Shown here: positions 1-62,724 of the stretch, in pieces | How positions within the stretch are numbered: position 1 is the first letter of the stretch | Layout of the letters: each line of letters opens with the position of its first letter | Assembly (NCBI GenBank): GCA_947492885.1 | Contig: CANLPK010000006.1 | Coordinates: forward strand, 1 to 62,724 | Direction of reading: 5' to 3' | Length of the DNA: 62,724 nucleotides | From: Bacteroidota bacterium | Lineage (GTDB): Bacteria > Bacteroidota > Bacteroidia > UKL13-3 | The notes under the pieces: generated by a model | Database searches by the model: none | Told to the model about the DNA's origin: nothing | The model's input: the letters and a program-made list of their open reading frames with translations, nothing else | Translations under genes and position numbers: made by a program

Positions 1-471
1 TTGATAGAATAAAGTCGGGTAAATTTTTGTTCGTTGCATTTTCTGTACCACATGTTGAATTTTTTCATCCATCTCCAAGGGGTTACTCATGGGTGCAAGC
101 GCTTGCATATCGAGGTGGTTGATGGCGCCATCCCACATGAACTGCGACATCCATGCTAAATTCATTAAGGCGGGAGCATTGCGTGTTCCAATTCTATTGT
201 CGATACCGTGGCTTAGGGCGTGGTCGACATGGGCGAACGCAGTATATTGTGAGTGGCAACTATTACAGGAGATGGTACTATCGCGCGATAAAATGGGATC
301 ATAAAATAAAACCCTTCCTAAATTTATTCGCGCTCTGGAAAGCGGATTCTTTTTCAAATCATAAACGGGCTTGGGCCAGTTTTTTGGAGCAGTAAACAAA
401 GGTGCTTCGTGCAAAAGTGCTCCGAATGTGAATGCCACTAGGATGAAAAAAACAAGATGAATCTTCTTCAT
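1..471 (-). CDS. MauG/MbnH-like di-heme cytochrome c peroxidase, partial at window edge
   Basis: Reading leftward from an ATG at 471, 157 codons run off the window without a stop. The N-terminus is a hydrophobic signal segment (MKKIHLVFFILVAFTFG). It is followed by the family's 'LGRVLFYDPILS' block and a c-type heme motif CNSCH near residue 71, then 'FMWDGAINHLDMQA', the usual continuation after the first heme. By family this is a periplasmic di-heme enzyme that uses H2O2 or stored oxidising equivalents; the second heme domain lies outside the window. Its start overlaps the stop of the MbnP-like gene by 4 bases (ATGA), so the two are probably translationally coupled. A complete homologue with the same partner lies at 36595-37653. 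Peroxidase versus MbnH-type Trp oxidation cannot be told from this part. Confidence 0.88.
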   Translation of the reverse strand, partial: MKKIHLVFFILVAFTFGALLHEAPLFTAPKNWPKPVYDLKKNPLSRARINLGRVLFYDPILSRDSTISCNSCHSQYTAFAHVDHALSHGIDNRIGTRNAPALMNLAWMSQFMWDGAINHLDMQALAPMSNPLEMDEKIQHVVQKMQRTKIYPTLFYQ

Positions 472-1172
472 GGCTGGCATTTAAAATTTTTAGCGATGAT
501 GGCTGCAATGCGCACTGCAGCTTCACCTGGGGTCATGACTAAGTTTTCTTTCACAAGATTTATTTCTTCAATGCACGCTTTGATATCGAGATTGATTTCA
601 ACAGTATCATTGTTTGGGATATCTATTACAATGCGCTGCAATGCATTATACGGAGCTAAGTAGCCACCCAAATGAAATTGAAATTCATGCTGACGCGTAT
701 TGCAAAGATTGGAAACACCTTCGAGTTTTAAATTGATATAACCACTTTGCCAGGTCCAATACATCCCTTTGGTTGGGTCTAAGTCGCCCTCCAAAGCCCC
801 GGAAACATTGGTTAAGCTGTCGATGCCTAAGTGAAACTCGAGTTGATTAAATGCTTTTGTTGTATTGGATTTTTTATTTGCAGCAGGAAGCCCGAATTGC
901 ATTGAAGGAGGATTGGAAAGATCGATCAAGTGTGCTTGATTCGATTCACTCCATACCGTTTCATTATTTTGTTTTAATGTAATTCCTGAAATATAAAAAC
1001 GAAGTGTTTCAATTTTTAGGGAATCGTACTCATGGAATTTATAGAAGGTATCGAGTTGCAAATTATGATTGTCATACAAGGCCTTGAACTCCAGTCGCGG
1101 CAATGCATTGGTTTGTGCGGCGATTTGATTCAGCCACAAACAACAAAGAAATAAAATGCGGATACTCATCAA
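468..1172 (-). CDS. MbnP-like periplasmic copper-protein family
   Basis: This 234-residue protein has a Sec signal peptide ending near 'LNQIAAQ'. The core carries family features: an N-terminal beta strand 'LEFKALYDN', a block 'EFHLGIDSL', and the Trp/Tyr-rich segment 'GMYWTWQSGYINLKLEG' at about residues 134-150, followed by an 'FHLGGY' histidine strand. MbnP proteins are periplasmic and, in the characterised methanobactin system, carry a kynurenine made from a Trp by the MauG-like partner MbnH and bind copper. The partner gene follows immediately with a 4-base overlap, which supports the assignment. Two nearby Trp residues in the expected segment are candidates for modification. No methanobactin genes are visible, so the role here is likely generic copper handling or an unknown oxidation. 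Confidence 0.8.
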   Translation of the reverse strand: MMSIRILFLCCLWLNQIAAQTNALPRLEFKALYDNHNLQLDTFYKFHEYDSLKIETLRFYISGITLKQNNETVWSESNQAHLIDLSNPPSMQFGLPAANKKSNTTKAFNQLEFHLGIDSLTNVSGALEGDLDPTKGMYWTWQSGYINLKLEGVSNLCNTRQHEFQFHLGGYLAPYNALQRIVIDIPNNDTVEINLDIKACIEEINLVKENLVMTPGEAAVRIAAIIAKNFKCQP

Positions 1173-1235
1173 GAATTAGCGAATGGGCAAAGATAGTTTT
1201 TCCCTGAAATTCCTGTTTAGTACTGCTTTCATGAA

Positions 1236-1925
1236 TTAATTTTTGAGAACTCCCATGCCTCCATCAACGGCGAGTACTTGGCCTGTAATCCATGCTGCTC
1301 CTGGGCTTGATAGATACATGATGGCTTGTGCGATATCCTCAGTGCTTCCAATTTTATGCATTGGATTTCTTTTTTGTGATGCTTCGATCTTTTCGGGGGT
1401 ATTGATAAATTTATCGGAGAGCGGTGTATTGGTTAGAGATGGGGCAATGCAATTTACTCGAATACCCGGAGCCAACTCGGCTGCAAGTGATAGGGTTAAA
1501 CTTTCGATGGCTCCTTTGGCCATGGCAATAGATGCATGAAACGGCATGCCAGTGCGGGCTGCAACACTACTAATGAAAACGATGCTCCCTGCATTGCTTT
1601 GTTTCAACTTCGCGAGATAGGCTTGCACAAAAGCTACAGCGCCCAAACTATTTATTTGGTAATCATTAGTGAAATCCTGTTCGCTCAATCGATGGAAGGG
1701 TTTTAGTTGTATCGTTCCAGGGAAATATACCAAGGCATCAATAGGCTCCTCAATTGCAGGGAAACTGCCGAATTGATAGTTAGGCACCGTGAGGAAATGA
1801 TCATACCCTTGATTTTCTGTTTTGGTGGAAATGCCAATGACACGATGCCCTTGCGCTTTCAATTGTAGTGCAGTATGAATGGCAATAGCGGAGGAGGCTC
1901 CCGCAAATAAATAGGTTCGAGTCAT
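1236..1925 (-). CDS. atypical SDR-family protein lacking the catalytic tyrosine
   Basis: This 229-residue Rossmann protein has the size and shape of a classical short-chain dehydrogenase/reductase. It has an N-terminal nucleotide loop at residues 8-15 (AGASSAIA), a conserved Asn in 'QINSLG' (N92), Ser119/Ser120 in 'FISSVAAR', Lys137 in 'AMAKGA', and the C-terminal 'GQVLAVDGGMG'. The Tyr of the YxxxK motif is replaced by Ile133 (codon ATT), and two glycines of the TGxxxGxG loop are alanines. Classical SDR chemistry therefore looks unlikely unless another residue substitutes. It is a single gene between the TonB receptor and the MbnP gene, all leftward. It could be a non-enzymatic cofactor-binding protein or belong to a divergent SDR subfamily; the substrate is unknown. 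Confidence 0.85.
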   Translation of the reverse strand: MTRTYLFAGASSAIAIHTALQLKAQGHRVIGISTKTENQGYDHFLTVPNYQFGSFPAIEEPIDALVYFPGTIQLKPFHRLSEQDFTNDYQINSLGAVAFVQAYLAKLKQSNAGSIVFISSVAARTGMPFHASIAMAKGAIESLTLSLAAELAPGIRVNCIAPSLTNTPLSDKFINTPEKIEASQKRNPMHKIGSTEDIAQAIMYLSSPGAAWITGQVLAVDGGMGVLKN

Positions 1926-1946
1926 GATTTTGTTGTTGCTAAAAAA

Positions 1947-4382
1947 TTAAAATTCAAATAATAACCCAATCGAAGGAACTACGGTAGCCGATTTATTCTC
2001 TAGCACTAACGGCACTGCATTCGATCCATCAAGTTTCACTGGTTGTCCGTCGGTAGTTTCAAAGCCAGTATTATCGGCATTGCGCTTAAATAAATAATCG
2101 GGGTTACCTTCATTCTTAAATCCAAATGCGTTTTGCAAATCGAGGTAAATATCCAAAGATGTTTTCTTGTAATTTATTTTTTTGTCAATACGCAAATCGA
2201 GTTGTTGAAACGATTGTAATCGTAGCGTGTTTAATTTTGTATTGTCTAAAATTCCTTTGCCAAGCAACATGAAATTTTGCTGAGATGCCACCAAATCGTA
2301 AGGAGTATAAGGCGATCCACCGGCGTATCTGTATTTCAAACCTAATTCATAACCACGTTTGAACTTCACGCCCAATGTAGCAGAAATTAAATGGCGGTTG
2401 TCCCATGATGATGGAATCAACTCTCCATTGTTTCCAGAGAATTTGCTTCTCACAAAAGTGTAACTTACCACATAAAAAACTTTCTTCACTAATTTTTGTT
2501 GAACAAACAATTCAAATCCGTAAGTCTCTCCTTTGCCTGTACTGGATACCTTTTCGCTGCCAATCGCTCCAAAGTCGGAACCCTGATTTGCCAATGAAAC
2601 ACCACTTCCTGCCGATACTGGATAGTTGCGATATTGCTTGTAAAATCCTTCAACAGTAAAACGTAATGCCTCATTTGGAAGGTACTGTGTACCCAATACA
2701 TAATGCGTCGATTGAATGTATTTCATCGATTTGTTTACATAGGTATTCGATGCATCTTTATATCCTAATGAAGTATAAGTTGGGATTTTATAATAATTGC
2801 CAATCGAACCTGTGATATCAAATTTAGAAGTCACATGATAAGCAACGGAGAAGCGTGGAGATAATGTGCTCAATGGATTGAAACCCTTATTCGTGAAGGA
2901 GTTCATGTCGGTGCGCAATCCCAGTGAAATTAGGATTCTGTTATGCATCATGTTTTTTGCAGCTTGAGCAAAGGCACCATACTTTGAAAAATCCATGGAA
3001 CTTTTTTGTTTGATGGTGATGCCAGGAACCTTAATATTTCCAAGGCTATCTTTAATGTCGTTACTAATTTTACTGAACAGGTCGGTATTGTATTTTACAT
3101 ATTGAGCCGAAACACCACCAGTAATTTTCCAACCTTTTATGTAAGTATTGATATCGTAACGAAATTTATTTTCTATTTCTTGCGATTGCAATTTGAATGT
3201 ACGCAATGCCTCAACTTTGGCTGCGTCATCAAATTTGTCAAGTTGATTATTGAACATATCTCTACTCAACGAAAAATTCATGAAGCCTCCTTTGAATGTT
3301 CTTTTTAATACGAAGCCTGTGGTATAGTTCCATTGATTGATATATGGCAATGAGCGTACGATGAATACATTTTCGGGAGTTGAGGTTTTTGTGGTTGCAA
3401 AAGAGAAACGATCGATAGCCCCAAGTCCAATGGCTGTAAGCGTTGTCTTCTCATTGAAACGATGTGTTACCTTGTATTGAAAATCATAAAAATTAGGACG
3501 AATAGGTAAATCAATTAAAGAGAATAATAAATCGAGATATGATTTACGTGCAGAAGCAAGGAAGGTTGTTTTCTTGTTAATGGGTCCTTCCAAAGTGAGA
3601 ACCGACTCTGTTAAGCTTGCTCTCACATTCCCTGATAAACGATCTGGATTTCCATCTCTTTGTTTGATTACAAAAGTAGACGCGAGTGCATTGTCATAAC
3701 GTGCATCGAAAGCCGAAGAGCTTAGCTTTAAATCTTCAATGAACGATACATTCAAGATTCCTTGTGCACCACCGGAGCTGCCTTGTGTTTGAAAATGATT
3801 GAGTACCGGAATTTCAATACCATCTAAATAGTATACGTTTTCGTTGGGAGCTCCTCCTCTGATGATGATATCATTTCTTGATGGGCCTCCACTACTTCCT
3901 CCAACACCAGGAAGTGTTTGCACCACGCGCGATACATCAAAATTGCCTCCAGGATTACTGCGAATTTCTTCGGAAGTAAGTTGTTGCACAGATAGGGGCG
4001 TAATCATATCAGCAGCTGCTGCCGATTTGCCTTTCTCATATTTAATTTCGACTTCTCCAAGTTGAGATGTTGATGGCTCCATTTCGAAATTCACAAACTG
4101 TGCATTTCCTGATGATACCGCGATATTATATTTAATGAGCGGAGTATATCCTATGTATTGGGCTTTAACATTATAGGTGCCAACCGGAATTACAATCTTA
4201 AAATTTCCATCGATATCGGTACTTGTTCCTATGGTGGTTCCTTCAATTATTACAGTACCTCCAATGATTACTTCCTGGGTATTTTTATCTTTTAACTGAC
4301 CACGAATGATGCCCGTATTTTGGGCTGAAAGGGTTATAGAAAGAAAAGTTAGCAGGCTGAATAAAATGTTTTTGAATGACAT
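1947..4382 (-). CDS. TonB-dependent receptor with carboxypeptidase-regulatory domain
   Basis: This is an 811-residue outer-membrane receptor. A signal peptide (ending 'ITLSAQ', about residue 20) precedes a carboxypeptidase D regulatory-like domain (about 25-105, 'IIRGQLKDKNTQEVIIG'). A plug domain follows (about 120-230, with 'IIIRGGAPNENVYYLDGIEIP'-type residues), then a long beta-barrel ending in an aromatic residue (...LLFEF), as expected for BamA-dependent insertion. The family imports chelated metals, cofactors or small oligomers using TonB energy. No SusD partner is adjacent, so it is not a SusCD glycan pair; a metal chelate is plausible next to the MbnP/MauG pair but unproven. The gene is divergent from a MarR regulator, with a palindrome between the promoters. 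Confidence 0.93.
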   Translation of the reverse strand: MSFKNILFSLLTFLSITLSAQNTGIIRGQLKDKNTQEVIIGGTVIIEGTTIGTSTDIDGNFKIVIPVGTYNVKAQYIGYTPLIKYNIAVSSGNAQFVNFEMEPSTSQLGEVEIKYEKGKSAAAADMITPLSVQQLTSEEIRSNPGGNFDVSRVVQTLPGVGGSSGGPSRNDIIIRGGAPNENVYYLDGIEIPVLNHFQTQGSSGGAQGILNVSFIEDLKLSSSAFDARYDNALASTFVIKQRDGNPDRLSGNVRASLTESVLTLEGPINKKTTFLASARKSYLDLLFSLIDLPIRPNFYDFQYKVTHRFNEKTTLTAIGLGAIDRFSFATTKTSTPENVFIVRSLPYINQWNYTTGFVLKRTFKGGFMNFSLSRDMFNNQLDKFDDAAKVEALRTFKLQSQEIENKFRYDINTYIKGWKITGGVSAQYVKYNTDLFSKISNDIKDSLGNIKVPGITIKQKSSMDFSKYGAFAQAAKNMMHNRILISLGLRTDMNSFTNKGFNPLSTLSPRFSVAYHVTSKFDITGSIGNYYKIPTYTSLGYKDASNTYVNKSMKYIQSTHYVLGTQYLPNEALRFTVEGFYKQYRNYPVSAGSGVSLANQGSDFGAIGSEKVSSTGKGETYGFELFVQQKLVKKVFYVVSYTFVRSKFSGNNGELIPSSWDNRHLISATLGVKFKRGYELGLKYRYAGGSPYTPYDLVASQQNFMLLGKGILDNTKLNTLRLQSFQQLDLRIDKKINYKKTSLDIYLDLQNAFGFKNEGNPDYLFKRNADNTGFETTDGQPVKLDGSNAVPLVLENKSATVVPSIGLLFEF

Positions 4383-4420
4383 AAATGGTCTTAATTATTA
4401 CGGGTTCGTTTAATAATTGG

Positions 4421-4453
4421 CAAAAATAGTTCTAAATAAGCATAAAAAGCAAA
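4421..4453 (-). promoter_or_regulatory. Bacteroidota promoter of the TonB-receptor gene
   Basis: On the minus strand TTTG (4453-4450) is followed after 21 bases by TATTTTTG (4428-4421), matching the TTTG / TAnnTTTG pattern of the Bacteroidota primary sigma factor. It lies about 40 bases upstream of the receptor ATG at 4382. Confidence 0.6.
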
Positions 4454-4464
4454 TTTATTTTACG

Positions 4465-4474
4465 ATTACGTAAT
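4465..4474. promoter_or_regulatory. candidate MarR operator palindrome
   Basis: ATTACGTAAT is a perfect 10-base palindrome sitting between the divergent promoter elements of the TonB-receptor gene and the MarR gene. MarR proteins bind palindromes as dimers and commonly repress their own divergent promoter region, so this is the natural operator candidate. It is shorter than many MarR sites, and the flanking bases may contribute. Confidence 0.45.
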
Positions 4475-4481
4475 AAAATTC

Positions 4482-4489
4482 TACTTTCG
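4482..4489 (+). promoter_or_regulatory. possible -7 element of the MarR gene
   Basis: TACTTTCG is one base away from TAnnTTTG and lies 24 bases before the ATG at 4513. If real, it excludes the upstream GTG at 4489 as the start codon. A convincing TTTG partner is not present (TTTT at the right distance). Confidence 0.35.
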
Positions 4490-4512
4490 TGGAGAATTTA
4501 CCATTCTCAATT

Positions 4513-5175
4513 ATGGATAGCACATTAATACAACTCATCAAAAGTTATGAAACCTACCGTTCGGGTTTCAAGAGCGGTGTGAATGAAGATACCATGACTG
4601 ATTTTATCATTTATCTCAATAGTCAGTTGGGTCAAATTAATAATACCACGGTAAACCAAGGTACGGAAGCATGGACGAATTTCAATCGTAAAACACTGGA
4701 AGAAATTGCAGGAAGTACCCTTGGGAAATTGGGACGTTATGTGGATCATTATTCGCGCAAGGTGATGCCACAAACAGATTTGGGAAGCATTGATGAGTTT
4801 ACTTATTTGATGCAATTAATGCAGGAGGACCATCAAACAAAAACATCTTTAATCCATCACAATATCCATCCAATAACTTCAGGAACAGAAATCATAAAGC
4901 GGTTACTCAATAAAGGATATATAACGCAATTGGATGATGAGCATGATAAGCGCAGTGTGCGAGTGAGTATCACTCCGCAAGGGAAATCTGCATTGTTTTC
5001 TTCATTTGAAAAGCTGAGTATGATTACACGCATTGTATCGGCCGACCTAAGTGATGCAGAGCTAATGCAACTTGTAAATATTTTAAAGAAGCTCGATAAT
5101 TTCCATCTGAAAATTTATCATGAGGCTAGAAATATGGAAATGGATGAAATTGTATCTAACTATATTCCAGCATAG
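4513..5175 (+). CDS. MarR-family winged-helix transcriptional regulator
   Basis: Starting at the ATG at 4513 this encodes 220 residues. An upstream in-frame GTG at 4489 overlaps a likely promoter element, so I prefer the ATG. The winged-helix region spans roughly residues 80-165: 'LGSIDEFTYLMQLMQED', a recognition-helix segment 'ITSGTEIIKRLLNKGYI', and the wing 'DDEHDKRSVRVSITPQGK', which is the typical MarR signature. C-terminal helices provide the dimer interface. MarR proteins respond to small phenolic ligands, metals or oxidation. Its position, divergent from the TonB receptor with a shared palindrome, suggests it controls that receptor and itself. The protein is longer than a typical 140-160 residue MarR because of an N-terminal helical extension of about 70 residues. 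Confidence 0.88.
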   Translation: MDSTLIQLIKSYETYRSGFKSGVNEDTMTDFIIYLNSQLGQINNTTVNQGTEAWTNFNRKTLEEIAGSTLGKLGRYVDHYSRKVMPQTDLGSIDEFTYLMQLMQEDHQTKTSLIHHNIHPITSGTEIIKRLLNKGYITQLDDEHDKRSVRVSITPQGKSALFSSFEKLSMITRIVSADLSDAELMQLVNILKKLDNFHLKIYHEARNMEMDEIVSNYIPA

Positions 5176-5178
5176 ATT

Positions 5179-5907
5179 TTAAACAAAGTAGGAGAGGAAC
5201 AGGGCCTTCTTTTGCCTAGCTACAGGCAATTGTGTGCCATCGGTGAGCACCACTTCATTATAGGCTTTCTTGTATTCACGAGCATAAGTCATATTAATTA
5301 GATAGCTCTGATGTATTCGAAAGAAGCCTTCCGATTCCAATATCTGAGAGTATTCTTTGAGTGTTTTTGAAGAGATCAATTTTCGTTTGCTATCTCTGAA
5401 ATAAAATTCCGAATAGTTTACATCACTTTTTACATACATGATATCTCCAATCTCCGCAATTAGAAATCCTTCAGCATTAGGTATTACCAGCTTTCTAATT
5501 TTCTTTTCCTTATAACTTTCCACCAACAATTTGTATTGCGGGTTTCTGTTTTGTTTCATCTGTCGGGCCATCTGCATCACATTCTCGAGCTTCACCGAAT
5601 CAACAGGCTTGAGTAAATACCCGATGGCAGCGAACTCAAATGCCTTCAATGCAAATTCATCGTGAGCGGTGGTGAAGGCCACCACCACCTGTCTCTCTTC
5701 CATTTGCTCAAGCAAGTCGAAACCTGTACCATCGGGCATTTTTATGTCTAAGAAAATTAAGTCAAACTCATTCTCGGAAAGCACTTCCAGTGCCGACTTC
5801 ACGCTATCGGCATGCTTGATGCTTTCGATGATTCCACTATAGATATCGAGTTTTCGTTCGAGCATGACGCGCGCACTACTTTCATCGTCAACGATTAATA
5901 TTCTCAT
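5179..5907 (-). CDS. LytTR-type response regulator
   Basis: This 242-residue protein has an N-terminal receiver domain (acidic pair in 'ILIVDDES', phospho-acceptor Asp54 in 'LIFLDIKMPDG', switch Thr in 'AFTTAHDE', Lys in 'LLKPVD'). The C-terminal LytTR DNA-binding domain (about 140-242) carries 'IGDIMYVKSDVNYSEF' and 'FFRIHQSYLIN'. Its ATG overlaps the TGA of the upstream histidine kinase by 4 bases, so the pair is co-translated and should form one phosphorelay. It converges with the MarR gene, with only 3 bases between the stops. Targets cannot be read from sequence. Confidence 0.95.
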   Translation of the reverse strand: MRILIVDDESSARVMLERKLDIYSGIIESIKHADSVKSALEVLSENEFDLIFLDIKMPDGTGFDLLEQMEERQVVVAFTTAHDEFALKAFEFAAIGYLLKPVDSVKLENVMQMARQMKQNRNPQYKLLVESYKEKKIRKLVIPNAEGFLIAEIGDIMYVKSDVNYSEFYFRDSKRKLISSKTLKEYSQILESEGFFRIHQSYLINMTYAREYKKAYNEVVLTDGTQLPVARQKKALFLSYFV

Positions 5908-7967
5908 ATTTCTGAATTCATAGTAATGGTTATACGTGTTCCTGATTGTCCGTTTTCTTTCAGTGTGTTAATTTCTACTGATCCATTTTTGCCCAATCGT
6001 TTTTGTATTAATTCAAATGCTTTGGATACATGCGAATCATCTTTCTGTTTCATGCTCGAATCGTATCCAATTCCATTGTCAGTTATCTCACATACCAACT
6101 CTTCTCTTTTATTTTCATAGAGCTTCATCACAATCTCGCCTGGTTTGTTGGTAGGCAGGATGCCATGCCAGATTGCATTTTCAACGATAGGTTGCAATAA
6201 TAATGAGGGTACCATCCATTGTTCTGTTTCGAGCGTAGGGTCGATTTCTACACGGAAATTAATTTTATCGGGGTACTTACGTTGTTCCAGTGATGCGTAC
6301 AATTCGGTGAACTCAATTTCATCTGACAAGGTGTGTTTTGTTTCCCCTGTTTTATTTAAAATGAGACGTAGAAATTTACTGAAGTCGGCCATGAATTGAT
6401 TTGCCATCTCTGAAGCCCCATCGGCATAATGCTTCTGAATGGTATTCAGTCCGTTGAAAAGGAAGTGAGGATTCATTCGAGCACGCAATAAGCGATGTTC
6501 CAAATCAACTGCTTCCTGTTGATGCTTGAGACGATTGCGTTGTACCCAGAACCAAACGATGAGTGCGGCCATCAATACAAATATTAATAAGGAGGCAATC
6601 CAAAATTCACGCAATCGAAGTTGTGCCTCCCGGGTGCGGTTGCGCTCTTCGAGTAATTGATTCTCGAGGTTCAACTCATTTATTTTTTCATCTTTCTTTT
6701 CAGTGCCATAACGAACTTCAATCTCGTCGAGTAAATTCAAGTGTTCCACATCGGCAACGCTATCGCGGGCTCCAACAAATAAGCGGTAATATTCGAATGC
6801 ATTTTTGAAATCGTTTTTCTTCTCATAGAGCAAATAAAATTTCTCATATAGTAAATAGTTTTCATGACTGCCCTTAATTGCATTCTTCAATGCCAATGCT
6901 CTTTTTAAAACGGCTTCTGCTTCTTCCAATTTATTTTGGTGGGTGAGCAATTGTCCTTTATTACTTAGTGCAGAAATAAGACACGATTTCAAACTAATCG
7001 AATCGGCCATATTGATAGAGGCATCGAATGCTTCCCCAGCTTTATCGTATAATTCCAATTTATAATAGGCCCCGCCTAGGTTATCCTGACAACTGCATAA
7101 TCTTTCCTTATCGTCACCTTTCTTATGAAACTCCAATGCTCTTTCTAAACCAACTCTGGCACTATCGTATTGCCCCAAATTCAAATAGGCAATCCCCATA
7201 TTGTTATAAATTGATGCACGATAACGTTCTACCTCTGGGTTTAATAAATCGTAAGCAATCTTGAAATATTCAATCGCTTTTTTTAGAAACATTTTTTGAG
7301 TATAGCCGGTACTTACCTTATTCTCAGGACTTCCCAGCTCGTTATAAATAGCCCCAGCATTTACAGCCGAACGAAACATCATGGCGGTATCTTTTAGTTC
7401 ACGACCAATTTTTTCTGTTTCAACAACATAATAAACAGCTTTAGGTAATTGCTCAATATTGATATAGTACACTCCGAAATTATTATAAATCATACCCATG
7501 CGACGAAGGTTATCGGTAGATCTATCTTCTGTTAGGAGTCTGGTTGCAATTTTTAATGCTTCATCATAATAATATTTTGTGGAGTCATATTTTGTTTCAT
7601 CACCATAGATACTTCCCAAAGTAAGGTCGGCTCTGAACTGCACTGCAGACTCGTCCCCTTCAATGCCAAGTGCACGTGCTAAAATGAATCTTGGTAGCGC
7701 TTCTCTTGGTTCACTTCTTCGGCAACCTTGGGCCATTAATAATGCAGCTTGAGCATGCGATTTCTTTTGGTTCTCGGCAGCAGCCAGTACCATGGCTTTG
7801 CTGGCATAAAACCGAAGCGAATCCATATTGTTTTGCTTCTGCCAAGCCCTGCTTTGGTCGAGGTATTCATCGAGTTTCGATTTGTTCTGTGCAACACCAT
7901 GAATGCTCATCAGAAAAAACAAAACAAGAAATAATGGGTATGAGAATTTCTTTACTTTAAATTTCAT
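5904..7967 (-). CDS. TPR-containing sensor histidine kinase (LytS/YehU type)
   Basis: I place the start at the ATG at 7967, giving 687 residues, because it begins a proper signal peptide (MKFKVKKFSYPLFLVLFFLM...VAQ); an in-frame ATG at 8015 would prepend 16 residues with no signal character. A large periplasmic array of tetratricopeptide repeats fills about residues 30-420. A membrane helix follows near 455 (FWIASLLIFVLMAALIVWFW), then a His_kinase domain with the phospho-His in 'RMNPHFLFNGLNT' (about residue 500), and an HATPase domain with 'QPIVENAIWHG' and 'ITDNGIGYD'. The TPRs probably sense a protein or peptide partner in the periplasm. It is the cognate kinase of the overlapping LytTR regulator. 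Confidence 0.94.
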   Translation of the reverse strand: MKFKVKKFSYPLFLVLFFLMSIHGVAQNKSKLDEYLDQSRAWQKQNNMDSLRFYASKAMVLAAAENQKKSHAQAALLMAQGCRRSEPREALPRFILARALGIEGDESAVQFRADLTLGSIYGDETKYDSTKYYYDEALKIATRLLTEDRSTDNLRRMGMIYNNFGVYYINIEQLPKAVYYVVETEKIGRELKDTAMMFRSAVNAGAIYNELGSPENKVSTGYTQKMFLKKAIEYFKIAYDLLNPEVERYRASIYNNMGIAYLNLGQYDSARVGLERALEFHKKGDDKERLCSCQDNLGGAYYKLELYDKAGEAFDASINMADSISLKSCLISALSNKGQLLTHQNKLEEAEAVLKRALALKNAIKGSHENYLLYEKFYLLYEKKNDFKNAFEYYRLFVGARDSVADVEHLNLLDEIEVRYGTEKKDEKINELNLENQLLEERNRTREAQLRLREFWIASLLIFVLMAALIVWFWVQRNRLKHQQEAVDLEHRLLRARMNPHFLFNGLNTIQKHYADGASEMANQFMADFSKFLRLILNKTGETKHTLSDEIEFTELYASLEQRKYPDKINFRVEIDPTLETEQWMVPSLLLQPIVENAIWHGILPTNKPGEIVMKLYENKREELVCEITDNGIGYDSSMKQKDDSHVSKAFELIQKRLGKNGSVEINTLKENGQSGTRITITMNSEI

Positions 7968-8129
7968 GATTTCGTTTTGAATTTGCAAAATACATTTGAT
8001 TTTCAAATAATACAATAGAGATAGGAATTCATACTTACAAACTTAATTTAAGCCTGGAAGCATGAAGGCCTTTACAAAAGTTTTTGTATTCGTTGTAATT
8101 GTTTCATTAAAGGAACCGCCATAACCTTA

Positions 8130-8154
8130 TACCCAACAAAATCTCTGTTGGGTA
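8130..8154. other. 9-bp perfect stem-loop downstream of the LamG gene
   Basis: TACCCAACA and TGTTGGGTA form a perfect inverted repeat around a 7-base loop, between the end of the LamG cargo gene (8207) and the TPR kinase. No T-run follows on either strand, so a classic intrinsic terminator is not supported. It could stabilise or process the mRNA end. Confidence 0.5.
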
Positions 8155-8206
8155 AAGGCATGACGGCCAAGCAAACCAATTATAATCAGAAGTATTGCTT
8201 TTTTCA

Positions 8207-10093
8207 TTATCGTACGATGAGTAACGGATTCTGTGATAGCCCTGAATTGTTCAAGCAAGTGATAACATACGATCCAGCAGGAATGGTACTGATATCCAGA
8301 ATCGTGTTTTTTGAGCTGCTTGTTTCAATAAGAATTACTCGGCCTTGTAAATCGAATATTTTTATTTGATGTTCTTGCCCATCATCAAGAGTCACAGATA
8401 GTTCATTCTTCGCTGGATTTGGGTAGATATGCATGGTATGAATAGGTTGATTGATTCCCGATGATACGGACATTCCAATATGTGCTACGTTGGTTGTGGC
8501 TTGTTTGCCACCAGAGGTTATTACACACTGATAGTCGCCAGTATCTGCAGCTTGCAATGCGCTATAGCTAAGCGTTGCAGCAGTTGCACCCGATACATTA
8601 TTGAATGTATTTCCATTGCCTTTCTTTTGCCATTGATAGGTTACCGCCGCAGTGCCAATTCCTTTGCATGTTAAAGATGCTGCAGTATTTTGTGCCACAG
8701 TGGTTGAGCTAGGTTGTTGTTTTATATAAAGACTATTTGAAAACATTGAGGTGACATCGGTTGCAGTGAAAGCACTATTGATGATGCTCACTTCATCGAT
8801 AATACCTTTGAAGTATTTATTCAATGCACCGTATGAATCGGTGAGATATCCAATGGTACCTGCGACGCTAGCACTATTTCCCATGATTGCTCCGGTTCCT
8901 GAGAGTACACCACCCGAAATGGCATTGCCATTAATGTAAATTTTATAAGTAGAGATATTGGTGAGTACTGCTGTGATTAAAGTCCAGCGCCCAGTGGTGA
9001 TGGCATCATTCGAAACATAAGTTCGTCGGCAGGTGCCTCCATTACAACTGGCATCTCCAACATAAATGGTTGGGAATCCATTGTCGATCCATAATGAAGC
9101 GCCAGCATAAACACCCGATGAATGATCGGTGGTATTGACAATTGGCAAAGTGCCTGTGCTTGTTTCGATATATACCCAAGCAGATAATGTAACAGGGAAT
9201 GCTGGCTTGTAAGTGGCATTGGCAGGCAAGGCAATTTTATCAGAACTGCCATTGAATAAAAGCCCCGCGCCCGTATTTCCCAATCGGTCAACATCAGCGG
9301 TGGTTCCTGTTTTTGTGATGGTGTTTGATGCAGGTCCAAAATCTTTCGATGCTGCACCCAATTCACCAAAGAAAACCAAATCTTTATTCAGTTTCACCTC
9401 TACATCCGACAGTGCTCTTCCCCATACCATGAGGTTATCAATCTTACCATTTAAATAAGCATACGTGCCTGCGCCGATATTGGCTGATCCCAAACTTGTA
9501 TTTGAAGTGGTATTCCAGCCCATCGTGACATTCGTTCCTGAAGCAGTGGTTGCCAAATCCTTCACGCCATTGATGTATAAATCAATGACATTCGATGATC
9601 TGAATACAGCGCAAATGTGCACCCAGGTTGATGCGGTGAGCGCACTAGCACTTTTAACCGAAAAGCGATTCCCACTTCCTGCAGCGATACCATCACCTAC
9701 ATTAGCGTAAACAAACCCATCGATGATTTGAATCCAAACTCCTGCATAGCGGGTATAGTTGTCGTTGCTATAAAACACTGGATTGTTGCCCGTGATTGAA
9801 GTTAAATTAACCCAAGTTGAAACAGTCAGCGGAAGTGCGTGTTGAAAGGCCGTTCCAACAGTTGCGTAGGTAACTCTCGAGCTGGTTCCATTGAAGGTTA
9901 CCGCCTGATTTACATTGCCCCGGGTGTCGTTAGAATACGTAATGGAAGCCGAGGTAGGCGCATAGCCTGCAGGTCCATTATCGTTCACAGTTGAATTTAC
10001 AGGAATATGCAACAATAAACTGTCACTGTATTTCTGTGCTACAAGCTCTGCAGCAAGAGCTACAGATAAAATTAAAAGTAATACTCTGATCAT
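8207..10093 (-). CDS. secreted LamG/Ig-like T9SS cargo protein
   Basis: The start is taken at the ATG at 10093 (628 residues), because 'MIRVLLLILSVALAAELVAQ' is a clean signal peptide; an in-frame ATG 30 bases upstream adds residues ahead of it. Two LamG/concanavalin-like domains follow (about 35-235 and 245-465), each with 'SGNRFSVKSAS'/'TGRWTLITAVL'-type strands. An Ig-like domain comes next (about 470-550; 'YQWQKKGNGNTF', 'ADTGDYQCVI'), then a T9SS type A sorting domain with 'IYPNPAKNELSV' and 'IFDLQGRVI'. It should be exported across the outer membrane by T9SS and anchored or released. Binding to carbohydrate or a surface ligand is inferred from LamG folds; no enzymatic domain is visible. 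Confidence 0.92.
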   Translation of the reverse strand: MIRVLLLILSVALAAELVAQKYSDSLLLHIPVNSTVNDNGPAGYAPTSASITYSNDTRGNVNQAVTFNGTSSRVTYATVGTAFQHALPLTVSTWVNLTSITGNNPVFYSNDNYTRYAGVWIQIIDGFVYANVGDGIAAGSGNRFSVKSASALTASTWVHICAVFRSSNVIDLYINGVKDLATTASGTNVTMGWNTTSNTSLGSANIGAGTYAYLNGKIDNLMVWGRALSDVEVKLNKDLVFFGELGAASKDFGPASNTITKTGTTADVDRLGNTGAGLLFNGSSDKIALPANATYKPAFPVTLSAWVYIETSTGTLPIVNTTDHSSGVYAGASLWIDNGFPTIYVGDASCNGGTCRRTYVSNDAITTGRWTLITAVLTNISTYKIYINGNAISGGVLSGTGAIMGNSASVAGTIGYLTDSYGALNKYFKGIIDEVSIINSAFTATDVTSMFSNSLYIKQQPSSTTVAQNTAASLTCKGIGTAAVTYQWQKKGNGNTFNNVSGATAATLSYSALQAADTGDYQCVITSGGKQATTNVAHIGMSVSSGINQPIHTMHIYPNPAKNELSVTLDDGQEHQIKIFDLQGRVILIETSSSKNTILDISTIPAGSYVITCLNNSGLSQNPLLIVR

Positions 10094-10205
10094 AATGACA
10101 CAAACATCAGTGGTTGGTATCATATAAAAAGCGCTGCTTATTATCAGGTAATAGATGGCGCGTATTTGCCTCGCCTCGGTTATTATTTGGTAAGGCCGTG
10201 TTAGG

Positions 10206-11870
10206 CTATAATATTTGAATGCGATGGTATTCTTTCAAACCATGATCAAATAAGGAAATCATATAGATTCCTGGAGGATATGAACTGAGGTCCATTTCAA
10301 AATGGGGTAAGTTAGTTGCATTAAATTCATCTTGTAATCTTCCTTGCATATCGAAGATTTGCACTTGTGGACCATCGTACTTATTGCAGGTAAGATGAAT
10401 AATTCCATTACTTGGATTGGGGTAGATGCTGCATAATTCGTTAGGTAAGGGGCCTGACATTCCCAAAGTATTCGATCGAAGACGGGTAACGAACATTTGA
10501 AAAATATTTGAATTACTCAAGGTGTCATTGCCAAGAGGCAGACTGATACTATTATAGCTTCCAGTAATAAAGAGGTCGGAGTTTTGATACACAGCAATAC
10601 TCAAAGCATCATCATTATTTACACCACCCGAAGTCATTACTGATAAAACATTTCCTGATGCATCGTACTTGGTAATGAAGAGATCGTCGTTTCCTCTATT
10701 TGATTGCGTGATGCTTCCAAAGGTAATGGGTGCAGTATTGTAGGAGCCTACTTGAAATACATTACCAGCAGCATCTACAGCAAGCGAATAGCCAATATCA
10801 TCTTTGGTGCAGTTGGCATTTTTCGCCCAAAGTACCTTGCCTGAAGCATCATATTTTACAATGAATTCATCATACGAATTGATTCCAGAATTAGTAAGCG
10901 TGGTGGAGCCAAAATTAATGGTTGCCCCTTTAAAATATCCTGTAGCAAAGCAATTATTACTTTGATCAACAGCAATTCCAAAACCAATATCTAAAGCCGC
11001 GGTCCCCGAGCTCTTAGTCCAAAGGCATACTCCTGTGGAGTCAAGTTTCGTGATGAATATATCATAGTTGCCATTTGTACTAATGATTCCAGATCCAAAA
11101 TCGAGTGCAGCACTTGAGAAGGATCCTCCTAAATAGACATTGTCATTACGGTCAATAGCAATAGAAGCAATGCTTTCGGGAGAGAAGCCTCCATAATTTT
11201 TAGCACGGAGTATTTGGCCGGCAGGACTGAATTTTGCTAAGAATATATCTTCATATCCGGCATTCACGTTATTCACCGCAATGCTTCCGAAATTGATTAA
11301 GGGGCTTTTGAAATTCCCTGACAAATAAGAATTCCCTTTACTATCAGCTGCAATTGTTAAGGCTTTATCGTCGGCAGTTCCACCCATGCCTTGAGCCCAA
11401 ATTACCGTGCCACTGGGGTCATATTTAACGATGAAAATATCAGCTAAATATTGGGCGGAATTGGTAAGGGTGGTAGTGCCAATATTAATTGTTGGACTTA
11501 GGTACCAACCGCTTACGATAATATTTCCTTGAGGGTCGGTGCATATTCCAGTGCCCGATTCGGTGTTCATTCCACCTGCACTGCGGGCCCATTGAACGGT
11601 GCCATTGGCATCATATTTTACAATATAGAAATCGGCAAAGCTATTGGTGATATTGGTTAAGCTGATATTTCCAAAAGTGGCTGTTGCACCAAAAAAGTGC
11701 CCGGTCACATATACATTCCCATTCTTATCAACTGCACTGGCATTGCCATAGGTATTGTTTACCCCCGTTTGGTTGCGTGCCCAAATAAAGGATTGAGCTT
11801 GGATAGTATTTATTGGGAAGATTCCAAATAAGAGAAATACAAAAATCTTGAAAGGTAAATTTTCACGCAT
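10206..11870 (-). CDS. SBBP-type beta-propeller T9SS cargo protein
   Basis: This is a 554-residue secreted protein. Signal peptide 'MRENLPFKIFVFLLFGIF...IQAQ' is followed by about seven repeats of roughly 55-65 residues. Each has a 'GNVYVTGxF' strand, an 'xINFGS' strand and a 'DxFIxKYDxxGxVLWAK' strand, as in SBBP (beta-propeller) repeats; seven units fit one closed propeller. The C-terminus is a T9SS sorting domain ('IYPNPSNGIIHL', 'IFDMQGRL', 'YPPGIYMIS'). No catalytic domain is present; adhesion or ligand binding at the cell surface is the likely role. It lies directly upstream of the LamG cargo gene on the same strand with a 112-base gap, so co-transcription is possible. Confidence 0.92.
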   Translation of the reverse strand: MRENLPFKIFVFLLFGIFPINTIQAQSFIWARNQTGVNNTYGNASAVDKNGNVYVTGHFFGATATFGNISLTNITNSFADFYIVKYDANGTVQWARSAGGMNTESGTGICTDPQGNIIVSGWYLSPTINIGTTTLTNSAQYLADIFIVKYDPSGTVIWAQGMGGTADDKALTIAADSKGNSYLSGNFKSPLINFGSIAVNNVNAGYEDIFLAKFSPAGQILRAKNYGGFSPESIASIAIDRNDNVYLGGSFSSAALDFGSGIISTNGNYDIFITKLDSTGVCLWTKSSGTAALDIGFGIAVDQSNNCFATGYFKGATINFGSTTLTNSGINSYDEFIVKYDASGKVLWAKNANCTKDDIGYSLAVDAAGNVFQVGSYNTAPITFGSITQSNRGNDDLFITKYDASGNVLSVMTSGGVNNDDALSIAVYQNSDLFITGSYNSISLPLGNDTLSNSNIFQMFVTRLRSNTLGMSGPLPNELCSIYPNPSNGIIHLTCNKYDGPQVQIFDMQGRLQDEFNATNLPHFEMDLSSYPPGIYMISLFDHGLKEYHRIQIL

Positions 11871-11967
11871 GAAATTTTATTTCTAATAAAGGACCAATCG
11901 ATTTCACACAAAGATATCGGTTGACTTAATATATAATTGTCATAAAAAATTGAAGTTCCTCCTTCAA

Positions 11968-13377
11968 CTATGAGAGAGCAACCGATTTGCTTGCAGTTTT
12001 GTTTTTCAAAGAAGCAACCAGTGCAATGAAATTATCTAGGTCGGATTTGTTGGTGGCAATACCAACCGATACACGAGTGGCCCCGCGCATTTTTCCAAGA
12101 TATTTAGTCATGTCGGTATAATTACCATTGTCACGGCTTACAAAGTATTTTGAAATTTCATCATTGGTGATGCAATTATTAATTTCATCAATACCTGGAT
12201 TGCAGAAGCATCCCGAACGAATTGAAATTTGTTTGGCATTGGCCATCATTTCTATTTCTTCAAAAGGAAATGTGTTTCCATCTATATCGAAGAAATTCAT
12301 AATGATATTTCCACCTCTGTTTTCCGGTTTCTCAGTGCCAAAGGTTTTTACGATGATACGACCATTATCGTGGTTGAGTTTTTTCAGTTCGGAACTAAGA
12401 TATTGAATTAAGGAACGCACCCGCTTTGTTATGCGATCCATGCCAATTGATTCAATATATTCTAATCCAATTTTTACTGCTGGAATATTATTATAATTCA
12501 AGGTGCCATCCTCAAAGCGTTCATGACCACCGGCCAAAAATTGATTCTGTGCTACAACAGATACCATCGTTACTGTACCTCCTGCAAACCAAGGCTTGGT
12601 GAGCTTTGCAAAGGATGATTTTTTAATAAACAAGCCACCAATTCCGGTAGGATAGCCAAAAATTTTATAGAACGATATCGAAACAAAATCGGGTTGCACT
12701 TTGCGAAGGTCGAGCTCAGAGGTGGGAACAAATGCCGCCGCATCAAGTAATACATCGAAGCCTTTGCTTTGTGCATAGGCGACCCATTTTAAATTATGCT
12801 TGATACCTGAAACATTCGATTGTGCTGGATAGCCAAATAAATTATTTCCTTTTGGAGTTTCATCAATTTCCTTTTGAAGAAGATCATCATTGATTCTTAA
12901 ATCTTCGTATTGAAGCGGGATATAATTGGTAACACCACCTTTCCGATTACAGTACTCACGAATTCCATTTACCGAATTATGGTTATCACTAAGCAACATC
13001 AGTGTGCTTGTTTCGTTGAAAGGATAACTCTCTCCTACAATTTTCAAAGCAGCAGAAGCATTTTGGGTGAATACAAAAATATAATCCTCTGCATGAAAGA
13101 AGGAGATGATTTTAGACCGTGTGGCTTCCACCAACTCGGTAGATTTTCGAGAAGTGGGATTTGTTGAATGTGGGTTGCCTAAAATATTGTCAAGCAACAG
13201 CGTTTGATGTTTGAGAACTTGAGAACGCGCGTATAAATTCCCCCCAGTATAATCGAGGTAAGTTTGCTTTTGGGTGTCCAAACTAGCATATTCCAGATGC
13301 CTTAATGTATTGAAAAAGGATTCTTCTTTTTCTTCCAGTTCAGCAGGTATTGCTATTCGGTTAGGAGCTTCGGTCAT
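11968..13377 (-). CDS. PLP-dependent class V aminotransferase, MOCOS/cysteine-desulfurase-like
   Basis: This 469-residue fold-type I PLP enzyme has 'YLDYTGGNLYARSQ' near the N-terminus, 'NPHSTNPTSR' (substrate loop), 'LLDAAAFVPTSELDL' (PLP Asp) and the Schiff-base Lys in 'SFYKIFGYPTGIGGLF'. This context is typical of the NifS-like half of molybdenum cofactor sulfurase rather than of IscS/SufS. A candidate persulfide Cys lies in 'SGCFCNPG'. The C-terminal MOSC domain of full MOCOS is absent. Such stand-alone proteins are common in Bacteroidota and their substrate is usually unknown. There is no molybdoenzyme gene next to it. Call as a desulfurase-like enzyme is firm at family level, weak at function level. 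Confidence 0.85.
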   Translation of the reverse strand: MTEAPNRIAIPAELEEKEESFFNTLRHLEYASLDTQKQTYLDYTGGNLYARSQVLKHQTLLLDNILGNPHSTNPTSRKSTELVEATRSKIISFFHAEDYIFVFTQNASAALKIVGESYPFNETSTLMLLSDNHNSVNGIREYCNRKGGVTNYIPLQYEDLRINDDLLQKEIDETPKGNNLFGYPAQSNVSGIKHNLKWVAYAQSKGFDVLLDAAAFVPTSELDLRKVQPDFVSISFYKIFGYPTGIGGLFIKKSSFAKLTKPWFAGGTVTMVSVVAQNQFLAGGHERFEDGTLNYNNIPAVKIGLEYIESIGMDRITKRVRSLIQYLSSELKKLNHDNGRIIVKTFGTEKPENRGGNIIMNFFDIDGNTFPFEEIEMMANAKQISIRSGCFCNPGIDEINNCITNDEISKYFVSRDNGNYTDMTKYLGKMRGATRVSVGIATNKSDLDNFIALVASLKNKTASKSVALS

Positions 13378-13512
13378 TTCGATTTTTTATTTTCGTTGAC
13401 AATTTCAGGAAACAGTCTTTAACAAGGTAACTGCTTTCACGATTCAAAGAAACAAAAAATTCAACGACTAAGACATGATTTAATCTAAATTGATTGTCAA
13501 TGATTAAGATTT

Positions 13513-13528
13513 CATGGCTTCTGCCATG
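13513..13528. other. short perfect stem-loop
   Basis: CATGGC, a 4-base loop, then GCCATG. It lies 37 bases beyond the stop of the small minus-strand reading frame ending at 13565. No T-run follows. It may be a weak transcript end or chance. Confidence 0.3.
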
Positions 13529-13564
13529 CCAATATCATCGGGTGTGATGATGATTTTCTATTTA

Positions 13565-13750
13565 TCAGAGGATACAATCAGAATGTGGGACCGGTTTGTT
13601 GTCGGCTACCTTTTTCGCCAATTCAATATTACCTGAGATATTTTCAATGGTGCGTAAAATGCTTTTTGAATACGAGAAAAGTATGCCACCAGCGTAATGA
13701 TAGTAGGCAATCTCATTAGATATTAATAGATACTCTTTTATGTTTAGCAT
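13565..13750 (-). CDS. small hypothetical protein (61 aa), doubtful
   Basis: This frame is the only coding candidate in the 500-base interval between the MOCOS-like gene and the propeller kinase. It begins 'MLNIKEYLLISNEIAYYHY' and ends 'NKPVPHSDCIL'. The composition looks protein-like (mixed hydrophobic and charged, a possible helix at 20-45) but I recognise no family. Immediately downstream, in another frame after a TAG, a stretch reads 'IITPDDIGMAEAMKS' before a stop. That also looks protein-like, so this may be a decayed remnant of a longer gene. The rest of the interval (13378-13564 and 13751-13894) holds nothing else I can name. Confidence 0.35.
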   Translation of the reverse strand: MLNIKEYLLISNEIAYYHYAGGILFSYSKSILRTIENISGNIELAKKVADNKPVPHSDCIL

Positions 13751-13894
13751 TTATTTTCTTTTACTATGCGAAGATAGAAAGCTGCAATTAATTGAATCAA
13801 TTAGTTGCCCCAGTTAAAATGAAATACAAAAATCAAGCACATAGGGTGAGGGTAGTATACCGCAAATTGATGTAATATTGTACTACAATTGATT

Positions 13895-16852
13895 ATGCGA
13901 TTTTCATTTTTTAATAAATTGTTTCTACAAACGAAGATTTTCATCCTCTTCGTAATGATCTCGTTTATTGCCAATGCCCAGAAATATAATTTTGTAAATT
14001 ATTCAGTAGATGATGGACTGATTCAATCGCAGGCGAATAATTTATGCCGCGATAAAATGGGCCACCTTTGGGTTACAACCATGGGGGGAGTGAGTTGTTA
14101 TGATGGACATACATTCAAAAATTACACTACAAGCAATGGGTTATTAAGTAATCTTGCGTATGCTGTTGTATGCGATTCGCAAAACAATATTCTCATCTGC
14201 ACCGATAAGGGATTGTCGGTATTTAATGGGCGCTCATTCAATAATTATACCTTTCGGTATAATAATAAGGATCACAGGGTAAACGCCGTGATACTGCAGT
14301 CTAATAACGATTACATGGTATTGGCAGGGGCTCGATTGTTTAAAATAACCAAACGAATTGTAAATCCATTAGTGGTTAATAATGATACTACATTGCAATT
14401 CACCGCGCTTGCTCAAGAAGGAAATTTAATCATCGCTGCTGCTTTCAAGAAAGGGTTATATATCAACGATAATAATCAATGGCAACAGCAGGCTTACCCA
14501 ACAACAGGCAAAGGGGTTTTCTTTGTGAAGAAAATTGAGTCGGCAAAAAACAAGATATGCTATTTCCTTACTACTGATGGGATATTTGAATTTCAAAATC
14601 GTGTTTTGGTTCGTGCCGTTTTGCCTGACGATATCCATCAAATGAATGATATTGGAAGTATTGCATCCGATGATAAAAACAACTTGTGGATGGGGACTTT
14701 TCGTGGTGCTTTGGTAGTGAAGCCCAACCAAGAATTTCATTATTATAATAGCACCAGTGGTTGCACCGACAATCGTATTTCTTCTATTTTAAGTGACAAC
14801 GATGGGAATATCTGGCTAGCCACCGATGGACAAGGTGTTTTTCGTTATGCCATCTGCCCATTTACTTATTTCGATGAAACCAATGGCCTACCACATCCTG
14901 TGGTAATGTCGATTGTGCGTGGAAAGAACGGTGAAATATACACAGGGACTTATGGAGGAGGATTGGTGAAAATTATTGGAGATAAAATAGAGAAATATTC
15001 TTTGCCTAATAGCTCTGTGGCTTCTCAGCAAATATTAACTGCCACTTTAGATGCTAAAGGTATGTTGTGGGTAGGTACCCAAGACAATAAAATATGGAAA
15101 TTTGATGGTTCTCATTTCTTGCCTGTAGCGCACGATAATGACATGCCTCCAGGAAGTATCAGTGAGCTCTTTTTCGACGACCACCAAAGGCTTTGGATGG
15201 CAACGCAGTTTGGATTCGGGTTTATTGATAATGGAAAATTTAAATTAATCAAATCGAACGAATTCACTTGGAATTTTGTGCAGGCTGGAGCAGATAGCGT
15301 GATGATTACGACCATGAATCATTTGATGCTCTATACAGCGGATACCTGCTTAATAATTTCTCAAAACGAACATGTCAAAAAGAGTGATGTTACCGGAGCA
15401 GTAAAAGGATTTGATGGTAATTTTTTATTGATGACGAACGGTTATGGAATTTTGTTATGGAACATGGCGCTCGATAGCGTGATGATGAGTATCACAACTA
15501 AGGATGGTTTAAACTCCGATTTTATTTATAATATTAAACAAGATAAACAACATCGTTTTTGGATTGGAACGGGTGCGGGAATCAATAAAATAGCCTATGA
15601 TAAGGCGTTTGGTAAATACCAGATTTCTAGTTATGGCAGGGCAGAGGGGATGTTCGGACAGGAGTCGAACAAATCGGCGGTGATGCAAAATGAAGACGAT
15701 AAAATTTGGTTTGGAACAACCAAGGGGTTATTTATTTACAATGAGGCCGACGAGCAAACGGTGAGGTATCCTTCTCAAATTATATTGCAAAATGTAAAGC
15801 TTTTTTCACAGGCAATTCCTTCGGGGCAATACAACGATAGCCTGAGCAATTGGTACAATATCCCAATCAATCTCAAGTTGCCACATACTGAGAATCATTT
15901 GACCTTCACCTTTACCGCCATCAATTTTAATAATCCCGATAAAATTAGCTATCAATACATGATCGAAGGATTGGAGAAAGTATGGTCGGAGCCGAGCATT
16001 GAGAATACTGTAATTTATCCTTCAATTCCTCCGGGGAAATATATTTTTAAGGTACGTGTTTATAATGCTGCCACACCAGAACTTGAATATCCGTTTGAAA
16101 TTAAGGCACCTTTTTATTCTACCATCTGGTTTCGCCTTATTATTGTAGCCTCTCTAATACTTATTGGTGTTGGGATACAGGCATTACGCAATTTCAATAA
16201 GAAGAACAAGGAAAAAGAGTTACAGAAATTGCGTGAAGAGGAGCAAAATAAAGTACGTCAAAGAACTGCAGAAGATTTCCATGATGAGGTAGGTAATAAA
16301 TTGACACGAATTAGTTTGTTAGCAGACATATTAAAATCGAAAACAGATAACGAGAGCATCATCAGCTTGACGGATAAGATTAAAGATAATACCAACGAAT
16401 TATATACAGGTACCAAGGATATTATTTGGGCATTAAACCCCGAAAATGATAATCTCACCGAAATGCTTTTATACTTAGAAGCGTTTGGCAATAATTTAAT
16501 TCAAGACACCAACATATCGTTTGCTGCTTCGATGAATCCTGCAGAAACCAATGGAATCATGCTTCCTATGGGTTATAATCGCAATATTACCATGATTTTT
16601 AAAGAGGCGATGAACAATGCCTTGAAGCATAGTGGATGTACCGCAATGAGCTTGCATTCTAAACTTATTGCCCCAACACAATTTGAAATTAAATTCACTG
16701 ATAACGGTAGTGGTATCGAATCCAATACTTCTAAAAAAGGAAATGGATTGCAAAATATGCAACAGCGCACTTCTCGTATCAATGGCTTATTGGCAGTTAA
16801 TTCCAGCCCATCAGGAACCGTCATAATACTCACATTAAATTTACCTCAATAA
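13895..16852 (+). CDS. two-component propeller sensor histidine kinase
   Basis: The ATG at 13895 is preferred to a TTG two codons earlier; 985 residues. A signal/anchor segment (about 10-30) precedes a large periplasmic region of Reg_prop repeats ('DKMGHLWVTTMGGVSCYDG', 'DNDGNIWLATDGQGVFRY', 'GTGAGINKI') spanning about 30-620, which should form two seven-bladed propellers. A Y_Y_Y domain follows (about 660-740), then a membrane helix near 750-770. The cytoplasmic HisKA_3 domain has phospho-His in 'EDFHDEVGNKLTRISLL' (about residue 795), and the HATPase carries 'NNALKHSG', 'DNGSG' and 'GNGLQNM'. This NarX-like kinase pairs with the regulator gene starting one base after its stop. The periplasmic ligand is unknown; homologues in gut Bacteroides sense glycans but often as hybrid proteins. 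Confidence 0.95.
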   Translation: MRFSFFNKLFLQTKIFILFVMISFIANAQKYNFVNYSVDDGLIQSQANNLCRDKMGHLWVTTMGGVSCYDGHTFKNYTTSNGLLSNLAYAVVCDSQNNILICTDKGLSVFNGRSFNNYTFRYNNKDHRVNAVILQSNNDYMVLAGARLFKITKRIVNPLVVNNDTTLQFTALAQEGNLIIAAAFKKGLYINDNNQWQQQAYPTTGKGVFFVKKIESAKNKICYFLTTDGIFEFQNRVLVRAVLPDDIHQMNDIGSIASDDKNNLWMGTFRGALVVKPNQEFHYYNSTSGCTDNRISSILSDNDGNIWLATDGQGVFRYAICPFTYFDETNGLPHPVVMSIVRGKNGEIYTGTYGGGLVKIIGDKIEKYSLPNSSVASQQILTATLDAKGMLWVGTQDNKIWKFDGSHFLPVAHDNDMPPGSISELFFDDHQRLWMATQFGFGFIDNGKFKLIKSNEFTWNFVQAGADSVMITTMNHLMLYTADTCLIISQNEHVKKSDVTGAVKGFDGNFLLMTNGYGILLWNMALDSVMMSITTKDGLNSDFIYNIKQDKQHRFWIGTGAGINKIAYDKAFGKYQISSYGRAEGMFGQESNKSAVMQNEDDKIWFGTTKGLFIYNEADEQTVRYPSQIILQNVKLFSQAIPSGQYNDSLSNWYNIPINLKLPHTENHLTFTFTAINFNNPDKISYQYMIEGLEKVWSEPSIENTVIYPSIPPGKYIFKVRVYNAATPELEYPFEIKAPFYSTIWFRLIIVASLILIGVGIQALRNFNKKNKEKELQKLREEEQNKVRQRTAEDFHDEVGNKLTRISLLADILKSKTDNESIISLTDKIKDNTNELYTGTKDIIWALNPENDNLTEMLLYLEAFGNNLIQDTNISFAASMNPAETNGIMLPMGYNRNITMIFKEAMNNALKHSGCTAMSLHSKLIAPTQFEIKFTDNGSGIESNTSKKGNGLQNMQQRTSRINGLLAVNSSPSGTVIILTLNLPQ

Positions 16853-16853
16853 T

Positions 16854-17489
16854 ATGCAAATTCAACACACACCCATCACCGTTGCCATCATTGAAGATGA
16901 TAGTATGATTCGCGAAAGCTATTCTTATCTCATTGCCAATTCCGACGGATTTGAAGTAGTTGGCGCTTATAAATCGTATGAAGAGGCTGCCAAAAACTTT
17001 CTGAATATTCGTCCGGATGTAATTTTACTGGATGTTGAATTGCCCGGTATCAATGGAATAGAAGCACTTCCAAAAATAAAAAAACTATTGCCAACAGTGC
17101 AGATATTGATACTCACGGTATATGAAAATAATGAAACAGTGTTCGACGCATTGAGTCAAGGAGCCTCGGGATACTTAACCAAAAACACTTCTTCAAATAA
17201 AATTATTGAAGCAATTAAGGAAGTATTAGAAGGAGGGGCGCCCATGAGTGCAGGCGTTGCAAGACTTGTTATTAATTCATTTCAGCGCAATCAAAATTCC
17301 CCTTTATCGAAGCGCGAAACGGAGGTTCTCGAAAATGTATCCTTGGGAAAGAGCCGTCGCCGTATCGCCGATGAATTATTTATTGATATGGAAACAGTGA
17401 AGACGCATATCAAAAATATTTATCAGAAGCTGGATGTACACAGTAAGGCGGATGCTATTAAGACTGCAAAAGAAAATAAGTTTATTTAG
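16854..17489 (+). CDS. NarL/FixJ-family response regulator
   Basis: This 211-residue protein has a receiver domain (acidic pair in 'IIEDDSMIR', phospho-Asp60 in 'VILLDVELPG', Thr in 'LTVYEN', Lys in 'YLTKNTS') and a C-terminal LuxR-type helix-turn-helix. The latter carries 'LSKRETEVLENVSLGKSRR' and 'IDMETVKTHIKNIYQKLDV'. It starts one base after the kinase stop, so the two are an operon and a cognate pair. It converges with the MFS gene, and the two coding ends overlap by 4 bases, leaving no room for a separate terminator. Confidence 0.96.
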   Translation: MQIQHTPITVAIIEDDSMIRESYSYLIANSDGFEVVGAYKSYEEAAKNFLNIRPDVILLDVELPGINGIEALPKIKKLLPTVQILILTVYENNETVFDALSQGASGYLTKNTSSNKIIEAIKEVLEGGAPMSAGVARLVINSFQRNQNSPLSKRETEVLENVSLGKSRRRIADELFIDMETVKTHIKNIYQKLDVHSKADAIKTAKENKFI

Positions 17490-18694
17490 AAGGCCTTCTC
17501 TCTTTTTCCTAACCAAAAAAATCCCAAGGCAGTAATTAGGCTAAGCACCATAAATACTTCAAACATGGTGTCGAAGCCATATCGGCTAGCAATGCCCAAA
17601 CCTAGCATGGGAGCTGCAATATTAGCCAATCCATAAGAGATTGAATACAACGCAGAATATTGTCCTTGCCTTTCTTTGTCGGCCCTAGAAAGCGAGTAAT
17701 TCATCATGAATGGCATCGCAAAAATTTCAGAGAAGGTAATGATGAGCGTATACATGATGGCCCATATCATGAGTCCCTGACCGAGTTGTAAAAACAAAAA
17801 GGAGATGGGAATACAAACTACACCAGCGATGATGAACGGGAAAATTTTCTGCTTCTTTTCCAAAAATGCGATGAAAGGCATTTCTATAATTACTACTAAT
17901 AATCCGTTTAATGCAAGCAGTAGTCCAATGGTGCCTTCATCATAATGGCTCACCGTATTGAAGTATTGCGGAATGCTTGCGAATAATTGAAAGAAGCAGA
18001 TGCCGTAGAAAGCTACTAGCACAATAAATGTAAGGTAGGTTGTATCGCGATAAGCGGAAGTGCTCGAATCGTTCAAAACCACGGAAGGTGTATCCTTTGG
18101 AGCATTTTCCTGTTGTGGTAAATAGCTGTATAGCATCCATGCTGCTGCCATGCTTGTGAGTGCATCCACTATAAAGAGCCATTTATAACCCAAGTAAAAT
18201 GCAATGAATCCGCCGGCTGCAGGCCCTACCGAGAATCCTAAATTCACAGCGAGTCGCACCAAGGATACAGAGCGTGTTCTGTTTTCTGGAGTGCTAAAAA
18301 GTGATATGGCTTTTGAATTAGCCGGTCGAAATATATCGGCAGTAAAAGCATATACAAAAATCACTAGTGAAATGGTGAGAGGTGTAGTCGCCAATAACAT
18401 CAATAGTAAAATTCCACCGCTACCTAGCAGCGACCAAATCATGATATCGAAATAGCTCCTTCTGTCGGTGAGCCATCCTCCAGCATAAGAGCCGAGTACA
18501 CTTCCAATGCCATAGAAACTCATGGCAATGCCTGCATCGCCAATACTAAAATGCAATTCTTTGGTAAGATAAAGTGAAGTGAAAAGTAAAACCATCGAAC
18601 CGCTTCTGTTAATGAACATAGCCACCGAGAGTATCCAAACATTCTTTTGAATATTGGCAAATGAATCGCGATATAAATGAAACAGGCGGGTCAT
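17486..18694 (-). CDS. MFS transporter (drug-exporter-like)
   Basis: With the ATG at 18694 this is a 402-residue, 12-helix major facilitator protein; an upstream ATG at 18721 would add nine residues that look non-coding. The cytoplasmic loop between helices 2 and 3 has the MFS signature 'GSYAGGWLTDRRSYF', and helix 5 has 'NLGFSVGPAAGGFIA', resembling motif C of antiporters of the DHA family. It should export small molecules by proton antiport; the substrate is not readable. It sits alone between convergent regulator and divergent-oriented cargo genes. Confidence 0.9.
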   Translation of the reverse strand: MTRLFHLYRDSFANIQKNVWILSVAMFINRSGSMVLLFTSLYLTKELHFSIGDAGIAMSFYGIGSVLGSYAGGWLTDRRSYFDIMIWSLLGSGGILLLMLLATTPLTISLVIFVYAFTADIFRPANSKAISLFSTPENRTRSVSLVRLAVNLGFSVGPAAGGFIAFYLGYKWLFIVDALTSMAAAWMLYSYLPQQENAPKDTPSVVLNDSSTSAYRDTTYLTFIVLVAFYGICFFQLFASIPQYFNTVSHYDEGTIGLLLALNGLLVVIIEMPFIAFLEKKQKIFPFIIAGVVCIPISFLFLQLGQGLMIWAIMYTLIITFSEIFAMPFMMNYSLSRADKERQGQYSALYSISYGLANIAAPMLGLGIASRYGFDTMFEVFMVLSLITALGFFWLGKREKAF

Positions 18695-18784
18695 GGGAGG
18701 GCTGCAAAGGTAAGACTGCACACCTAAAGAATGCGACTAAAAAAGTAAATAGAAAATAAACTGACGAATCTTTTACGAAGATTT

Positions 18785-21700
18785 TTATTCCTTCACAAAT
18801 TTCATTGTTGGATAATTGCCAATTTGAATCATATAAACCCCTGCCGAGAGCGCGCTAATGTCTAATGACGTGAAACGCTCACTGATATTGCCTTTTAGTA
18901 AGGTCTTTCCGAGTAGGTCATATACACTGAAACTCATTAACACCGTTGGTGATTGAGGTACTTCAAGCGTTAATTTCTTATTCGCCGGATTAGGATAAAT
19001 CAATGGCAACGATACTTTAGGTGTTGAATTTATTCCAAAGGCATTACCACAAGGCGCATACGTTGCCGCGCCAGCCGATCCTCGCTTACAATACGATTTG
19101 TAGTTATTCGCCAAATGATATTGAGTTGAATCTTTAATGAGTTCTAAAGTATAACCTATACCATTAGCCAGCGAATCCCACGGTTTGAACGAACTATATT
19201 TCCCTACTTGTAATACATGATTCTGTTCGTCGTACACAGTCAGCTCATGCACACCCCCACTGAGATTTAAATTTGGGAAAAGCAATTTATTATCAATAAA
19301 CGAATGGTATTTATTGAAAGCAATGGTGTCTGAACATAGCACCAAATAAGAGTTTGGAGAGAGTGGCTTTGCTAGTGTTAAGCTTTGAAAGGTATCGCCT
19401 GAACGTAATGTGATTTTAGAAATGCTGGTGCTGATATTGCTATTGAAATATAGCTCCAGCCATTTGCCATCATTGGCGACAGTTTGTGAAGCATAATTTA
19501 TTTCACTAATAATTACAGGATCGATACATGGTACATAAGCTGCCCCTGGAGAACCCATGAAACAACCCGCTTGCCAATGGTTTGTGCTCGTTTGTAGCAC
19601 ACGAGTTCCATTGCTCTCTAATGTTTTTCCTCTGCCATGGGTAGTCCAAGGCCATGTGTCATCATTGGCATAAAAGGCCTTACAAGACATCATGCCCGAA
19701 TAGTCGAGTAATATTATAGAATCACTGCTCTTGCTCAGGCTGAGAGGTAAGAGGCTGTAGTTATTCATGCCAGGATACACCGCATGGAACTTTGCCGTAT
19801 CGATAGTCCATACCCAATAGCTATTGGCTTGAATACTTAAATTATCAATGACCCAATATTCACCAGTAGCATTCAATACCACCCAGTTTTTCAGATTCAA
19901 CGCTTGATTCTGATTATTGTGTAATTCAATCCAAACGCCACTATTATTAAATGTATCCGACTGATAATTTATTTCACTGAAGGTGATATTGGCATTGAGT
20001 GCCGGACTGCAAGGTGTTAGTCGTTGGGTGCCAGGAGAACCTTTGAAACAGCCTATAGTCCATATTTTAGGGTCGATTTGAAGCAGAGAATCATGAATTA
20101 ATTCTAATGTGTATCCTTGTCCTCTGGCCGTTTCCAGGCCAATTAATGTGGGGTTGTATCGAACCGTACTTTTCAATACTTTATTTTGAAAGATAGTAAT
20201 GGTATTCGCGATGGTATCGAGTTTAAAATTGCTACTTCTAACATTCGAGATGAATGGATGTTGATTTCTAAAACGGATTGAATCACTTGCTATCACAAGG
20301 TAGTTTCCTGCACCAATGCTTGTATTTATTTTTAAGGAATCGTTTTGATTAAAGTAAAATACATAGTTACTGAGATTGATTACTGCCGTTCCCGAGTTTT
20401 TTAATTCGAGCCAAGTGCCTGAATTAGCCAAGTTGCCAGGGTTATAATTGATTTCGGAAATGATGAGTGCAGATTTGCTACATGCGCTGAAAGGCGCTCC
20501 AGGAGAGCCATTCAAGCAGCCGACATTCCAAGCAGCCGCAGTAATACTGTTTTTTGAAGTATCTATTTTTTCTAAAGTATAACCACCACCATTGGCTCCT
20601 TGTGCCCAAGTGGTATCATTACTAAAAAATGCCTTACATGCCTGAAACCCTCGAGGGTCGTATATCTTGATTGAATCGCTTGTCGTATTGTACAAGTTAT
20701 TCGGGATGAATAGGAATTTGAAGACTGATGGATATTGATTTTTGAATTTGACAGAATCGGTTATTAAAACCAAATAGTCATTCCCCCCAATAATAGTGTT
20801 TGATGGGAAAAGGATATTCTTCTTTAGGTCGGAAGCGGTTAAATACCAGCCTGAAACATCTTGTGGCGTTGTGCTTCGATTGTGTAATTCTATCCAGAAT
20901 CCACTATTGCTATGTGCTTCCGAACGATAATTAATTTCACTTATAGTTAAATTAGAATTCAATGAAGGAGTGCAAGGCAAACTTGCTGCACTGCCCGGAG
21001 AACCCCCAAAGCAGCGGGTTGCGAAGCTGCTTGCGTAAAATATGTTTGCCGAGTCGTTAGTTGCTTCTAGGGTATAGCCATTGCCCGCGGCACGAATAGG
21101 AAACGGAAGGGTATCCAAATATTGAACATTTAGCCATTGCACTGCGGTATCAAAGAGTTGAATGATTTCGTTTTTGTTGCTGAATGTTGGTGTATTTGAA
21201 AAGCGCATTCCGCTAATGAAAGGGTTGGCTGTTACAAATCGCACGGAGTCGTAGGAGACGCCTAAATACTGACCGGGGAGCAAATTGGTATTCTTTGGAA
21301 AGGTGTATTTTGTGGTATCGCCTGACTTTCGGAAATAATAGTGATTGAGATTTAAACTAATAGTATCAGTATTTTTCAACTCTAGCCAAAATCCTTGATC
21401 GAAGGCACTCGACGATTTATAATTTATTTCACTGATCATCAAAGGCGCTCTATCGCATTTCGAATAAGGCAATCCGGGAGAGCCTTCGAAGCAACCATCG
21501 AAATAGTTAGATGTTATATTTAAGTTGCTAGTGTCGAATTTAAGTTCCCTTGTCTTTCCTAATCCAAAGGCCTCTGAACCCATTGCTGCATTGAGTTGGT
21601 AGCTCATGCGAATAAATACATTGCCGTTAAAATCCTTAAATATCAAGGAGTCGGAGCTTGCGTTAAACTTCCATTTATTCAAAACATAGAAGCCGCCCAT

Positions 21701-24700
21701 TCCAGGATGTTTCTTCTTAAATTTTGCGGTATCGTTACATAATATAAGATATTCATTTTTTCGAATGATGGTTCCTTCTTTTATTTTATAGGCTGTATCA
21801 CTACTGTTGTTATGCGATAATTGAAAGTCGGTAAGGTCTAGGTCAAGCGTATCATAATTATGCAATTCAATCCAGCCCCCATCATCCTTATAAGTTGGAG
21901 GTTTGGTATTTAATTCACTCACACTCACTCTAGCGGTGAGTCCAGGGTTACAAGCCTTGTGATAACGCTGCCCCGGACTACCAAACAAGCAACCGATGGT
22001 CCAGTTGGAGCCCAAATCACATTGGATGGTGTCGTTGCGTAACTCAATGGTATAGCCAGTTCCGTTAGCTCCATTAGGCCATGGTGCGGCGGTATCTGTA
22101 TAATAAATATTTTGATAAAGGATATTTGTATTGGTATAGAGTCGAATAGCGTCACTCTTATTACTTAGTCCGAAATTGAAATTTCCAATTCGGTTTTTTA
22201 TTGTTGAATGAAATGACTTAAACTTCGCGGTATCAGCGCAAACAATATAGTAATCATTCGCTGGAATAGTGAAGTTGGATGGAAACGTAAACAGATGTAA
22301 ATTGTCATCATCTTTAAATACGTAACCACCAATATTTTTAGGTGCATTGCTATTGTTTTTAATTTCGAACCAATCGCCAGTATTGTGACTTGCAGCAGCA
22401 GTGTAGTTAATTTCAGTAACATTCACATCTTGAATACATCGCCCATAAGCCCTCCCAGGAGAGCCCCAGAGGCAGCCATCGAACCAGTTATAGGGTGAAT
22501 TGTAATTGCCATTAACACCATAGTGCTCTAAGGTTTTTCCACCTCCATTTGCCCCTTGAGGCCATGGTGGATCGGCACTGTAAACGAAATTAAAAATAGG
22601 GTAGGAGGTAATATCATAGAGTGTTATTTTACCGCCCAAGTTATTCAAGCTAAACCCTAAGTTGCCAACTCTGTTTTTTACTTCAGGATATAATAATTTG
22701 AATTTGTTGGTATCTTCACAAAGCACAACATAACTGAATCCTGGAATAATGATATTGCCAAACTTCTTCGAATTCGCGCCGCCATTCGCTGTAATCATGA
22801 AGTTGTTTAAATTAATATTACCCGATGAATTATTATACAACTCAATCCAGTTGCCAGCATCGAAATTTTTATCCGAATTATAATTCACTTCAGTAATAAA
22901 CAGCCTGTTGGAGTATACCGATTCGAAGCATGGACTATGCCATCCGGGCATATAAAGGTTAAGCCATGATGTGCGACCTCGATACCAGTTTTTCATTAAA
23001 TTGGTTTCTTGTGAGTATGCGTTACTCACATGGCCATTATACAAATCGGTACCAAGGATAGGCCATTTTGTAAAGTGACGTAACTGAGGCACATCAAGAT
23101 ATGCAGCCACCGAATCGATATAATTATTTACATTATAAGGAGATAATACTGAGTAGTATAATTTTGTCCATCTACATCGCAATTGGTCGCGATAATAGTT
23201 TTCAGTATTGAGTTGGTCGAACCACCACATCGTATTATTTGCGGTACAACCACACCAGCCATTGGTGTCGTTGGTATTGCAAAAGCTAGCATTGCCGAGG
23301 CTATAGTTAAAATCCCAGATTGGGCCCATCACTAATTTCCCGCCTTCCGAATTCCTACTTTTAAAGAAGTAGGTACTTGCCCGATATGCATCCACATTAT
23401 GTGTGATTTCGTTCAGGATGAAAAAATCAATAAAAGAACCTACATCGATATACTTACGGTAACCAGTGGTAATATTACTCATTCCTGTACTCAACAGGTT
23501 TTGCTCAAAAGAGTCGATGAAGTATTCTACATAGTTGCGCTGGGCTTGGGTAATATCGGTTCCATTGGGGTCGGAAGTTTGGAAGCGAATGCTTTTCGCC
23601 ACCGAATTATAGAGTGTGATATGCGAGTTCCATGTTCCCAAACCAGCATCGGCATTCCAATCAACCTTGAAAATATAACCACCAGTAAGGGAGTCACCTG
23701 CATTATGATTGGGTTTTATCTGAGTAACGGCAACCCTGTTTTTGTCAATTTTCACCTTTTCCATCATCACATATACCCCAATATAAACCGTATCCAGAAA
23801 GGCTTCTACAAAGCGGCAACGAGGAGCCCACCAACCCATTTTGCGCGCTAAGTCGTACATCATAGCATTACGCATCAAGGTTTTATCATTATAAGGAGCA
23901 TAAAGAATGAAGTCACTCTCTTTAGGAAAACCAAGAATTTTCACATTATCGGGCAGGGAGAGAGAGTCGAAGGTGGTAATTCCATACGATTTCTGTGCAA
24001 AGTTCAATGATGATGCTCCATGCAATTCAACGCCCGCTTTGCCATAATAGTCGTTGGCCGAGTCGGGTAAGTGATTTTGATCGCTTCCATTGTCAATGAT
24101 ACGCATCACCATTGTTTTCTTAGGTTCATTCACAATGGTAACACCTTTGGCCACAATTTGAAGGATGGGCAAATGGCTATAGAATGGGGGTTTGAACCAA
24201 CTCGGGTTTTGGCTATAGTTGGTGCCACTGGCATTCATCCCTGCCATTAAGTAAGGGAGTGCACTTAAATCGTTATCGGTGCCGCTGGTGGCATAGTTGT
24301 GGACTTGAATACAGAGTACATTATTTCCGTTTTTAACCATGGCTTTCATCACCGATTTGGCGATAAAGAAATACTCCGCATTCAGGTTTTGATAGAGATG
24401 TGCCTCGTGAGGCGCCGTGGCAGCCGTAGTATAAATTGGGATAACACCCGTTGTTCCTAAATTCTTTCGAGCTACTTCTACATTGTTGATATAGGCTACG
24501 AAGCCATCGTCATAATCGATACTCAATAGCAATTCGGTGATGGTTGAGGTGTCGCTAACAACAAAGGTCTTGCGCATATAGAGGCTCTGGCAAGCGGTAA
24601 GGATGGTTGCATCATCGTTATCACCGTAGCCAATACCCCCGTTACCTGCACTCCAGCTGGCATCACTAAAAGTGGCTCTTCTCCAATTGGAGTCCGGCTC

Positions 24701-24847
24701 GCTATTGCCCACAAAGTATCGCCATTGCTGACTCCCATTCAAAATGGTTTCGAAATGGTGAACGGTATTCGAGTAAAAGTAGGGGCCTTGAGCTATTGCC
24801 CAATGACCCACAAAAAAAAGCAAAATAGCAACGTAGCGTTTTCTCAT
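18785..24847 (-). CDS. giant CotH-kinase / lamin-tail-domain T9SS cargo protein
   Basis: This is a 2020-residue secreted protein. Signal peptide 'MRKRYVAILLFFVGHWAIAQ' is followed by a beta-sandwich region (about 30-210). A CotH-type kinase-like domain spans about 220-630, with 'GVYVMMEKVKIDKNRV', 'GGYIFKVDW', 'DFFILNEITHNVDAYRAS' and 'MGPIWDFNYSLG'. Eight lamin-tail domains then run in tandem (about 660-1910). Each opens with a strand like 'ISEINY', continues 'GxWxELxN', and closes with 'GCxxGSPG' and a Cys. A T9SS type A sorting domain ends the protein ('LIYPNPANKKLTLEV', 'YDLLGKTL', 'LSAGVYMIQIG'). CotH domains in spore coats phosphorylate proteins; activity here is inferred. The paired Cys at each repeat end may form disulfides outside the cell. 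It is divergent from mreB, with a 242-base shared upstream region. Confidence 0.93.
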   Translation of the reverse strand: MRKRYVAILLFFVGHWAIAQGPYFYSNTVHHFETILNGSQQWRYFVGNSEPDSNWRRATFSDASWSAGNGGIGYGDNDDATILTACQSLYMRKTFVVSDTSTITELLLSIDYDDGFVAYINNVEVARKNLGTTGVIPIYTTAATAPHEAHLYQNLNAEYFFIAKSVMKAMVKNGNNVLCIQVHNYATSGTDNDLSALPYLMAGMNASGTNYSQNPSWFKPPFYSHLPILQIVAKGVTIVNEPKKTMVMRIIDNGSDQNHLPDSANDYYGKAGVELHGASSLNFAQKSYGITTFDSLSLPDNVKILGFPKESDFILYAPYNDKTLMRNAMMYDLARKMGWWAPRCRFVEAFLDTVYIGVYVMMEKVKIDKNRVAVTQIKPNHNAGDSLTGGYIFKVDWNADAGLGTWNSHITLYNSVAKSIRFQTSDPNGTDITQAQRNYVEYFIDSFEQNLLSTGMSNITTGYRKYIDVGSFIDFFILNEITHNVDAYRASTYFFKSRNSEGGKLVMGPIWDFNYSLGNASFCNTNDTNGWCGCTANNTMWWFDQLNTENYYRDQLRCRWTKLYYSVLSPYNVNNYIDSVAAYLDVPQLRHFTKWPILGTDLYNGHVSNAYSQETNLMKNWYRGRTSWLNLYMPGWHSPCFESVYSNRLFITEVNYNSDKNFDAGNWIELYNNSSGNINLNNFMITANGGANSKKFGNIIIPGFSYVVLCEDTNKFKLLYPEVKNRVGNLGFSLNNLGGKITLYDITSYPIFNFVYSADPPWPQGANGGGKTLEHYGVNGNYNSPYNWFDGCLWGSPGRAYGRCIQDVNVTEINYTAAASHNTGDWFEIKNNSNAPKNIGGYVFKDDDNLHLFTFPSNFTIPANDYYIVCADTAKFKSFHSTIKNRIGNFNFGLSNKSDAIRLYTNTNILYQNIYYTDTAAPWPNGANGTGYTIELRNDTIQCDLGSNWTIGCLFGSPGQRYHKACNPGLTARVSVSELNTKPPTYKDDGGWIELHNYDTLDLDLTDFQLSHNNSSDTAYKIKEGTIIRKNEYLILCNDTAKFKKKHPGMGGFYVLNKWKFNASSDSLIFKDFNGNVFIRMSYQLNAAMGSEAFGLGKTRELKFDTSNLNITSNYFDGCFEGSPGLPYSKCDRAPLMISEINYKSSSAFDQGFWLELKNTDTISLNLNHYYFRKSGDTTKYTFPKNTNLLPGQYLGVSYDSVRFVTANPFISGMRFSNTPTFSNKNEIIQLFDTAVQWLNVQYLDTLPFPIRAAGNGYTLEATNDSANIFYASSFATRCFGGSPGSAASLPCTPSLNSNLTISEINYRSEAHSNSGFWIELHNRSTTPQDVSGWYLTASDLKKNILFPSNTIIGGNDYLVLITDSVKFKNQYPSVFKFLFIPNNLYNTTSDSIKIYDPRGFQACKAFFSNDTTWAQGANGGGYTLEKIDTSKNSITAAAWNVGCLNGSPGAPFSACSKSALIISEINYNPGNLANSGTWLELKNSGTAVINLSNYVFYFNQNDSLKINTSIGAGNYLVIASDSIRFRNQHPFISNVRSSNFKLDTIANTITIFQNKVLKSTVRYNPTLIGLETARGQGYTLELIHDSLLQIDPKIWTIGCFKGSPGTQRLTPCSPALNANITFSEINYQSDTFNNSGVWIELHNNQNQALNLKNWVVLNATGEYWVIDNLSIQANSYWVWTIDTAKFHAVYPGMNNYSLLPLSLSKSSDSIILLDYSGMMSCKAFYANDDTWPWTTHGRGKTLESNGTRVLQTSTNHWQAGCFMGSPGAAYVPCIDPVIISEINYASQTVANDGKWLELYFNSNISTSISKITLRSGDTFQSLTLAKPLSPNSYLVLCSDTIAFNKYHSFIDNKLLFPNLNLSGGVHELTVYDEQNHVLQVGKYSSFKPWDSLANGIGYTLELIKDSTQYHLANNYKSYCKRGSAGAATYAPCGNAFGINSTPKVSLPLIYPNPANKKLTLEVPQSPTVLMSFSVYDLLGKTLLKGNISERFTSLDISALSAGVYMIQIGNYPTMKFVKE

Positions 24848-25015
24848 TCAAAGAAATGTTTTCACAATAATACCACTTAATCTTTAGAATAAGGCACCAA
24901 AAGTCTCAGGCTTTTGTCATAATTAGTCTACAATTTTGTCTTCTTTTCAAACCTTTGATTAACCCAAAACAAGGGCATTTTTCGCGGGTAACGCAAACGC
25001 TAAAAATCCCAATAT

Positions 25016-25023
25016 TAAATTTG
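25016..25023 (+). promoter_or_regulatory. possible -7 element of the mreB operon
   Basis: TAAATTTG fits TAnnTTTG and lies 67 bases before the mreB ATG. A clear TTTG at the proper distance upstream is not present, so support is partial. Confidence 0.4.
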
Positions 25024-25089
25024 TGATTGCGTAAATCGTTTAATAAATTCGCAGTGCATTAGATAAATGCCCTTTCGACACAATTTTTC

Positions 25090-26112
25090 ATGGGAATATT
25101 TAATTTTTTAACACAGGAGCTGGCTATTGATTTAGGTACAGCGAATACTTTAATTATTTTTAAAGATAAGGTAGTGGTCGATGAGCCATCTATCATTGCA
25201 AAAAACAGAACCACTGGCGAAGTTGTTGCTATTGGTAATCAAGCCATGCAGATGCATGGAAAGACCCATGATGAAATTCGAACCATTCGCCCTTTGAAAG
25301 ATGGTGTGATTGCCGATTTTCAAGCTGCAGAAGAAATGATTAAGGGGATGATTAAAATGATTAACCCCGGTCGTAGAATGTTTCCACCACAATTGCGAAT
25401 GGTAATTTGCATTCCAAGTGGTATCACTGAAGTAGAAAAAAGAGCGGTTAGAGATAGCGCCGAAAAGGCCGGAGGAAAAGAAGTATATATGATTCATGAG
25501 CCCATGGCGGCTGCAATCGGTATTGGTATCGATGTAAGCGAACCCAAAGGAAATATGATTATTGATATCGGTGGAGGTACTACAGAAATTGCTGTAATTG
25601 CCTTGAGTGGTATTGTTTGCGATCAATCAATACGTGTTGCGGGTGATGAATTCACCGATGATATTATTGAGTACATGCGTCGCCAGCACAATCTTTTGTT
25701 GGGAGAACGCTCTGCCGAACGTATCAAAATTGAAGTAGGCTCTGCGCTTACGGAACTCGAAAAACCACCTTCTGATTATGCTGTGAATGGTCGCGACTTA
25801 ATGACAGGGGTTCCTAAGCAAGTAACTGTTTCTTACAGCGAAATTGCACAATGCCTCGATAAGTCGATTTCGAAAATTGAAGAAGCAATTTTACGTGCAT
25901 TGGAATTAACTCCTCCTGAATTATCTGCAGATATCTACCAAACAGGCTTATACCTCACCGGTGGTGGTGCATTGATTCGCGGACTCGACAAACGTATTGC
26001 TCAGAAAACAAAACTCCCTGTGTATGTTGCCGAAGATCCATTGCGCGCTGTAGTGCGAGGTACAGGTATTGCCTTGAAAAATATTGCCACCTTCAAATTC
26101 TTAATGCAATAA
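25090..26112 (+). CDS. mreB: rod-shape-determining actin homologue MreB
   Basis: This 340-residue protein is the normal length for MreB. The phosphate-1 loop 'LAIDLGTANTLI' is near residue 15. The connect/phosphate-2 region 'MIIDIGGGTTEIAVIALSG' is near 157-175, and the adenosine motif 'LTGGGALIRGLD' near 290. It forms membrane-associated ATP-bound filaments that organise lateral-wall peptidoglycan synthesis. It is the first gene of mreB-mreC-mreD-mrdA; a 160-base gap separates it from mreC, longer than the other gaps, so an extra promoter or processing site could exist there, though I see no clear motif. Confidence 0.98.
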   Translation: MGIFNFLTQELAIDLGTANTLIIFKDKVVVDEPSIIAKNRTTGEVVAIGNQAMQMHGKTHDEIRTIRPLKDGVIADFQAAEEMIKGMIKMINPGRRMFPPQLRMVICIPSGITEVEKRAVRDSAEKAGGKEVYMIHEPMAAAIGIGIDVSEPKGNMIIDIGGGTTEIAVIALSGIVCDQSIRVAGDEFTDDIIEYMRRQHNLLLGERSAERIKIEVGSALTELEKPPSDYAVNGRDLMTGVPKQVTVSYSEIAQCLDKSISKIEEAILRALELTPPELSADIYQTGLYLTGGGALIRGLDKRIAQKTKLPVYVAEDPLRAVVRGTGIALKNIATFKFLMQ

Positions 26113-26272
26113 GTAATTCTTAATTTATTCGGTACATCTATCGATTTTAAAATGCTACCTAAGAAATTGTTAGCCGAATTAGATTATAGTCCAATGACTC
26201 GTTAGAAGATTTTAAATAGATTCGTGTAATTACCTCTCAAACAATCACCAACACTCGCTTCTAAATCAACCC

Positions 26273-27103
26273 ATGCAACAGTTTTTTTATTTCTTCATAC
26301 GATTTAAAATCTTTTGGGTGTTCTTTATCTTTGAGGTGATTTCATTGGTATTGGTTTATAATAATAGTCCTTTTCATAAAGCGAGTTTTATCAATACGGC
26401 CAATAGCTTCACAGGAGGTATATATAATTCAGCGAATAAAATCACTTCGTATTTTCATCTCCGACAAATTAACGATAGTGTGATGGCCGAAAATGCGAGG
26501 TTGTACAATAATCTTTATCGTGCCGATTCTCTTACCCATCATTCGGATACCATTAATTTCAAAGATTCAACAAACAAATATATCGGTCGTTATGTTTACA
26601 CCGCAGCAGATGTAATTAGTAATTCAACATCTAATCGGAATAACTACCTTATGCTCAATGTGGGGGCTGCCGATGGTATTACCAAACAAAGTGGTGTAGT
26701 TTGTAACGAAGGAGTGGTGGGAATTGTATATGATGTAAGTGAGCATTTTTGTACCGTGATTTCGTTGCTTAATAGCAATGCTCATATTAGCGCGAAAATT
26801 GATAGCAGCAATAATTCGGGCACCTTAATGTGGAATGGCAAAAGCCCATTGTTAGCTCAAATAGATGATATCAATAAACATGTCAAAGTAGTGCCAGGAC
26901 AAACAATTTCAACCAGTGGATTGAATTATATTTTCCCTGGTAATATAAAAATAGGAACGGTGTTGGAGTCAAGTATCGATGGCAATACCAATCGTATCAG
27001 TATCCGCCTTTCTACGCCATTTGAAACACTATATAAAGTTTATGTAGTTCGTAATTTGGATTATGAAGAGCAACAAAATTTATTAAATAGTATAAAACAG
27101 TAA
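26273..27103 (+). CDS. mreC: rod-shape-determining protein MreC
   Basis: This 276-residue bitopic protein has a single N-terminal membrane helix (about 8-30, 'FKIFWVFFIFEVISLVLVY'), a predicted coiled coil (about 60-95), and the periplasmic beta-barrel domains of MreC. Those carry the family-typical 'NYLMLNVGAADGITKQSGVV' residues and 'ISTSGLNYIFPGNIKIGTV'. It links MreB/MreD to PBP2 and activates the transpeptidase. The gene is followed by mreD after 2 bases. Length and order are normal for the phylum. Confidence 0.95.
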   Translation: MQQFFYFFIRFKIFWVFFIFEVISLVLVYNNSPFHKASFINTANSFTGGIYNSANKITSYFHLRQINDSVMAENARLYNNLYRADSLTHHSDTINFKDSTNKYIGRYVYTAADVISNSTSNRNNYLMLNVGAADGITKQSGVVCNEGVVGIVYDVSEHFCTVISLLNSNAHISAKIDSSNNSGTLMWNGKSPLLAQIDDINKHVKVVPGQTISTSGLNYIFPGNIKIGTVLESSIDGNTNRISIRLSTPFETLYKVYVVRNLDYEEQQNLLNSIKQ

Positions 27104-27105
27104 CC

Positions 27106-27624
27106 GTGTACCGCGATATAATTTATCAAGCATTGCGCTTTGTTTTTTTGGTGATACTTCAAGTATTTGTCATCAATCAAATGTTGCAATACAATTTGAT
27201 AAATCCATTCGTATATCCATTATTCATTTTGCTCCTGCCAGTAAATACCTCCTTCTTCTTGGTATTACTCTTGAGCTTTGCTGTTGGAATTACGGTCGAC
27301 TTATTACAATTCACATCTGGCATCCATGCTTCAGCCACGGTGTTCATGGGCTTTCTTCGTATCTACTTTTTAAAGGCTTCTTTAAGCAAAGAAAATTTCG
27401 AAAAGAATATTAAGCCAGATATCCGTGATAAAGGCTTGGCTTGGTTTTCTGTATATGCCATTGTTTTGCTTTTTGCACATCATTTGGTTTTATATTTCTT
27501 AGAGGTGAATACTTTCCGTGAATTCTTCTTCACAATTCTAAAAACAAGCCTTAGTGCGCTCGCATCATTGCTTCTTGTGATTCTTATAGAATATCTATTG
27601 ATGCCTACTTCCAAAAAACAATAG
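27106..27624 (+). CDS. mreD: rod-shape-determining membrane protein MreD
   Basis: This 172-residue, very hydrophobic protein has five or six membrane helices and the MreD-like segment 'FAVGITVDLLQFTSGIHASA'. The start is a GTG two bases after the mreC stop; it is the only start that keeps the first membrane helix. Identification rests largely on position between mreC and mrdA and on topology, since MreD diverges strongly. The next gene starts 2 bases after its stop. Confidence 0.92.
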   Translation: MYRDIIYQALRFVFLVILQVFVINQMLQYNLINPFVYPLFILLLPVNTSFFLVLLLSFAVGITVDLLQFTSGIHASATVFMGFLRIYFLKASLSKENFEKNIKPDIRDKGLAWFSVYAIVLLFAHHLVLYFLEVNTFREFFFTILKTSLSALASLLLVILIEYLLMPTSKKQ

Positions 27625-27626
27625 CC

Positions 27627-29522
27627 ATGCAAAATTTAGATCGACGTAAAATTACTTTCTATATCATTTTTGCATTGGTGGCATTGGTTTTCCTCATTCG
27701 CTTGTTTGTACTTCAAGTGGTGAATACTCGTGAAGTAGAAGCTGGTCGTCTCGAAGAAATTGTGTATCCATCACGTGGGTTAATATATGATCGTTATGGA
27801 GAATTGATGGTTTACAATGATGCCATATACGACTTGATGATATACCCTCGTCAGGCCCGTAATATCGATACCATGGGGCTTTGTCGTATTGTTGGTATTG
27901 AAAAGGAAGAGTTTATTAGTAGAGTTTACGCTATTGTTCACGACTCACTTCATTACAAAAGCACCAAACCTTATGTGCTAGAGAAGGAACTGTCGGATAA
28001 GATGTATGCCACGGTGCAAGAGAATTTATATCATTACCCCTGTCTCACCATTCAGACGCGCACCGATAGAAAATATAATCATGCCAGTGGTGCACATTTG
28101 CTCGGATTTATACGGGAAGTAAGCGATCAGGATATTGCACGATCAAAAAATTATTATTTGCGTGGTGAAGCAATTGGCAAGTCGGGTTTGGAGCGTAGCT
28201 ATGAAGATACCTTGCGTGGACGTAAAGGAATGAGTTTCTTTATTCAAGATGTGGCAGGCACCAAGAAAGGTTCTTTTAAAGATGGGAAGTCAGATATTCC
28301 GGCTGTTCCTGGAACCGATTTGCATCTGTCAATTTCAGTGAAGTTGCAAAATTATGGAGAGGAGCTCATGCAAAATAAGGTGGGAAGTATTGTAGCAATC
28401 GATCCCGAAACAGGGGAGATTTTGGCCATGATTAGTAGCCCAGGTTATGATCCCAATTTGTTAATTGGAAGAGAGAAAAATAAAAATTACGCAGTGCTCA
28501 ACGACGATCCAGCCAAGGTATTATACAATCGCCCACTAGATGCAATGTATCCACCAGGCTCTATCTTCAAGAGCATGCAGGCGTTAATTGCACAACAAGA
28601 AGGTTTACTTGTTCCGGATACTCGTTACCCTTGCTATAGAGGTTATCCAGTAATGGGAGGGAAGCCAGGTTGTCACTCACACCCATCTCCGCTCGATTTA
28701 ATTCAAAGTGTAGCATACTCATGTAACTCCTACTATTGCTATGTTTTTAGGAGTATCGTTGATCAGCCAAAGTATTCAAACATTGAAGATGGATACAGAA
28801 ATTGGTACGAGAAAATTCGTCAGTTTGGTGTTGGGCAAAAGTTGGGTATTGACTTGCCTTTTGAAAACGGTGGGATTCTTCGTTCGGTGGATTATTATAA
28901 TAAAGTTTACGGTAAGGGGGCTTGGAAATCATCGAATTTAATTTCATTAGCTATTGGTCAAGGTGAGTTAGGAATCACTCCGATGCAAATGGCCAATGTG
29001 GTGAGCATCATTGCGAATAGAGGATATTACTGCATCCCACATGCAGTGAAAAATATTGGCAATAACGGAGATATTGATCCGAAATATCATGAACAACATA
29101 AGGTAGCCATCGAACGAAAATACTTTGATTATGTAATTGAAGGGATGTATCAGGTGGTGCAAAGTGGTACCGCATCGAATTGCAAAATTCCCGAAATACA
29201 ATACTGCGGTAAAACAGGTACAGCACAAAATCCACATGGAAAGGATCACTCCGTATTTGTGGCCTTTGCACCTCGAGACAATCCAAAGATAGCCATCGCT
29301 GTAGTAGTTGAAAATGCTGGGTTTGGATCCGATTGGGCTGCACCCATCGCGAGCTTACTTATTGAGAAATATTTAACCGATTCAATTTCACGTCATAGCA
29401 TGGATGAGCGCATGAAAAAAGGCAATCTGATGCCAGCAGTATATTTGCGAAATCGGCAAAAAGAAAACGCAAGAGCCTCTGTTCAAGATACCGTGAAGGA
29501 TATTGACAATAGAAGAAAATAA
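27627..29522 (+). CDS. mrdA: penicillin-binding protein 2 (elongasome transpeptidase)
   Basis: This is a 631-residue class B PBP. A membrane anchor spans about residues 8-28, and the pedestal/dimerisation domain about 35-240 ('RGLIYDRYGELMVYND', 'GKSGLERSYEDTLRG'). The transpeptidase domain has the nucleophile Ser312 and Lys315 in 'PPGSIFKSMQ', the SxN motif in 'YSCNSYY', and Lys529 of the KTG motif in 'CGKTGTAQNP'. It cross-links lateral-wall peptidoglycan with RodA. It is the last gene of the mre cluster; rodA, which often follows, is not here. Confidence 0.97.
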   Translation: MQNLDRRKITFYIIFALVALVFLIRLFVLQVVNTREVEAGRLEEIVYPSRGLIYDRYGELMVYNDAIYDLMIYPRQARNIDTMGLCRIVGIEKEEFISRVYAIVHDSLHYKSTKPYVLEKELSDKMYATVQENLYHYPCLTIQTRTDRKYNHASGAHLLGFIREVSDQDIARSKNYYLRGEAIGKSGLERSYEDTLRGRKGMSFFIQDVAGTKKGSFKDGKSDIPAVPGTDLHLSISVKLQNYGEELMQNKVGSIVAIDPETGEILAMISSPGYDPNLLIGREKNKNYAVLNDDPAKVLYNRPLDAMYPPGSIFKSMQALIAQQEGLLVPDTRYPCYRGYPVMGGKPGCHSHPSPLDLIQSVAYSCNSYYCYVFRSIVDQPKYSNIEDGYRNWYEKIRQFGVGQKLGIDLPFENGGILRSVDYYNKVYGKGAWKSSNLISLAIGQGELGITPMQMANVVSIIANRGYYCIPHAVKNIGNNGDIDPKYHEQHKVAIERKYFDYVIEGMYQVVQSGTASNCKIPEIQYCGKTGTAQNPHGKDHSVFVAFAPRDNPKIAIAVVVENAGFGSDWAAPIASLLIEKYLTDSISRHSMDERMKKGNLMPAVYLRNRQKENARASVQDTVKDIDNRRK

Positions 29523-29594
29523 AGAATCGGTTGTGTTCTGCACCAATTTAATTGGAATGTTCTTAAGTTTTCAAGTTTATTAATCAGCAATTAA

Positions 29595-29602
29595 TATATT
29601 TG
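29595..29602 (+). promoter_or_regulatory. possible -7 element of the zinc-ribbon gene
   Basis: TATATTTG fits TAnnTTTG and lies 18 bases before the ATG at 29620. The upstream TTTG is not evident. It suggests the small gene can be expressed separately from the mre operon. Confidence 0.4.
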
Positions 29603-29619
29603 TACAAACAAAGTCACTA

Positions 29620-29838
29620 ATGGAATATGAAGGGGTAAAATACCATACAAAGTGCCGCACTTGTGGCACTGTTAATGAACAAGCGCTAATGAATATGCCC
29701 GGCGAAACGCCAATTCAAATTACTCATGTAATGAGTAAGAAAATTAACACAACGCTAGAATATCATTGTGGAAGATGTAATACAAAAACGGAACAGGATT
29801 TAAGATTGCCTTATACGGTTCTTCAAAAACAAACGTAA
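29620..29838 (+). CDS. small zinc-ribbon-like protein (72 aa)
   Basis: The protein has two CxxC knuckles: 'CRTCG' at residues 12-16 and 'CGRCN' at about 50-54, separated by about 35 residues that include 'MPGETPIQITHVMSK'. This is the spacing of a treble-clef or zinc ribbon. There is no signal peptide, so it should be cytoplasmic. No named family is recognised; possible roles are nucleic-acid or protein binding. It begins 97 bases after mrdA and carries its own promoter-like element. From 29839 to 30111 there is no gene; that stretch holds an AT-rich tract and the stem-loop at 30021-30057. Confidence 0.65.
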   Translation: MEYEGVKYHTKCRTCGTVNEQALMNMPGETPIQITHVMSKKINTTLEYHCGRCNTKTEQDLRLPYTVLQKQT

Positions 29839-30020
29839 GGTTGTATTAGTTTTTTTTGAGGTTAATTAATTAAATCAATTGAATTTTGCAAAAGTTTTAA
29901 ACTGCAATTTCAACTTGCATTGTCAATTCATTTATAAATGATGAATTCTATTCTTATAAAAAACAACGATTATAACAAAAAATAATTTTGTGGCAATTGG
30001 TTGCTAACTCATATTCCGCG

Positions 30021-30057
30021 GGCGGCTTACCAGACTTTTGAGTTTCTGATAAGCGCC
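30021..30057. other. strong stem-loop beyond the nifJ stop
   Basis: Read on the minus strand, GGCGCTTATCAGA pairs with TCTGGTAAGCCGCC through 13 pairs, with one G·U and one single-base bulge, around a 10-base loop. It begins 55 bases after the nifJ stop. The strand continues into a CG-rich palindrome (CCGCGG) and has no T-run, so a simple intrinsic terminator does not fit. It may protect the 3' end or mark a Rho-independent end of unusual type. Confidence 0.5.
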
Positions 30058-30111
30058 TTTGGAATTCACCAACTAACGTGCGTCGTAATCTTTAACAGTC
30101 ATATTAGATCG

Positions 30112-33100
30112 TTAAAGTGTATTGAGAGAGTTCAATCGATCCCAGTGGTTCAAGATGCCTTTTTCGGCTTCCGCTAATAAATCGGCAGCATGATCGGCAT
30201 TTGAACGTGTTAAAGAACTGAATCGTGATTCGTGATATAAGAATTCTTTTAAGTCGAGCGATGGTGCTTTGCAATCGAGTGAGAATCGCTCTCCTTTTGG
30301 TTTCAACGGATTGTAACGGAATAGTGGCCAGTAGCCCGATTTCACCGCAGCTACTTGTTGATCGGCTCCATGTGCCATATCATACCCATGCGCAATACAA
30401 TGGCTATAAGCAATTACAATTGAAGTGCCTGGGAAGGCTTCTGCTTCCTGAATGGTTTTAATTGCGTGGGCATCGTTGGCTCCCATCGCAATCTGTGCTA
30501 CATATACCGATCCATGTGCAATGGCTTGTAATGCCAAATCTTTCTTAGAATTTTCTTTTCCATTTACCGAGAATTTTGCACTGGCACCTATTGAAGTAGA
30601 TTTTGATTTTTGCCCTCCAGTATTTGAATAAACTTCAGTATCCAACACGATGATATTTAAATTTTCACCAGTTGATAATACATGGTCTAAGCCTCCAAAG
30701 CCAATATCATAAGCCCATCCATCACCACCCACAATCCAATGTGATTTTTTCACGAGGTGATCGGCGATGATTTTTAATTGCTTCGCATCGAAAGAGTCGG
30801 TCAATGCAATGCGACTACGTAGCTCTTTTATTCTGGCACGTTGCTTGCGAATGCCAGCTTCGTTACTTTGGTCAGCATTCAAAATGGCATCTACCAGTTC
30901 TTCACCTATCAGTGCTTTATTATTTACTAAGATGGTTTTCGCAATATCAATTTGTTTATCAAACGACATCTTGATTCCCAATCCAAACTCCGCATTGTCT
31001 TCAAATAATGAGTTGGCCCAAGCGGGTCCGCAACCATCGTTGTTCTTGGTCCATGGCGTAGTAGGTAAGTTGGCTCCATAAATGGATGAGCATCCCGTTG
31101 CATTGGCTACCACCATTCGGTCACCATATAATTGAGTGAGTAATTTCAAATAAGGTGTTTCACCACAGCCAGCACAAGCACCCGAAAATTCGAATAACGG
31201 TTGTAAAAATTGAGTTCCTTTAACGGTATTTAAGTTCACTCGATCGCGATCAATTTCTGGTAACGATAAGAAATAATCCCAGTTCTTAATTTCATCAGGC
31301 TTGGTCAATGTTTGATCTACCATATTGATGGCCTTATGCATTAAGTCGGTTTTACTTGTTACAGGGCAATACTCCACACATAAATTACATCCAGTACAAT
31401 CTTCAACAGATACTTGTAATGTATATGCTTCGTTTTCTTTATTAAATTCTTTTCCAATAGGAGCGATATGTTTGAATGTTGCGGGTGCGCCTTCAGTCAA
31501 TCCTTTATCATACACTTTTACACGTATGGCAGCATGCGGACAAATCAAATAACACTTGCCACATTGAGAGCACAAATCGGCATCCCATACTGGCGACTTA
31601 TCAGCAATATTTCTTTTTTCATATTGGGTGGTTCCCACTGGATACTGACCATCAACAGGGAAGGCACTCACAGGCAATTCATCGCCTTCGAACGATAATA
31701 TCTTAGCAAGTACATCTTTCACAAAGGTAGGCGCATTGCTAGTTACGGCGCTTTCAACTGCCAATGTTCCAGTTTTGTATTGAGAATAATCTATTTGAAC
31801 TAAATTCTCAATGGTCTTGTCCACAGCATTAAAATTCTTTTGAACTACTTTATCACCTTTGGCAGCGTATGATTTTTTGATGGCACTCTTAATTCTTTCA
31901 ATGGCTTCTTCTTTTGGAAGGATACCTGCAATGGCAAAGAAGCAAGTTTGTAAGATGGTATTGATACGCGATCCCATCTCGGTTTCACGCGCTACTTTTG
32001 TAGCGTTGATTACATAAAACTTCAACTCCTTCTCAATAATTTCTTCTTGAATATGTTGTGGAATTTTGGTCCAAACATCTTCAGTGTTATAAGGTGAGTT
32101 GAGCAATAAGGTGGCACCATGTTCTGCATTCTTCAAGATATCATATTTGTTGATATAGTTGAATTGATGACATGCGATGAAGTTGGCCGAATTCACCAAA
32201 TAGGTTGATTCGATTGGGCTCTTGCCAAATCGCAAATGCGATACGGTAAGCGATCCTGATTTTTTAGAGTCGTATACAAAATATCCTTGAACATAATTAT
32301 CGGTGGTTTCACCAATAATTTTGATGGAGTTTTTATTTGCACTCACCGTACCATCAGCTCCCAGTCCGTAGAACAAGCCACGGAACAAATGCTGACTGTC
32401 GAGTGAGAAGGTTTTATCATAATATAAACTGGTGAATGTTACATCGTCGTCGATACCAATAGTGAAATGATGTTTTGGCTCATTGCTTTTCAACTCAGAG
32501 AAAATTGATTTCACCATAGCAGGGGTGAATTCTTTCGATGCCAATCCGTAACGACCCGCGATGATGCTTGGTCTGTTTCCAACCCATGCTTCATTAATCG
32601 CAGTAACGATATCCATATATAATGGATCGCCAATAGCACCGGGCTCTTTGCACCGATCGAGTACTGCAATATGTTTCACCGACTCAGGAATGCTTTCTAC
32701 TAAAGCTTTCACATCCACGGGGCGGAACATTCTAATATAAAGATATCCAACTTTCTCGCCGCGTTCATTCAAGTATTTAACGGTTTCGTTTACAGCACCC
32801 GATCCTGAGCCCATAATGATGATGATACGATCGGGACTTTGGTGGCCGTAATATTCATACAATTTGTATTGACGACCAGTAAGTTCAGCAAACTTATTCA
32901 TCATCGAGGTGATGATAGCAGGAGTGTTCAAATAGTATTTATTTGATGCTTCTCTGCTTTGGAAAAATACATCGGGATTTTGTGCTGTGCCTCTGATATT
33001 TGGATTCTCAGGAGATAAAGCCCTTCTGCGAAATGCAAGAATATCTTCCTCATCAATCATCTGCAAAATTACTTCATCAGGAATCACATTTACTTTTGCA

Positions 33101-33639
33101 AGTTCGTGTGAGGTACGGAAACCATCGAATATATTTAAGAAAGGAATTTGAGATTTAAGTGTTGATGCTTGCGCTATCAAAGCCATATCCATGGCCTCTT
33201 GTGCATTTCTTCCAAAGAGCATGGCCCAACCTGTTTGACGCACCGACATCACATCCGAGTGGTCGCCAAAAATTGATAATGCATGCGTAGCAAGTGTACG
33301 AGCTGCGATATGAAATACCGTAGGAGTGAGCTCTCCTGCAATTTTGTACATGTTCGGAATCATCAACAGTAATCCTTGCGAACAGGTGAAAGTTGATGAT
33401 AATGTTCCGCCTTGTAAAGAGCCGTGAATGGCACCTGCTGCGCCACCTTCACTTTGCATCTCCATAACGCGAGGTACTTCTCCAAAAACGTTTTTGATAC
33501 TTGCTGCCGACCATTCATCACAAAATTCGCCCATTGTCGATGATGGAGTGATCGGATAAATTGCACATACTTCACTGGTTTTATAGGCAATATAAGCCGC
33601 CGCTTCGTTGCCATCCATGATTTTAATCTTGTTCGCCAT
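30112..33639 (-). CDS. nifJ: pyruvate:ferredoxin (flavodoxin) oxidoreductase
   Basis: This 1175-residue single-chain PFOR oxidises pyruvate and CoA to acetyl-CoA and CO2, passing electrons to ferredoxin or flavodoxin. Domains in order: pyruvate-binding domain ('YPITPSSTMGEFCDEW'); domain II and the linker ('RPVDVKALVE'); gamma domain ('GLGADGTVSANKNS'); two 4Fe-4S clusters near residues 690 and 746 ('CSQCGKCYLICP', 'CTGCNLCVEYCP'); and the TPP domain with cluster Cys in 'CAGCGETPY' and the Mg/TPP motif 'GGDGWAYDIGFGG'. Length is normal for NifJ. The enzyme is oxygen-sensitive in many organisms, so its presence hints at an anaerobic or microaerobic phase. It is monocistronic and divergent from the thioredoxin-like gene, with about 270 bases between. 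Confidence 0.97.
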   Translation of the reverse strand: MANKIKIMDGNEAAAYIAYKTSEVCAIYPITPSSTMGEFCDEWSAASIKNVFGEVPRVMEMQSEGGAAGAIHGSLQGGTLSSTFTCSQGLLLMIPNMYKIAGELTPTVFHIAARTLATHALSIFGDHSDVMSVRQTGWAMLFGRNAQEAMDMALIAQASTLKSQIPFLNIFDGFRTSHELAKVNVIPDEVILQMIDEEDILAFRRRALSPENPNIRGTAQNPDVFFQSREASNKYYLNTPAIITSMMNKFAELTGRQYKLYEYYGHQSPDRIIIIMGSGSGAVNETVKYLNERGEKVGYLYIRMFRPVDVKALVESIPESVKHIAVLDRCKEPGAIGDPLYMDIVTAINEAWVGNRPSIIAGRYGLASKEFTPAMVKSIFSELKSNEPKHHFTIGIDDDVTFTSLYYDKTFSLDSQHLFRGLFYGLGADGTVSANKNSIKIIGETTDNYVQGYFVYDSKKSGSLTVSHLRFGKSPIESTYLVNSANFIACHQFNYINKYDILKNAEHGATLLLNSPYNTEDVWTKIPQHIQEEIIEKELKFYVINATKVARETEMGSRINTILQTCFFAIAGILPKEEAIERIKSAIKKSYAAKGDKVVQKNFNAVDKTIENLVQIDYSQYKTGTLAVESAVTSNAPTFVKDVLAKILSFEGDELPVSAFPVDGQYPVGTTQYEKRNIADKSPVWDADLCSQCGKCYLICPHAAIRVKVYDKGLTEGAPATFKHIAPIGKEFNKENEAYTLQVSVEDCTGCNLCVEYCPVTSKTDLMHKAINMVDQTLTKPDEIKNWDYFLSLPEIDRDRVNLNTVKGTQFLQPLFEFSGACAGCGETPYLKLLTQLYGDRMVVANATGCSSIYGANLPTTPWTKNNDGCGPAWANSLFEDNAEFGLGIKMSFDKQIDIAKTILVNNKALIGEELVDAILNADQSNEAGIRKQRARIKELRSRIALTDSFDAKQLKIIADHLVKKSHWIVGGDGWAYDIGFGGLDHVLSTGENLNIIVLDTEVYSNTGGQKSKSTSIGASAKFSVNGKENSKKDLALQAIAHGSVYVAQIAMGANDAHAIKTIQEAEAFPGTSIVIAYSHCIAHGYDMAHGADQQVAAVKSGYWPLFRYNPLKPKGERFSLDCKAPSLDLKEFLYHESRFSSLTRSNADHAADLLAEAEKGILNHWDRLNSLNTL

Positions 33640-33911
33640 TTTAGTTGGTATTATATTTATTGTTAGTTGTGGTAATGCGTGTCCTTTCTCAAAACTTTTT
33701 GTTTATTTCCCAGCTTTCAACTGCACTTGTAAATTATCTATGGCGAAATTATTCTCATCACCATTGATTTTACATGATGCAAGTCAGGATTCAATATGAT
33801 ATAAGTAATTTCTTCCATTCATAAAATGAGCAAAGTAAGTGGAGTTATTCTCATGACTTGAGTCATAGGTTTCCCAACCTCACCTAAGCATATTTGTAAA
33901 CGAATTAACCT

Positions 33912-34532
33912 ATGAGTGCCCCAAAACAATTGCCTGAATTAATTAATGCAACTTCTTATGAGTTGTACAAGAACCGCGTGCTCGATTTAGCAAAATTGGG
34001 TATTACCAGTGGCATAGAACCTACTGAGGAGCGGATTGAAGCTACTAAAATCAATGCGCAACGAATGAAACGTATTGATAAGTACGCTGAAGTAATTCCA
34101 TCGATTGATCGTTTGCTTGGCAACTTGAAACGCCCATGGAAATGGATTGTTTTATCGGAGGCCTGGTGTGGCGACAGCGCTCAATGTTTGCCCTTCATTG
34201 CCAAAATTGCTAGTTTATCGGAGCATATTCAAATGCAAGTAGTAATGCGAGATGAGAACCCCGAATTAATGAATATGTACCTAACCAAAGGTTCACGCTC
34301 CATCCCTAAGTTAATTTGTTTAGATACCTTAACCGGAACAGAATTGGGGGTTTGGGGGCCACGCCCAAAAGGGATTCAAGAACGTGTTGATGAATATAAA
34401 TCCCAAAATCCTGATGTTACCCATGAAGTATTTGTAGTGAATTTACATCTCTGGTATGCACTCGATAAGGGCGAATCGTTACAAGCGCAATTTGAAACCA
34501 TCCTTGCCGAATGGATAAATATGAAAATCTAA
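33912..34532 (+). CDS. thioredoxin-family protein with WCGDSAQC active site
   Basis: This 206-residue protein has no signal peptide. A thioredoxin fold occupies about residues 70-160, with a Cys pair in 'AWCGDSAQCLP' (CxxxxC rather than CxxC) and the cis-Pro segment 'GSRSIPKLICL'. The N-terminal 60 residues are helical. Such proteins are widespread in Bacteroidota ('thioredoxin family protein') and their substrates are unknown. The gene is 11 bases upstream of proline dehydrogenase and probably co-transcribed; a link to redox protection during proline oxidation is speculative. Confidence 0.88.
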   Translation: MSAPKQLPELINATSYELYKNRVLDLAKLGITSGIEPTEERIEATKINAQRMKRIDKYAEVIPSIDRLLGNLKRPWKWIVLSEAWCGDSAQCLPFIAKIASLSEHIQMQVVMRDENPELMNMYLTKGSRSIPKLICLDTLTGTELGVWGPRPKGIQERVDEYKSQNPDVTHEVFVVNLHLWYALDKGESLQAQFETILAEWINMKI

Positions 34533-34543
34533 ATATAAGTAAT

Positions 34544-35737
34544 ATGCCACTTCCCCAACTCTCATTTGAAAATACTGAAAAGGCTTTCAAAGCCAAAGAT
34601 AAAGGTGAACTCCGCCAGTCGATATGGCTTTTTAAATTAATGGGACAACCCTTATTAGTAAAACTCTTTTCAAAGCTCACCATCTTCGCAATAAAAATTG
34701 GGTTGCCTATTAGAAGGCCCATCAAAGCAACTATTTTCAAACAGTTTTGCGGAGGCGAATCCATCGATGAAAGCAAGGCGGTGGTTACTCGATTGGGTAA
34801 ATCACATATCGGATCGATACTCGATTATTCGGTAGAAGGAAAAGACAGTGAAGAGGATTTTATCAAGACCAAGGATGAGATTTTGAAAATTATTGCGGTG
34901 GCAAAAGACAATCCAGCAATCCCCTATACCTGCTTAAAACTAACCGGCATCGCGCGTTTCGGACTCTTGGAAAAACTCACTGCCAAAACAGCTTTGAGCA
35001 AACAAGAAGAAGAAGAACTGCATCAGGTAAAACAACGACTCGCTGAAATTTGCTGGCATGCCGGCGAATCGAATGTGCCAGTATATATCGATGCCGAAGA
35101 AACTTGGATTCAGGAAGCCATTGATATGATTGCCGAAGAAGCCATGGCAAGGGAGAATAAAAAGTCGGCAATAGTGCTCACCACCATACAAATGTATCGT
35201 TGGGACCGATTGGATTATTTACATAAACTCATTGCCAAAGCAAGGGAAGGGAATTTCTTTATTGGCATCAAACTGGTGCGTGGGGCCTATCTCGAGCGCG
35301 AAAATATTCGTGCTCAACAAATGAATTACCATACCCCAATGCAAGGGTGTAAAGATGATACTGATCGCGATTTTGATAAGGCCGTTGAAATTTGCTTGGA
35401 GAATATTGATATCATCACGCTTTGCGCTGGTACACACAATGAAGCGAGCACCATGCATTTGGTTCATAAAATGGCAGAGATGAAAATTGCGAATGATCAT
35501 CCACATGTATACTTCTCTCAGCTCTATGGCATGAGCGATCATATCACTTATAACTTGGCCGATGCTGGATATAATGTAACCAAATATTTACCTTATGGAC
35601 CAGTGAAATCGGTGATTCCTTACCTAATTCGCAGAGCCTCTGAAAATACCGCCATTGCTGGGCAAATGAGTCGTGAATTGCGTTTGATAATTGAAGAGAA
35701 GGAGCGCAGGCAATATGCTCATATGTTACCTGCCTAA
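34544..35737 (+). CDS. proline dehydrogenase (FAD-dependent)
   Basis: I use the ATG at 34544 (397 residues) since family members start just before 'LSFENTEKAFKAK'; an in-frame ATG at 34511 lies inside the previous gene. This is the monofunctional ProDH barrel: 'KLTGIARFGLLEKL', 'YIDAEETWIQEAID', 'QMYRWDRLDYL', 'FFIGIKLVRGAYLERE' and 'YLPYGPVKSVIPYLIRRASENT'. The last block carries the conserved substrate-binding Arg pair 'RRASEN'. It oxidises proline to pyrroline-5-carboxylate and passes electrons to quinone. The P5C dehydrogenase partner is not in the window. Confidence 0.95.
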   Translation: MPLPQLSFENTEKAFKAKDKGELRQSIWLFKLMGQPLLVKLFSKLTIFAIKIGLPIRRPIKATIFKQFCGGESIDESKAVVTRLGKSHIGSILDYSVEGKDSEEDFIKTKDEILKIIAVAKDNPAIPYTCLKLTGIARFGLLEKLTAKTALSKQEEEELHQVKQRLAEICWHAGESNVPVYIDAEETWIQEAIDMIAEEAMARENKKSAIVLTTIQMYRWDRLDYLHKLIAKAREGNFFIGIKLVRGAYLERENIRAQQMNYHTPMQGCKDDTDRDFDKAVEICLENIDIITLCAGTHNEASTMHLVHKMAEMKIANDHPHVYFSQLYGMSDHITYNLADAGYNVTKYLPYGPVKSVIPYLIRRASENTAIAGQMSRELRLIIEEKERRQYAHMLPA

Positions 35738-35863
35738 TAAGATTTGTTTTATATTCTAAATGCTTGATATTTAGTGTAACACTAGTTGCAGTAATCGAAT
35801 GATTTCACTCATACTTTACTAGTGCATTTATCGCTAATATTGAAATACTAAATTATAAATATC

Positions 35864-36589
35864 ATGAAATCTATTTATGCAATCATATTCATCGCGCTTT
35901 TTACTGCATGTACTAAAAAGGTAAGCCCCCCTCCAGGAACCGAAACTCCTGCAACAGAAATGGTTTTAAATGTGAGCTATCATGCTGATCAGGTTCCGCT
36001 AGTTTCCGATTCGTTTATTTATACTACACAAGCGGGATATCAATACAGCGTCAATAATCTTATTTATTACCTATCTCGAATTAGCTTAATAAAGTTGGAT
36101 AGCAGTTTGGTAGAAGTAAAAGATTATTTATTTATGGATGCCTTTAACGCCAATACCAATAAGGTGGTTATGGGAGGAATTCCAGCAGGCAATTATATTG
36201 GATTGAAATTCAATATTGGCTTGGACCCAAAATTAAACAGAACCGATTCGTTGCCAGCCACGGTCGACAATATCAATATGCAATGGCCCATGATGATGGG
36301 CGGAGGATATCATTTCATGAAATTTGAAGGCTATTTCAAGGATCAGGGGAAATCGTATGGATTCAATATGCATCTCGGAACTGATACCTGCCTGATTCCA
36401 GTCAAACTTTATAAAGCAATCACGATTACTGAGGGTACCAAAACCCCGATTTTTATGAATATGAATATCAATGAATGGTTTCGCAATCCTGCGGTATTCG
36501 ATTTTAATACAGATGGGAATTATATTATGGGCAATGTCGTTGCTATGAAGAAATTTGCAAATAATGGAGTTGATGTTTTTAAATTTTAA
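35864..36589 (+). CDS. MbnP-like lipoprotein, second copy
   Basis: This 241-residue protein has a lipobox (LFTAC, Cys at about 17), unlike the first copy which has a Sec signal peptide. Family blocks are 'VSYHADQVPL', 'YYLSRISLIK', 'LKFNIGLDPKLN', the Trp/Met-rich 'MQWPMMMGGGYHFMKFEG' (about residues 140-157) and 'FNMHLGTDTC'. The Met- and His-rich character of the core suggests a metal, probably copper, site. A MauG-like peroxidase starts 5 bases after the stop, the same gene pairing as at 1-1172. A single Trp stands in the segment where the characterised MbnP is oxidised to kynurenine, so modification by the partner is plausible but unproven. Confidence 0.85.
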   Translation: MKSIYAIIFIALFTACTKKVSPPPGTETPATEMVLNVSYHADQVPLVSDSFIYTTQAGYQYSVNNLIYYLSRISLIKLDSSLVEVKDYLFMDAFNANTNKVVMGGIPAGNYIGLKFNIGLDPKLNRTDSLPATVDNINMQWPMMMGGGYHFMKFEGYFKDQGKSYGFNMHLGTDTCLIPVKLYKAITITEGTKTPIFMNMNINEWFRNPAVFDFNTDGNYIMGNVVAMKKFANNGVDVFKF

Positions 36590-36594
36590 GTGTC

Positions 36595-37653
36595 ATGAAG
36601 AAATTAATCTATCTATCACTCGTAATTTTGGTAATGGCTTATGCTTGTCAGAAAGGAAATAAACTTCCTGCAGTATATACACCAACACCCTATCAATTGA
36701 ATGTCCCAAAAGGATTTCCACCTCCGTATATTCCTGCCGACAATCCACTCACCGTGGAAGGCATTCGTTTAGGCCGAATGCTCTATTATGATCCTATTCT
36801 ATCCACCAATGGCAGGTCGTGTTCTTCATGTCATAATCCTGGTTACTCTTATTCATTTCCATTGTTTGTGGCGCAATCGGGTGTCAAGACCAGCGTTCCG
36901 GCACATGTTAATTTGGCTTGGGATCCTGAATATTTCTGGGATGGCTCGGCACCGAAGTTGGATTTGATTGGATTGGCTGATTTTGGTCCGGAGTTTTTCA
37001 ATACCAATATGCCCCTTTTATTTGAAAAATTAAAGAAGCATGATAAGTATCCATTATTGTTTAAAGAAGCATTTAATATCGATGATATTTCTATTCTAAG
37101 CGCCGATCAGTTGCAATTGAAAATCGTGTATGCCATTTCACAATTTATGCGCACTATGATTTCATCACAATCGAAGGCTGATAAATTTTTCCGACGCGAA
37201 GTAAATCTTACTCCTGAAGAGATGGATGGATTTCAAACATTTTTCACAGAGCGTGGCGACTGCTTTCATTGTCATGGTTATCCGTTGTTTACTTCTAATA
37301 CCTTTAATAATACGGGGCTCGATTCGATGCCAACGGGTGCCGACTTGGGGTATTATAATGTAACAAAGAATGAAACAGACAAGGGTAAATTTAGTCCGCC
37401 AACCCTAAGAAATATTGAATTCACAGCACCGTATATGCACGATGGCCGGTTTGCAACATTAGAAGAGGTGGTAGAATTTTATAATTCAGGAGTGCATTGG
37501 AATGCCCCCAATATCGACCCACTGATGACCAAGCCAGCGAAGATCTATGGATTGAATCTCACAGTAACGCAAAAAGCCAATTTGGTGAAATTCATGAAAA
37601 CGTTTACCGATACTGCTTTCTTAAACAATCCTGATTTTCGGAGTCCGTTTTAA
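36595..37653 (+). CDS. MauG/MbnH-like di-heme cytochrome c peroxidase
   Basis: This 352-residue protein has a signal or lipoprotein start (MKKLIYLSLVILVMAYAC, lipobox-like 'AYAC'). There are two c-type heme motifs: CSSCH near residue 76 and CFHCH near residue 224. The region 'PYMHDGRFATLEEVVEFYNSG' gives the distal-heme Met/His block usual for this family. It probably works on the MbnP-like protein encoded just upstream. Whether it is a hydrogen-peroxide scavenger or a protein-modifying oxidase cannot be decided by eye. Length is normal for the family. Confidence 0.93.
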   Translation: MKKLIYLSLVILVMAYACQKGNKLPAVYTPTPYQLNVPKGFPPPYIPADNPLTVEGIRLGRMLYYDPILSTNGRSCSSCHNPGYSYSFPLFVAQSGVKTSVPAHVNLAWDPEYFWDGSAPKLDLIGLADFGPEFFNTNMPLLFEKLKKHDKYPLLFKEAFNIDDISILSADQLQLKIVYAISQFMRTMISSQSKADKFFRREVNLTPEEMDGFQTFFTERGDCFHCHGYPLFTSNTFNNTGLDSMPTGADLGYYNVTKNETDKGKFSPPTLRNIEFTAPYMHDGRFATLEEVVEFYNSGVHWNAPNIDPLMTKPAKIYGLNLTVTQKANLVKFMKTFTDTAFLNNPDFRSPF

Positions 37654-37741
37654 GGAGCGGTTTGTTTGTTGATTTTGTAATAGGCAGCTTTCGAATAAGC
37701 GCCTTCTATTTTGTTCTTTAGTTTCGAACTATAACCTACCC

Positions 37742-37838
37742 TATATTCGAAGCATAACTCGTCACTACCGCATCTCCGGCCTATCAAAACGCTGTCCGCC
37801 GTTGCGTCTCTCGACCAACGGCAATTCGAAGACTCTGA
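37742..37838 (+). repeat. palindrome-bearing intergenic repeat, copy 1
   Basis: This is the first copy of a roughly 97-base unit, with the second copy 135 bases further on. It is bounded by TTCGAA sites at 37746 and 37825 and holds a perfect stem GCCGTTG (37798-37804) / CAACGGC (37816-37822) with an 11-base loop. It is visibly richer in G+C than the flanking DNA. No reading frame of note covers it. Confidence 0.85.
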
Positions 37839-37876
37839 CTTGCGATGAATTCTTTCATTTCTACTAAAGCCTAAAA

Positions 37877-37973
37877 TATATTCGAAGGATAACTCTTCAC
37901 TACCGCATCTCCGGCCTAGAAAACCTCTGTCCGCCGTTGCGTCTCCTGACCAACGGCAATTCGAAGACTCCGA
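37877..37973 (+). repeat. palindrome-bearing intergenic repeat, copy 2
   Basis: This is the second copy of the unit. TTCGAA sites at 37881 and 37960 keep the same 79-base spacing as in copy 1. The stem GCCGTTG (37933-37939) / CAACGGC (37951-37957) is unchanged while the loop and other positions differ, which suggests the stem is selected. The 448-base interval 37654-38101 contains no gene; besides the repeats it has two further TTCGAA sites (37690, 37723) and the promoter of the next gene. Confidence 0.85.
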
Positions 37974-38047
37974 ATAACAATGTATTCTATTTGAAAATCC
38001 CCAAACAACTTCCTGTATAGCAATAGCAGCAAAAAGCTTCCGTGTCC

Positions 38048-38079
38048 CTTGGATTTACAAATGTTATTTTGTATTTTTG
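38048..38079 (+). promoter_or_regulatory. promoter of the frameshifted cargo gene
   Basis: CTTG (38048-38051) and TATTTTTG (38072-38079) are 20 bases apart and match TTTG / TAnnTTTG with one mismatch. The ATG at 38102 lies 22 bases downstream. Confidence 0.5.
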
Positions 38080-38101
38080 TTCTAATTAAAAAATTTAGAA
38101 T

Positions 38102-39441
38102 ATGAAATTTACAAATAAAATCCTTCTGATTCTGTCATTCTGTTTTTCATCAGCCTACTCTCAAGGTTTCATAATTAAAGAAACCAAATTCCCCGAAGTT
38201 TATTCCAATATTGTTAAAGGCTACTTTAAAAATGGACATAATGCAATTCTAAGAAGTAAAAACTCTATGAATGACTTTTATGTAATGGAGATTAATCCAA
38301 TGACAAATGCCCAGGCAGGAATTCTTGATCATTTTATTCTACAAATTCAGGATTTGAATTCTTCGAACAAAGCAGTAGTTTTTTTTATGAATATATAAAA
38401 ACGGATTATCAAAACAGCCAGGTTTATTTGTATCGGAAAAACTTAAGTCCCAATAAAGCGGATTCAATTCTGATTAGCCAATACGGCTCCCAGGGCTATA
38501 GTGGTTATTTGAAGCGGTATGGCGATACAGATATCGTTAATATACTTTCCTATAATGATGCGCTAAAAAAGTTCGTTAATTCCTATTATATCATCAGTGG
38601 TAATTCGGTTATAAAAATTGTCACCAAAGTCGAATATGATTTTAGTAGTATAAAAGGATCGGATTTCTGTTTTTTTAATAAGCAACTTATTATTACAAGA
38701 AAAGAAAATAATAATTACAAAATTTACACGCATTCAATTTCAAATTCCAAAATAGATTCGGCTATGTTTTATTATTACGTAGATAATTCAACTCCATTGC
38801 AAAATCTTAATCTAACGATGGCAAATGGAAAATTTGTACTGCTTGCCAATTATTATAATAAAGATTCGCTATTTGTTTTTGATTTAGGATTGAATGGATC
38901 GATTTTTAATTTGCGTAATAAACTTAAGATTGACGGTGCGTATTCATTCATCGGATTGTCGGATGGGGTTGATTATTTTATAACAGGAAATAACAGTGGC
39001 GTGAATAATAGCGTTTGTTATTTGGATTATAACTACAATATCGCGGTGAAGTCGAAATTATCAAAAACCTTGGATAAACAAGATACTTTAATACATAGTT
39101 ATTTTTTTACGAATAATGATACCCTGTATTTTATGGGAAACTATTTACGCAATCCAGACAAGGCAATTCTCACCAAAGTATACCCTGCCAAAACTGGAAT
39201 TGAAGACAAGAATGAAAATTCCAATATCAAAGTTTATCCAAATCCAAGTAAAGGGAATTTTATTATTTCAAACACTACTGCGTCAGAAATTCAGTTTGTA
39301 TTATATGATGTTTTAGGCCATGAAATACTTGCAGAAAATGTTGAGGCTCAAGGGGAGAAACTAATTGCTGTTGATTTGCCTCCCGCAATTTATTTTATTA
39401 AAGCGGAGAATGGGTTCTGTTATAAGTTGATAGTAGAATGA
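38102..39441 (+). pseudogene. T9SS cargo protein interrupted by a frameshift at a T8 tract
   Basis: The first part (38102-38398) starts with a signal peptide (MKFTNKILLILSFCFSSAYSQ) and stops soon after a run of eight T at 38379-38386. The remaining frame continues to 39441 and ends in a T9SS sorting domain ('VYPNPSKGNFII', 'LYDVLGHEI', 'PPAIYFIKAENG'). With nine T the two join as '...VVFFYEYIKTDYQNSQ...' and on through 'LYRKNLSPN', giving one protein of about 446 residues. So this is a single gene with a one-base deletion, a sequencing error in the homopolymer, or a gene that relies on slippage. The middle region resembles no domain I can name. Confidence 0.85.
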
Positions 39442-39618
39442 TATCTAAAAGGAATAGAATAAATGTATTCTTAACCTGATTTTCTAGATAATCGACATGA
39501 ATATTATCTTCGTTCTAATGTAACTCGGTTCGTTGTTGCAGCTCCTCCCAACTCCAATCCCACTCCTTACCTATTCACATTCACACTATTTTAACCTCCA
39601 TTTTCGCTTAAATTGACG

Positions 39619-39626
39619 TACCTTTG
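39619..39626 (+). promoter_or_regulatory. -7 element of the desaturase gene
   Basis: TACCTTTG is a perfect TAnnTTTG and lies 18 bases before the ATG at 39644. The matching TTTG element is not obvious. The rest of 39442-39618 shows only a weak 6-bp stem-loop at 39456-39471. Confidence 0.5.
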
Positions 39627-39643
39627 CCGTTTTTAAGAGAAAA

Positions 39644-40624
39644 ATGAATCAGGCGCAGAGCATCAACAGAAGAGAAGTAATGTTACACTTAGGTAACGAC
39701 GTAGAAAAATATTCCGACGAGTTTTTAAAATCCATAGAAACCAATTGGCAGCCAGGCGAGTTATTGCCCGATTCTACCCAGGAAAATTTTATTGAAGAAA
39801 TTAAAACCGTTCAGGGACAGGCAGAAAACCTAAGCTACGACCTACTCGCAGTACTCATTGGCGATACCATCACCGAAGAGGCATTGCCTACCTACGAGTC
39901 ATGGCTGGTTAGCATGGACGGCGTTCAGCCTCAACGAGCTGATAGCTGGATGCGATGGATCCGTGGCTGGACTGCCGAAGAAAATCGCCATGGTGATGTA
40001 TTGAACAGATATCTATACCTCAGTGGTCGCGTGGATATGCCCAAATTCGAAGCTTCGGTGCAATTCTTAATCAACGATGGTTTCGATATTCAAACAGGAA
40101 GCGATCCATACCGCAGTTTCATCTATACCAGCTTTCAGGAAACTGCTACCAATATATCACATCGCCGCGTGGCAAGCTTGGCCAAAGCAAGTGGTAATGT
40201 CGTATTGTCGCGCCTTTGCGGACTCGTTGCCAGCGATGAAGCGCGTCATGCCAAAGCATACAAGACCTTCGTTTCTCGTATTTTCGAACTCGACCCAAGT
40301 GAAATGATGAAGGCTTTCGAAGATATGATGCGCAAGAAAATTGTAATGCCAGCCATGTACATGCGCGAACTGGGTGAGAAAGTAAACACTTTCGCCAATT
40401 TCAGCGATGCAGCACAACGATTGGGAGTTTATACTTCTATGGATTATGTTGAAATTATGCAAGGTCTCATCAGCGAATGGAAAATTGAAAATATGCCCAA
40501 CCTCAACGATGAAGCGGAAAAAGCTCGTGATTATATCATGTCGCTTCCCGATCGTTTGATTCGTATTGCTGACAGAATGCGTACCCCAACCATCGAACAT
40601 AAATTTAGCTGGATTAAAGCATAA
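39644..40624 (+). CDS. acyl-[acyl-carrier-protein] desaturase
   Basis: This 326-residue soluble di-iron enzyme matches the FA_desaturase_2 (stearoyl-ACP desaturase) family. Iron ligands are visible as 'EENRH' (E112, E113, H116), E166 in 'FQETATNISH' and 'DEARH' (E199, H202). It introduces a double bond into acyl-ACP using O2 and reduced ferredoxin, setting membrane unsaturation. It is monocistronic with its own promoter element and ends at a strong bidirectional terminator, facing the DPP III gene. It requires oxygen, in contrast to the PFOR in the same window. Confidence 0.95.
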   Translation: MNQAQSINRREVMLHLGNDVEKYSDEFLKSIETNWQPGELLPDSTQENFIEEIKTVQGQAENLSYDLLAVLIGDTITEEALPTYESWLVSMDGVQPQRADSWMRWIRGWTAEENRHGDVLNRYLYLSGRVDMPKFEASVQFLINDGFDIQTGSDPYRSFIYTSFQETATNISHRRVASLAKASGNVVLSRLCGLVASDEARHAKAYKTFVSRIFELDPSEMMKAFEDMMRKKIVMPAMYMRELGEKVNTFANFSDAAQRLGVYTSMDYVEIMQGLISEWKIENMPNLNDEAEKARDYIMSLPDRLIRIADRMRTPTIEHKFSWIKA

Positions 40625-40643
40625 CCAGTTTAAAGATAAATAA

Positions 40644-40675
40644 AAAAGCCGCAACAGGATGCTGTTGCGGCTTTT
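40644..40675. terminator. bidirectional intrinsic terminator
   Basis: GCCGCAACAG pairs perfectly with CTGTTGCGGC around a GATG loop, flanked by A4 and T4. It sits between the converging desaturase (ends 40624) and DPP III (ends 40692) genes and can serve both. Confidence 0.92.
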
Positions 40676-40691
40676 ACTTTGTATTGAGAGT

Positions 40692-42746
40692 TTAATTCTT
40701 CACAGGTAAAAACGCATAGTTCTTTCCGTATTCAATCATTTGTTCGAAGAAATTTTCAGGGTATTCCACTTTCACATCGGTGATATTTTCTCCATCCATC
40801 ACGGCTACTAAGCGAGGTTGAATAAATCCACGATAAGGTTTCAAGTTAAGTTTTGCATAACGCTCTTTTACTTCTTTCAATAACTCTTGGTCAACAATCA
40901 CACCGTATCCTTCAACCAATTCTGAGCCTGCCTTATAATCACCTTGCGATTTGATTCGTTGTATTTCCTTCAATAACTCACCAAACAAAACACGTAATTT
41001 TTCGTAGTCGTTTACTTTTACAAACGTCTTGCCATCGCGTTTTACGAATTCAATTACATTGTCTTTTTTGCCATGATCATACGCCCATTTGGCTACCAGC
41101 TGGCGATTACGCATATGTGCTTCCTCTAAATTATTACCCAATTCGATACGTGTCAACTGAGAAATTAATCCGTTCGTGATATAATTATTGTATTCGCATT
41201 TGGCAACATCCATAGAAGGCATCACACCAATATCAATTAATTTTTGATCCATGATGAAATAGAGTCCTACCAAGTCCGCACGGGCTTCTTCTAAGCAAGA
41301 AGCATAGTTCTTCAATGTTTTATCTGTTGTTTCAACTCCGGGTTCTATTTGTCCGCTGGCATGACCAATACACTCATGCATATCGGTGTGTAAGTCACCG
41401 GCCAGGCTTCCATATTGTTTGTTCAAGTCGATATACTCTTGGCTAAAAGCAAACTCTCCATACGATCCTTTTTTAGCACTCGCTTCGGTATAGCTATGAA
41501 CGATATTCGCTAAGGATACCGATTTCGAGCCATGTGAAGAACGAATCCAATCGGCATTCGGAAGGTTGATTCCTATTGGGGTTGAAGGGGCTCCATCACC
41601 ACTTTCTACAATCACAGTAATGGCTTTGGCACTGATTCCTTTCACTTGTTTCTTTTTGTGTTGTGGCATCAATGGTGAATGATCTTCAAACCATTGTGCA
41701 TTATCGGCAATCGCTTTGATGGTTTTTGTTGCCACCTCATCTTTAATACTTACCACACTCTCGTAAGATCCTTTTTTGCCAATGGGGTCCATATATACTT
41801 CAATGAAACCATTCACCACATCTATCTTACTATCCAAATCTTTTACCCAAGCGATACAATATTCATCGAAGTCTTTCACATCACCACTTTTGTAAAACTT
41901 AATCAATTTTTCTAATGCATCTTTTTGTTTATCGTTCTCAGCCACTGTTACTGCCTTTTCTAACCACATCACAATTTTTTCAATAGAGCCACTGTACATG
42001 CCTCCCATTTTCCAGATGCGTTCGGTAACCTTTCCATTTTCTTTCACTGTTTTGCTATTCAATCCCCAGCTTGGTGCATTGCCCTTGGTGCTGAATTTTG
42101 AATAGTATTCTTCTACTTCGGCTTGAGTAACGCCTTCATAGAAGTTCACAGAAGATGCTTTTACATTGTCAACATCCTTGGTTAAGTCAACCAGTTTCGC
42201 TTCAAATTTGGCATCGAAAATATATGGTTTCAAATAGTTGTTTAGCTCAGCCAAACTTGGAAATCCAGCCATATCAAATCCTTTCGCATCGCTTTTGTTG
42301 ATGAGGTCGGTGAAATATTCGAAGCTACATTTTGGTACAAATTTATCATTGCTATAGTGGTGGTGATTGCCATTGCTGAACCAGAAGCGTCCGCAATATT
42401 CCTGGAACTGATTCCATTCAACCGATTTCTTATCTCCACTATAGGTAGTGTAAATATTTTCTAATGTCTTACGAATTAGCAATCCGTTTTTATCTTTCTG
42501 ATCATAAATCATATCACGTCCACTAAGCGCGGCTTGATAGAGATAGTAGGCCAGCTTTTTCTCATTGAGAGATAGATTTTCAAATCCATCGATCTTGTAT
42601 TGCAATAATTGCAAATCGGCAAATTCATTGTTGTTAAAGGTAATAGAGTCGGCGTTCGTCATTGCAGGTTTAGCATTGTTGTTTGAACTGTTACAAGCCC
42701 CCAGAAGGGTAGCAAAAATCAAAGAGGTATAAATATATTTTTTCAT
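40692..42746 (-). CDS. dipeptidyl peptidase III-type metallopeptidase (M49), lipoprotein
   Basis: The start is placed at the ATG at 42746 (684 residues), because it begins a lipoprotein signal (MKKYIYTSLIFATLLGAC); an in-frame ATG at 42830 would bury it. The zinc site is 'HECIGH' (His457-His462, HExxGH form of M49) with the third ligand Glu in 'EEARADLVGLYF' some 50 residues on. M49 enzymes remove dipeptides from peptide N-termini. Bacteroidota members are commonly exported lipoproteins, unlike the cytosolic eukaryotic enzyme. It probably serves periplasmic or surface peptide use. Monocistronic, ending at the shared terminator. Confidence 0.93.
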   Translation of the reverse strand: MKKYIYTSLIFATLLGACNSSNNNAKPAMTNADSITFNNNEFADLQLLQYKIDGFENLSLNEKKLAYYLYQAALSGRDMIYDQKDKNGLLIRKTLENIYTTYSGDKKSVEWNQFQEYCGRFWFSNGNHHHYSNDKFVPKCSFEYFTDLINKSDAKGFDMAGFPSLAELNNYLKPYIFDAKFEAKLVDLTKDVDNVKASSVNFYEGVTQAEVEEYYSKFSTKGNAPSWGLNSKTVKENGKVTERIWKMGGMYSGSIEKIVMWLEKAVTVAENDKQKDALEKLIKFYKSGDVKDFDEYCIAWVKDLDSKIDVVNGFIEVYMDPIGKKGSYESVVSIKDEVATKTIKAIADNAQWFEDHSPLMPQHKKKQVKGISAKAITVIVESGDGAPSTPIGINLPNADWIRSSHGSKSVSLANIVHSYTEASAKKGSYGEFAFSQEYIDLNKQYGSLAGDLHTDMHECIGHASGQIEPGVETTDKTLKNYASCLEEARADLVGLYFIMDQKLIDIGVMPSMDVAKCEYNNYITNGLISQLTRIELGNNLEEAHMRNRQLVAKWAYDHGKKDNVIEFVKRDGKTFVKVNDYEKLRVLFGELLKEIQRIKSQGDYKAGSELVEGYGVIVDQELLKEVKERYAKLNLKPYRGFIQPRLVAVMDGENITDVKVEYPENFFEQMIEYGKNYAFLPVKN

Positions 42747-42879
42747 GGAAGATGAATAAAAAATTAGGAAGCAAATGAAAGGAAATAAATTATTAATAAA
42801 GAATTTAATCATCGATGGTGAACAATTCACCCTTTTTGATTTAACCTTTACTGGGGGATATAATCAGGCTAGAATAAGC

Positions 42880-44427
42880 CTACAATTGCGCAATGGAGAG
42901 CGCCACACGTTGTCCGTCGATGGCAGCACTTACAATTCCACCAGCATAACCGGCCCCTTCGGCACATGGATACAGTCCTTTGATTTGCACATGCTGCAAT
43001 GTTTCGGCATCACGAGTAATACGCACTGGGCTGCTTGTTCGGCTTTCGGTTGCCACCATAATGGCATCGGCAGTATTATAGCCTCTAATCTTATTGCTAA
43101 ATTCTTTTAAGGCAATGCGCAATCGCGATGATATTTCTTCGGGTAGTATCTGTTGTAAATCGGCAATGGTTAAACCCGGAAGATAGCTGCAATCGGGTAA
43201 AGAGGTGGATCGTTTTCCTTGAATGAAATCGTTGATACGCTGGGCAGGCGCTTTTATCGAATTATTGCCTGCCACATAACAATCCTGTTCAATTTTTCTT
43301 TGATACTGCAAGGAAGCAAGTGGGCCTTCCTTCGAATATTTTGCATAATCTTTTTCGCCAATACTCACCACCATGCCGCTATTGGCAAAGCGCCCATCGC
43401 GCTTGCTAGGGCTCCATCCATTCACCACCACCTCACCTCCAGCAGTAGCAGCTGGTGCAATAATTCCACCAGGGCACATGCAAAAGCTAAACACTCCCGT
43501 TTCTTTTACCTGCGTTACAAGGCTATAGGAAGCAGGAGGGAGGTAATCGGGACGAACCTCGCACTTATATTGAGAAGCATCGATAATATGCTGTGGGTGC
43601 TCTACACGCACGCCAATAGCCAATGGTTTCGATTCAATGAAAATATTTTTCCTTCTAAGCAGTTCGAAAATATCGCGAGCACTATGACCTGTAGCTAGTA
43701 TAACCTGTGTCGCTGCGATTTTTAGATTGTCATTAATAGTTATCGATTGAACACTATCGAATTGTGTTTCGATATCGGTGAGCTTACAATTGAAATGCAC
43801 CTCACCACCGCAGGCTTCAATGCTTTCGCGCATCTTGGTAACAATCTGAGGCAATTTATTCGTGCCAATATGCGGATGTGCTTCGTAAAGAATTCGTGCA
43901 TCGGCACCATGCATCACAAAGAGTTGTAATATTTCTTGCAGGTTGCCTCGCTTATTGCTGCGTGTATAAAGCTTGCCATCACTATACGTGCCTGCACCAC
44001 CTTCCCCAAAGCAGTAATTACTTTCTGGGTTGATGATGAGTGCTTTGTTTATTTCGGCTAAATCTCTTCGGCGACTTTTTACATCCTTGCCTCGCTCATA
44101 AATAATAGGCTTTAATCCGAGTTGAATAAGTTTCAAGGCAGCAAAAATTCCTGCTGGACCAAATCCAATGATATGTACTGGTTTGGCGTCGCGCACATTT
44201 TTTAATTCGTAATGAAAAGTCTCGGGAGTAAACGGCTCGTCGATAAAAACATTCGCAACAAATCGAAACTTCACGATTCTACTTCGGGCATCAATCGATT
44301 TCTTTAGTAATTCAATCCCCGTTATTTGCGATTCAGATACTTGTAAATGCTGGGCATACGATTGCTTCAATAGCGCATCGGTGGCGCATTGTTCCGGTGT
44401 TAGGATAAGCTCAATCTGACTTTTCAT
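42880..44427 (-). CDS. FAD-dependent dehydrogenase (COG2509-like)
   Basis: This is a 515-residue flavoprotein. A small N-terminal domain (about 1-85; 'LLKKSIDARSR') precedes the dinucleotide fold 'HIIGFGPAGIFAALKLIQLG' (about 90-110, GxGxxG). It also has 'NYCFGEGGAGTYSDGKLYT', 'GHSARDIFELLRRKNIFIESK', 'CMCPGGIIAPAAT' and a C-terminal 'YPCAEGAGYAGGIVSAAIDG'. These are the hallmarks of the widely conserved but uncharacterised FAD-dependent oxidoreductase family. Substrate unknown. It follows fabD on the same strand after 90 bases that contain a palindrome. Confidence 0.9.
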   Translation of the reverse strand: MKSQIELILTPEQCATDALLKQSYAQHLQVSESQITGIELLKKSIDARSRIVKFRFVANVFIDEPFTPETFHYELKNVRDAKPVHIIGFGPAGIFAALKLIQLGLKPIIYERGKDVKSRRRDLAEINKALIINPESNYCFGEGGAGTYSDGKLYTRSNKRGNLQEILQLFVMHGADARILYEAHPHIGTNKLPQIVTKMRESIEACGGEVHFNCKLTDIETQFDSVQSITINDNLKIAATQVILATGHSARDIFELLRRKNIFIESKPLAIGVRVEHPQHIIDASQYKCEVRPDYLPPASYSLVTQVKETGVFSFCMCPGGIIAPAATAGGEVVVNGWSPSKRDGRFANSGMVVSIGEKDYAKYSKEGPLASLQYQRKIEQDCYVAGNNSIKAPAQRINDFIQGKRSTSLPDCSYLPGLTIADLQQILPEEISSRLRIALKEFSNKIRGYNTADAIMVATESRTSSPVRITRDAETLQHVQIKGLYPCAEGAGYAGGIVSAAIDGQRVALSIAQL

Positions 44428-44451
44428 TTTACAAGAATCGACACAAGAAGT

Positions 44452-44477
44452 AATTTGTTGTTGGATTGCAACAAATT
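44452..44477. other. 9-bp perfect inverted repeat between fabD and the FAD gene
   Basis: AATTTGTTG and CAACAAATT flank an 8-base loop, 25 bases upstream of the FAD-dehydrogenase ATG. There is no T-run in the direction of transcription, so an operator or mRNA leader hairpin fits better than a terminator. Confidence 0.45.
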
Positions 44478-44517
44478 GGTCCTCCTGATTTTATTTAGTT
44501 TTTTTTATTGCTATGAA

Positions 44518-45390
44518 CTAAACAATCACTGCAGTTGGTTCGATTTTTTTAATCAAACCTTGCAATACGGTACCAGGTCCATACTCACTAAACTGAGTAG
44601 CACCATCGGCTACCATGGCACGCACGCATTGCGACCATTTCACCGGTGCTGTAAGTTGTATCAATAAATTTTGTTTTATCTCGGCAGCACTGCGAACACC
44701 AATGGCTACCGCATTTTGGTAAACCGGACAAATGGGTTCATGAAAATTGGTGGCTTCAATTGCTTTAGCCAATTCTTCTTCCGCTGGTTTCATTAGTGGT
44801 GAATGGAATGCTCCTCCTACTTGCAATACGAGAGCACGCTTGGCTCCCGCTGCTTTCAGGGCATCACATGCTTTTTGAACGCCAGCAATACTACCCGATA
44901 TAACGAGTTGCCCCGGGCAATTATAATTTGCAGCCACCACCACTTCGTCAGTGATTGTTTTGCAAATTTCTTCCACCTTGGCATCATCCAAACCTAGGAT
45001 AGCAGCCATAGTTGATGGCTTTAGTTCGCATGCCTTTTGCATGGCTTGTGCACGAAGGCTAACCAATCGTAATGCATCTTCAAAGGTGAGAGCTCTGTTG
45101 GCAACGAGGGCGCTGAATTCACCCAAGGAATGCCCAGCTACCATATCAGGTGAACCATGTTGTTTCACCATATAACTAATTACCGAGTGAATGAACACTG
45201 CAGGTTGTGTTACATTGGTTTGTTTCAATTCTTCATCGGTACCTCCAAACATGATATCGCTGATGCGAAATCCGAGGATATCGTTGGCACTCTCAAATAA
45301 TTCTTTGGCCTTGTATTGCCCCTCATATAAATCTTTGCCCATGCCCACAAACTGTGCGCCTTGACCCGGAAAAACAAATGCATGTTTCAT
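44518..45390 (-). CDS. fabD: malonyl-CoA:ACP transacylase
   Basis: This 290-residue protein moves malonyl from CoA to ACP for fatty-acid synthesis. It has the N-terminal 'FPGQGAQFVGMG', the nucleophile Ser88 in 'GHSLGEFSAL', the Arg in 'RLVSLRAQAMQ' and the catalytic His in 'GGAFHSPLM'. Length is normal. Other fab genes are not adjacent. It is separated from gldM by a terminator, so the transcript begins in the 45391-45486 interval. Confidence 0.97.
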   Translation of the reverse strand: MKHAFVFPGQGAQFVGMGKDLYEGQYKAKELFESANDILGFRISDIMFGGTDEELKQTNVTQPAVFIHSVISYMVKQHGSPDMVAGHSLGEFSALVANRALTFEDALRLVSLRAQAMQKACELKPSTMAAILGLDDAKVEEICKTITDEVVVAANYNCPGQLVISGSIAGVQKACDALKAAGAKRALVLQVGGAFHSPLMKPAEEELAKAIEATNFHEPICPVYQNAVAIGVRSAAEIKQNLLIQLTAPVKWSQCVRAMVADGATQFSEYGPGTVLQGLIKKIEPTAVIV

Positions 45391-45486
45391 TGCTGATATA
45401 TTTTTTTATGCGGTAAAAGTAAGAAAAATATTAGGAAGCCATTGGCTTTGAAATCAACGAACCTACGCTTGGAATTGAAAATAAAA

Positions 45487-45513
45487 AACCCCGTTAAAAT
45501 TATTAACGGGGTT
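45487..45513 (-). terminator. intrinsic terminator after gldM
   Basis: On the minus strand AACCCCGTTAA pairs with TTAACGGGGTT (11 bp, 5-base loop) and runs into T6. It lies 30 bases after the gldM stop and separates gldM from fabD. Confidence 0.92.
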
Positions 45514-45542
45514 CATTTAAATATAATTAAAAGCGCTAGTGA

Positions 45543-47090
45543 TTACTTGACAGTGAAAATGAGATTATTATTCACATTGCTTAAGGTGCCATTGGCCCCT
45601 CGAGCTTTGATATCATAGAACAATATCAAATCTCCTCGTTTACATTTGGAAATGCTTGACTTTATTTCGGCTGTTAATTGATTCCCCGCTCCCTGCATCT
45701 GCCCTTTGTTTTCACGTGATTTTATATAACATGAATAACTTATTACTTGATAGGATTGCGTGGTGATTGGGAAAAATTGGCCAAAGTCGCAACGCATAAA
45801 ATTAAAAGTAGATGCTTCTTCTACGGTTATGATGCCACCTGTTTTTCCATTGATGGAGTTTTCGAGTGGTGGCATGGGGCGAATATTAAATTGCTGAACA
45901 AAGTTTTTGGTGGTACCATCATCTGCTCTCGCCACCACATTAATACTTACAATTCTGTTTTGTGAGAGGCTGCTGGTTACCACATATTTTCCATTCCCAC
46001 CTGTTAAGTTTGCGTTGGTGGCGGTGGCACTAATTTGGTCGGGGCGATACCCTGGAACCGTGATGTCCACTGGGTTGTCGATGCCTGCATAAAACACACG
46101 CATATTCGCCACCGATACCGAAGCCTGTGGTGCAAATACTTGATACTCTCCATTGGCGGGATATGATTTTAAAATATTCGTCTCTGGGTCGGGCACCATA
46201 ATTTCTGCTTTATAATTAAATTTCCCCTCACTGTTTGGAATCACACGATAGATACCTTTACCATTCACCACATCAACGGGAGTTCCATTCACCATAATTT
46301 TATAGTTCGAATTATTGTTGAAGGCGGTTAAAAATATTTCTGCATTATATGGTTGCCCAGTAGATACCGACCCAAGTGGAGCGACAATGGTAGCTTGTAA
46401 TTCATTGAAATGATGTTGCTTCTCAAATATATTATCTGCAAGCTTCGCAATCACATCCGACTCTGTTTTCTTGGCATCATTCTGAACCTTGGTGAGATTG
46501 GCAAAGACTGCAGCCAAAGGCAATCTTTCGAATGATTCTTCAAGCCATGTTTTCTTTATCCCTTCTTCATTTGGGCTTGGCTCTGGAGTATATAAATCCG
46601 ATTTAATACTCGCGCGATCTTTTACATCTAATAAAGAAATCAGTTTCTCTCGTGTGGTATTTATTTTTTCCATGAGCTCTTTCCCTTTTTGGTGGTCGTC
46701 CTTTTCATTTAAGAAAAAACCCATGGCAGCATCCATATTATCAGCTTCTTTCAATTCACCGTTTTCTAATCGGCCTCCATTTTGTTTCAGGAAATAATTC
46801 TTAAGCTCATCCACATAAGAAATAAATTCTTCAGAAGTTTTCTTGGCTTCATACGCCCGATCCCTGTAGTCCTTGGCTTTGGCGCCTTGCTTTACCACTT
46901 CATCATCCATACCAGCAAGGAGTTTCGAGTTGGTATCATCCAGGTTCCTGCCCGAATTCTCCAGACTCGTTTCAAGTTTGTGAAATGCTTTTAATATTTC
47001 GGATGAAACATTTAGAGCCAGCATGGCGGTTAACACGAGGTACATCATGTTAATCATTTTCTGACGAGGTGTACTTTTTGCTTGTGACAT
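45543..47090 (-). CDS. gldM: T9SS/gliding motor protein GldM (PorM)
   Basis: This 515-residue protein has a short cytoplasmic N-terminus, one membrane helix (about 13-33, 'MINMMYLVLTAMLALNVS') and a long periplasmic part. The latter contains a helical domain (about 40-220) and three beta-rich domains, with 'ATIVAPLGSVSTGQPYNAEI', 'ASVSVANMRVFYAGIDNP' and 'SYQVISYSCYIKSRENKG'. GldM dimers span the periplasm and couple proton flow at GldL to the GldKN ring of the type IX secretion system. In most genomes it lies in a gldK-L-M-N operon; here neither gldL nor gldN is next to it. A 236-base gap precedes it and a terminator follows, so it is transcribed alone. Confidence 0.95.
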   Translation of the reverse strand: MSQAKSTPRQKMINMMYLVLTAMLALNVSSEILKAFHKLETSLENSGRNLDDTNSKLLAGMDDEVVKQGAKAKDYRDRAYEAKKTSEEFISYVDELKNYFLKQNGGRLENGELKEADNMDAAMGFFLNEKDDHQKGKELMEKINTTREKLISLLDVKDRASIKSDLYTPEPSPNEEGIKKTWLEESFERLPLAAVFANLTKVQNDAKKTESDVIAKLADNIFEKQHHFNELQATIVAPLGSVSTGQPYNAEIFLTAFNNNSNYKIMVNGTPVDVVNGKGIYRVIPNSEGKFNYKAEIMVPDPETNILKSYPANGEYQVFAPQASVSVANMRVFYAGIDNPVDITVPGYRPDQISATATNANLTGGNGKYVVTSSLSQNRIVSINVVARADDGTTKNFVQQFNIRPMPPLENSINGKTGGIITVEEASTFNFMRCDFGQFFPITTQSYQVISYSCYIKSRENKGQMQGAGNQLTAEIKSSISKCKRGDLILFYDIKARGANGTLSNVNNNLIFTVK

Positions 47091-47326
47091 AAATAGGTAG
47101 ATTTAATGTAATAGGTTTGATATTTAGCTTAGATAGTAAGCTCCTTCAAGGGCACAGCACTTTCAGGTGGCCATGAGGAATTTATTTTTTAATTCATCAT
47201 CACGCCATTTGAGGGCATCACAAAACACGAAAGATTCGAATAGCTAAACGGACGGAGAATACAATATCTGATTTACCTTATAACGCAGGTATTTGTAACT
47301 TATTGTAAAGAAAAAATGATAATTCT

Positions 47327-48142
47327 TTAAATGGTTTTTAAAACATCAGATACTGCTTCCATAAATGGGGTCTTAATTACGAGCATATGATCATCATTGA
47401 TTTTATGCAAGATGTCTTTGCCCAGTGCCTTTACGAGGTTATTGGTAAGTAATACAGGCATTACAAAATCGCTGCTGCCATAAAAAAGATGCACTGAGAT
47501 ATGATTGTCTTTAATTTTTTGAATCAACACTGGTGTTGGCACCAAAAGGTTTTTACACAATTTGATACGCTTTAAAATTAGGGCTCGTTTCTCTGGTGTA
47601 TCATTCTTTCCAAGATAAAAATCTCTTGCCTCCCGGTCAATCATTCCCATTAAATAACCAAGCTTGATCCCACCTAAAAATAATTTTGGGTGCTTTATAA
47701 AGTAGTTAATGATTTTATTCGTTTGCTTGATGCGAGATAAAATATCAATAATGGTTCCTCGCCTCAATCCATCGGCTGCTACTAAATATATAGCTTTTGT
47801 TTGATTGCTATAGGCTGCCATCAAACTCGTGGCCCATCGGCCGCCGAGACTGTATCCCATTACTGAGAATTGTTCAATCTTGTGTGTTTTAAAAAATATT
47901 TCGAAGATGTTTTTGAAATGATCTTTAGAGAATTCCTCTGTTTCCTTCCATTCACTTTCACCGTGGGAAAAAAGGTCGAAACTGTATACCGTGAAATGCT
48001 TTAACAATTCGGGCATGATATAATCGAAATTATAACAATTCCATCCATACCCATGAAAACAAATCAGAACAGGGGATTGAGTACCCTGTTTAGTATAATG
48101 TATTGTTGAGTTTTGGAAGTTAATAAAATGATGTTCCAACAT
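47327..48142 (-). CDS. alpha/beta-hydrolase fold protein
   Basis: This 271-residue protein has the oxyanion region 'ICFHGYGWN', nucleophile elbow 'MGYSLGGRWA' (Ser at about 97), catalytic Asp in 'FYGSSDFVMP' and His in 'NDDHMLVI', so the triad is complete. There is no signal peptide, suggesting a cytoplasmic enzyme. The substrate cannot be predicted; similar proteins include esterases, epoxide hydrolases and C-C hydrolases. It is divergent from the secreted esterase-like gene with only 41 bases between the start codons, so their promoters overlap. Confidence 0.9.
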   Translation of the reverse strand: MLEHHFINFQNSTIHYTKQGTQSPVLICFHGYGWNCYNFDYIMPELLKHFTVYSFDLFSHGESEWKETEEFSKDHFKNIFEIFFKTHKIEQFSVMGYSLGGRWATSLMAAYSNQTKAIYLVAADGLRRGTIIDILSRIKQTNKIINYFIKHPKLFLGGIKLGYLMGMIDREARDFYLGKNDTPEKRALILKRIKLCKNLLVPTPVLIQKIKDNHISVHLFYGSSDFVMPVLLTNNLVKALGKDILHKINDDHMLVIKTPFMEAVSDVLKTI

Positions 48143-48154
48143 GCCTTTAAATTC

Positions 48155-48162
48155 TATATTTG
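48155..48162 (+). promoter_or_regulatory. -7 element of the secreted esterase gene
   Basis: TATATTTG fits TAnnTTTG exactly and lies 22 bases before the ATG at 48184. It falls inside the 41-base gap to the divergent hydrolase gene. Confidence 0.5.
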
Positions 48163-48183
48163 TAAAAATACCGCTTTGTATTT

Positions 48184-49485
48184 ATGAAACGAATTCTTCT
48201 AAGTGCCTTTTTTTCAACATTCGTATGCCTCTTGTTCTCTCAAAATTATTGCATCAAGAACAGGTTTTCGAATACCCCATTATTTTCCGATTCGCAAATT
48301 CAAAAAGATTCCAATATTGTATTTGCTGTTGCTAAGCACTGGAACTCCACAGTAATGGATTCCTTAAGAATGGATATTTATTATCCCAATGCATCGGTGG
48401 AAACCTTACCCAAACGACCATTGATAGTATTCGCCTTTGGTGGTGGCTTCCTCGAAGGTAACCGATTCGATATGACCTACTTCTGTAAAGAATTTGCGAA
48501 GCGGGGTTATGTGACGGCTACTATCGATTATCGAATTGGCTGGAATTGCTTGAATGGTGCAGCTGCAGCACTCTGCTTGTGCAACGATTATATAGGAATG
48601 TATAATGCCACTTATCGTGCTATGCAAGACTTCAATGCATCGCTGCGTTTCTTGAGTTATAAGAGTGCGCAATATAAAATCGATACTAATTTTGTTTTTG
48701 TAAGCGGAGGAAGTGCTGGAAGTATTACCGCTATGAATGCCGCATTCACTAGCCAACAAGAGATTGATGCAAAGCTCAGCTGGGTACACTCGCAATTGGG
48801 AAGTATCGATTCGTCAGGCAATACCTATCCAAAGAATTATAAAATAAAAGGCATCCTCGATTTTTGTGGAGCCGTGTACGATACCTCCTTCATGAATGGG
48901 AATGCCAATATTTCTATTGTGAGTTTCCATGATTCTTCCGACTGTGTGGTGCCAGCCTATAGAGGTTATATCATCAATTGTACGGGCAATTGCTTTAACT
49001 TATTCCCGATGGAAGGCTCTGCACTCATCTACGCCAAAGCGATTAAGAGTGGCACTTGCGCCGAATTAAATATCAACCCAATCATAGCACATTGCGGTTC
49101 AAATCAACAATACGTAATAAAAAATGGGGCCTGCTTTTTAAAGCGAGTGCTCTGCAATACATGCAGCTCGGCTCGTTATAAAGATGAATCAAAGCCTGCC
49201 AGCTGTGATTCGATGGGCTTTGGAAGTGGAATTGAAAATACATATTCAAAAGGCGTGGCGGTATATCCCAATCCTACCCAATCAATCCTCAATATTGAGT
49301 TACAAGAGGAGCACGGCTTGGTGAGCTTGAGTTTGTATGATATTAATGGAAGACTTGCAATACAAAAGCAAGCAACTCAAAAAATTGTTTCAATGGATGT
49401 TTCTTATTTGCCTAATGGAGTTTACTTTCTGAGTGTTCAATCGAAAGAGCAAATCAATACGATTCGTGTAATTATCCAACGATAA
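48184..49485 (+). CDS. secreted carboxylesterase-like T9SS cargo protein
   Basis: This 433-residue protein begins with a signal peptide (MKRILLSAFFSTFVCLLFSQ). The alpha/beta-hydrolase domain spans about 35-330: oxyanion region 'IVFAFGGGFLEGNRF' (a variant of HGGG), nucleophile Ser in 'VSGGSAGSITAMNAA', 'FHDSSDCVVP' with the likely catalytic Asp, and a C-terminal His candidate in 'IIAHCGSN'. The end is a T9SS sorting domain ('VYPNPTQSILNI', 'LYDINGRLA', 'LPNGVYFLSV'). It is rich in Cys (about ten after the signal), consistent with extracellular disulfides. Likely a surface or released esterase; polymer versus small-ester substrate is open. Confidence 0.92.
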   Translation: MKRILLSAFFSTFVCLLFSQNYCIKNRFSNTPLFSDSQIQKDSNIVFAVAKHWNSTVMDSLRMDIYYPNASVETLPKRPLIVFAFGGGFLEGNRFDMTYFCKEFAKRGYVTATIDYRIGWNCLNGAAAALCLCNDYIGMYNATYRAMQDFNASLRFLSYKSAQYKIDTNFVFVSGGSAGSITAMNAAFTSQQEIDAKLSWVHSQLGSIDSSGNTYPKNYKIKGILDFCGAVYDTSFMNGNANISIVSFHDSSDCVVPAYRGYIINCTGNCFNLFPMEGSALIYAKAIKSGTCAELNINPIIAHCGSNQQYVIKNGACFLKRVLCNTCSSARYKDESKPASCDSMGFGSGIENTYSKGVAVYPNPTQSILNIELQEEHGLVSLSLYDINGRLAIQKQATQKIVSMDVSYLPNGVYFLSVQSKEQINTIRVIIQR

Positions 49486-49502
49486 TAAAAGTATAACTCA
49501 TA

Positions 49503-49536
49503 AAAAAAGCCTTTCAGTTTCTTGAAAGGCTTTTTT
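49503..49536. terminator. bidirectional intrinsic terminator
   Basis: AAAAAAGCCTTTCA pairs with TGAAAGGCTTTTTT around a 6-base loop. It lies between the converging esterase (ends 49485) and small Cys-rich protein (ends 49555) genes and serves both directions. Confidence 0.9.
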
Positions 49537-49554
49537 ATTTTTAAAACGATCGGC

Positions 49555-49803
49555 TTATTTAGGCGACTGAGTAGTAGTAGTTGTTGCAGGCTTTGCAGCA
49601 GGTGTTGGCGTTGTTGAAGAAGAAGAAGCTCCTTTCTTATCGCTGCATGATTTTTTCTCTTTACTGCAGCATGATTTTTTCTCACCAGCACATTCTTTCT
49701 TTGCAGCTGGAGCAGCAGCAGGTTTTGTAGTTGTTGGTCCTTGAGCGATGGCCATAGAAGCAACTAAAACAGTAGCTACGGCAAATGATAATAATTTTTT
49801 CAT
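49555..49803 (-). CDS. small secreted Lys/Cys-rich protein (82 aa)
   Basis: Signal peptide 'MKKLLSFAVATVLVASMAIAQ' leads into a low-complexity mature chain of about 61 residues. An Ala/Pro/Thr-rich stretch is followed by a core with four Cys among Lys and Glu ('KKECAGEKKSCCSKEKKSC'), then a Ser/Thr/Pro/Ala tail. The Cys/Lys core suggests metal or disulfide chemistry, and the flanks look like flexible linkers. The terminator just downstream and the clean signal peptide argue for a real gene; a longer frame on the same strand (49437-49763) has Leu-repeat composition and is an artefact of the same low-complexity DNA. No known function. Confidence 0.7.
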   Translation of the reverse strand: MKKLLSFAVATVLVASMAIAQGPTTTKPAAAPAAKKECAGEKKSCCSKEKKSCSDKKGASSSSTTPTPAAKPATTTTTQSPK

Positions 49804-49935
49804 GATGAATATGATCGATTAAATATTGGATTTAAATTTAGTATTACAAATGTAAGTGTTTTTTTTGAACTCCAAGAGTATTAACAAATGATAATTGGTA
49901 AGTATTTGGTCATAAATTGATCGGTTGTAGGAGGC

Positions 49936-50586
49936 TTAAGATAGCTCGGCAATGACACTAACTCCGCCTTTCACCACCTCTTGCAGGCTCACATTGATTT
50001 TGGTTCCCAATGGGAAATACAAATCAACACGAGATCCAAACTTAATAAATCCCATCTCACCACCAGTCACCGCCTTATCACCTTCCTTACTGTACATCAC
50101 AATGCGTCGGGCCATGGCGCCAGCAATCTGACGGAAAAGCACTGCTGTCTTATCATTCTTCACAACCACCGTGGTGCGCTCATTTTCGGTCGACGATTTA
50201 GGATGCCAGGCCACTAAATACTTTCCTGGATGGTATTTGGCGTAATCTACTACACCACTTATTGGATAGCGATTCACATGTACGTTAAATGGCGACATGA
50301 AAATAGAAACCTGGATGCGCTTGTCTTTGAAATATTCGGGTTCTTCCACTTCTTCAATCACCACTACTTTCCCATCGGCAGGAGCAATCACCTGATTGGC
50401 ATTGGCTACAGTTTGGCGAGGTGGATTGCGGAAAAACTGTAATACAATAACCATCACTCCCATACTCAAAACAACAACTGCCTTAAATAACCATTCGGGG
50501 GCAATGGCATGCGTACCATAACATAAGAGAGTAAGTACTCCTAAACTTATTAAAATGGTTGGATATCCTTCTTTGTGTAAAAACAT
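49936..50586 (-). CDS. psd: phosphatidylserine decarboxylase
   Basis: This 216-residue short-form (archaeal/Bacteroidota-type) proenzyme has an N-terminal membrane helical hairpin (about 8-50), then 'ANQVIAPADGKVVVIEEV', 'VSIFMSPFNVHVNRYPISG' and 'NERTTVVVKNDK'. The self-cleavage site is Gly184-Ser185 in 'KFGSRVDLYFPLG', which generates the pyruvoyl group. It makes phosphatidylethanolamine from phosphatidylserine at the inner membrane. It is the last gene of the leftward lepA-tyrS-B12-psd cluster. The phosphatidylserine synthase gene is not recognised in the window; the CDP-alcohol transferase at 58997 is one possibility. Confidence 0.94.
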   Translation of the reverse strand: MFLHKEGYPTILISLGVLTLLCYGTHAIAPEWLFKAVVVLSMGVMVIVLQFFRNPPRQTVANANQVIAPADGKVVVIEEVEEPEYFKDKRIQVSIFMSPFNVHVNRYPISGVVDYAKYHPGKYLVAWHPKSSTENERTTVVVKNDKTAVLFRQIAGAMARRIVMYSKEGDKAVTGGEMGFIKFGSRVDLYFPLGTKINVSLQEVVKGGVSVIAELS

Positions 50587-50630
50587 AATTACGATCTAAA
50601 TAAATTAAAAAATTAAATTTTGATTGGGGT

Positions 50631-51038
50631 TTAGAAACTGCGATTGTCTTTCACCCACTGACGAATATAATCAGCTATTTCATGCATGGGCGTTCCGGGA
50701 GGAAATAACTCTCCAACACCTTGGGCTTTGAGCTTTTGCATGTCTTCATCAGGAATGATGCCGCCACCAGTGAGCAATACATCATTCATGTTTTTCTCTT
50801 TCATCAACTGTAGAATTTTTGGAAAAACGGTATTGTGCGCTCCACTCAAAATACTGACACCAATCGCGTCAACATCTTCTTGCAATGCGGTATTTACCAC
50901 CATCTCCGCTGTTTGGCGCAAGCCAGTATAAATAACTTCCATGCCGGCATCACGCAAGGAGGTGGCAATTACTTTGGCCCCTCTATCGTGGCCATCAAGG
51001 CCAACTTTTGCTACAAGTACTCGTATCGGACGGTTCAT
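50631..51038 (-). CDS. stand-alone cobalamin (B12)-binding domain protein
   Basis: This 135-residue protein consists only of the B12-binding domain found at the C-terminus of methylmalonyl-CoA mutase. It has the DxHxxG motif in '[10 protein letters not shown]' (lower axial ligand His17), the 'GVSILSGAH' SxL-type segment and 'LLTGGGIIP'. In Bacteroidota such small subunits pair with a separate mutase catalytic chain or an isobutyryl-CoA/ethylmalonyl-CoA-type mutase. No catalytic subunit is adjacent, so it must act in trans. It lies 44 bases upstream of psd and 43 downstream of tyrS; likely one transcript, with no obvious functional link. Confidence 0.9.
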
Positions 51039-51081
51039 CTTTTTAGTTGATTTAACGTGTGATTAAAACTTTTCGAAGGAC

Positions 51082-52365
51082 TTATTTTATTGTAAAAGAG
51101 AAATAATTCTTCTTGCCACTTTGTACTAAAATATATTTTTCCTTAATGATATTTTCTTCATTAACGATGAGGTTTATATCATTAATCTTCGACTTATTGA
51201 TACTTACGCCACCTCCTTCAATCAATCGTTTGGCTTCGCCTTTCGATTTAGAGATGGTGGAATGGGTGGCTAATAAATCCATGATTCCAATACCAGCGCT
51301 AAGAATGCTTCGTTCAATCTCAAATTGCTTGATACTATCGGCTACTTCTTCAAATACACTGTCAGGCAAGGCTGCTAAACCATCAATCGTATTGCCAAAG
51401 AGTGCTTCTGATGCGGCTTTGGCTTGTATTAATGCTTCAGCACTATGTACTCGGGTTGTGATTTCATCAGCCAGTGCTTTTTGTAATATTCGTAAATGCG
51501 GCGCTGCCAAATGTTCCGCTTCAATGGCTTCTATCTCTTCCTTGTTTTTCAATGAGAAGATTCGGATATATGTAGCTACATCGGCATCGGCGGCATTGAG
51601 CCAGAACTGATAAAATTTATATGGCGATGTACGTTTTGGGTCGAGCCATACATTGCCTCCTTCGGTTTTGCCAAACTTGGTTCCATCGGCTTTCTTAATC
51701 AATGGGGTGGTTAATGCAAATGCTTCTCCTCCATCTTTACGGCGAATGAGTTCGGTTCCTGTTACTATATTGCCCCATTGGTCGCTTCCCCCCATCTGTA
51801 TCATTACCCCATGGTTTTTCCATAGGTAGTAGAAATCGTATCCCTGCACCAGCTGATAACTAAATTCGGTGAAGCTCATGCCTGTTTCCAGTCTCGATTT
51901 CACAGAATCCTTGGCCATCATATAATTCACGCTTAAATGCTTTCCAATATCACGAATGAAATCAAGGAAAGTCATCGTCTTAAACCAATCGTAATTGTTT
52001 ACGATGATGGCTCCATTCTCTCCAGTAAAGTCTAGGAATTTCTCCAGCTGTGCTTTCTGACAACTTAGGTTATGATTCAATGTTGCTTCATCAAGCAAAT
52101 TACGCTCTGCACTTTTTCCACTTGGGTCGCCTACCATTCCGGTGGCTCCGCCTACCAGAGCAATTGGCTTGTGGCCGCAACGCTGAAAATGCAATAGCGA
52201 CATGATTTGTACGAGGTTCCCAACGCCTAATGAGTCGGCTGTAGGATCGAATCCGATATAACCAGTTGTCATGCCTCGATTCAATAATTCTTCGGTACCG
52301 GGCATAATATCATGCAACATGCCCCTCCATTTTAATTCATCGATATAATTTTTGATCGTACTCAT
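51082..52365 (-). CDS. tyrS: tyrosyl-tRNA synthetase
   Basis: This 427-residue class I synthetase has 'GFDPTADSLGVGNLVQIM' with a HIGH-like 'GVGN' (canonical HVGN is altered to GVGN), 'GGSDQWGNIVTG' (tyrosine and tRNA recognition), and the KMSKS-equivalent 'KFGKT'. A C-terminal S4 RNA-binding domain (about 355-427; 'EAKRLIEGGGVSINKSK') completes it. Length is normal for TyrRS of the bacterial TyrRS-1 type. It starts 7 bases after the lepA stop and is probably co-transcribed. Confidence 0.96.
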   Translation of the reverse strand: MSTIKNYIDELKWRGMLHDIMPGTEELLNRGMTTGYIGFDPTADSLGVGNLVQIMSLLHFQRCGHKPIALVGGATGMVGDPSGKSAERNLLDEATLNHNLSCQKAQLEKFLDFTGENGAIIVNNYDWFKTMTFLDFIRDIGKHLSVNYMMAKDSVKSRLETGMSFTEFSYQLVQGYDFYYLWKNHGVMIQMGGSDQWGNIVTGTELIRRKDGGEAFALTTPLIKKADGTKFGKTEGGNVWLDPKRTSPYKFYQFWLNAADADVATYIRIFSLKNKEEIEAIEAEHLAAPHLRILQKALADEITTRVHSAEALIQAKAASEALFGNTIDGLAALPDSVFEEVADSIKQFEIERSILSAGIGIMDLLATHSTISKSKGEAKRLIEGGGVSINKSKINDINLIVNEENIIKEKYILVQSGKKNYFSFTIK

Positions 52366-52372
52366 TTAATAT

Positions 52373-54160
52373 TTAATCAAGTTTCAATACTGCCATGAAC
52401 GCCGATTGTGGAATTTCAACATTTCCTACCTGGCGCATACGTTTCTTACCAGCTTTTTGCTTTTCAAGTAATTTACGTTTACGAGAAATATCACCTCCAT
52501 AACACTTCGCGGTTACATCTTTACGCATGGCACTGATGGTTTCGCGGGATATAATTTTAGATCCAATCGCAGCTTGAATGGCGATTTCAAATTGTTGGCG
52601 AGGAATTAATTCTTTTAATTTCTCACATATTTTTTTACCCCAATCATATGCTTTATCGCGATGAATTACCGCGCTCAAAGCATCCACTGGCTCCTTGTTA
52701 AGCATGATATCAAGTTTCACCAAGTGACTCTCACGATATCCAATGGGATGGTAATCGAGGGATGCATAACCTCTCGAAATTGATTTTAATTTATCGAAGA
52801 AATCGAATACAATTTCACCCATCGGCATCTCAAAATTAAGTTCCACACGGTCGGTGGTTAAGAAATGCTGATTACCAATGATACCGCGCTTTTGAATACA
52901 TAATGAGATAATGCCTCCCATGTATTCGCTCTTGGTAATTATTTGCGCTTTGATATAAGGTTCTTCTACGTAATCGGTTTTCGATGGGTCGGGTAAATCG
53001 CTTGGGTTGTTTACAATGACCTCTTCACCATTGGTAAGAAATGCTTTGTAACTCACATTGGGAACCGTAGTAATTACGGTCATATTGAATTCTCTCTCCA
53101 ATCGTTCTTGAATAATTTCCATATGAAGCATTCCTAAGAATCCGCAACGGAAACCAAATCCTAGGGCTGCCGATGATTCCGGTTCAAAAACCAAGGAAGC
53201 ATCATTCAGCTGGAGCTTGGCCATGCTCTCGCGTAATTCTTCAAAATCGTCGGTATCTACCGGGTAGATTCCCGCGAATACCATAGGTTTCACATCCTCA
53301 AATCCCTGAATCGACTCCGAGCAAGGGTCGGCCACATTGGTAATCGTATCACCCACTTTTACCTCTTTGGCGGCTTTAATACCCGATATGATATAACCTA
53401 CATCGCCCGTCTTTACTACATCGCGAGGTTCTTTTTCGATACGTAATACGCCAATCTCTTCTGCAAAATATTCTTTTTCTGTGTTCACAAATTTCACTCG
53501 GTCGCCTTTACGCATCTCCCCATCTACAATTTTGAAATAGGCGATGATACCTCGGAAGGAGTTGAAAACGGAATCGAAGATCAATGCCTTCAAAGGTGCT
53601 TTTTCATTGCCTTTTGGAGGTGGTACCCGATCGATGATGGCATTGATAATATCGTAAACCCCTTCTCCGGTTTTGCCACTGGCACGTAAAATATCTTCGT
53701 ATTTGCAACCAATCAAGGCTACAATTTGGTCGCTCACTTCTTCAGGCATAGAGCCAGGAAGGTCGATTTTATTAAGTACTGGGATAATCTCTAAATTATT
53801 TTCAAGTGCCAAATACAAGTTCGAGATAGTTTGCGCTTGAATTCCTTGCGATGAATCAACAATTAGAAGGGCTCCTTCACAAGCGGCGATACTTCGCGAT
53901 ACTTCATAAGCAAAATCAACGTGCCCTGGAGTATCGATCAAATTTAAAACGTAAGGTTGGTTTTTATAAATATAGTCCATCTGAATCGCATGACTCTTGA
54001 TGGTTATTCCGCGCTCACGTTCAATATCCATATCATCTAAAATCTGCGCTTTTTGGTCGCGCTGACTCACCGTCTTGGTATATTCTAAAAGACGGTCTGC
54101 TAAAGTGCTCTTGCCATGGTCGATATGGGCTATAATACAAAAGTTGCGTATATGCTGCAT
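52373..54160 (-). CDS. lepA: elongation factor 4 (LepA)
   Basis: This 595-residue GTPase is of normal LepA length. G1 is '[16 protein letters not shown]', G2/switch '[14 protein letters not shown]', G3 '[10 protein letters not shown]', G4 'VLNKIDLPG'. EF-G-like domains II, III and V follow, and the LepA-specific C-terminal domain ends '[24 protein letters not shown]'. It back-translocates or assists ribosomes under stress. It is the first gene of the leftward cluster. The 54161-54416 interval upstream carries no gene I can support. Confidence 0.98.
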
Positions 54161-54416
54161 GAAGGGATTCTAAGGTAAAATTTCAAAACGCGAAGATAAG
54201 GAAAAGGAGGGAGGAAAAGGAAAGCGCTGTTTAAATGAATATGGGAAGATTTTGTGCTTTTGTCAAGTTTGGGTCATCCCCCTTTTTTAGGTCGAATGAA
54301 ATGTCATTTTAGACTATTACAATTGTATTACCTTATTCGTCATTCCTTGCTAAAAGGATACACATTATCTGCTAATTTTAGGACAAGCTTTTGGGAACAT
54401 CGAATTCTGATTTTTT

Positions 54417-55148
54417 TCAGAATCGAGTTTCTAAATAATGTGGTAAAATCGCTCTCCAGGTAGGCCAGTCGTGTTTCCATTCATGTCCCCATACATCGAG
54501 TTCATAAGTAATTCCTTTGCTGTAAAGCACCCCTGCAAATTTCTTCGACGATTCAGGATCTTCATAAGCGCCACTGCCGGTAACAATATGAATATGCTTG
54601 CTTTTTTGAATATTATTCAAAATACTTTCATCGGTTAAATTCGGGATGTACTGCATTGGCGAGTTGAAATACACTTGTTCATCGTGATAGCCTTTGGTGT
54701 ATTCGGCTAAATCGTATACTCCACTCATCGCGATAACCCCATCAATTAAATCGGGGCGTTTTAAGAAGAGGTTCATGCTATGCAAAGCCCCAAACGAAGC
54801 CCCACAAAGTATTATAGGTGTTTCTTTAGATGTGTTCTTCTTGATGAAAGGAAGCACCTCATTATAAATATACTCGTTAAACTGGTTGTGACGAATGGCT
54901 TTATGCGCTCCTTCCATATTATTATTGAGCCAGCTTTCGTTATTGATGCTATTCACTGAAAACACACGCACCTTGCCTCCATCGATATAAGGAGCGAGCA
55001 CATCCATCATTTGGAAACGTTCATATTCGAGGTAATCGGCAGCGGCGGTAGGTACAAAAAGTAGTGCAAATCCGGCATGTCCGTAGGATACAATAGGCAT
55101 CTCCGACTGAAGTGCCAGGCTAAACCAACTCGTAATTTCTCTATTCAT
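54417..55148 (-). CDS. esterase (EstD/putative esterase family)
   Basis: This 243-residue alpha/beta hydrolase matches the family PF00756-type 'esterase' short proteins: 'YGHAGFALLFVPTAAADYLEYE', nucleophile Ser in 'ILCGASFGALHSMN', an Asp candidate in 'GSGAYEDPESS' and a C-terminal His in 'VWGHEWKHDWPTWR'. There is no signal peptide, so it is cytoplasmic. Homologues hydrolyse acyl esters of small or phospho-sugar substrates; here the substrate is unknown. It is a single gene between lepA and the radical SAM gene, all leftward. Confidence 0.9.
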   Translation of the reverse strand: MNREITSWFSLALQSEMPIVSYGHAGFALLFVPTAAADYLEYERFQMMDVLAPYIDGGKVRVFSVNSINNESWLNNNMEGAHKAIRHNQFNEYIYNEVLPFIKKNTSKETPIILCGASFGALHSMNLFLKRPDLIDGVIAMSGVYDLAEYTKGYHDEQVYFNSPMQYIPNLTDESILNNIQKSKHIHIVTGSGAYEDPESSKKFAGVLYSKGITYELDVWGHEWKHDWPTWRAILPHYLETRF

Positions 55149-55325
55149 GATTTTTTAATTTCAGTTATTGTGATAAAGCAAAGATGTTAAATTATTTGAT
55201 AATTCCTAAGAGAAAGTGGGCGCGAGGTTTGATTTCTTCTAAAGATAGAAAATTCTTGTTTCAATGAAAAAGGAGCTTGATCAAAGCTGCCTAATTGAAA
55301 ATTATCCAATGAACTCTATTTATAT

Positions 55326-56561
55326 TTAGTTCAATATTGCAAACTTGCCACACCCAAATTCTTTCATGCTATCTATCGAGTCTTCAACTTCATCGGCTAA
55401 GATATGGGTGGTTTTGTTTCTGCAAAATGGGCAAGAATTCATGTATCCATCGGTGTCTATATAAAGGTATCGGGAACCCGCACCTGCACATCCTATGAGC
55501 CGCTGGCGGTAACCATGATAAATTACAATTGGCATGTCTTTGAATTCTTTCACATTATTCATTTTGAAATAAAAATCGGTTAATATTTTTTCATGCTCAG
55601 GAGTCAGTGAAACATCCATCCCTTCGTAATTGCCTACCGCTCTTGGTTCGAGCAGTTGAATAAAACTTGCACCAAGTTTTTTTGATAGTTGAATATAGGC
55701 CATCAGATTTTCTTCGGTGCAAAAATCACGGGTTACACATACAGAAAATGCGATCACGAGTTTTGCTTTTTGTGCATTTTTAGCTGCTTCTTCTACCCAA
55801 TAGTAGGCATCATCAAATCGTCTGAACTTATTATGGCTTTCTGGATTGTAATGATCTAAGCTAATTGCAGCACCTGTTAAGCCGGCTTTCTTTAAACGAA
55901 ATGCATTTTCCAAAGTGAAATTAAAACCAGAAGTGGCAATCCAAAAATCAGAAGTTTTTCGAGCGGTTTGTAATAGTTCCACTAAATCATTGATACGCAC
56001 CATGGGTTCCCCACCTCCAAATTGAAATTGCGAAATCCCAGCATCCTGAAGTTTTCTTAAAATCTTTTTATGATCGTCGAGCGTTAATGTTTCCTTCTTA
56101 TTTAGCTCCTTCGATTCATAGCAATGTTCGCAATTGAGTGGGCATTTTTTGGTGAAACCAATCAATACCATTCTAAGATTTTCGAGGTTAGATACTTTCT
56201 TTCCAAGTAATAGTTTTCCTTCGATATCAAAGAGGCGCATGAAATATTTTGCAGGGAAACCGTTATTATTAATATTGAAAAAATAGCGCCCATCTACAAG
56301 GGCTATTTTCCGGATTTTCCGGTCGAGTGTGAGCCTGTTTTTTAAGGCCATTACTCTTTTAATGATTTTATAAAAATGTATAGGATTTGGGAAGCGTTGA
56401 AGAACACCTACGATAATACTTCCCCACATTTTCAAAATAATAAGGTCCTTTTTATAACCACCAATAATGGGTGATTCAAATATTGTAGTTGCTAAGGCTC
56501 GTTCACTTTGTAGCGGTTCAACAACGAATTCCGCACTCTTAATTTCCATTCGATTTAGCAT
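55326..56561 (-). CDS. radical SAM / SPASM-domain protein
   Basis: This 411-residue protein (an alternative ATG lies at 56549) has about 100 residues of N-terminal extension. The radical SAM cluster motif follows: Cys140, Cys144 and Cys147 in 'KKCPLNCEHCYESK'. The SAM-binding 'FQFGGGEPMV' comes next, and the C-terminal region has Cys in 'LIGCAGAGSRYLYID', 'SCPFCRN' and 'FGCGKF', which fits an auxiliary Fe-S (SPASM/twitch) cluster domain. Such enzymes often modify peptides or proteins or act in cofactor synthesis. Its coding region overlaps the end of the preceding lipoprotein gene by 23 bases, which is strong coupling. The substrate is unknown; the lipoprotein or a product of distant genes are candidates. 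Confidence 0.9.
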   Translation of the reverse strand: MLNRMEIKSAEFVVEPLQSERALATTIFESPIIGGYKKDLIILKMWGSIIVGVLQRFPNPIHFYKIIKRVMALKNRLTLDRKIRKIALVDGRYFFNINNNGFPAKYFMRLFDIEGKLLLGKKVSNLENLRMVLIGFTKKCPLNCEHCYESKELNKKETLTLDDHKKILRKLQDAGISQFQFGGGEPMVRINDLVELLQTARKTSDFWIATSGFNFTLENAFRLKKAGLTGAAISLDHYNPESHNKFRRFDDAYYWVEEAAKNAQKAKLVIAFSVCVTRDFCTEENLMAYIQLSKKLGASFIQLLEPRAVGNYEGMDVSLTPEHEKILTDFYFKMNNVKEFKDMPIVIYHGYRQRLIGCAGAGSRYLYIDTDGYMNSCPFCRNKTTHILADEVEDSIDSMKEFGCGKFAILN

Positions 56562-58188
56562 TAGTTGCGTTCAAGAAATTTTGAATTTCAAAATATTTTT
56601 TACGGGAGAAAACGGAGAAGCCACCTGGTTTTTTTACCTTCATGAGTTCTTTATAATGAGGTTTTCCAGTGTAAGTTTCCGTGCGATTATAATATCCTTT
56701 GCTATGAATAAAAACGGTTTGATTCATCGTGTTGTTTTTAGGAATTGAATCAAATTTAACGATCACATAATCGCTAATATTATAATGAATCAAGTAATTT
56801 GTATCGTTATCAAGTAAAGCAATCACATGGTCAACTCCTAAAGAGTCAATCGCTGATAAAGGCTTCAAATAATCGACAGAAACTTTTTTGTCGGCGCTAT
56901 AATCGATACCAATAGCATTGAGTTCCCAAAAGTAAAACCCCGATTTTAACATAATTTGAAAAGTGTCTCCTTCAATCTTTGAAAGATCAATAGGCATAAT
57001 CAAATCGCGTGAAGCCATCGTGCCTACTAGGTTGTAGTAATCAATAAATTCCCAACTCTTTGAGGTTTTTAGATAGACAGATAATGGAATGCCTTGTTTT
57101 ATGGAACCTGCTTTTATTTCTTCTGAAGGTTTCTGTGTTTGTTTTGCTACCCAATCTTCATATTTCTCCCCAAGTAATTTACATATCTCATTGTAGGCAT
57201 ATCCCGACCAGTCGGTGTTTTTAGCATTCACCACCAATTTGCTCGTGTTCGAATTTTTTGGTTTGGTAAACGTTAGGATTAGTGAATTGAGGGGGTCGGT
57301 TTCCGTTGGATCATTGAATGCATAACTTGTATTATCTATAGCAGTTACTTCTTTAAGATGATCATTCGTTCCCGAAGAAACTGCCCCAATGGGCGCTTGC
57401 AGGTTTTCATAGGTATGTAAAACTCCTTCCTTATCATTCAATACATTGATGCCCTTTTCATGATTTACAATCATCAGCTCGAATTGATTGGTATACTGAT
57501 GTTCCTTCTTTAGGTTCATGATCTTAAATTGATATGAATTGGGAGAGGCATCTAAATTATTTAATTTTAAAAAATCGTTTCGTTCCACACTTTTATATAC
57601 TGCGCCTGGAAACATTACACCAGTAAAATTATAATTAAGACTATCGCCAGTATAAACATAGGGGCAATTACAAAGAATCGCTAATAGTGCCACAAAGCCA
57701 CCGGGTATAAATGGAATTGTATATGATGCCCCCGTTTTAATGTAATTGGATTCCAGCATTACTATTTTTGAAATGCTGTCAATTGGGATACTCACCTCCC
57801 CAGTACGTATCATCACGGCATCTTTTACATAGATGCCAATTTGGTTGGTTGCAAACCTTTTTTCTTCCTTATAAAATATTTGTCGACCATCCTTTTTCGA
57901 TGAAAAATGAATATAAGATGGATTCGCAGGTTTTACATTCCCACTAATTATTTTATTGGTGGTATCTACTTTGAAATTAACCAACAAATAGCCAGAATCT
58001 TGCTGATATATCAGTATTGTCTTACGATAGTAGTCAAGTTTTAATGTTGTCTTTTGAATTCTGCCATTCTCTTCATTTGCAAGGGTAGTCTTTTGATAAT
58101 ACCTGAGGAAACACCCCGATAACATTCCTTGAAATGCAAGAAAAATAATTGCGAATAAGATTTTGTAGGCCTTGATTTTATTAAGCAT
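56539..58188 (-). CDS. lipoprotein of unknown function (549 aa)
   Basis: The N-terminus 'MLNKIKAYKILFAIIFLAFQGMLSGC' has a lipobox (LSGC, Cys at about 26), so it should be lipidated. A hydrophobic segment near residues 148-170 ('ASYTIPFIPGGFVALLAILC') could be a second membrane-associated region. Strands like 'GVLHTYENLQAPIGAV' and 'TSKLVVNAKNTDWSGYAYNE' follow, and the C-terminus is polar (NATNAKSNGN). I recognise no domain. Homologues with a similar start ('lipoprotein, cell-surface') are often dubbed hypothetical. It is translationally coupled to the radical SAM gene. Function not inferred. Confidence 0.8.
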   Translation of the reverse strand: MLNKIKAYKILFAIIFLAFQGMLSGCFLRYYQKTTLANEENGRIQKTTLKLDYYRKTILIYQQDSGYLLVNFKVDTTNKIISGNVKPANPSYIHFSSKKDGRQIFYKEEKRFATNQIGIYVKDAVMIRTGEVSIPIDSISKIVMLESNYIKTGASYTIPFIPGGFVALLAILCNCPYVYTGDSLNYNFTGVMFPGAVYKSVERNDFLKLNNLDASPNSYQFKIMNLKKEHQYTNQFELMIVNHEKGINVLNDKEGVLHTYENLQAPIGAVSSGTNDHLKEVTAIDNTSYAFNDPTETDPLNSLILTFTKPKNSNTSKLVVNAKNTDWSGYAYNEICKLLGEKYEDWVAKQTQKPSEEIKAGSIKQGIPLSVYLKTSKSWEFIDYYNLVGTMASRDLIMPIDLSKIEGDTFQIMLKSGFYFWELNAIGIDYSADKKVSVDYLKPLSAIDSLGVDHVIALLDNDTNYLIHYNISDYVIVKFDSIPKNNTMNQTVFIHSKGYYNRTETYTGKPHYKELMKVKKPGGFSVFSRKKYFEIQNFLNATNAKSNGN

Positions 58189-58310
58189 GGGTAATTTTTA
58201 TATTAAAAAAGACGAATATAGATTAATAAGTTGTTGAAAGTGAAAATATTAATAATCTTATAATTATGAAATTAAATCTATATCATTGCTTTTTAGAAAT
58301 GAAATAGTTT

Positions 58311-58940
58311 ATGAGAAATCAATTCAAAACACTCGTACTGATTATCCTTGGGTTAGTGATGGCTCCCGTTAATACTAAGGCGCAAATGCTAGAAGTAAGA
58401 AGCAATATCATTTCCATGGGATATGGATTTCCGAGAAACTATAATCAGCAAGTTGGGAATTATGCTGGAGGTAAAGACAACATAAAATCTACCGGTGTCG
58501 TCTATTTGAAATATGAACATTTCATCAGCACTAATTTTAGTATTGGGGCAACTGCTAATTTTATGAAACTTTCCGCAGTTGGTGATGTATATGTATATAA
58601 GACGGATTTACTAGGATGGCGCAGAGAGTATGTTACAAAAGGAACTATCTCGAGTTTTCGTTCGAGTTTCCTTTTTAGATTTAATTCCCATTTTGAGCTT
58701 TCCGATCATCTCGAAGCATTTTGGGGATTGGGATTGGGTTTTAGAAAGGCTAATGAAAAGATAACTACTTCATCGAGTGTAACTATTTCTTCACATTCTC
58801 CCTATCTTGGGCTTACCCTTGCGATTTGCCCTGACGCAAGTGTTGGGCTCCGTTATAAATGTAATGAAAAAATAATGCTTTATACGGAACTGGGACTGGG
58901 GCAATCTTACTTTCAATTAGGAGTTGCCACCAAATTATAA
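58311..58940 (+). CDS. small outer-membrane beta-barrel-like protein
   Basis: This 209-residue protein has signal peptide 'MRNQFKTLVLIILGLVMAPVNTKAQ'. The remainder alternates hydrophobic/aromatic residues in about eight strands ('VVYLKYEHFISTNFSIGATAN', 'SSFLFRFNSHFEL', 'EAFWGLGLGFRKANEK'), typical of OmpW/OprF-like Bacteroidota barrels of the PorT/OMP_b-brl class. Loops carry Lys/Glu and Ser. Role probably structural or a small pore. It is divergent from the lipoprotein gene (122 bases apart) and 56 bases upstream of the CDP-alcohol transferase. Confidence 0.75.
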   Translation: MRNQFKTLVLIILGLVMAPVNTKAQMLEVRSNIISMGYGFPRNYNQQVGNYAGGKDNIKSTGVVYLKYEHFISTNFSIGATANFMKLSAVGDVYVYKTDLLGWRREYVTKGTISSFRSSFLFRFNSHFELSDHLEAFWGLGLGFRKANEKITTSSSVTISSHSPYLGLTLAICPDASVGLRYKCNEKIMLYTELGLGQSYFQLGVATKL

Positions 58941-58996
58941 TTTAATTTGTTCTGAATACTTCAACGAGTATCTTGATGTCTTAAAAATAGTTAGTG

Positions 58997-59578
58997 ATGA
59001 AAGAAAATATTTATAACCTCCCTAATTTCATCAGCGCCTATCGCATGGCGATGTTTCCAGTTATCTTGTTTTTCGCACTATATAATTATATAAATTATTT
59101 TACGCTTTTCATTTGCATCAACCTAGTGGCTGATATTCTTGATGGCTGGATTGCCCGTAAATTTAATCTGGAAACCAAATTAGGTGCACAATTGGATAGT
59201 CTAGCCGATTTAGGAACTTATATTATGGCAATTTACGGCGTATTTAAATTCAAGTGGAGCGATATTCAAAATGACTATTTGCCATTGTTTTTATTCATCG
59301 CTATCTATTTAATATCACTCCTTATCGCCTGGGTGCGTTTTAAAAAGATGCCAGGACTTCATTTATATTCCTGTGTTGCTACAGCGTATATACAAGGATT
59401 TTTTTTCTTTGCATTGTTTACGTTCGGATTTAACTATTCAATTTATCTATTTTCAATGCTATTTGGTACAATCGCCTATTTGGAAAAAATTCTAGTCTTA
59501 TTTAGACTTAAGGATATCAACTCCACTTCAAAAGGATTGTATTGGATGTTACGGAAGGAGAAGAAGATTTCTGAATAG
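58997..59578 (+). CDS. CDP-alcohol phosphatidyltransferase
   Basis: The ATG at 58997 (193 residues) is preferred over the GTG one codon earlier. This is a multi-helix membrane enzyme with the family motif DGxxARxxxxxxxxGxxxDxxxD, seen as 'DGWIARKFNLETKLGAQLDS' followed by 'LAD'. These acidic residues bind Mg2+ and the CDP group. It transfers a phosphatidyl group from CDP-diacylglycerol to an alcohol (glycerol-3-phosphate, serine or inositol-like). The substrate cannot be fixed by eye; PgsA-type is likely from size, although phosphatidylserine synthase remains open given psd in the window. Confidence 0.9.
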   Translation: MKENIYNLPNFISAYRMAMFPVILFFALYNYINYFTLFICINLVADILDGWIARKFNLETKLGAQLDSLADLGTYIMAIYGVFKFKWSDIQNDYLPLFLFIAIYLISLLIAWVRFKKMPGLHLYSCVATAYIQGFFFFALFTFGFNYSIYLFSMLFGTIAYLEKILVLFRLKDINSTSKGLYWMLRKEKKISE

Positions 59579-59725
59579 ACTTGCGGCTTCGTGATTGCAA
59601 AATTGATTTTTATTGGATTTAGATTAGTAAAGGATAAATCAGTTAAATGCTTTTAGCTCATAATTTAGAAGGATATCATTCAAACTTATTATGTTGATTG
59701 CTGCCTGAAAGGGCCATAAAAAACA

Positions 59726-59759
59726 AAAACCCCTGAATATTTAATTATTCAGGGGTTTT
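59726..59759 (-). terminator. intrinsic terminator of tRNA-Glu
   Basis: CCCCTGAATA and TATTCAGGGG form a 10-bp stem with a 6-base loop, extended by A/T pairs. On the minus strand a run of T follows, 12 bases beyond the tRNA CCA end. It also lies 148 bases downstream of the phosphatidyltransferase gene and may serve that transcript too. Confidence 0.9.
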
Positions 59760-59770
59760 GCGGTTTAGGG

Positions 59771-59845
59771 TGGTAGCCCGTAGGGGAGTCGAACCCCTCT
59801 TTCCAGGATGAAAACCTAGCGGCCTAACCGATAGCCGAACGGGCC
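59771..59845 (-). tRNA. tRNA-Glu (UUC)
   Basis: The minus-strand transcript folds as a standard cloverleaf. The acceptor GGCCCGT pairs with ACGGGCT (one G·U). The D arm is 'GGCTATCGGTTAGGCC', and the anticodon stem CTAGG/CCTGG has loop TTTTCAT, giving anticodon TTC for glutamate. The T arm is 'GAGGGGTTCGACTCCCCT', and CCA is encoded. It is a single gene with its own promoter and terminator. Confidence 0.97.
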
Positions 59846-59863
59846 CTCTTTTTTAAAGGAGTG

Positions 59864-59894
59864 CAAAGGTATAAAAATACATTTAATAAGCAAA
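59864..59894 (-). promoter_or_regulatory. promoter of tRNA-Glu
   Basis: On the minus strand TTTG (59894-59891) is followed after 19 bases by TACCTTTG (59871-59864), a full match to the Bacteroidota consensus, 18 bases before the tRNA 5' end. Confidence 0.75.
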
Positions 59895-59897
59895 TAT

Positions 59898-59930
59898 TTT
59901 GGAATATTAGTTTTTAAAAATTTAACTTTG
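59898..59930 (+). promoter_or_regulatory. promoter of gapA
   Basis: TTTG (59898-59901) and TAACTTTG (59923-59930), 21 bases apart, fully match the consensus; the ATG at 59992 is 61 bases downstream. Its TTTG lies next to that of the divergent tRNA promoter. Confidence 0.75.
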
Positions 59931-59985
59931 CCCCGAATTTAAGGCTTTGCCTTATATTATATATACATAAACATTTCAATTTTAA

Positions 59986-60981
<996 letters not shown>

Positions 60982-61000
60982 TTCCATTTCTAACGCTATA

Positions 61001-61034
61001 AAAAAAAGCCATTTAGTTTTAAATGGCTTTTTTT
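61001..61034. terminator. intrinsic terminator after gapA
   Basis: A stem GCCATTTA/TAAATGGC with a 4-base loop, flanked by A7 and T7, lies 20 bases after the gapA stop. Confidence 0.93.
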
Positions 61035-61080
61035 ATTTTCATTTGTATCCTTTTAATCAATTCATAATTTTACTCAAACA

Positions 61081-61386
61081 ATGCGTTACGATAAGCATAT
61101 ATTCATTTGTACCAACCAAAAACCCGATGGCAAAAAATGTTGCGGAGAAGTAGCCGGTATGGAACTTGTCAAAGAATTTAAACGACAACTTACCGAACAT
61201 GGACTTAAAGGCACGGTGAGAGCGCAACGCTCTGGCTGTATCGATGCTTGTGAGTTTGGTCCTTCACTAGTTATCTATCCCGAAGGTACGTACTACGGAC
61301 ATGTCACCATCGCCGATGTAAGCCGAATTATTAACGAGCACGTCGTTGCTGGAAAAGTATTGGAAGATCTGGAATTGAAGTTTTAG
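61081..61386 (+). CDS. 2Fe-2S thioredoxin-like ferredoxin
   Basis: This 101-residue protein has a (2Fe-2S) ferredoxin of the thioredoxin fold. N-terminal strand 'HIFICTNQKPDGKKCCGE' gives the first Cys set, and 'QRSGCIDACEFGPSLVIYPEG' the second. The arrangement follows NuoE-like and 'FeSII' small ferredoxins. It probably donates or accepts electrons for an unknown partner. The start is an ATG 100 bases after the gapA stop and after the terminator. The NifJ in the window is a possible electron donor but there is no link. Confidence 0.9.
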   Translation: MRYDKHIFICTNQKPDGKKCCGEVAGMELVKEFKRQLTEHGLKGTVRAQRSGCIDACEFGPSLVIYPEGTYYGHVTIADVSRIINEHVVAGKVLEDLELKF

Positions 61387-61399
61387 TGGGGGTGACAAA

Positions 61400-61422
61400 A
61401 GACGGGACGACAGAAGACGGGA
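61400..61422 (+). repeat. short tandem AGACGGGA motif
   Basis: AGACGGGA occurs at 61400-61407 and 61415-61422 with 15-base periodicity, in the gap between the ferredoxin and floA. It is a purine-rich stretch, with no gene content. It may be part of an interspersed intergenic repeat family. Confidence 0.4.
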
Positions 61423-61499
61423 AGATGATGGAAAGAAATTTCTGAACTTCCTAATTTTCACTATTTTTACAACGTATAAATCAAAACAAAATTTTTATC

Positions 61500-62462
61500 A
61501 TGGAACCGTTTTACATTTTCGTTATTGCATTAGGAATACTCTTTATAAGTTTGTTCCTTTACTATATCCCTGTTGGGTTATGGATTACCGCCCTGGTTTC
61601 AGGAGTACGAGTAAGTATTGGACAACTCTTTGCAATGCGACTTCGTAAGGTTCCACCCACATTAATTGTCAATGCTTTAATTACCTCAACTAAGGCTGGT
61701 TTAAATATTACTCGTAGCGATTTAGAAACGCATTTCATGGCTGGAGGAAATGTAAATAATGTAATTCGTGCGCTCATCAGTGCCGATAAAGCTAGTATCC
61801 CATTGGATTTCAAGTTGGCTACCGCGATTGACTTAGCGGGTCGTGACGTGAGTGATGCCGTGCAATTATCGGTGAACCCTCGTGTAATTGATACCCCACC
61901 GGTTGCTGCGGTTGCTAAAAATGGTATACAGTTGGTAGCCAAAGCGCGAGTTACTGTACGCGCCAATATCAATCAATTGATTGGTGGTGCAGGTGAAGAA
62001 ACCATCTTAGCACGTGTAGGTGAAGGAATTGTAACTACCATTGGTTCGGCTCATGATCATAAAGAAGTATTAGAGAATCCAGATAAAATTTCTAAAACAG
62101 TATTAGCCAAAGGCCTTGATCAAGGTACAGCCTTTGAAATCTTAAGTATTGATATCGCTGATATCGATATTGGTGAAAACATTGGTGCAAAATTGCAAGC
62201 TGATCAGGCAGAAGCAGATTTAAAAGTAGCTAATGCAAGAGCAGAAGAGCGTCGTGCAGCGGCAGTTGCCTCTGAGCAAGAGATGAAAGCATTAGCACAG
62301 GAAGCTCGTGCAAAGGTAATTGAAGCAGAAGCTCAGATACCAATGGCGATTGCCGATGCATTCAGAAGTGGTAACCTTGGTATCATGGATTATTATAAAA
62401 TGCAAAATATTAAAGCGGATACTACGATGAGAGAGAATATTGTGAATCCGCCTAAGAAGTAA
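61500..62462 (+). CDS. floA: flotillin-like SPFH protein FloA
   Basis: This 320-residue protein has an N-terminal membrane hairpin (about 5-38). An SPFH/band-7 domain covers about 50-210 ('[19 protein letters not shown]', '[21 protein letters not shown]'), and an Ala/Glu-rich coiled-coil region about 225-290 ('[20 protein letters not shown]'). This is the YqfA/FloA family, which forms lipid-raft-like membrane microdomains and affects membrane fluidity. Length is normal. The common partner gene (NfeD, floT operon) is not seen upstream; downstream is only the four-helix-bundle gene. Confidence 0.95.
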
Positions 62463-62484
62463 GTCGCGAAGCACATGTATTTGG

Positions 62485-62500
62485 TACTAAGTATTTAGTA
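62485..62500. repeat. short inverted repeat before the four-helix-bundle gene
   Basis: TACTAA, a 4-base loop, then TTAGTA, in an AT-rich stretch with repeated AGTAT words. It could be an operator or a degenerate repeat. Confidence 0.3.
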
Positions 62501-62563
62501 TGAAGTATAGAAACACACTTTGATTGAAAGGTGTTGGAAGAAATAAAAAATAAAAACGAATTG

Positions 62564-62724
62564 ATGAATAATTACAAAATGTTAGAAATCTGGAAAGTAT
62601 CAATTGAACTTGTTCGAGATATTTATCAATTGACAAAGAAGTTTCCTAAGGAAGAAATTTACATTCTAACTTCACAAATTAGGAGGTGTAGTATTTCTAT
62701 TCCTTCAAATATTGCTGAGGGAGC
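62564..62724 (+). CDS. four-helix-bundle (S23/IVP) protein, 5' part
   Basis: From the ATG at 62564, 53 codons are open to the window end. The sequence reads 'MLEIWKVSIELVRDIY' then 'TKKFPKEEIYILTSQIRR' and 'SISIPSNIAEG'. These match the N-terminal half of the small four-helix-bundle family first met in 23S rRNA intervening sequences. Here it is chromosomal, not within an rRNA gene. Function unknown. The C-terminal half is outside the window. Confidence 0.85.
   Translation, partial: MNNYKMLEIWKVSIELVRDIYQLTKKFPKEEIYILTSQIRRCSISIPSNIAEG

Follow-up and report, generated by a model that had tools for sequence, protein, structure and literature searches.

The window analyzed here, a 62,724-nucleotide stretch of DNA from a Bacteroidota genome, carries a second MbnP/MauG-like gene pair (pair B). 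Its two proteins, MbnP-B and MbnH-B, have the family signatures and the folds of MbnP and MbnH, are inherited together, share an upstream box with nor and nos genes of some relatives, and belong to a subtype that is linked to nor and nos genes in Bacteroidia. The enzyme has lost the distal haem pocket of its relatives. Pair B is very probably a member of the nor-nos regulon. Taken as a whole, the explanation that we favor, an anciently diverged MbnP/MbnH subtype of that regulon in Bacteroidia with a copper site containing a modified tryptophan and with non-peroxide chemistry, has in our judgment about an even chance of being correct. Judged from sequence, MbnP-B probably binds copper; modification of its Trp141 by MbnH-B may or may not take place, the balance being level, and we are likewise evenly divided on whether the chemistry of MbnH-B would be independent of peroxide. 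An earlier note on this DNA had proposed that the two pairs in the window serve different copper or substrate niches. A distinct niche is borne out, nor/nos linkage and an FNR-type box pointing to N-oxide respiration, but a niche specific for copper found no support.

Pair B encodes two lipoproteins with MbnP and MbnH folds

Both open reading frames of the second pair were recovered exactly where the earlier note had placed them (35864-37653); they are separated by five bases. The LFTAC lipobox that had been read in MbnP-B is present (Cys16), and MbnH-B is likewise a lipoprotein (AYAC lipobox, Cys18). MbnP-B had also been credited with a single Trp; this is correct for the motif MQWPMMMGGGYH (W141) but not for the whole protein, which has a second Trp (W205) elsewhere.

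Table 1. Coordinates and properties of the features discussed (positions in the window unless a locus is named)
Feature	Coordinates	Strand	Remarks
MbnP-like lipoprotein, subtype B (MbnP-B)	35864-36589	+	241 aa; PF20243 97.5 bits, cut-off 27
MbnH/MauG-like dihaem lipoprotein, subtype B (MbnH-B)	36595-37653	+	352 aa; PF03150, two CxxCH
MbnP-B residues			M139-x-W141-P142-xx-M145-GGG-Y149-H150, H170, M222
Putative FNR/DNR-type box TGATTTCACTCA	35800-35811	+	Ends 52 bp before mbnP-B start codon
Second box of the same type (TGACTTGAGTCA)	33854-33865	+	46 bp before thioredoxin-like/proline dehydrogenase genes
Proline dehydrogenase-like gene	34511-35737	+	Same-strand ORF just upstream of pair B
MbnP of pair A (WTWQSGY type)	468-1169	-	PF20243 140 bits; separate clade
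MauG-like partner of pair A	1-480	-	Cut by contig end (window starts there); canonical pocket (QALAPMSNPLEM)
NorB-like proteins without the aligned FeB His and Glu	L227:13117-14538; L139:10501-11838; L140:14376-15770; L147:6350-7720; L148:15833-17146

MbnP-B passes the curated Pfam cut-off for PF20243. Its AF2 model (pLDDT 92.8) matches MbnP (7l6g) with Z 16.1 over 199 residues, the next best match reaching 4.7; VIA-align matches of the model below Z 5 (fimbrial proteins, transthyretin) were set aside as background. A plain sequence search against the PDB was weak (E 0.24), and a profile yielded only a local alignment of the motif. MbnP-B falls short of the WxW-type model TIGR04052, having WPMMM in place of WxW and scoring 42.7 bits where 140 are required (a value also missed by the MbnP of pair A with 45.8 bits). 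For MbnH-B (model pLDDT 86.3), the best NCBIfam relative is MbnH, and MbnH 6e1c is both the best solved relative by sequence and the top structural match (TM 0.76). Its scores lie below the curated values for MbnH (TIGR04039, 195.4 bits versus 362.85) and for MauG (TIGR03791, 126 bits versus 444), and its partner is MbnP-like. Its two CxxCH motifs (C76xxCH80, C223xxCH227) and dihaem fold are those of the bCcP-MauG superfamily. Broadly defined, the MbnP family includes pair B, which lies outside the WxW equivalog, and its enzyme is MbnH-like in fold but does not have the pocket.

All 75 subtype-B pairs analyzed carry the motif M-x-W-P-x-x-(M)-G-G-G-Y-H, compared with M-x-W-x-W-x-x-G-Y-I in other MbnP proteins. 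W141, M139, H150, H170, and M222 are invariant across the 75 B-type MbnP, and the column of the second Trp is occupied by Met (66/75), Ile, or Leu. When MbnP-B is aligned with Methylosinus MbnP (GMAWNWQAGRRF), its remaining motif Trp falls on the first Trp of WxW, the residue that in the Methylosinus protein is reportedly converted to kynurenine.

Pairs A and B are ancient paralogues

The MbnP of pair A has the motif MYWTWQSGY and no clear lipobox; an intact copy of its truncated enzyme was found in another genome (G002, L068). The genome that contains the window also holds a third pair, C (contig C19:5567-7450), overlooked in the earlier note. Pair C (L227:5567-7450, G000:C19) is of NWTFGY type, lies ~6 kb upstream of the NorB-like gene of this genome, and adjoins two tryptophanase/tyrosine phenol-lyase-like genes; a TGA-N6-TCA box was looked for upstream of it and not found. 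Since PF20243 is present in 84 of 97 related genomes, mostly in more than one copy each, several pairs per genome are the normal state here. A second species of the genus (G002:C25) has the same A/B arrangement, again with ~35 kb between the pairs.

A tree built from 104 MbnP proteins places A, B, and C in three separate clades, and every MbnP that has the B motif belongs to a single group (SH-aLRT 99). The MbnH partners of B-type MbnP also form one group (support 98), and the two trees correlate with r = 0.86, the largest of 500 shuffles giving 0.10. Hence pairs A and B are ancient paralogues that were inherited as pairs, which agrees with the claim in the earlier note that they do not stem from a recent duplication; both trees rule out a reading as recent in-paralogues. 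When motif columns were removed, B-type MbnP remained on one side of a branch (support 99). Removal of pocket columns retained the B/WxW split of the MbnH tree with a support of only 13, so the monophyly of the enzymes depends partly on the pocket.

B-type mbnP genes share an FNR/DNR-type upstream box

The sequence upstream of mbnP-B contains the pattern TGA-N6-TCA, the form of FNR/DNR-family sites. A second such box precedes the thioredoxin-like/proline dehydrogenase genes, and a further match lies at 33775-33786. Within 200 bp upstream, the pattern was found for 59/77 B-type mbnP genes and for 6/76 WxW-type genes (shuffled expectation 4.6 and 4.3, respectively). The enrichment is confined to a spacing of six, with none at spacings 4, 5, 7, or 8, and the positions of the sites are concentrated between about -40 and -100, the consensus being TGA[CT]N4[GA]TCA. 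A similar box is found before mbnP-B in the four other genus members inspected. The same pattern precedes nosC, norC, the fasciclin gene, or the tryptophanase/tyrosine phenol-lyase genes in several relatives, not in all. Across the whole window, TGA-N6-TCA is no commoner than chance (29 versus 24.6 expected), and the weight of the evidence therefore lies in the comparison across genes.

Pair B is linked to nor and nos genes

Neighboring genes of 20 loci were clustered and named; one locus (L158) has a canonical pocket and was excluded, leaving 19 B pairs. The neighbors include a NorB-like haem-copper subunit (best PDB matches to nitric oxide reductase NorB), a NorC-like cytochrome c, a RIC/YtfE-type di-iron protein, NarK, MoaA, CRP/FNR regulators, tyrosine phenol-lyase/tryptophanase, class II ribonucleotide reductase, QueD, and NadAB. 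NorB/NorC lie within ~9 kb of 9/19 B pairs and of 0/20 control WxW pairs; NorB, NorC, RIC, NarK, or MoaA are near 12/19 and 1/20, respectively, and adding CRP, class II ribonucleotide reductase, and the lyase brings the B pairs to 15/19, several of these loci being related, so that the draws are not independent. In the own family, the B pair lies inside nor-nos islands in 8/8 further clusters inspected, with an order of the type norC-norB-queD-...-mbnP-mbnH-(fasciclin)-nosC-nosZ-nosL-nosD-nosF-nosY and local rearrangements. The predicted box and the eight islands together make it very probable that pair B belongs to an FNR/DNR-type nor-nos regulon. In the window, pair B is not adjacent to nor or nos genes; in this genome, NorB is on contig C19 and NosZ on C46. 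Homologues of the proline dehydrogenase-like gene upstream of pair B (cluster c10) occur in 5/20 neighborhoods, the own-genus copy (L155) included, and in L229 a Pro_dh protein is encoded between norB and queD.

Two side observations concern these surroundings. A fasciclin-domain lipoprotein frequently adjoins the B pair or nos genes (L230:5201-5815, L231:7954-8505, L228:10972-11526), and in the two cases checked its gene has the same upstream box as mbnP-B. Just past the mbnH stop codon, the window contains two 126-bp direct repeats (37728-37988; 85% alike, 135 bp apart); this is an interspersed repeat, matched 13 times across the genome in full or in part.

Among 64 genomes of the family, 26 contain both B-type MbnP and the NorB-like gene, and the other 38 contain neither (Fisher 2e-18). 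In a class sample of 395 genomes, the B enzyme, as read from sequence, was found in 59, NorB in 77, and NosZ in 129; the B enzyme occurs with NorB in 42 genomes, with NosZ in 51, and with either in 53/59. Seventeen subtype-B genomes have no NorB, and six have neither NorB nor NosZ. The subtype was not found in 35 NorB-bearing genomes, a count that, like others of its kind at class level, is an upper bound, because weaker-scoring B enzymes may be missed. The link between pair B and NorB is strong but not obligatory at class level. A profile search at 1e-105 of a 395-genome phylum sample found no additional enzyme; this sample shares genomes with the class and sets no limit to the distribution.

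NosZ is a copper enzyme, and pair B might be its accessory, loading or storing Cu(I) for CuZ/CuA. This reading is possible though doubtful. It accords with the share of subtype-B genomes that have NosZ (51/59 in the class; 24/26 in the family, versus 4/38 family genomes without the subtype) and with the position of the pair next to nosC-nosZ in several islands. However, the four family genomes that have NosZ but no NorB also lack pair B, which rejects NosZ as the sole driver; the pair was not found in 78/129 NosZ genomes of the class sample (again an upper bound); and the cluster already encodes a protein with a NosL domain, the copper chaperone usual in nos systems. NirK was rejected as a copper client, being present in only 6/64 family genomes, and no recurrent copper gene other than nos genes was seen beside pair B in the neighborhoods.

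In the family, pair B and NorB-like genes coincide exactly; this, the nearby RIC/YtfE, NarK, and CRP/FNR genes, and the loss of the peroxide pocket would also suit a pair that handles NO. Its remodelled haem would bind or sense NO, or only pass electrons, the Trp would stay unmodified, and the partner would act as a redox or copper relay. We consider this rather unlikely, since a Trp141 that is invariant in 75 MbnP-B and the strict co-inheritance of the partners fit a substrate better than a sensor.

The NorB-like proteins listed in Table 1 keep GHH, but where cNOR has the first His ligand of FeB and a Glu close by, they have variable residues and Val in the alignment. The label nitric oxide reductase is provisional for this reason; the NorB-like proteins of Bacteroidia are possibly a separate NOR or haem-copper subtype.

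The distal pocket of MbnH-B is lost

The most unusual feature of pair B, overlooked by the earlier note, is the loss of the distal pocket at the N-terminal haem. The Gln/Pro/Glu residues (with Met) are kept in 66/66 partners of WxW-type MbnP (Glu, Met, and Pro in 66/66 each; Gln in 60/66) and lost in 75/75 subtype-B enzymes. In the latter, Glu is replaced by Phe in 74/75, Met by Phe in 72/75, and Pro by Asp, Phe, or Tyr in 75/75, while the residues common at the Gln position do not include Gln. MbnH-B of the window has I125/D129/F134/F135 in place of Gln/Pro/Glu/Met; aligning E133 with the missing Glu instead was rejected, E133 not being conserved. MbnH-B retains CSSCH80, CFHCH227, the inter-haem W115, Y152, and M281-H282-D283 of PYMHDG. 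H104 is present in 69/75 subtype-B enzymes (missing in 6), Asp129 in 41/75, and Phe130 in 37/75. An Asn is named as a calcium ligand in PMC10094543, and its distance of 15 residues from the inter-haem Trp makes it correspond to position 100. Here 41/75 B enzymes have Ser, and 57/66 of the others have Asn.

The association between the MxWPxx(M)GGGYH motif and pocket loss is complete in the sample (75/75 versus 66/66 pairs; 61/61 versus 68/68 in a second, overlapping set for which the length limit was relaxed), and it counts as one evolutionary event because both changes share one origin. The change of motif and pocket is a single ancient co-inherited event that was kept over much divergence. 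A description of this subtype was not found in the literature searched.

Divergent B enzymes have a shortened loop (LEDxMxFEVxxFF) at the pocket (L128, L135, L159-L161, L164-L170, L172, L174, L175), and the pocket has therefore been remodelled further in part of the clade. Separately, three genomes of one family group (L132, L134, L162) have a pocket-less MbnH-like enzyme beside which no MbnP was detected; this enzyme stands in NarK/MoaA/RIC surroundings (L151).

Pair B could nevertheless perform the ordinary MbnP/MbnH function, as a diverged copper-acquisition pair that forms kynurenine with H2O2, Asp129 or His104, for example, having replaced the pocket. The families and folds are the same, both haems, W115, Y152, and M-H-D are retained, the first motif Trp is invariant, and the partners are co-inherited. 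We find this distinctly unlikely. The Glu position holds no conserved acid, and neither Asp129 nor His104 is universal. Elsewhere in the superfamily, bCcPs, MauG, and BthA are described as all conserving the three pocket residues (Gln, Pro, Glu) (PMC6405878), and single Glu/Gln variants of a bCcP were reported to be inactive (PMC10094543). Genomic context and promoter are also sharply unlike those of WxW pairs. That MbnH-B is the inactive relic of a decaying paralogue, as the loss of catalytic residues viewed in isolation might suggest, is scarcely credible and was rejected: across more than ten family groups, 75 pairs have kept their reading frames open, their lipoboxes, the two haem motifs, and many residues specific to the subtype, and the promoter box is conserved as well.

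Proposed function of pair B

According to the explanation we favor, low oxygen or NO would switch on pair B through an FNR/DNR-type regulator, and the two envelope lipoproteins would then meet as enzyme and substrate. MbnH-B would oxidize the invariant Trp141 of MbnP-B, and the modified residue, together with invariant Met and His, would form a Cu(I) site, for which M139, H150, H170, M222, and usually M145 are the candidates. Such a site may hold or protect copper during N-oxide respiration, for example copper destined for NosZ.

As to the oxidant, O2 or NO bound at the N-terminal haem would be a more likely route than H2O2/bis-Fe(IV). MbnH-B probably does not use the latter, because the peroxide-activating residues are gone and a Phe-Phe stretch, usually with the new His104, is found instead. 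In RoxA, a dihaem enzyme of this superfamily, O2 is held in a hydrophobic pocket for which a Phe is essential (PMC10837239), and with this precedent the altered pocket of MbnH-B is compatible with an O2- or NO-binding haem; in the alignment, Phe134/135 (and Phe130 in 37/75) replace polar residues and may lie over the haem. A more specific version would have MbnH-B modify its partner Trp without a peroxide pocket, with O2 (as a RoxA-like dioxygenase) or NO as oxidant or ligand, to make a new modified-Trp/Met/His copper site in nitric oxide respiration, possibly serving a NorB-like haem-copper enzyme that has no usual FeB ligands; in this detail the proposal is speculative and, on balance, unlikely.

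MbnP/MbnH pairs are widespread and have no settled role outside methanobactin producers. A nor-nos-linked subtype offers a concrete, testable setting for such a role, the reduction of N2O and NO by Bacteroidota, the phylum to which about half of the partial denitrifiers that end in N2O reduction belong (PMC12569097). The clade-wide natural loss of three pocket residues is, in addition, a direct test of the need for them in MauG-type chemistry.

Comparison with known systems

The closest known counterpart of MbnP-B is MbnP of Methylosinus trichosporium (PF20243; 7l6g), with which it shares the fold, the Pfam family, the first motif Trp, the Met two residues before it, and a gene position directly before that of an MbnH-type enzyme. 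MbnP-B differs in having WPxx(M)GGGYH instead of WxW, with the second Trp gone and new invariant H150 and M222, in being a lipoprotein, in its low score against the NCBIfam WxW model, and in its nor-nos context, not one of methanobactin genes. MbnH (TIGR04039; 6e1c) is the closest solved relative of MbnH-B in sequence and structure and has the same two c-type haems and PYMHDG; in MbnH-B, the distal Gln/Pro/Glu/Met pocket is absent, the family score is 195 versus 363 bits, and Arg99 and often the Asn100 position (a calcium ligand by spacing) are changed.

MauG, bacterial dihaem cytochrome c peroxidases, and BthA have the fold and the two haems of MbnH-B, and the inter-haem Trp is as in MauG and bCcP. 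These enzymes keep the three pocket residues (PMC6405878, PMC10094543), whereas subtype B has none of them. The dihaem dioxygenases RoxA/RoxB and 10S-DOX belong to the same superfamily and have a hydrophobic, Phe-containing pocket over the N-terminal haem. They are, however, far larger proteins with other substrates, and the likeness to MbnH-B would be one of pocket character alone. CorA/CorB and MopE, although not markedly similar in sequence to MbnP (PMC3621798), resemble what is proposed for pair B, in that a surface copper protein stands beside a dihaem enzyme and a Trp-derived kynurenine lies at the copper site.
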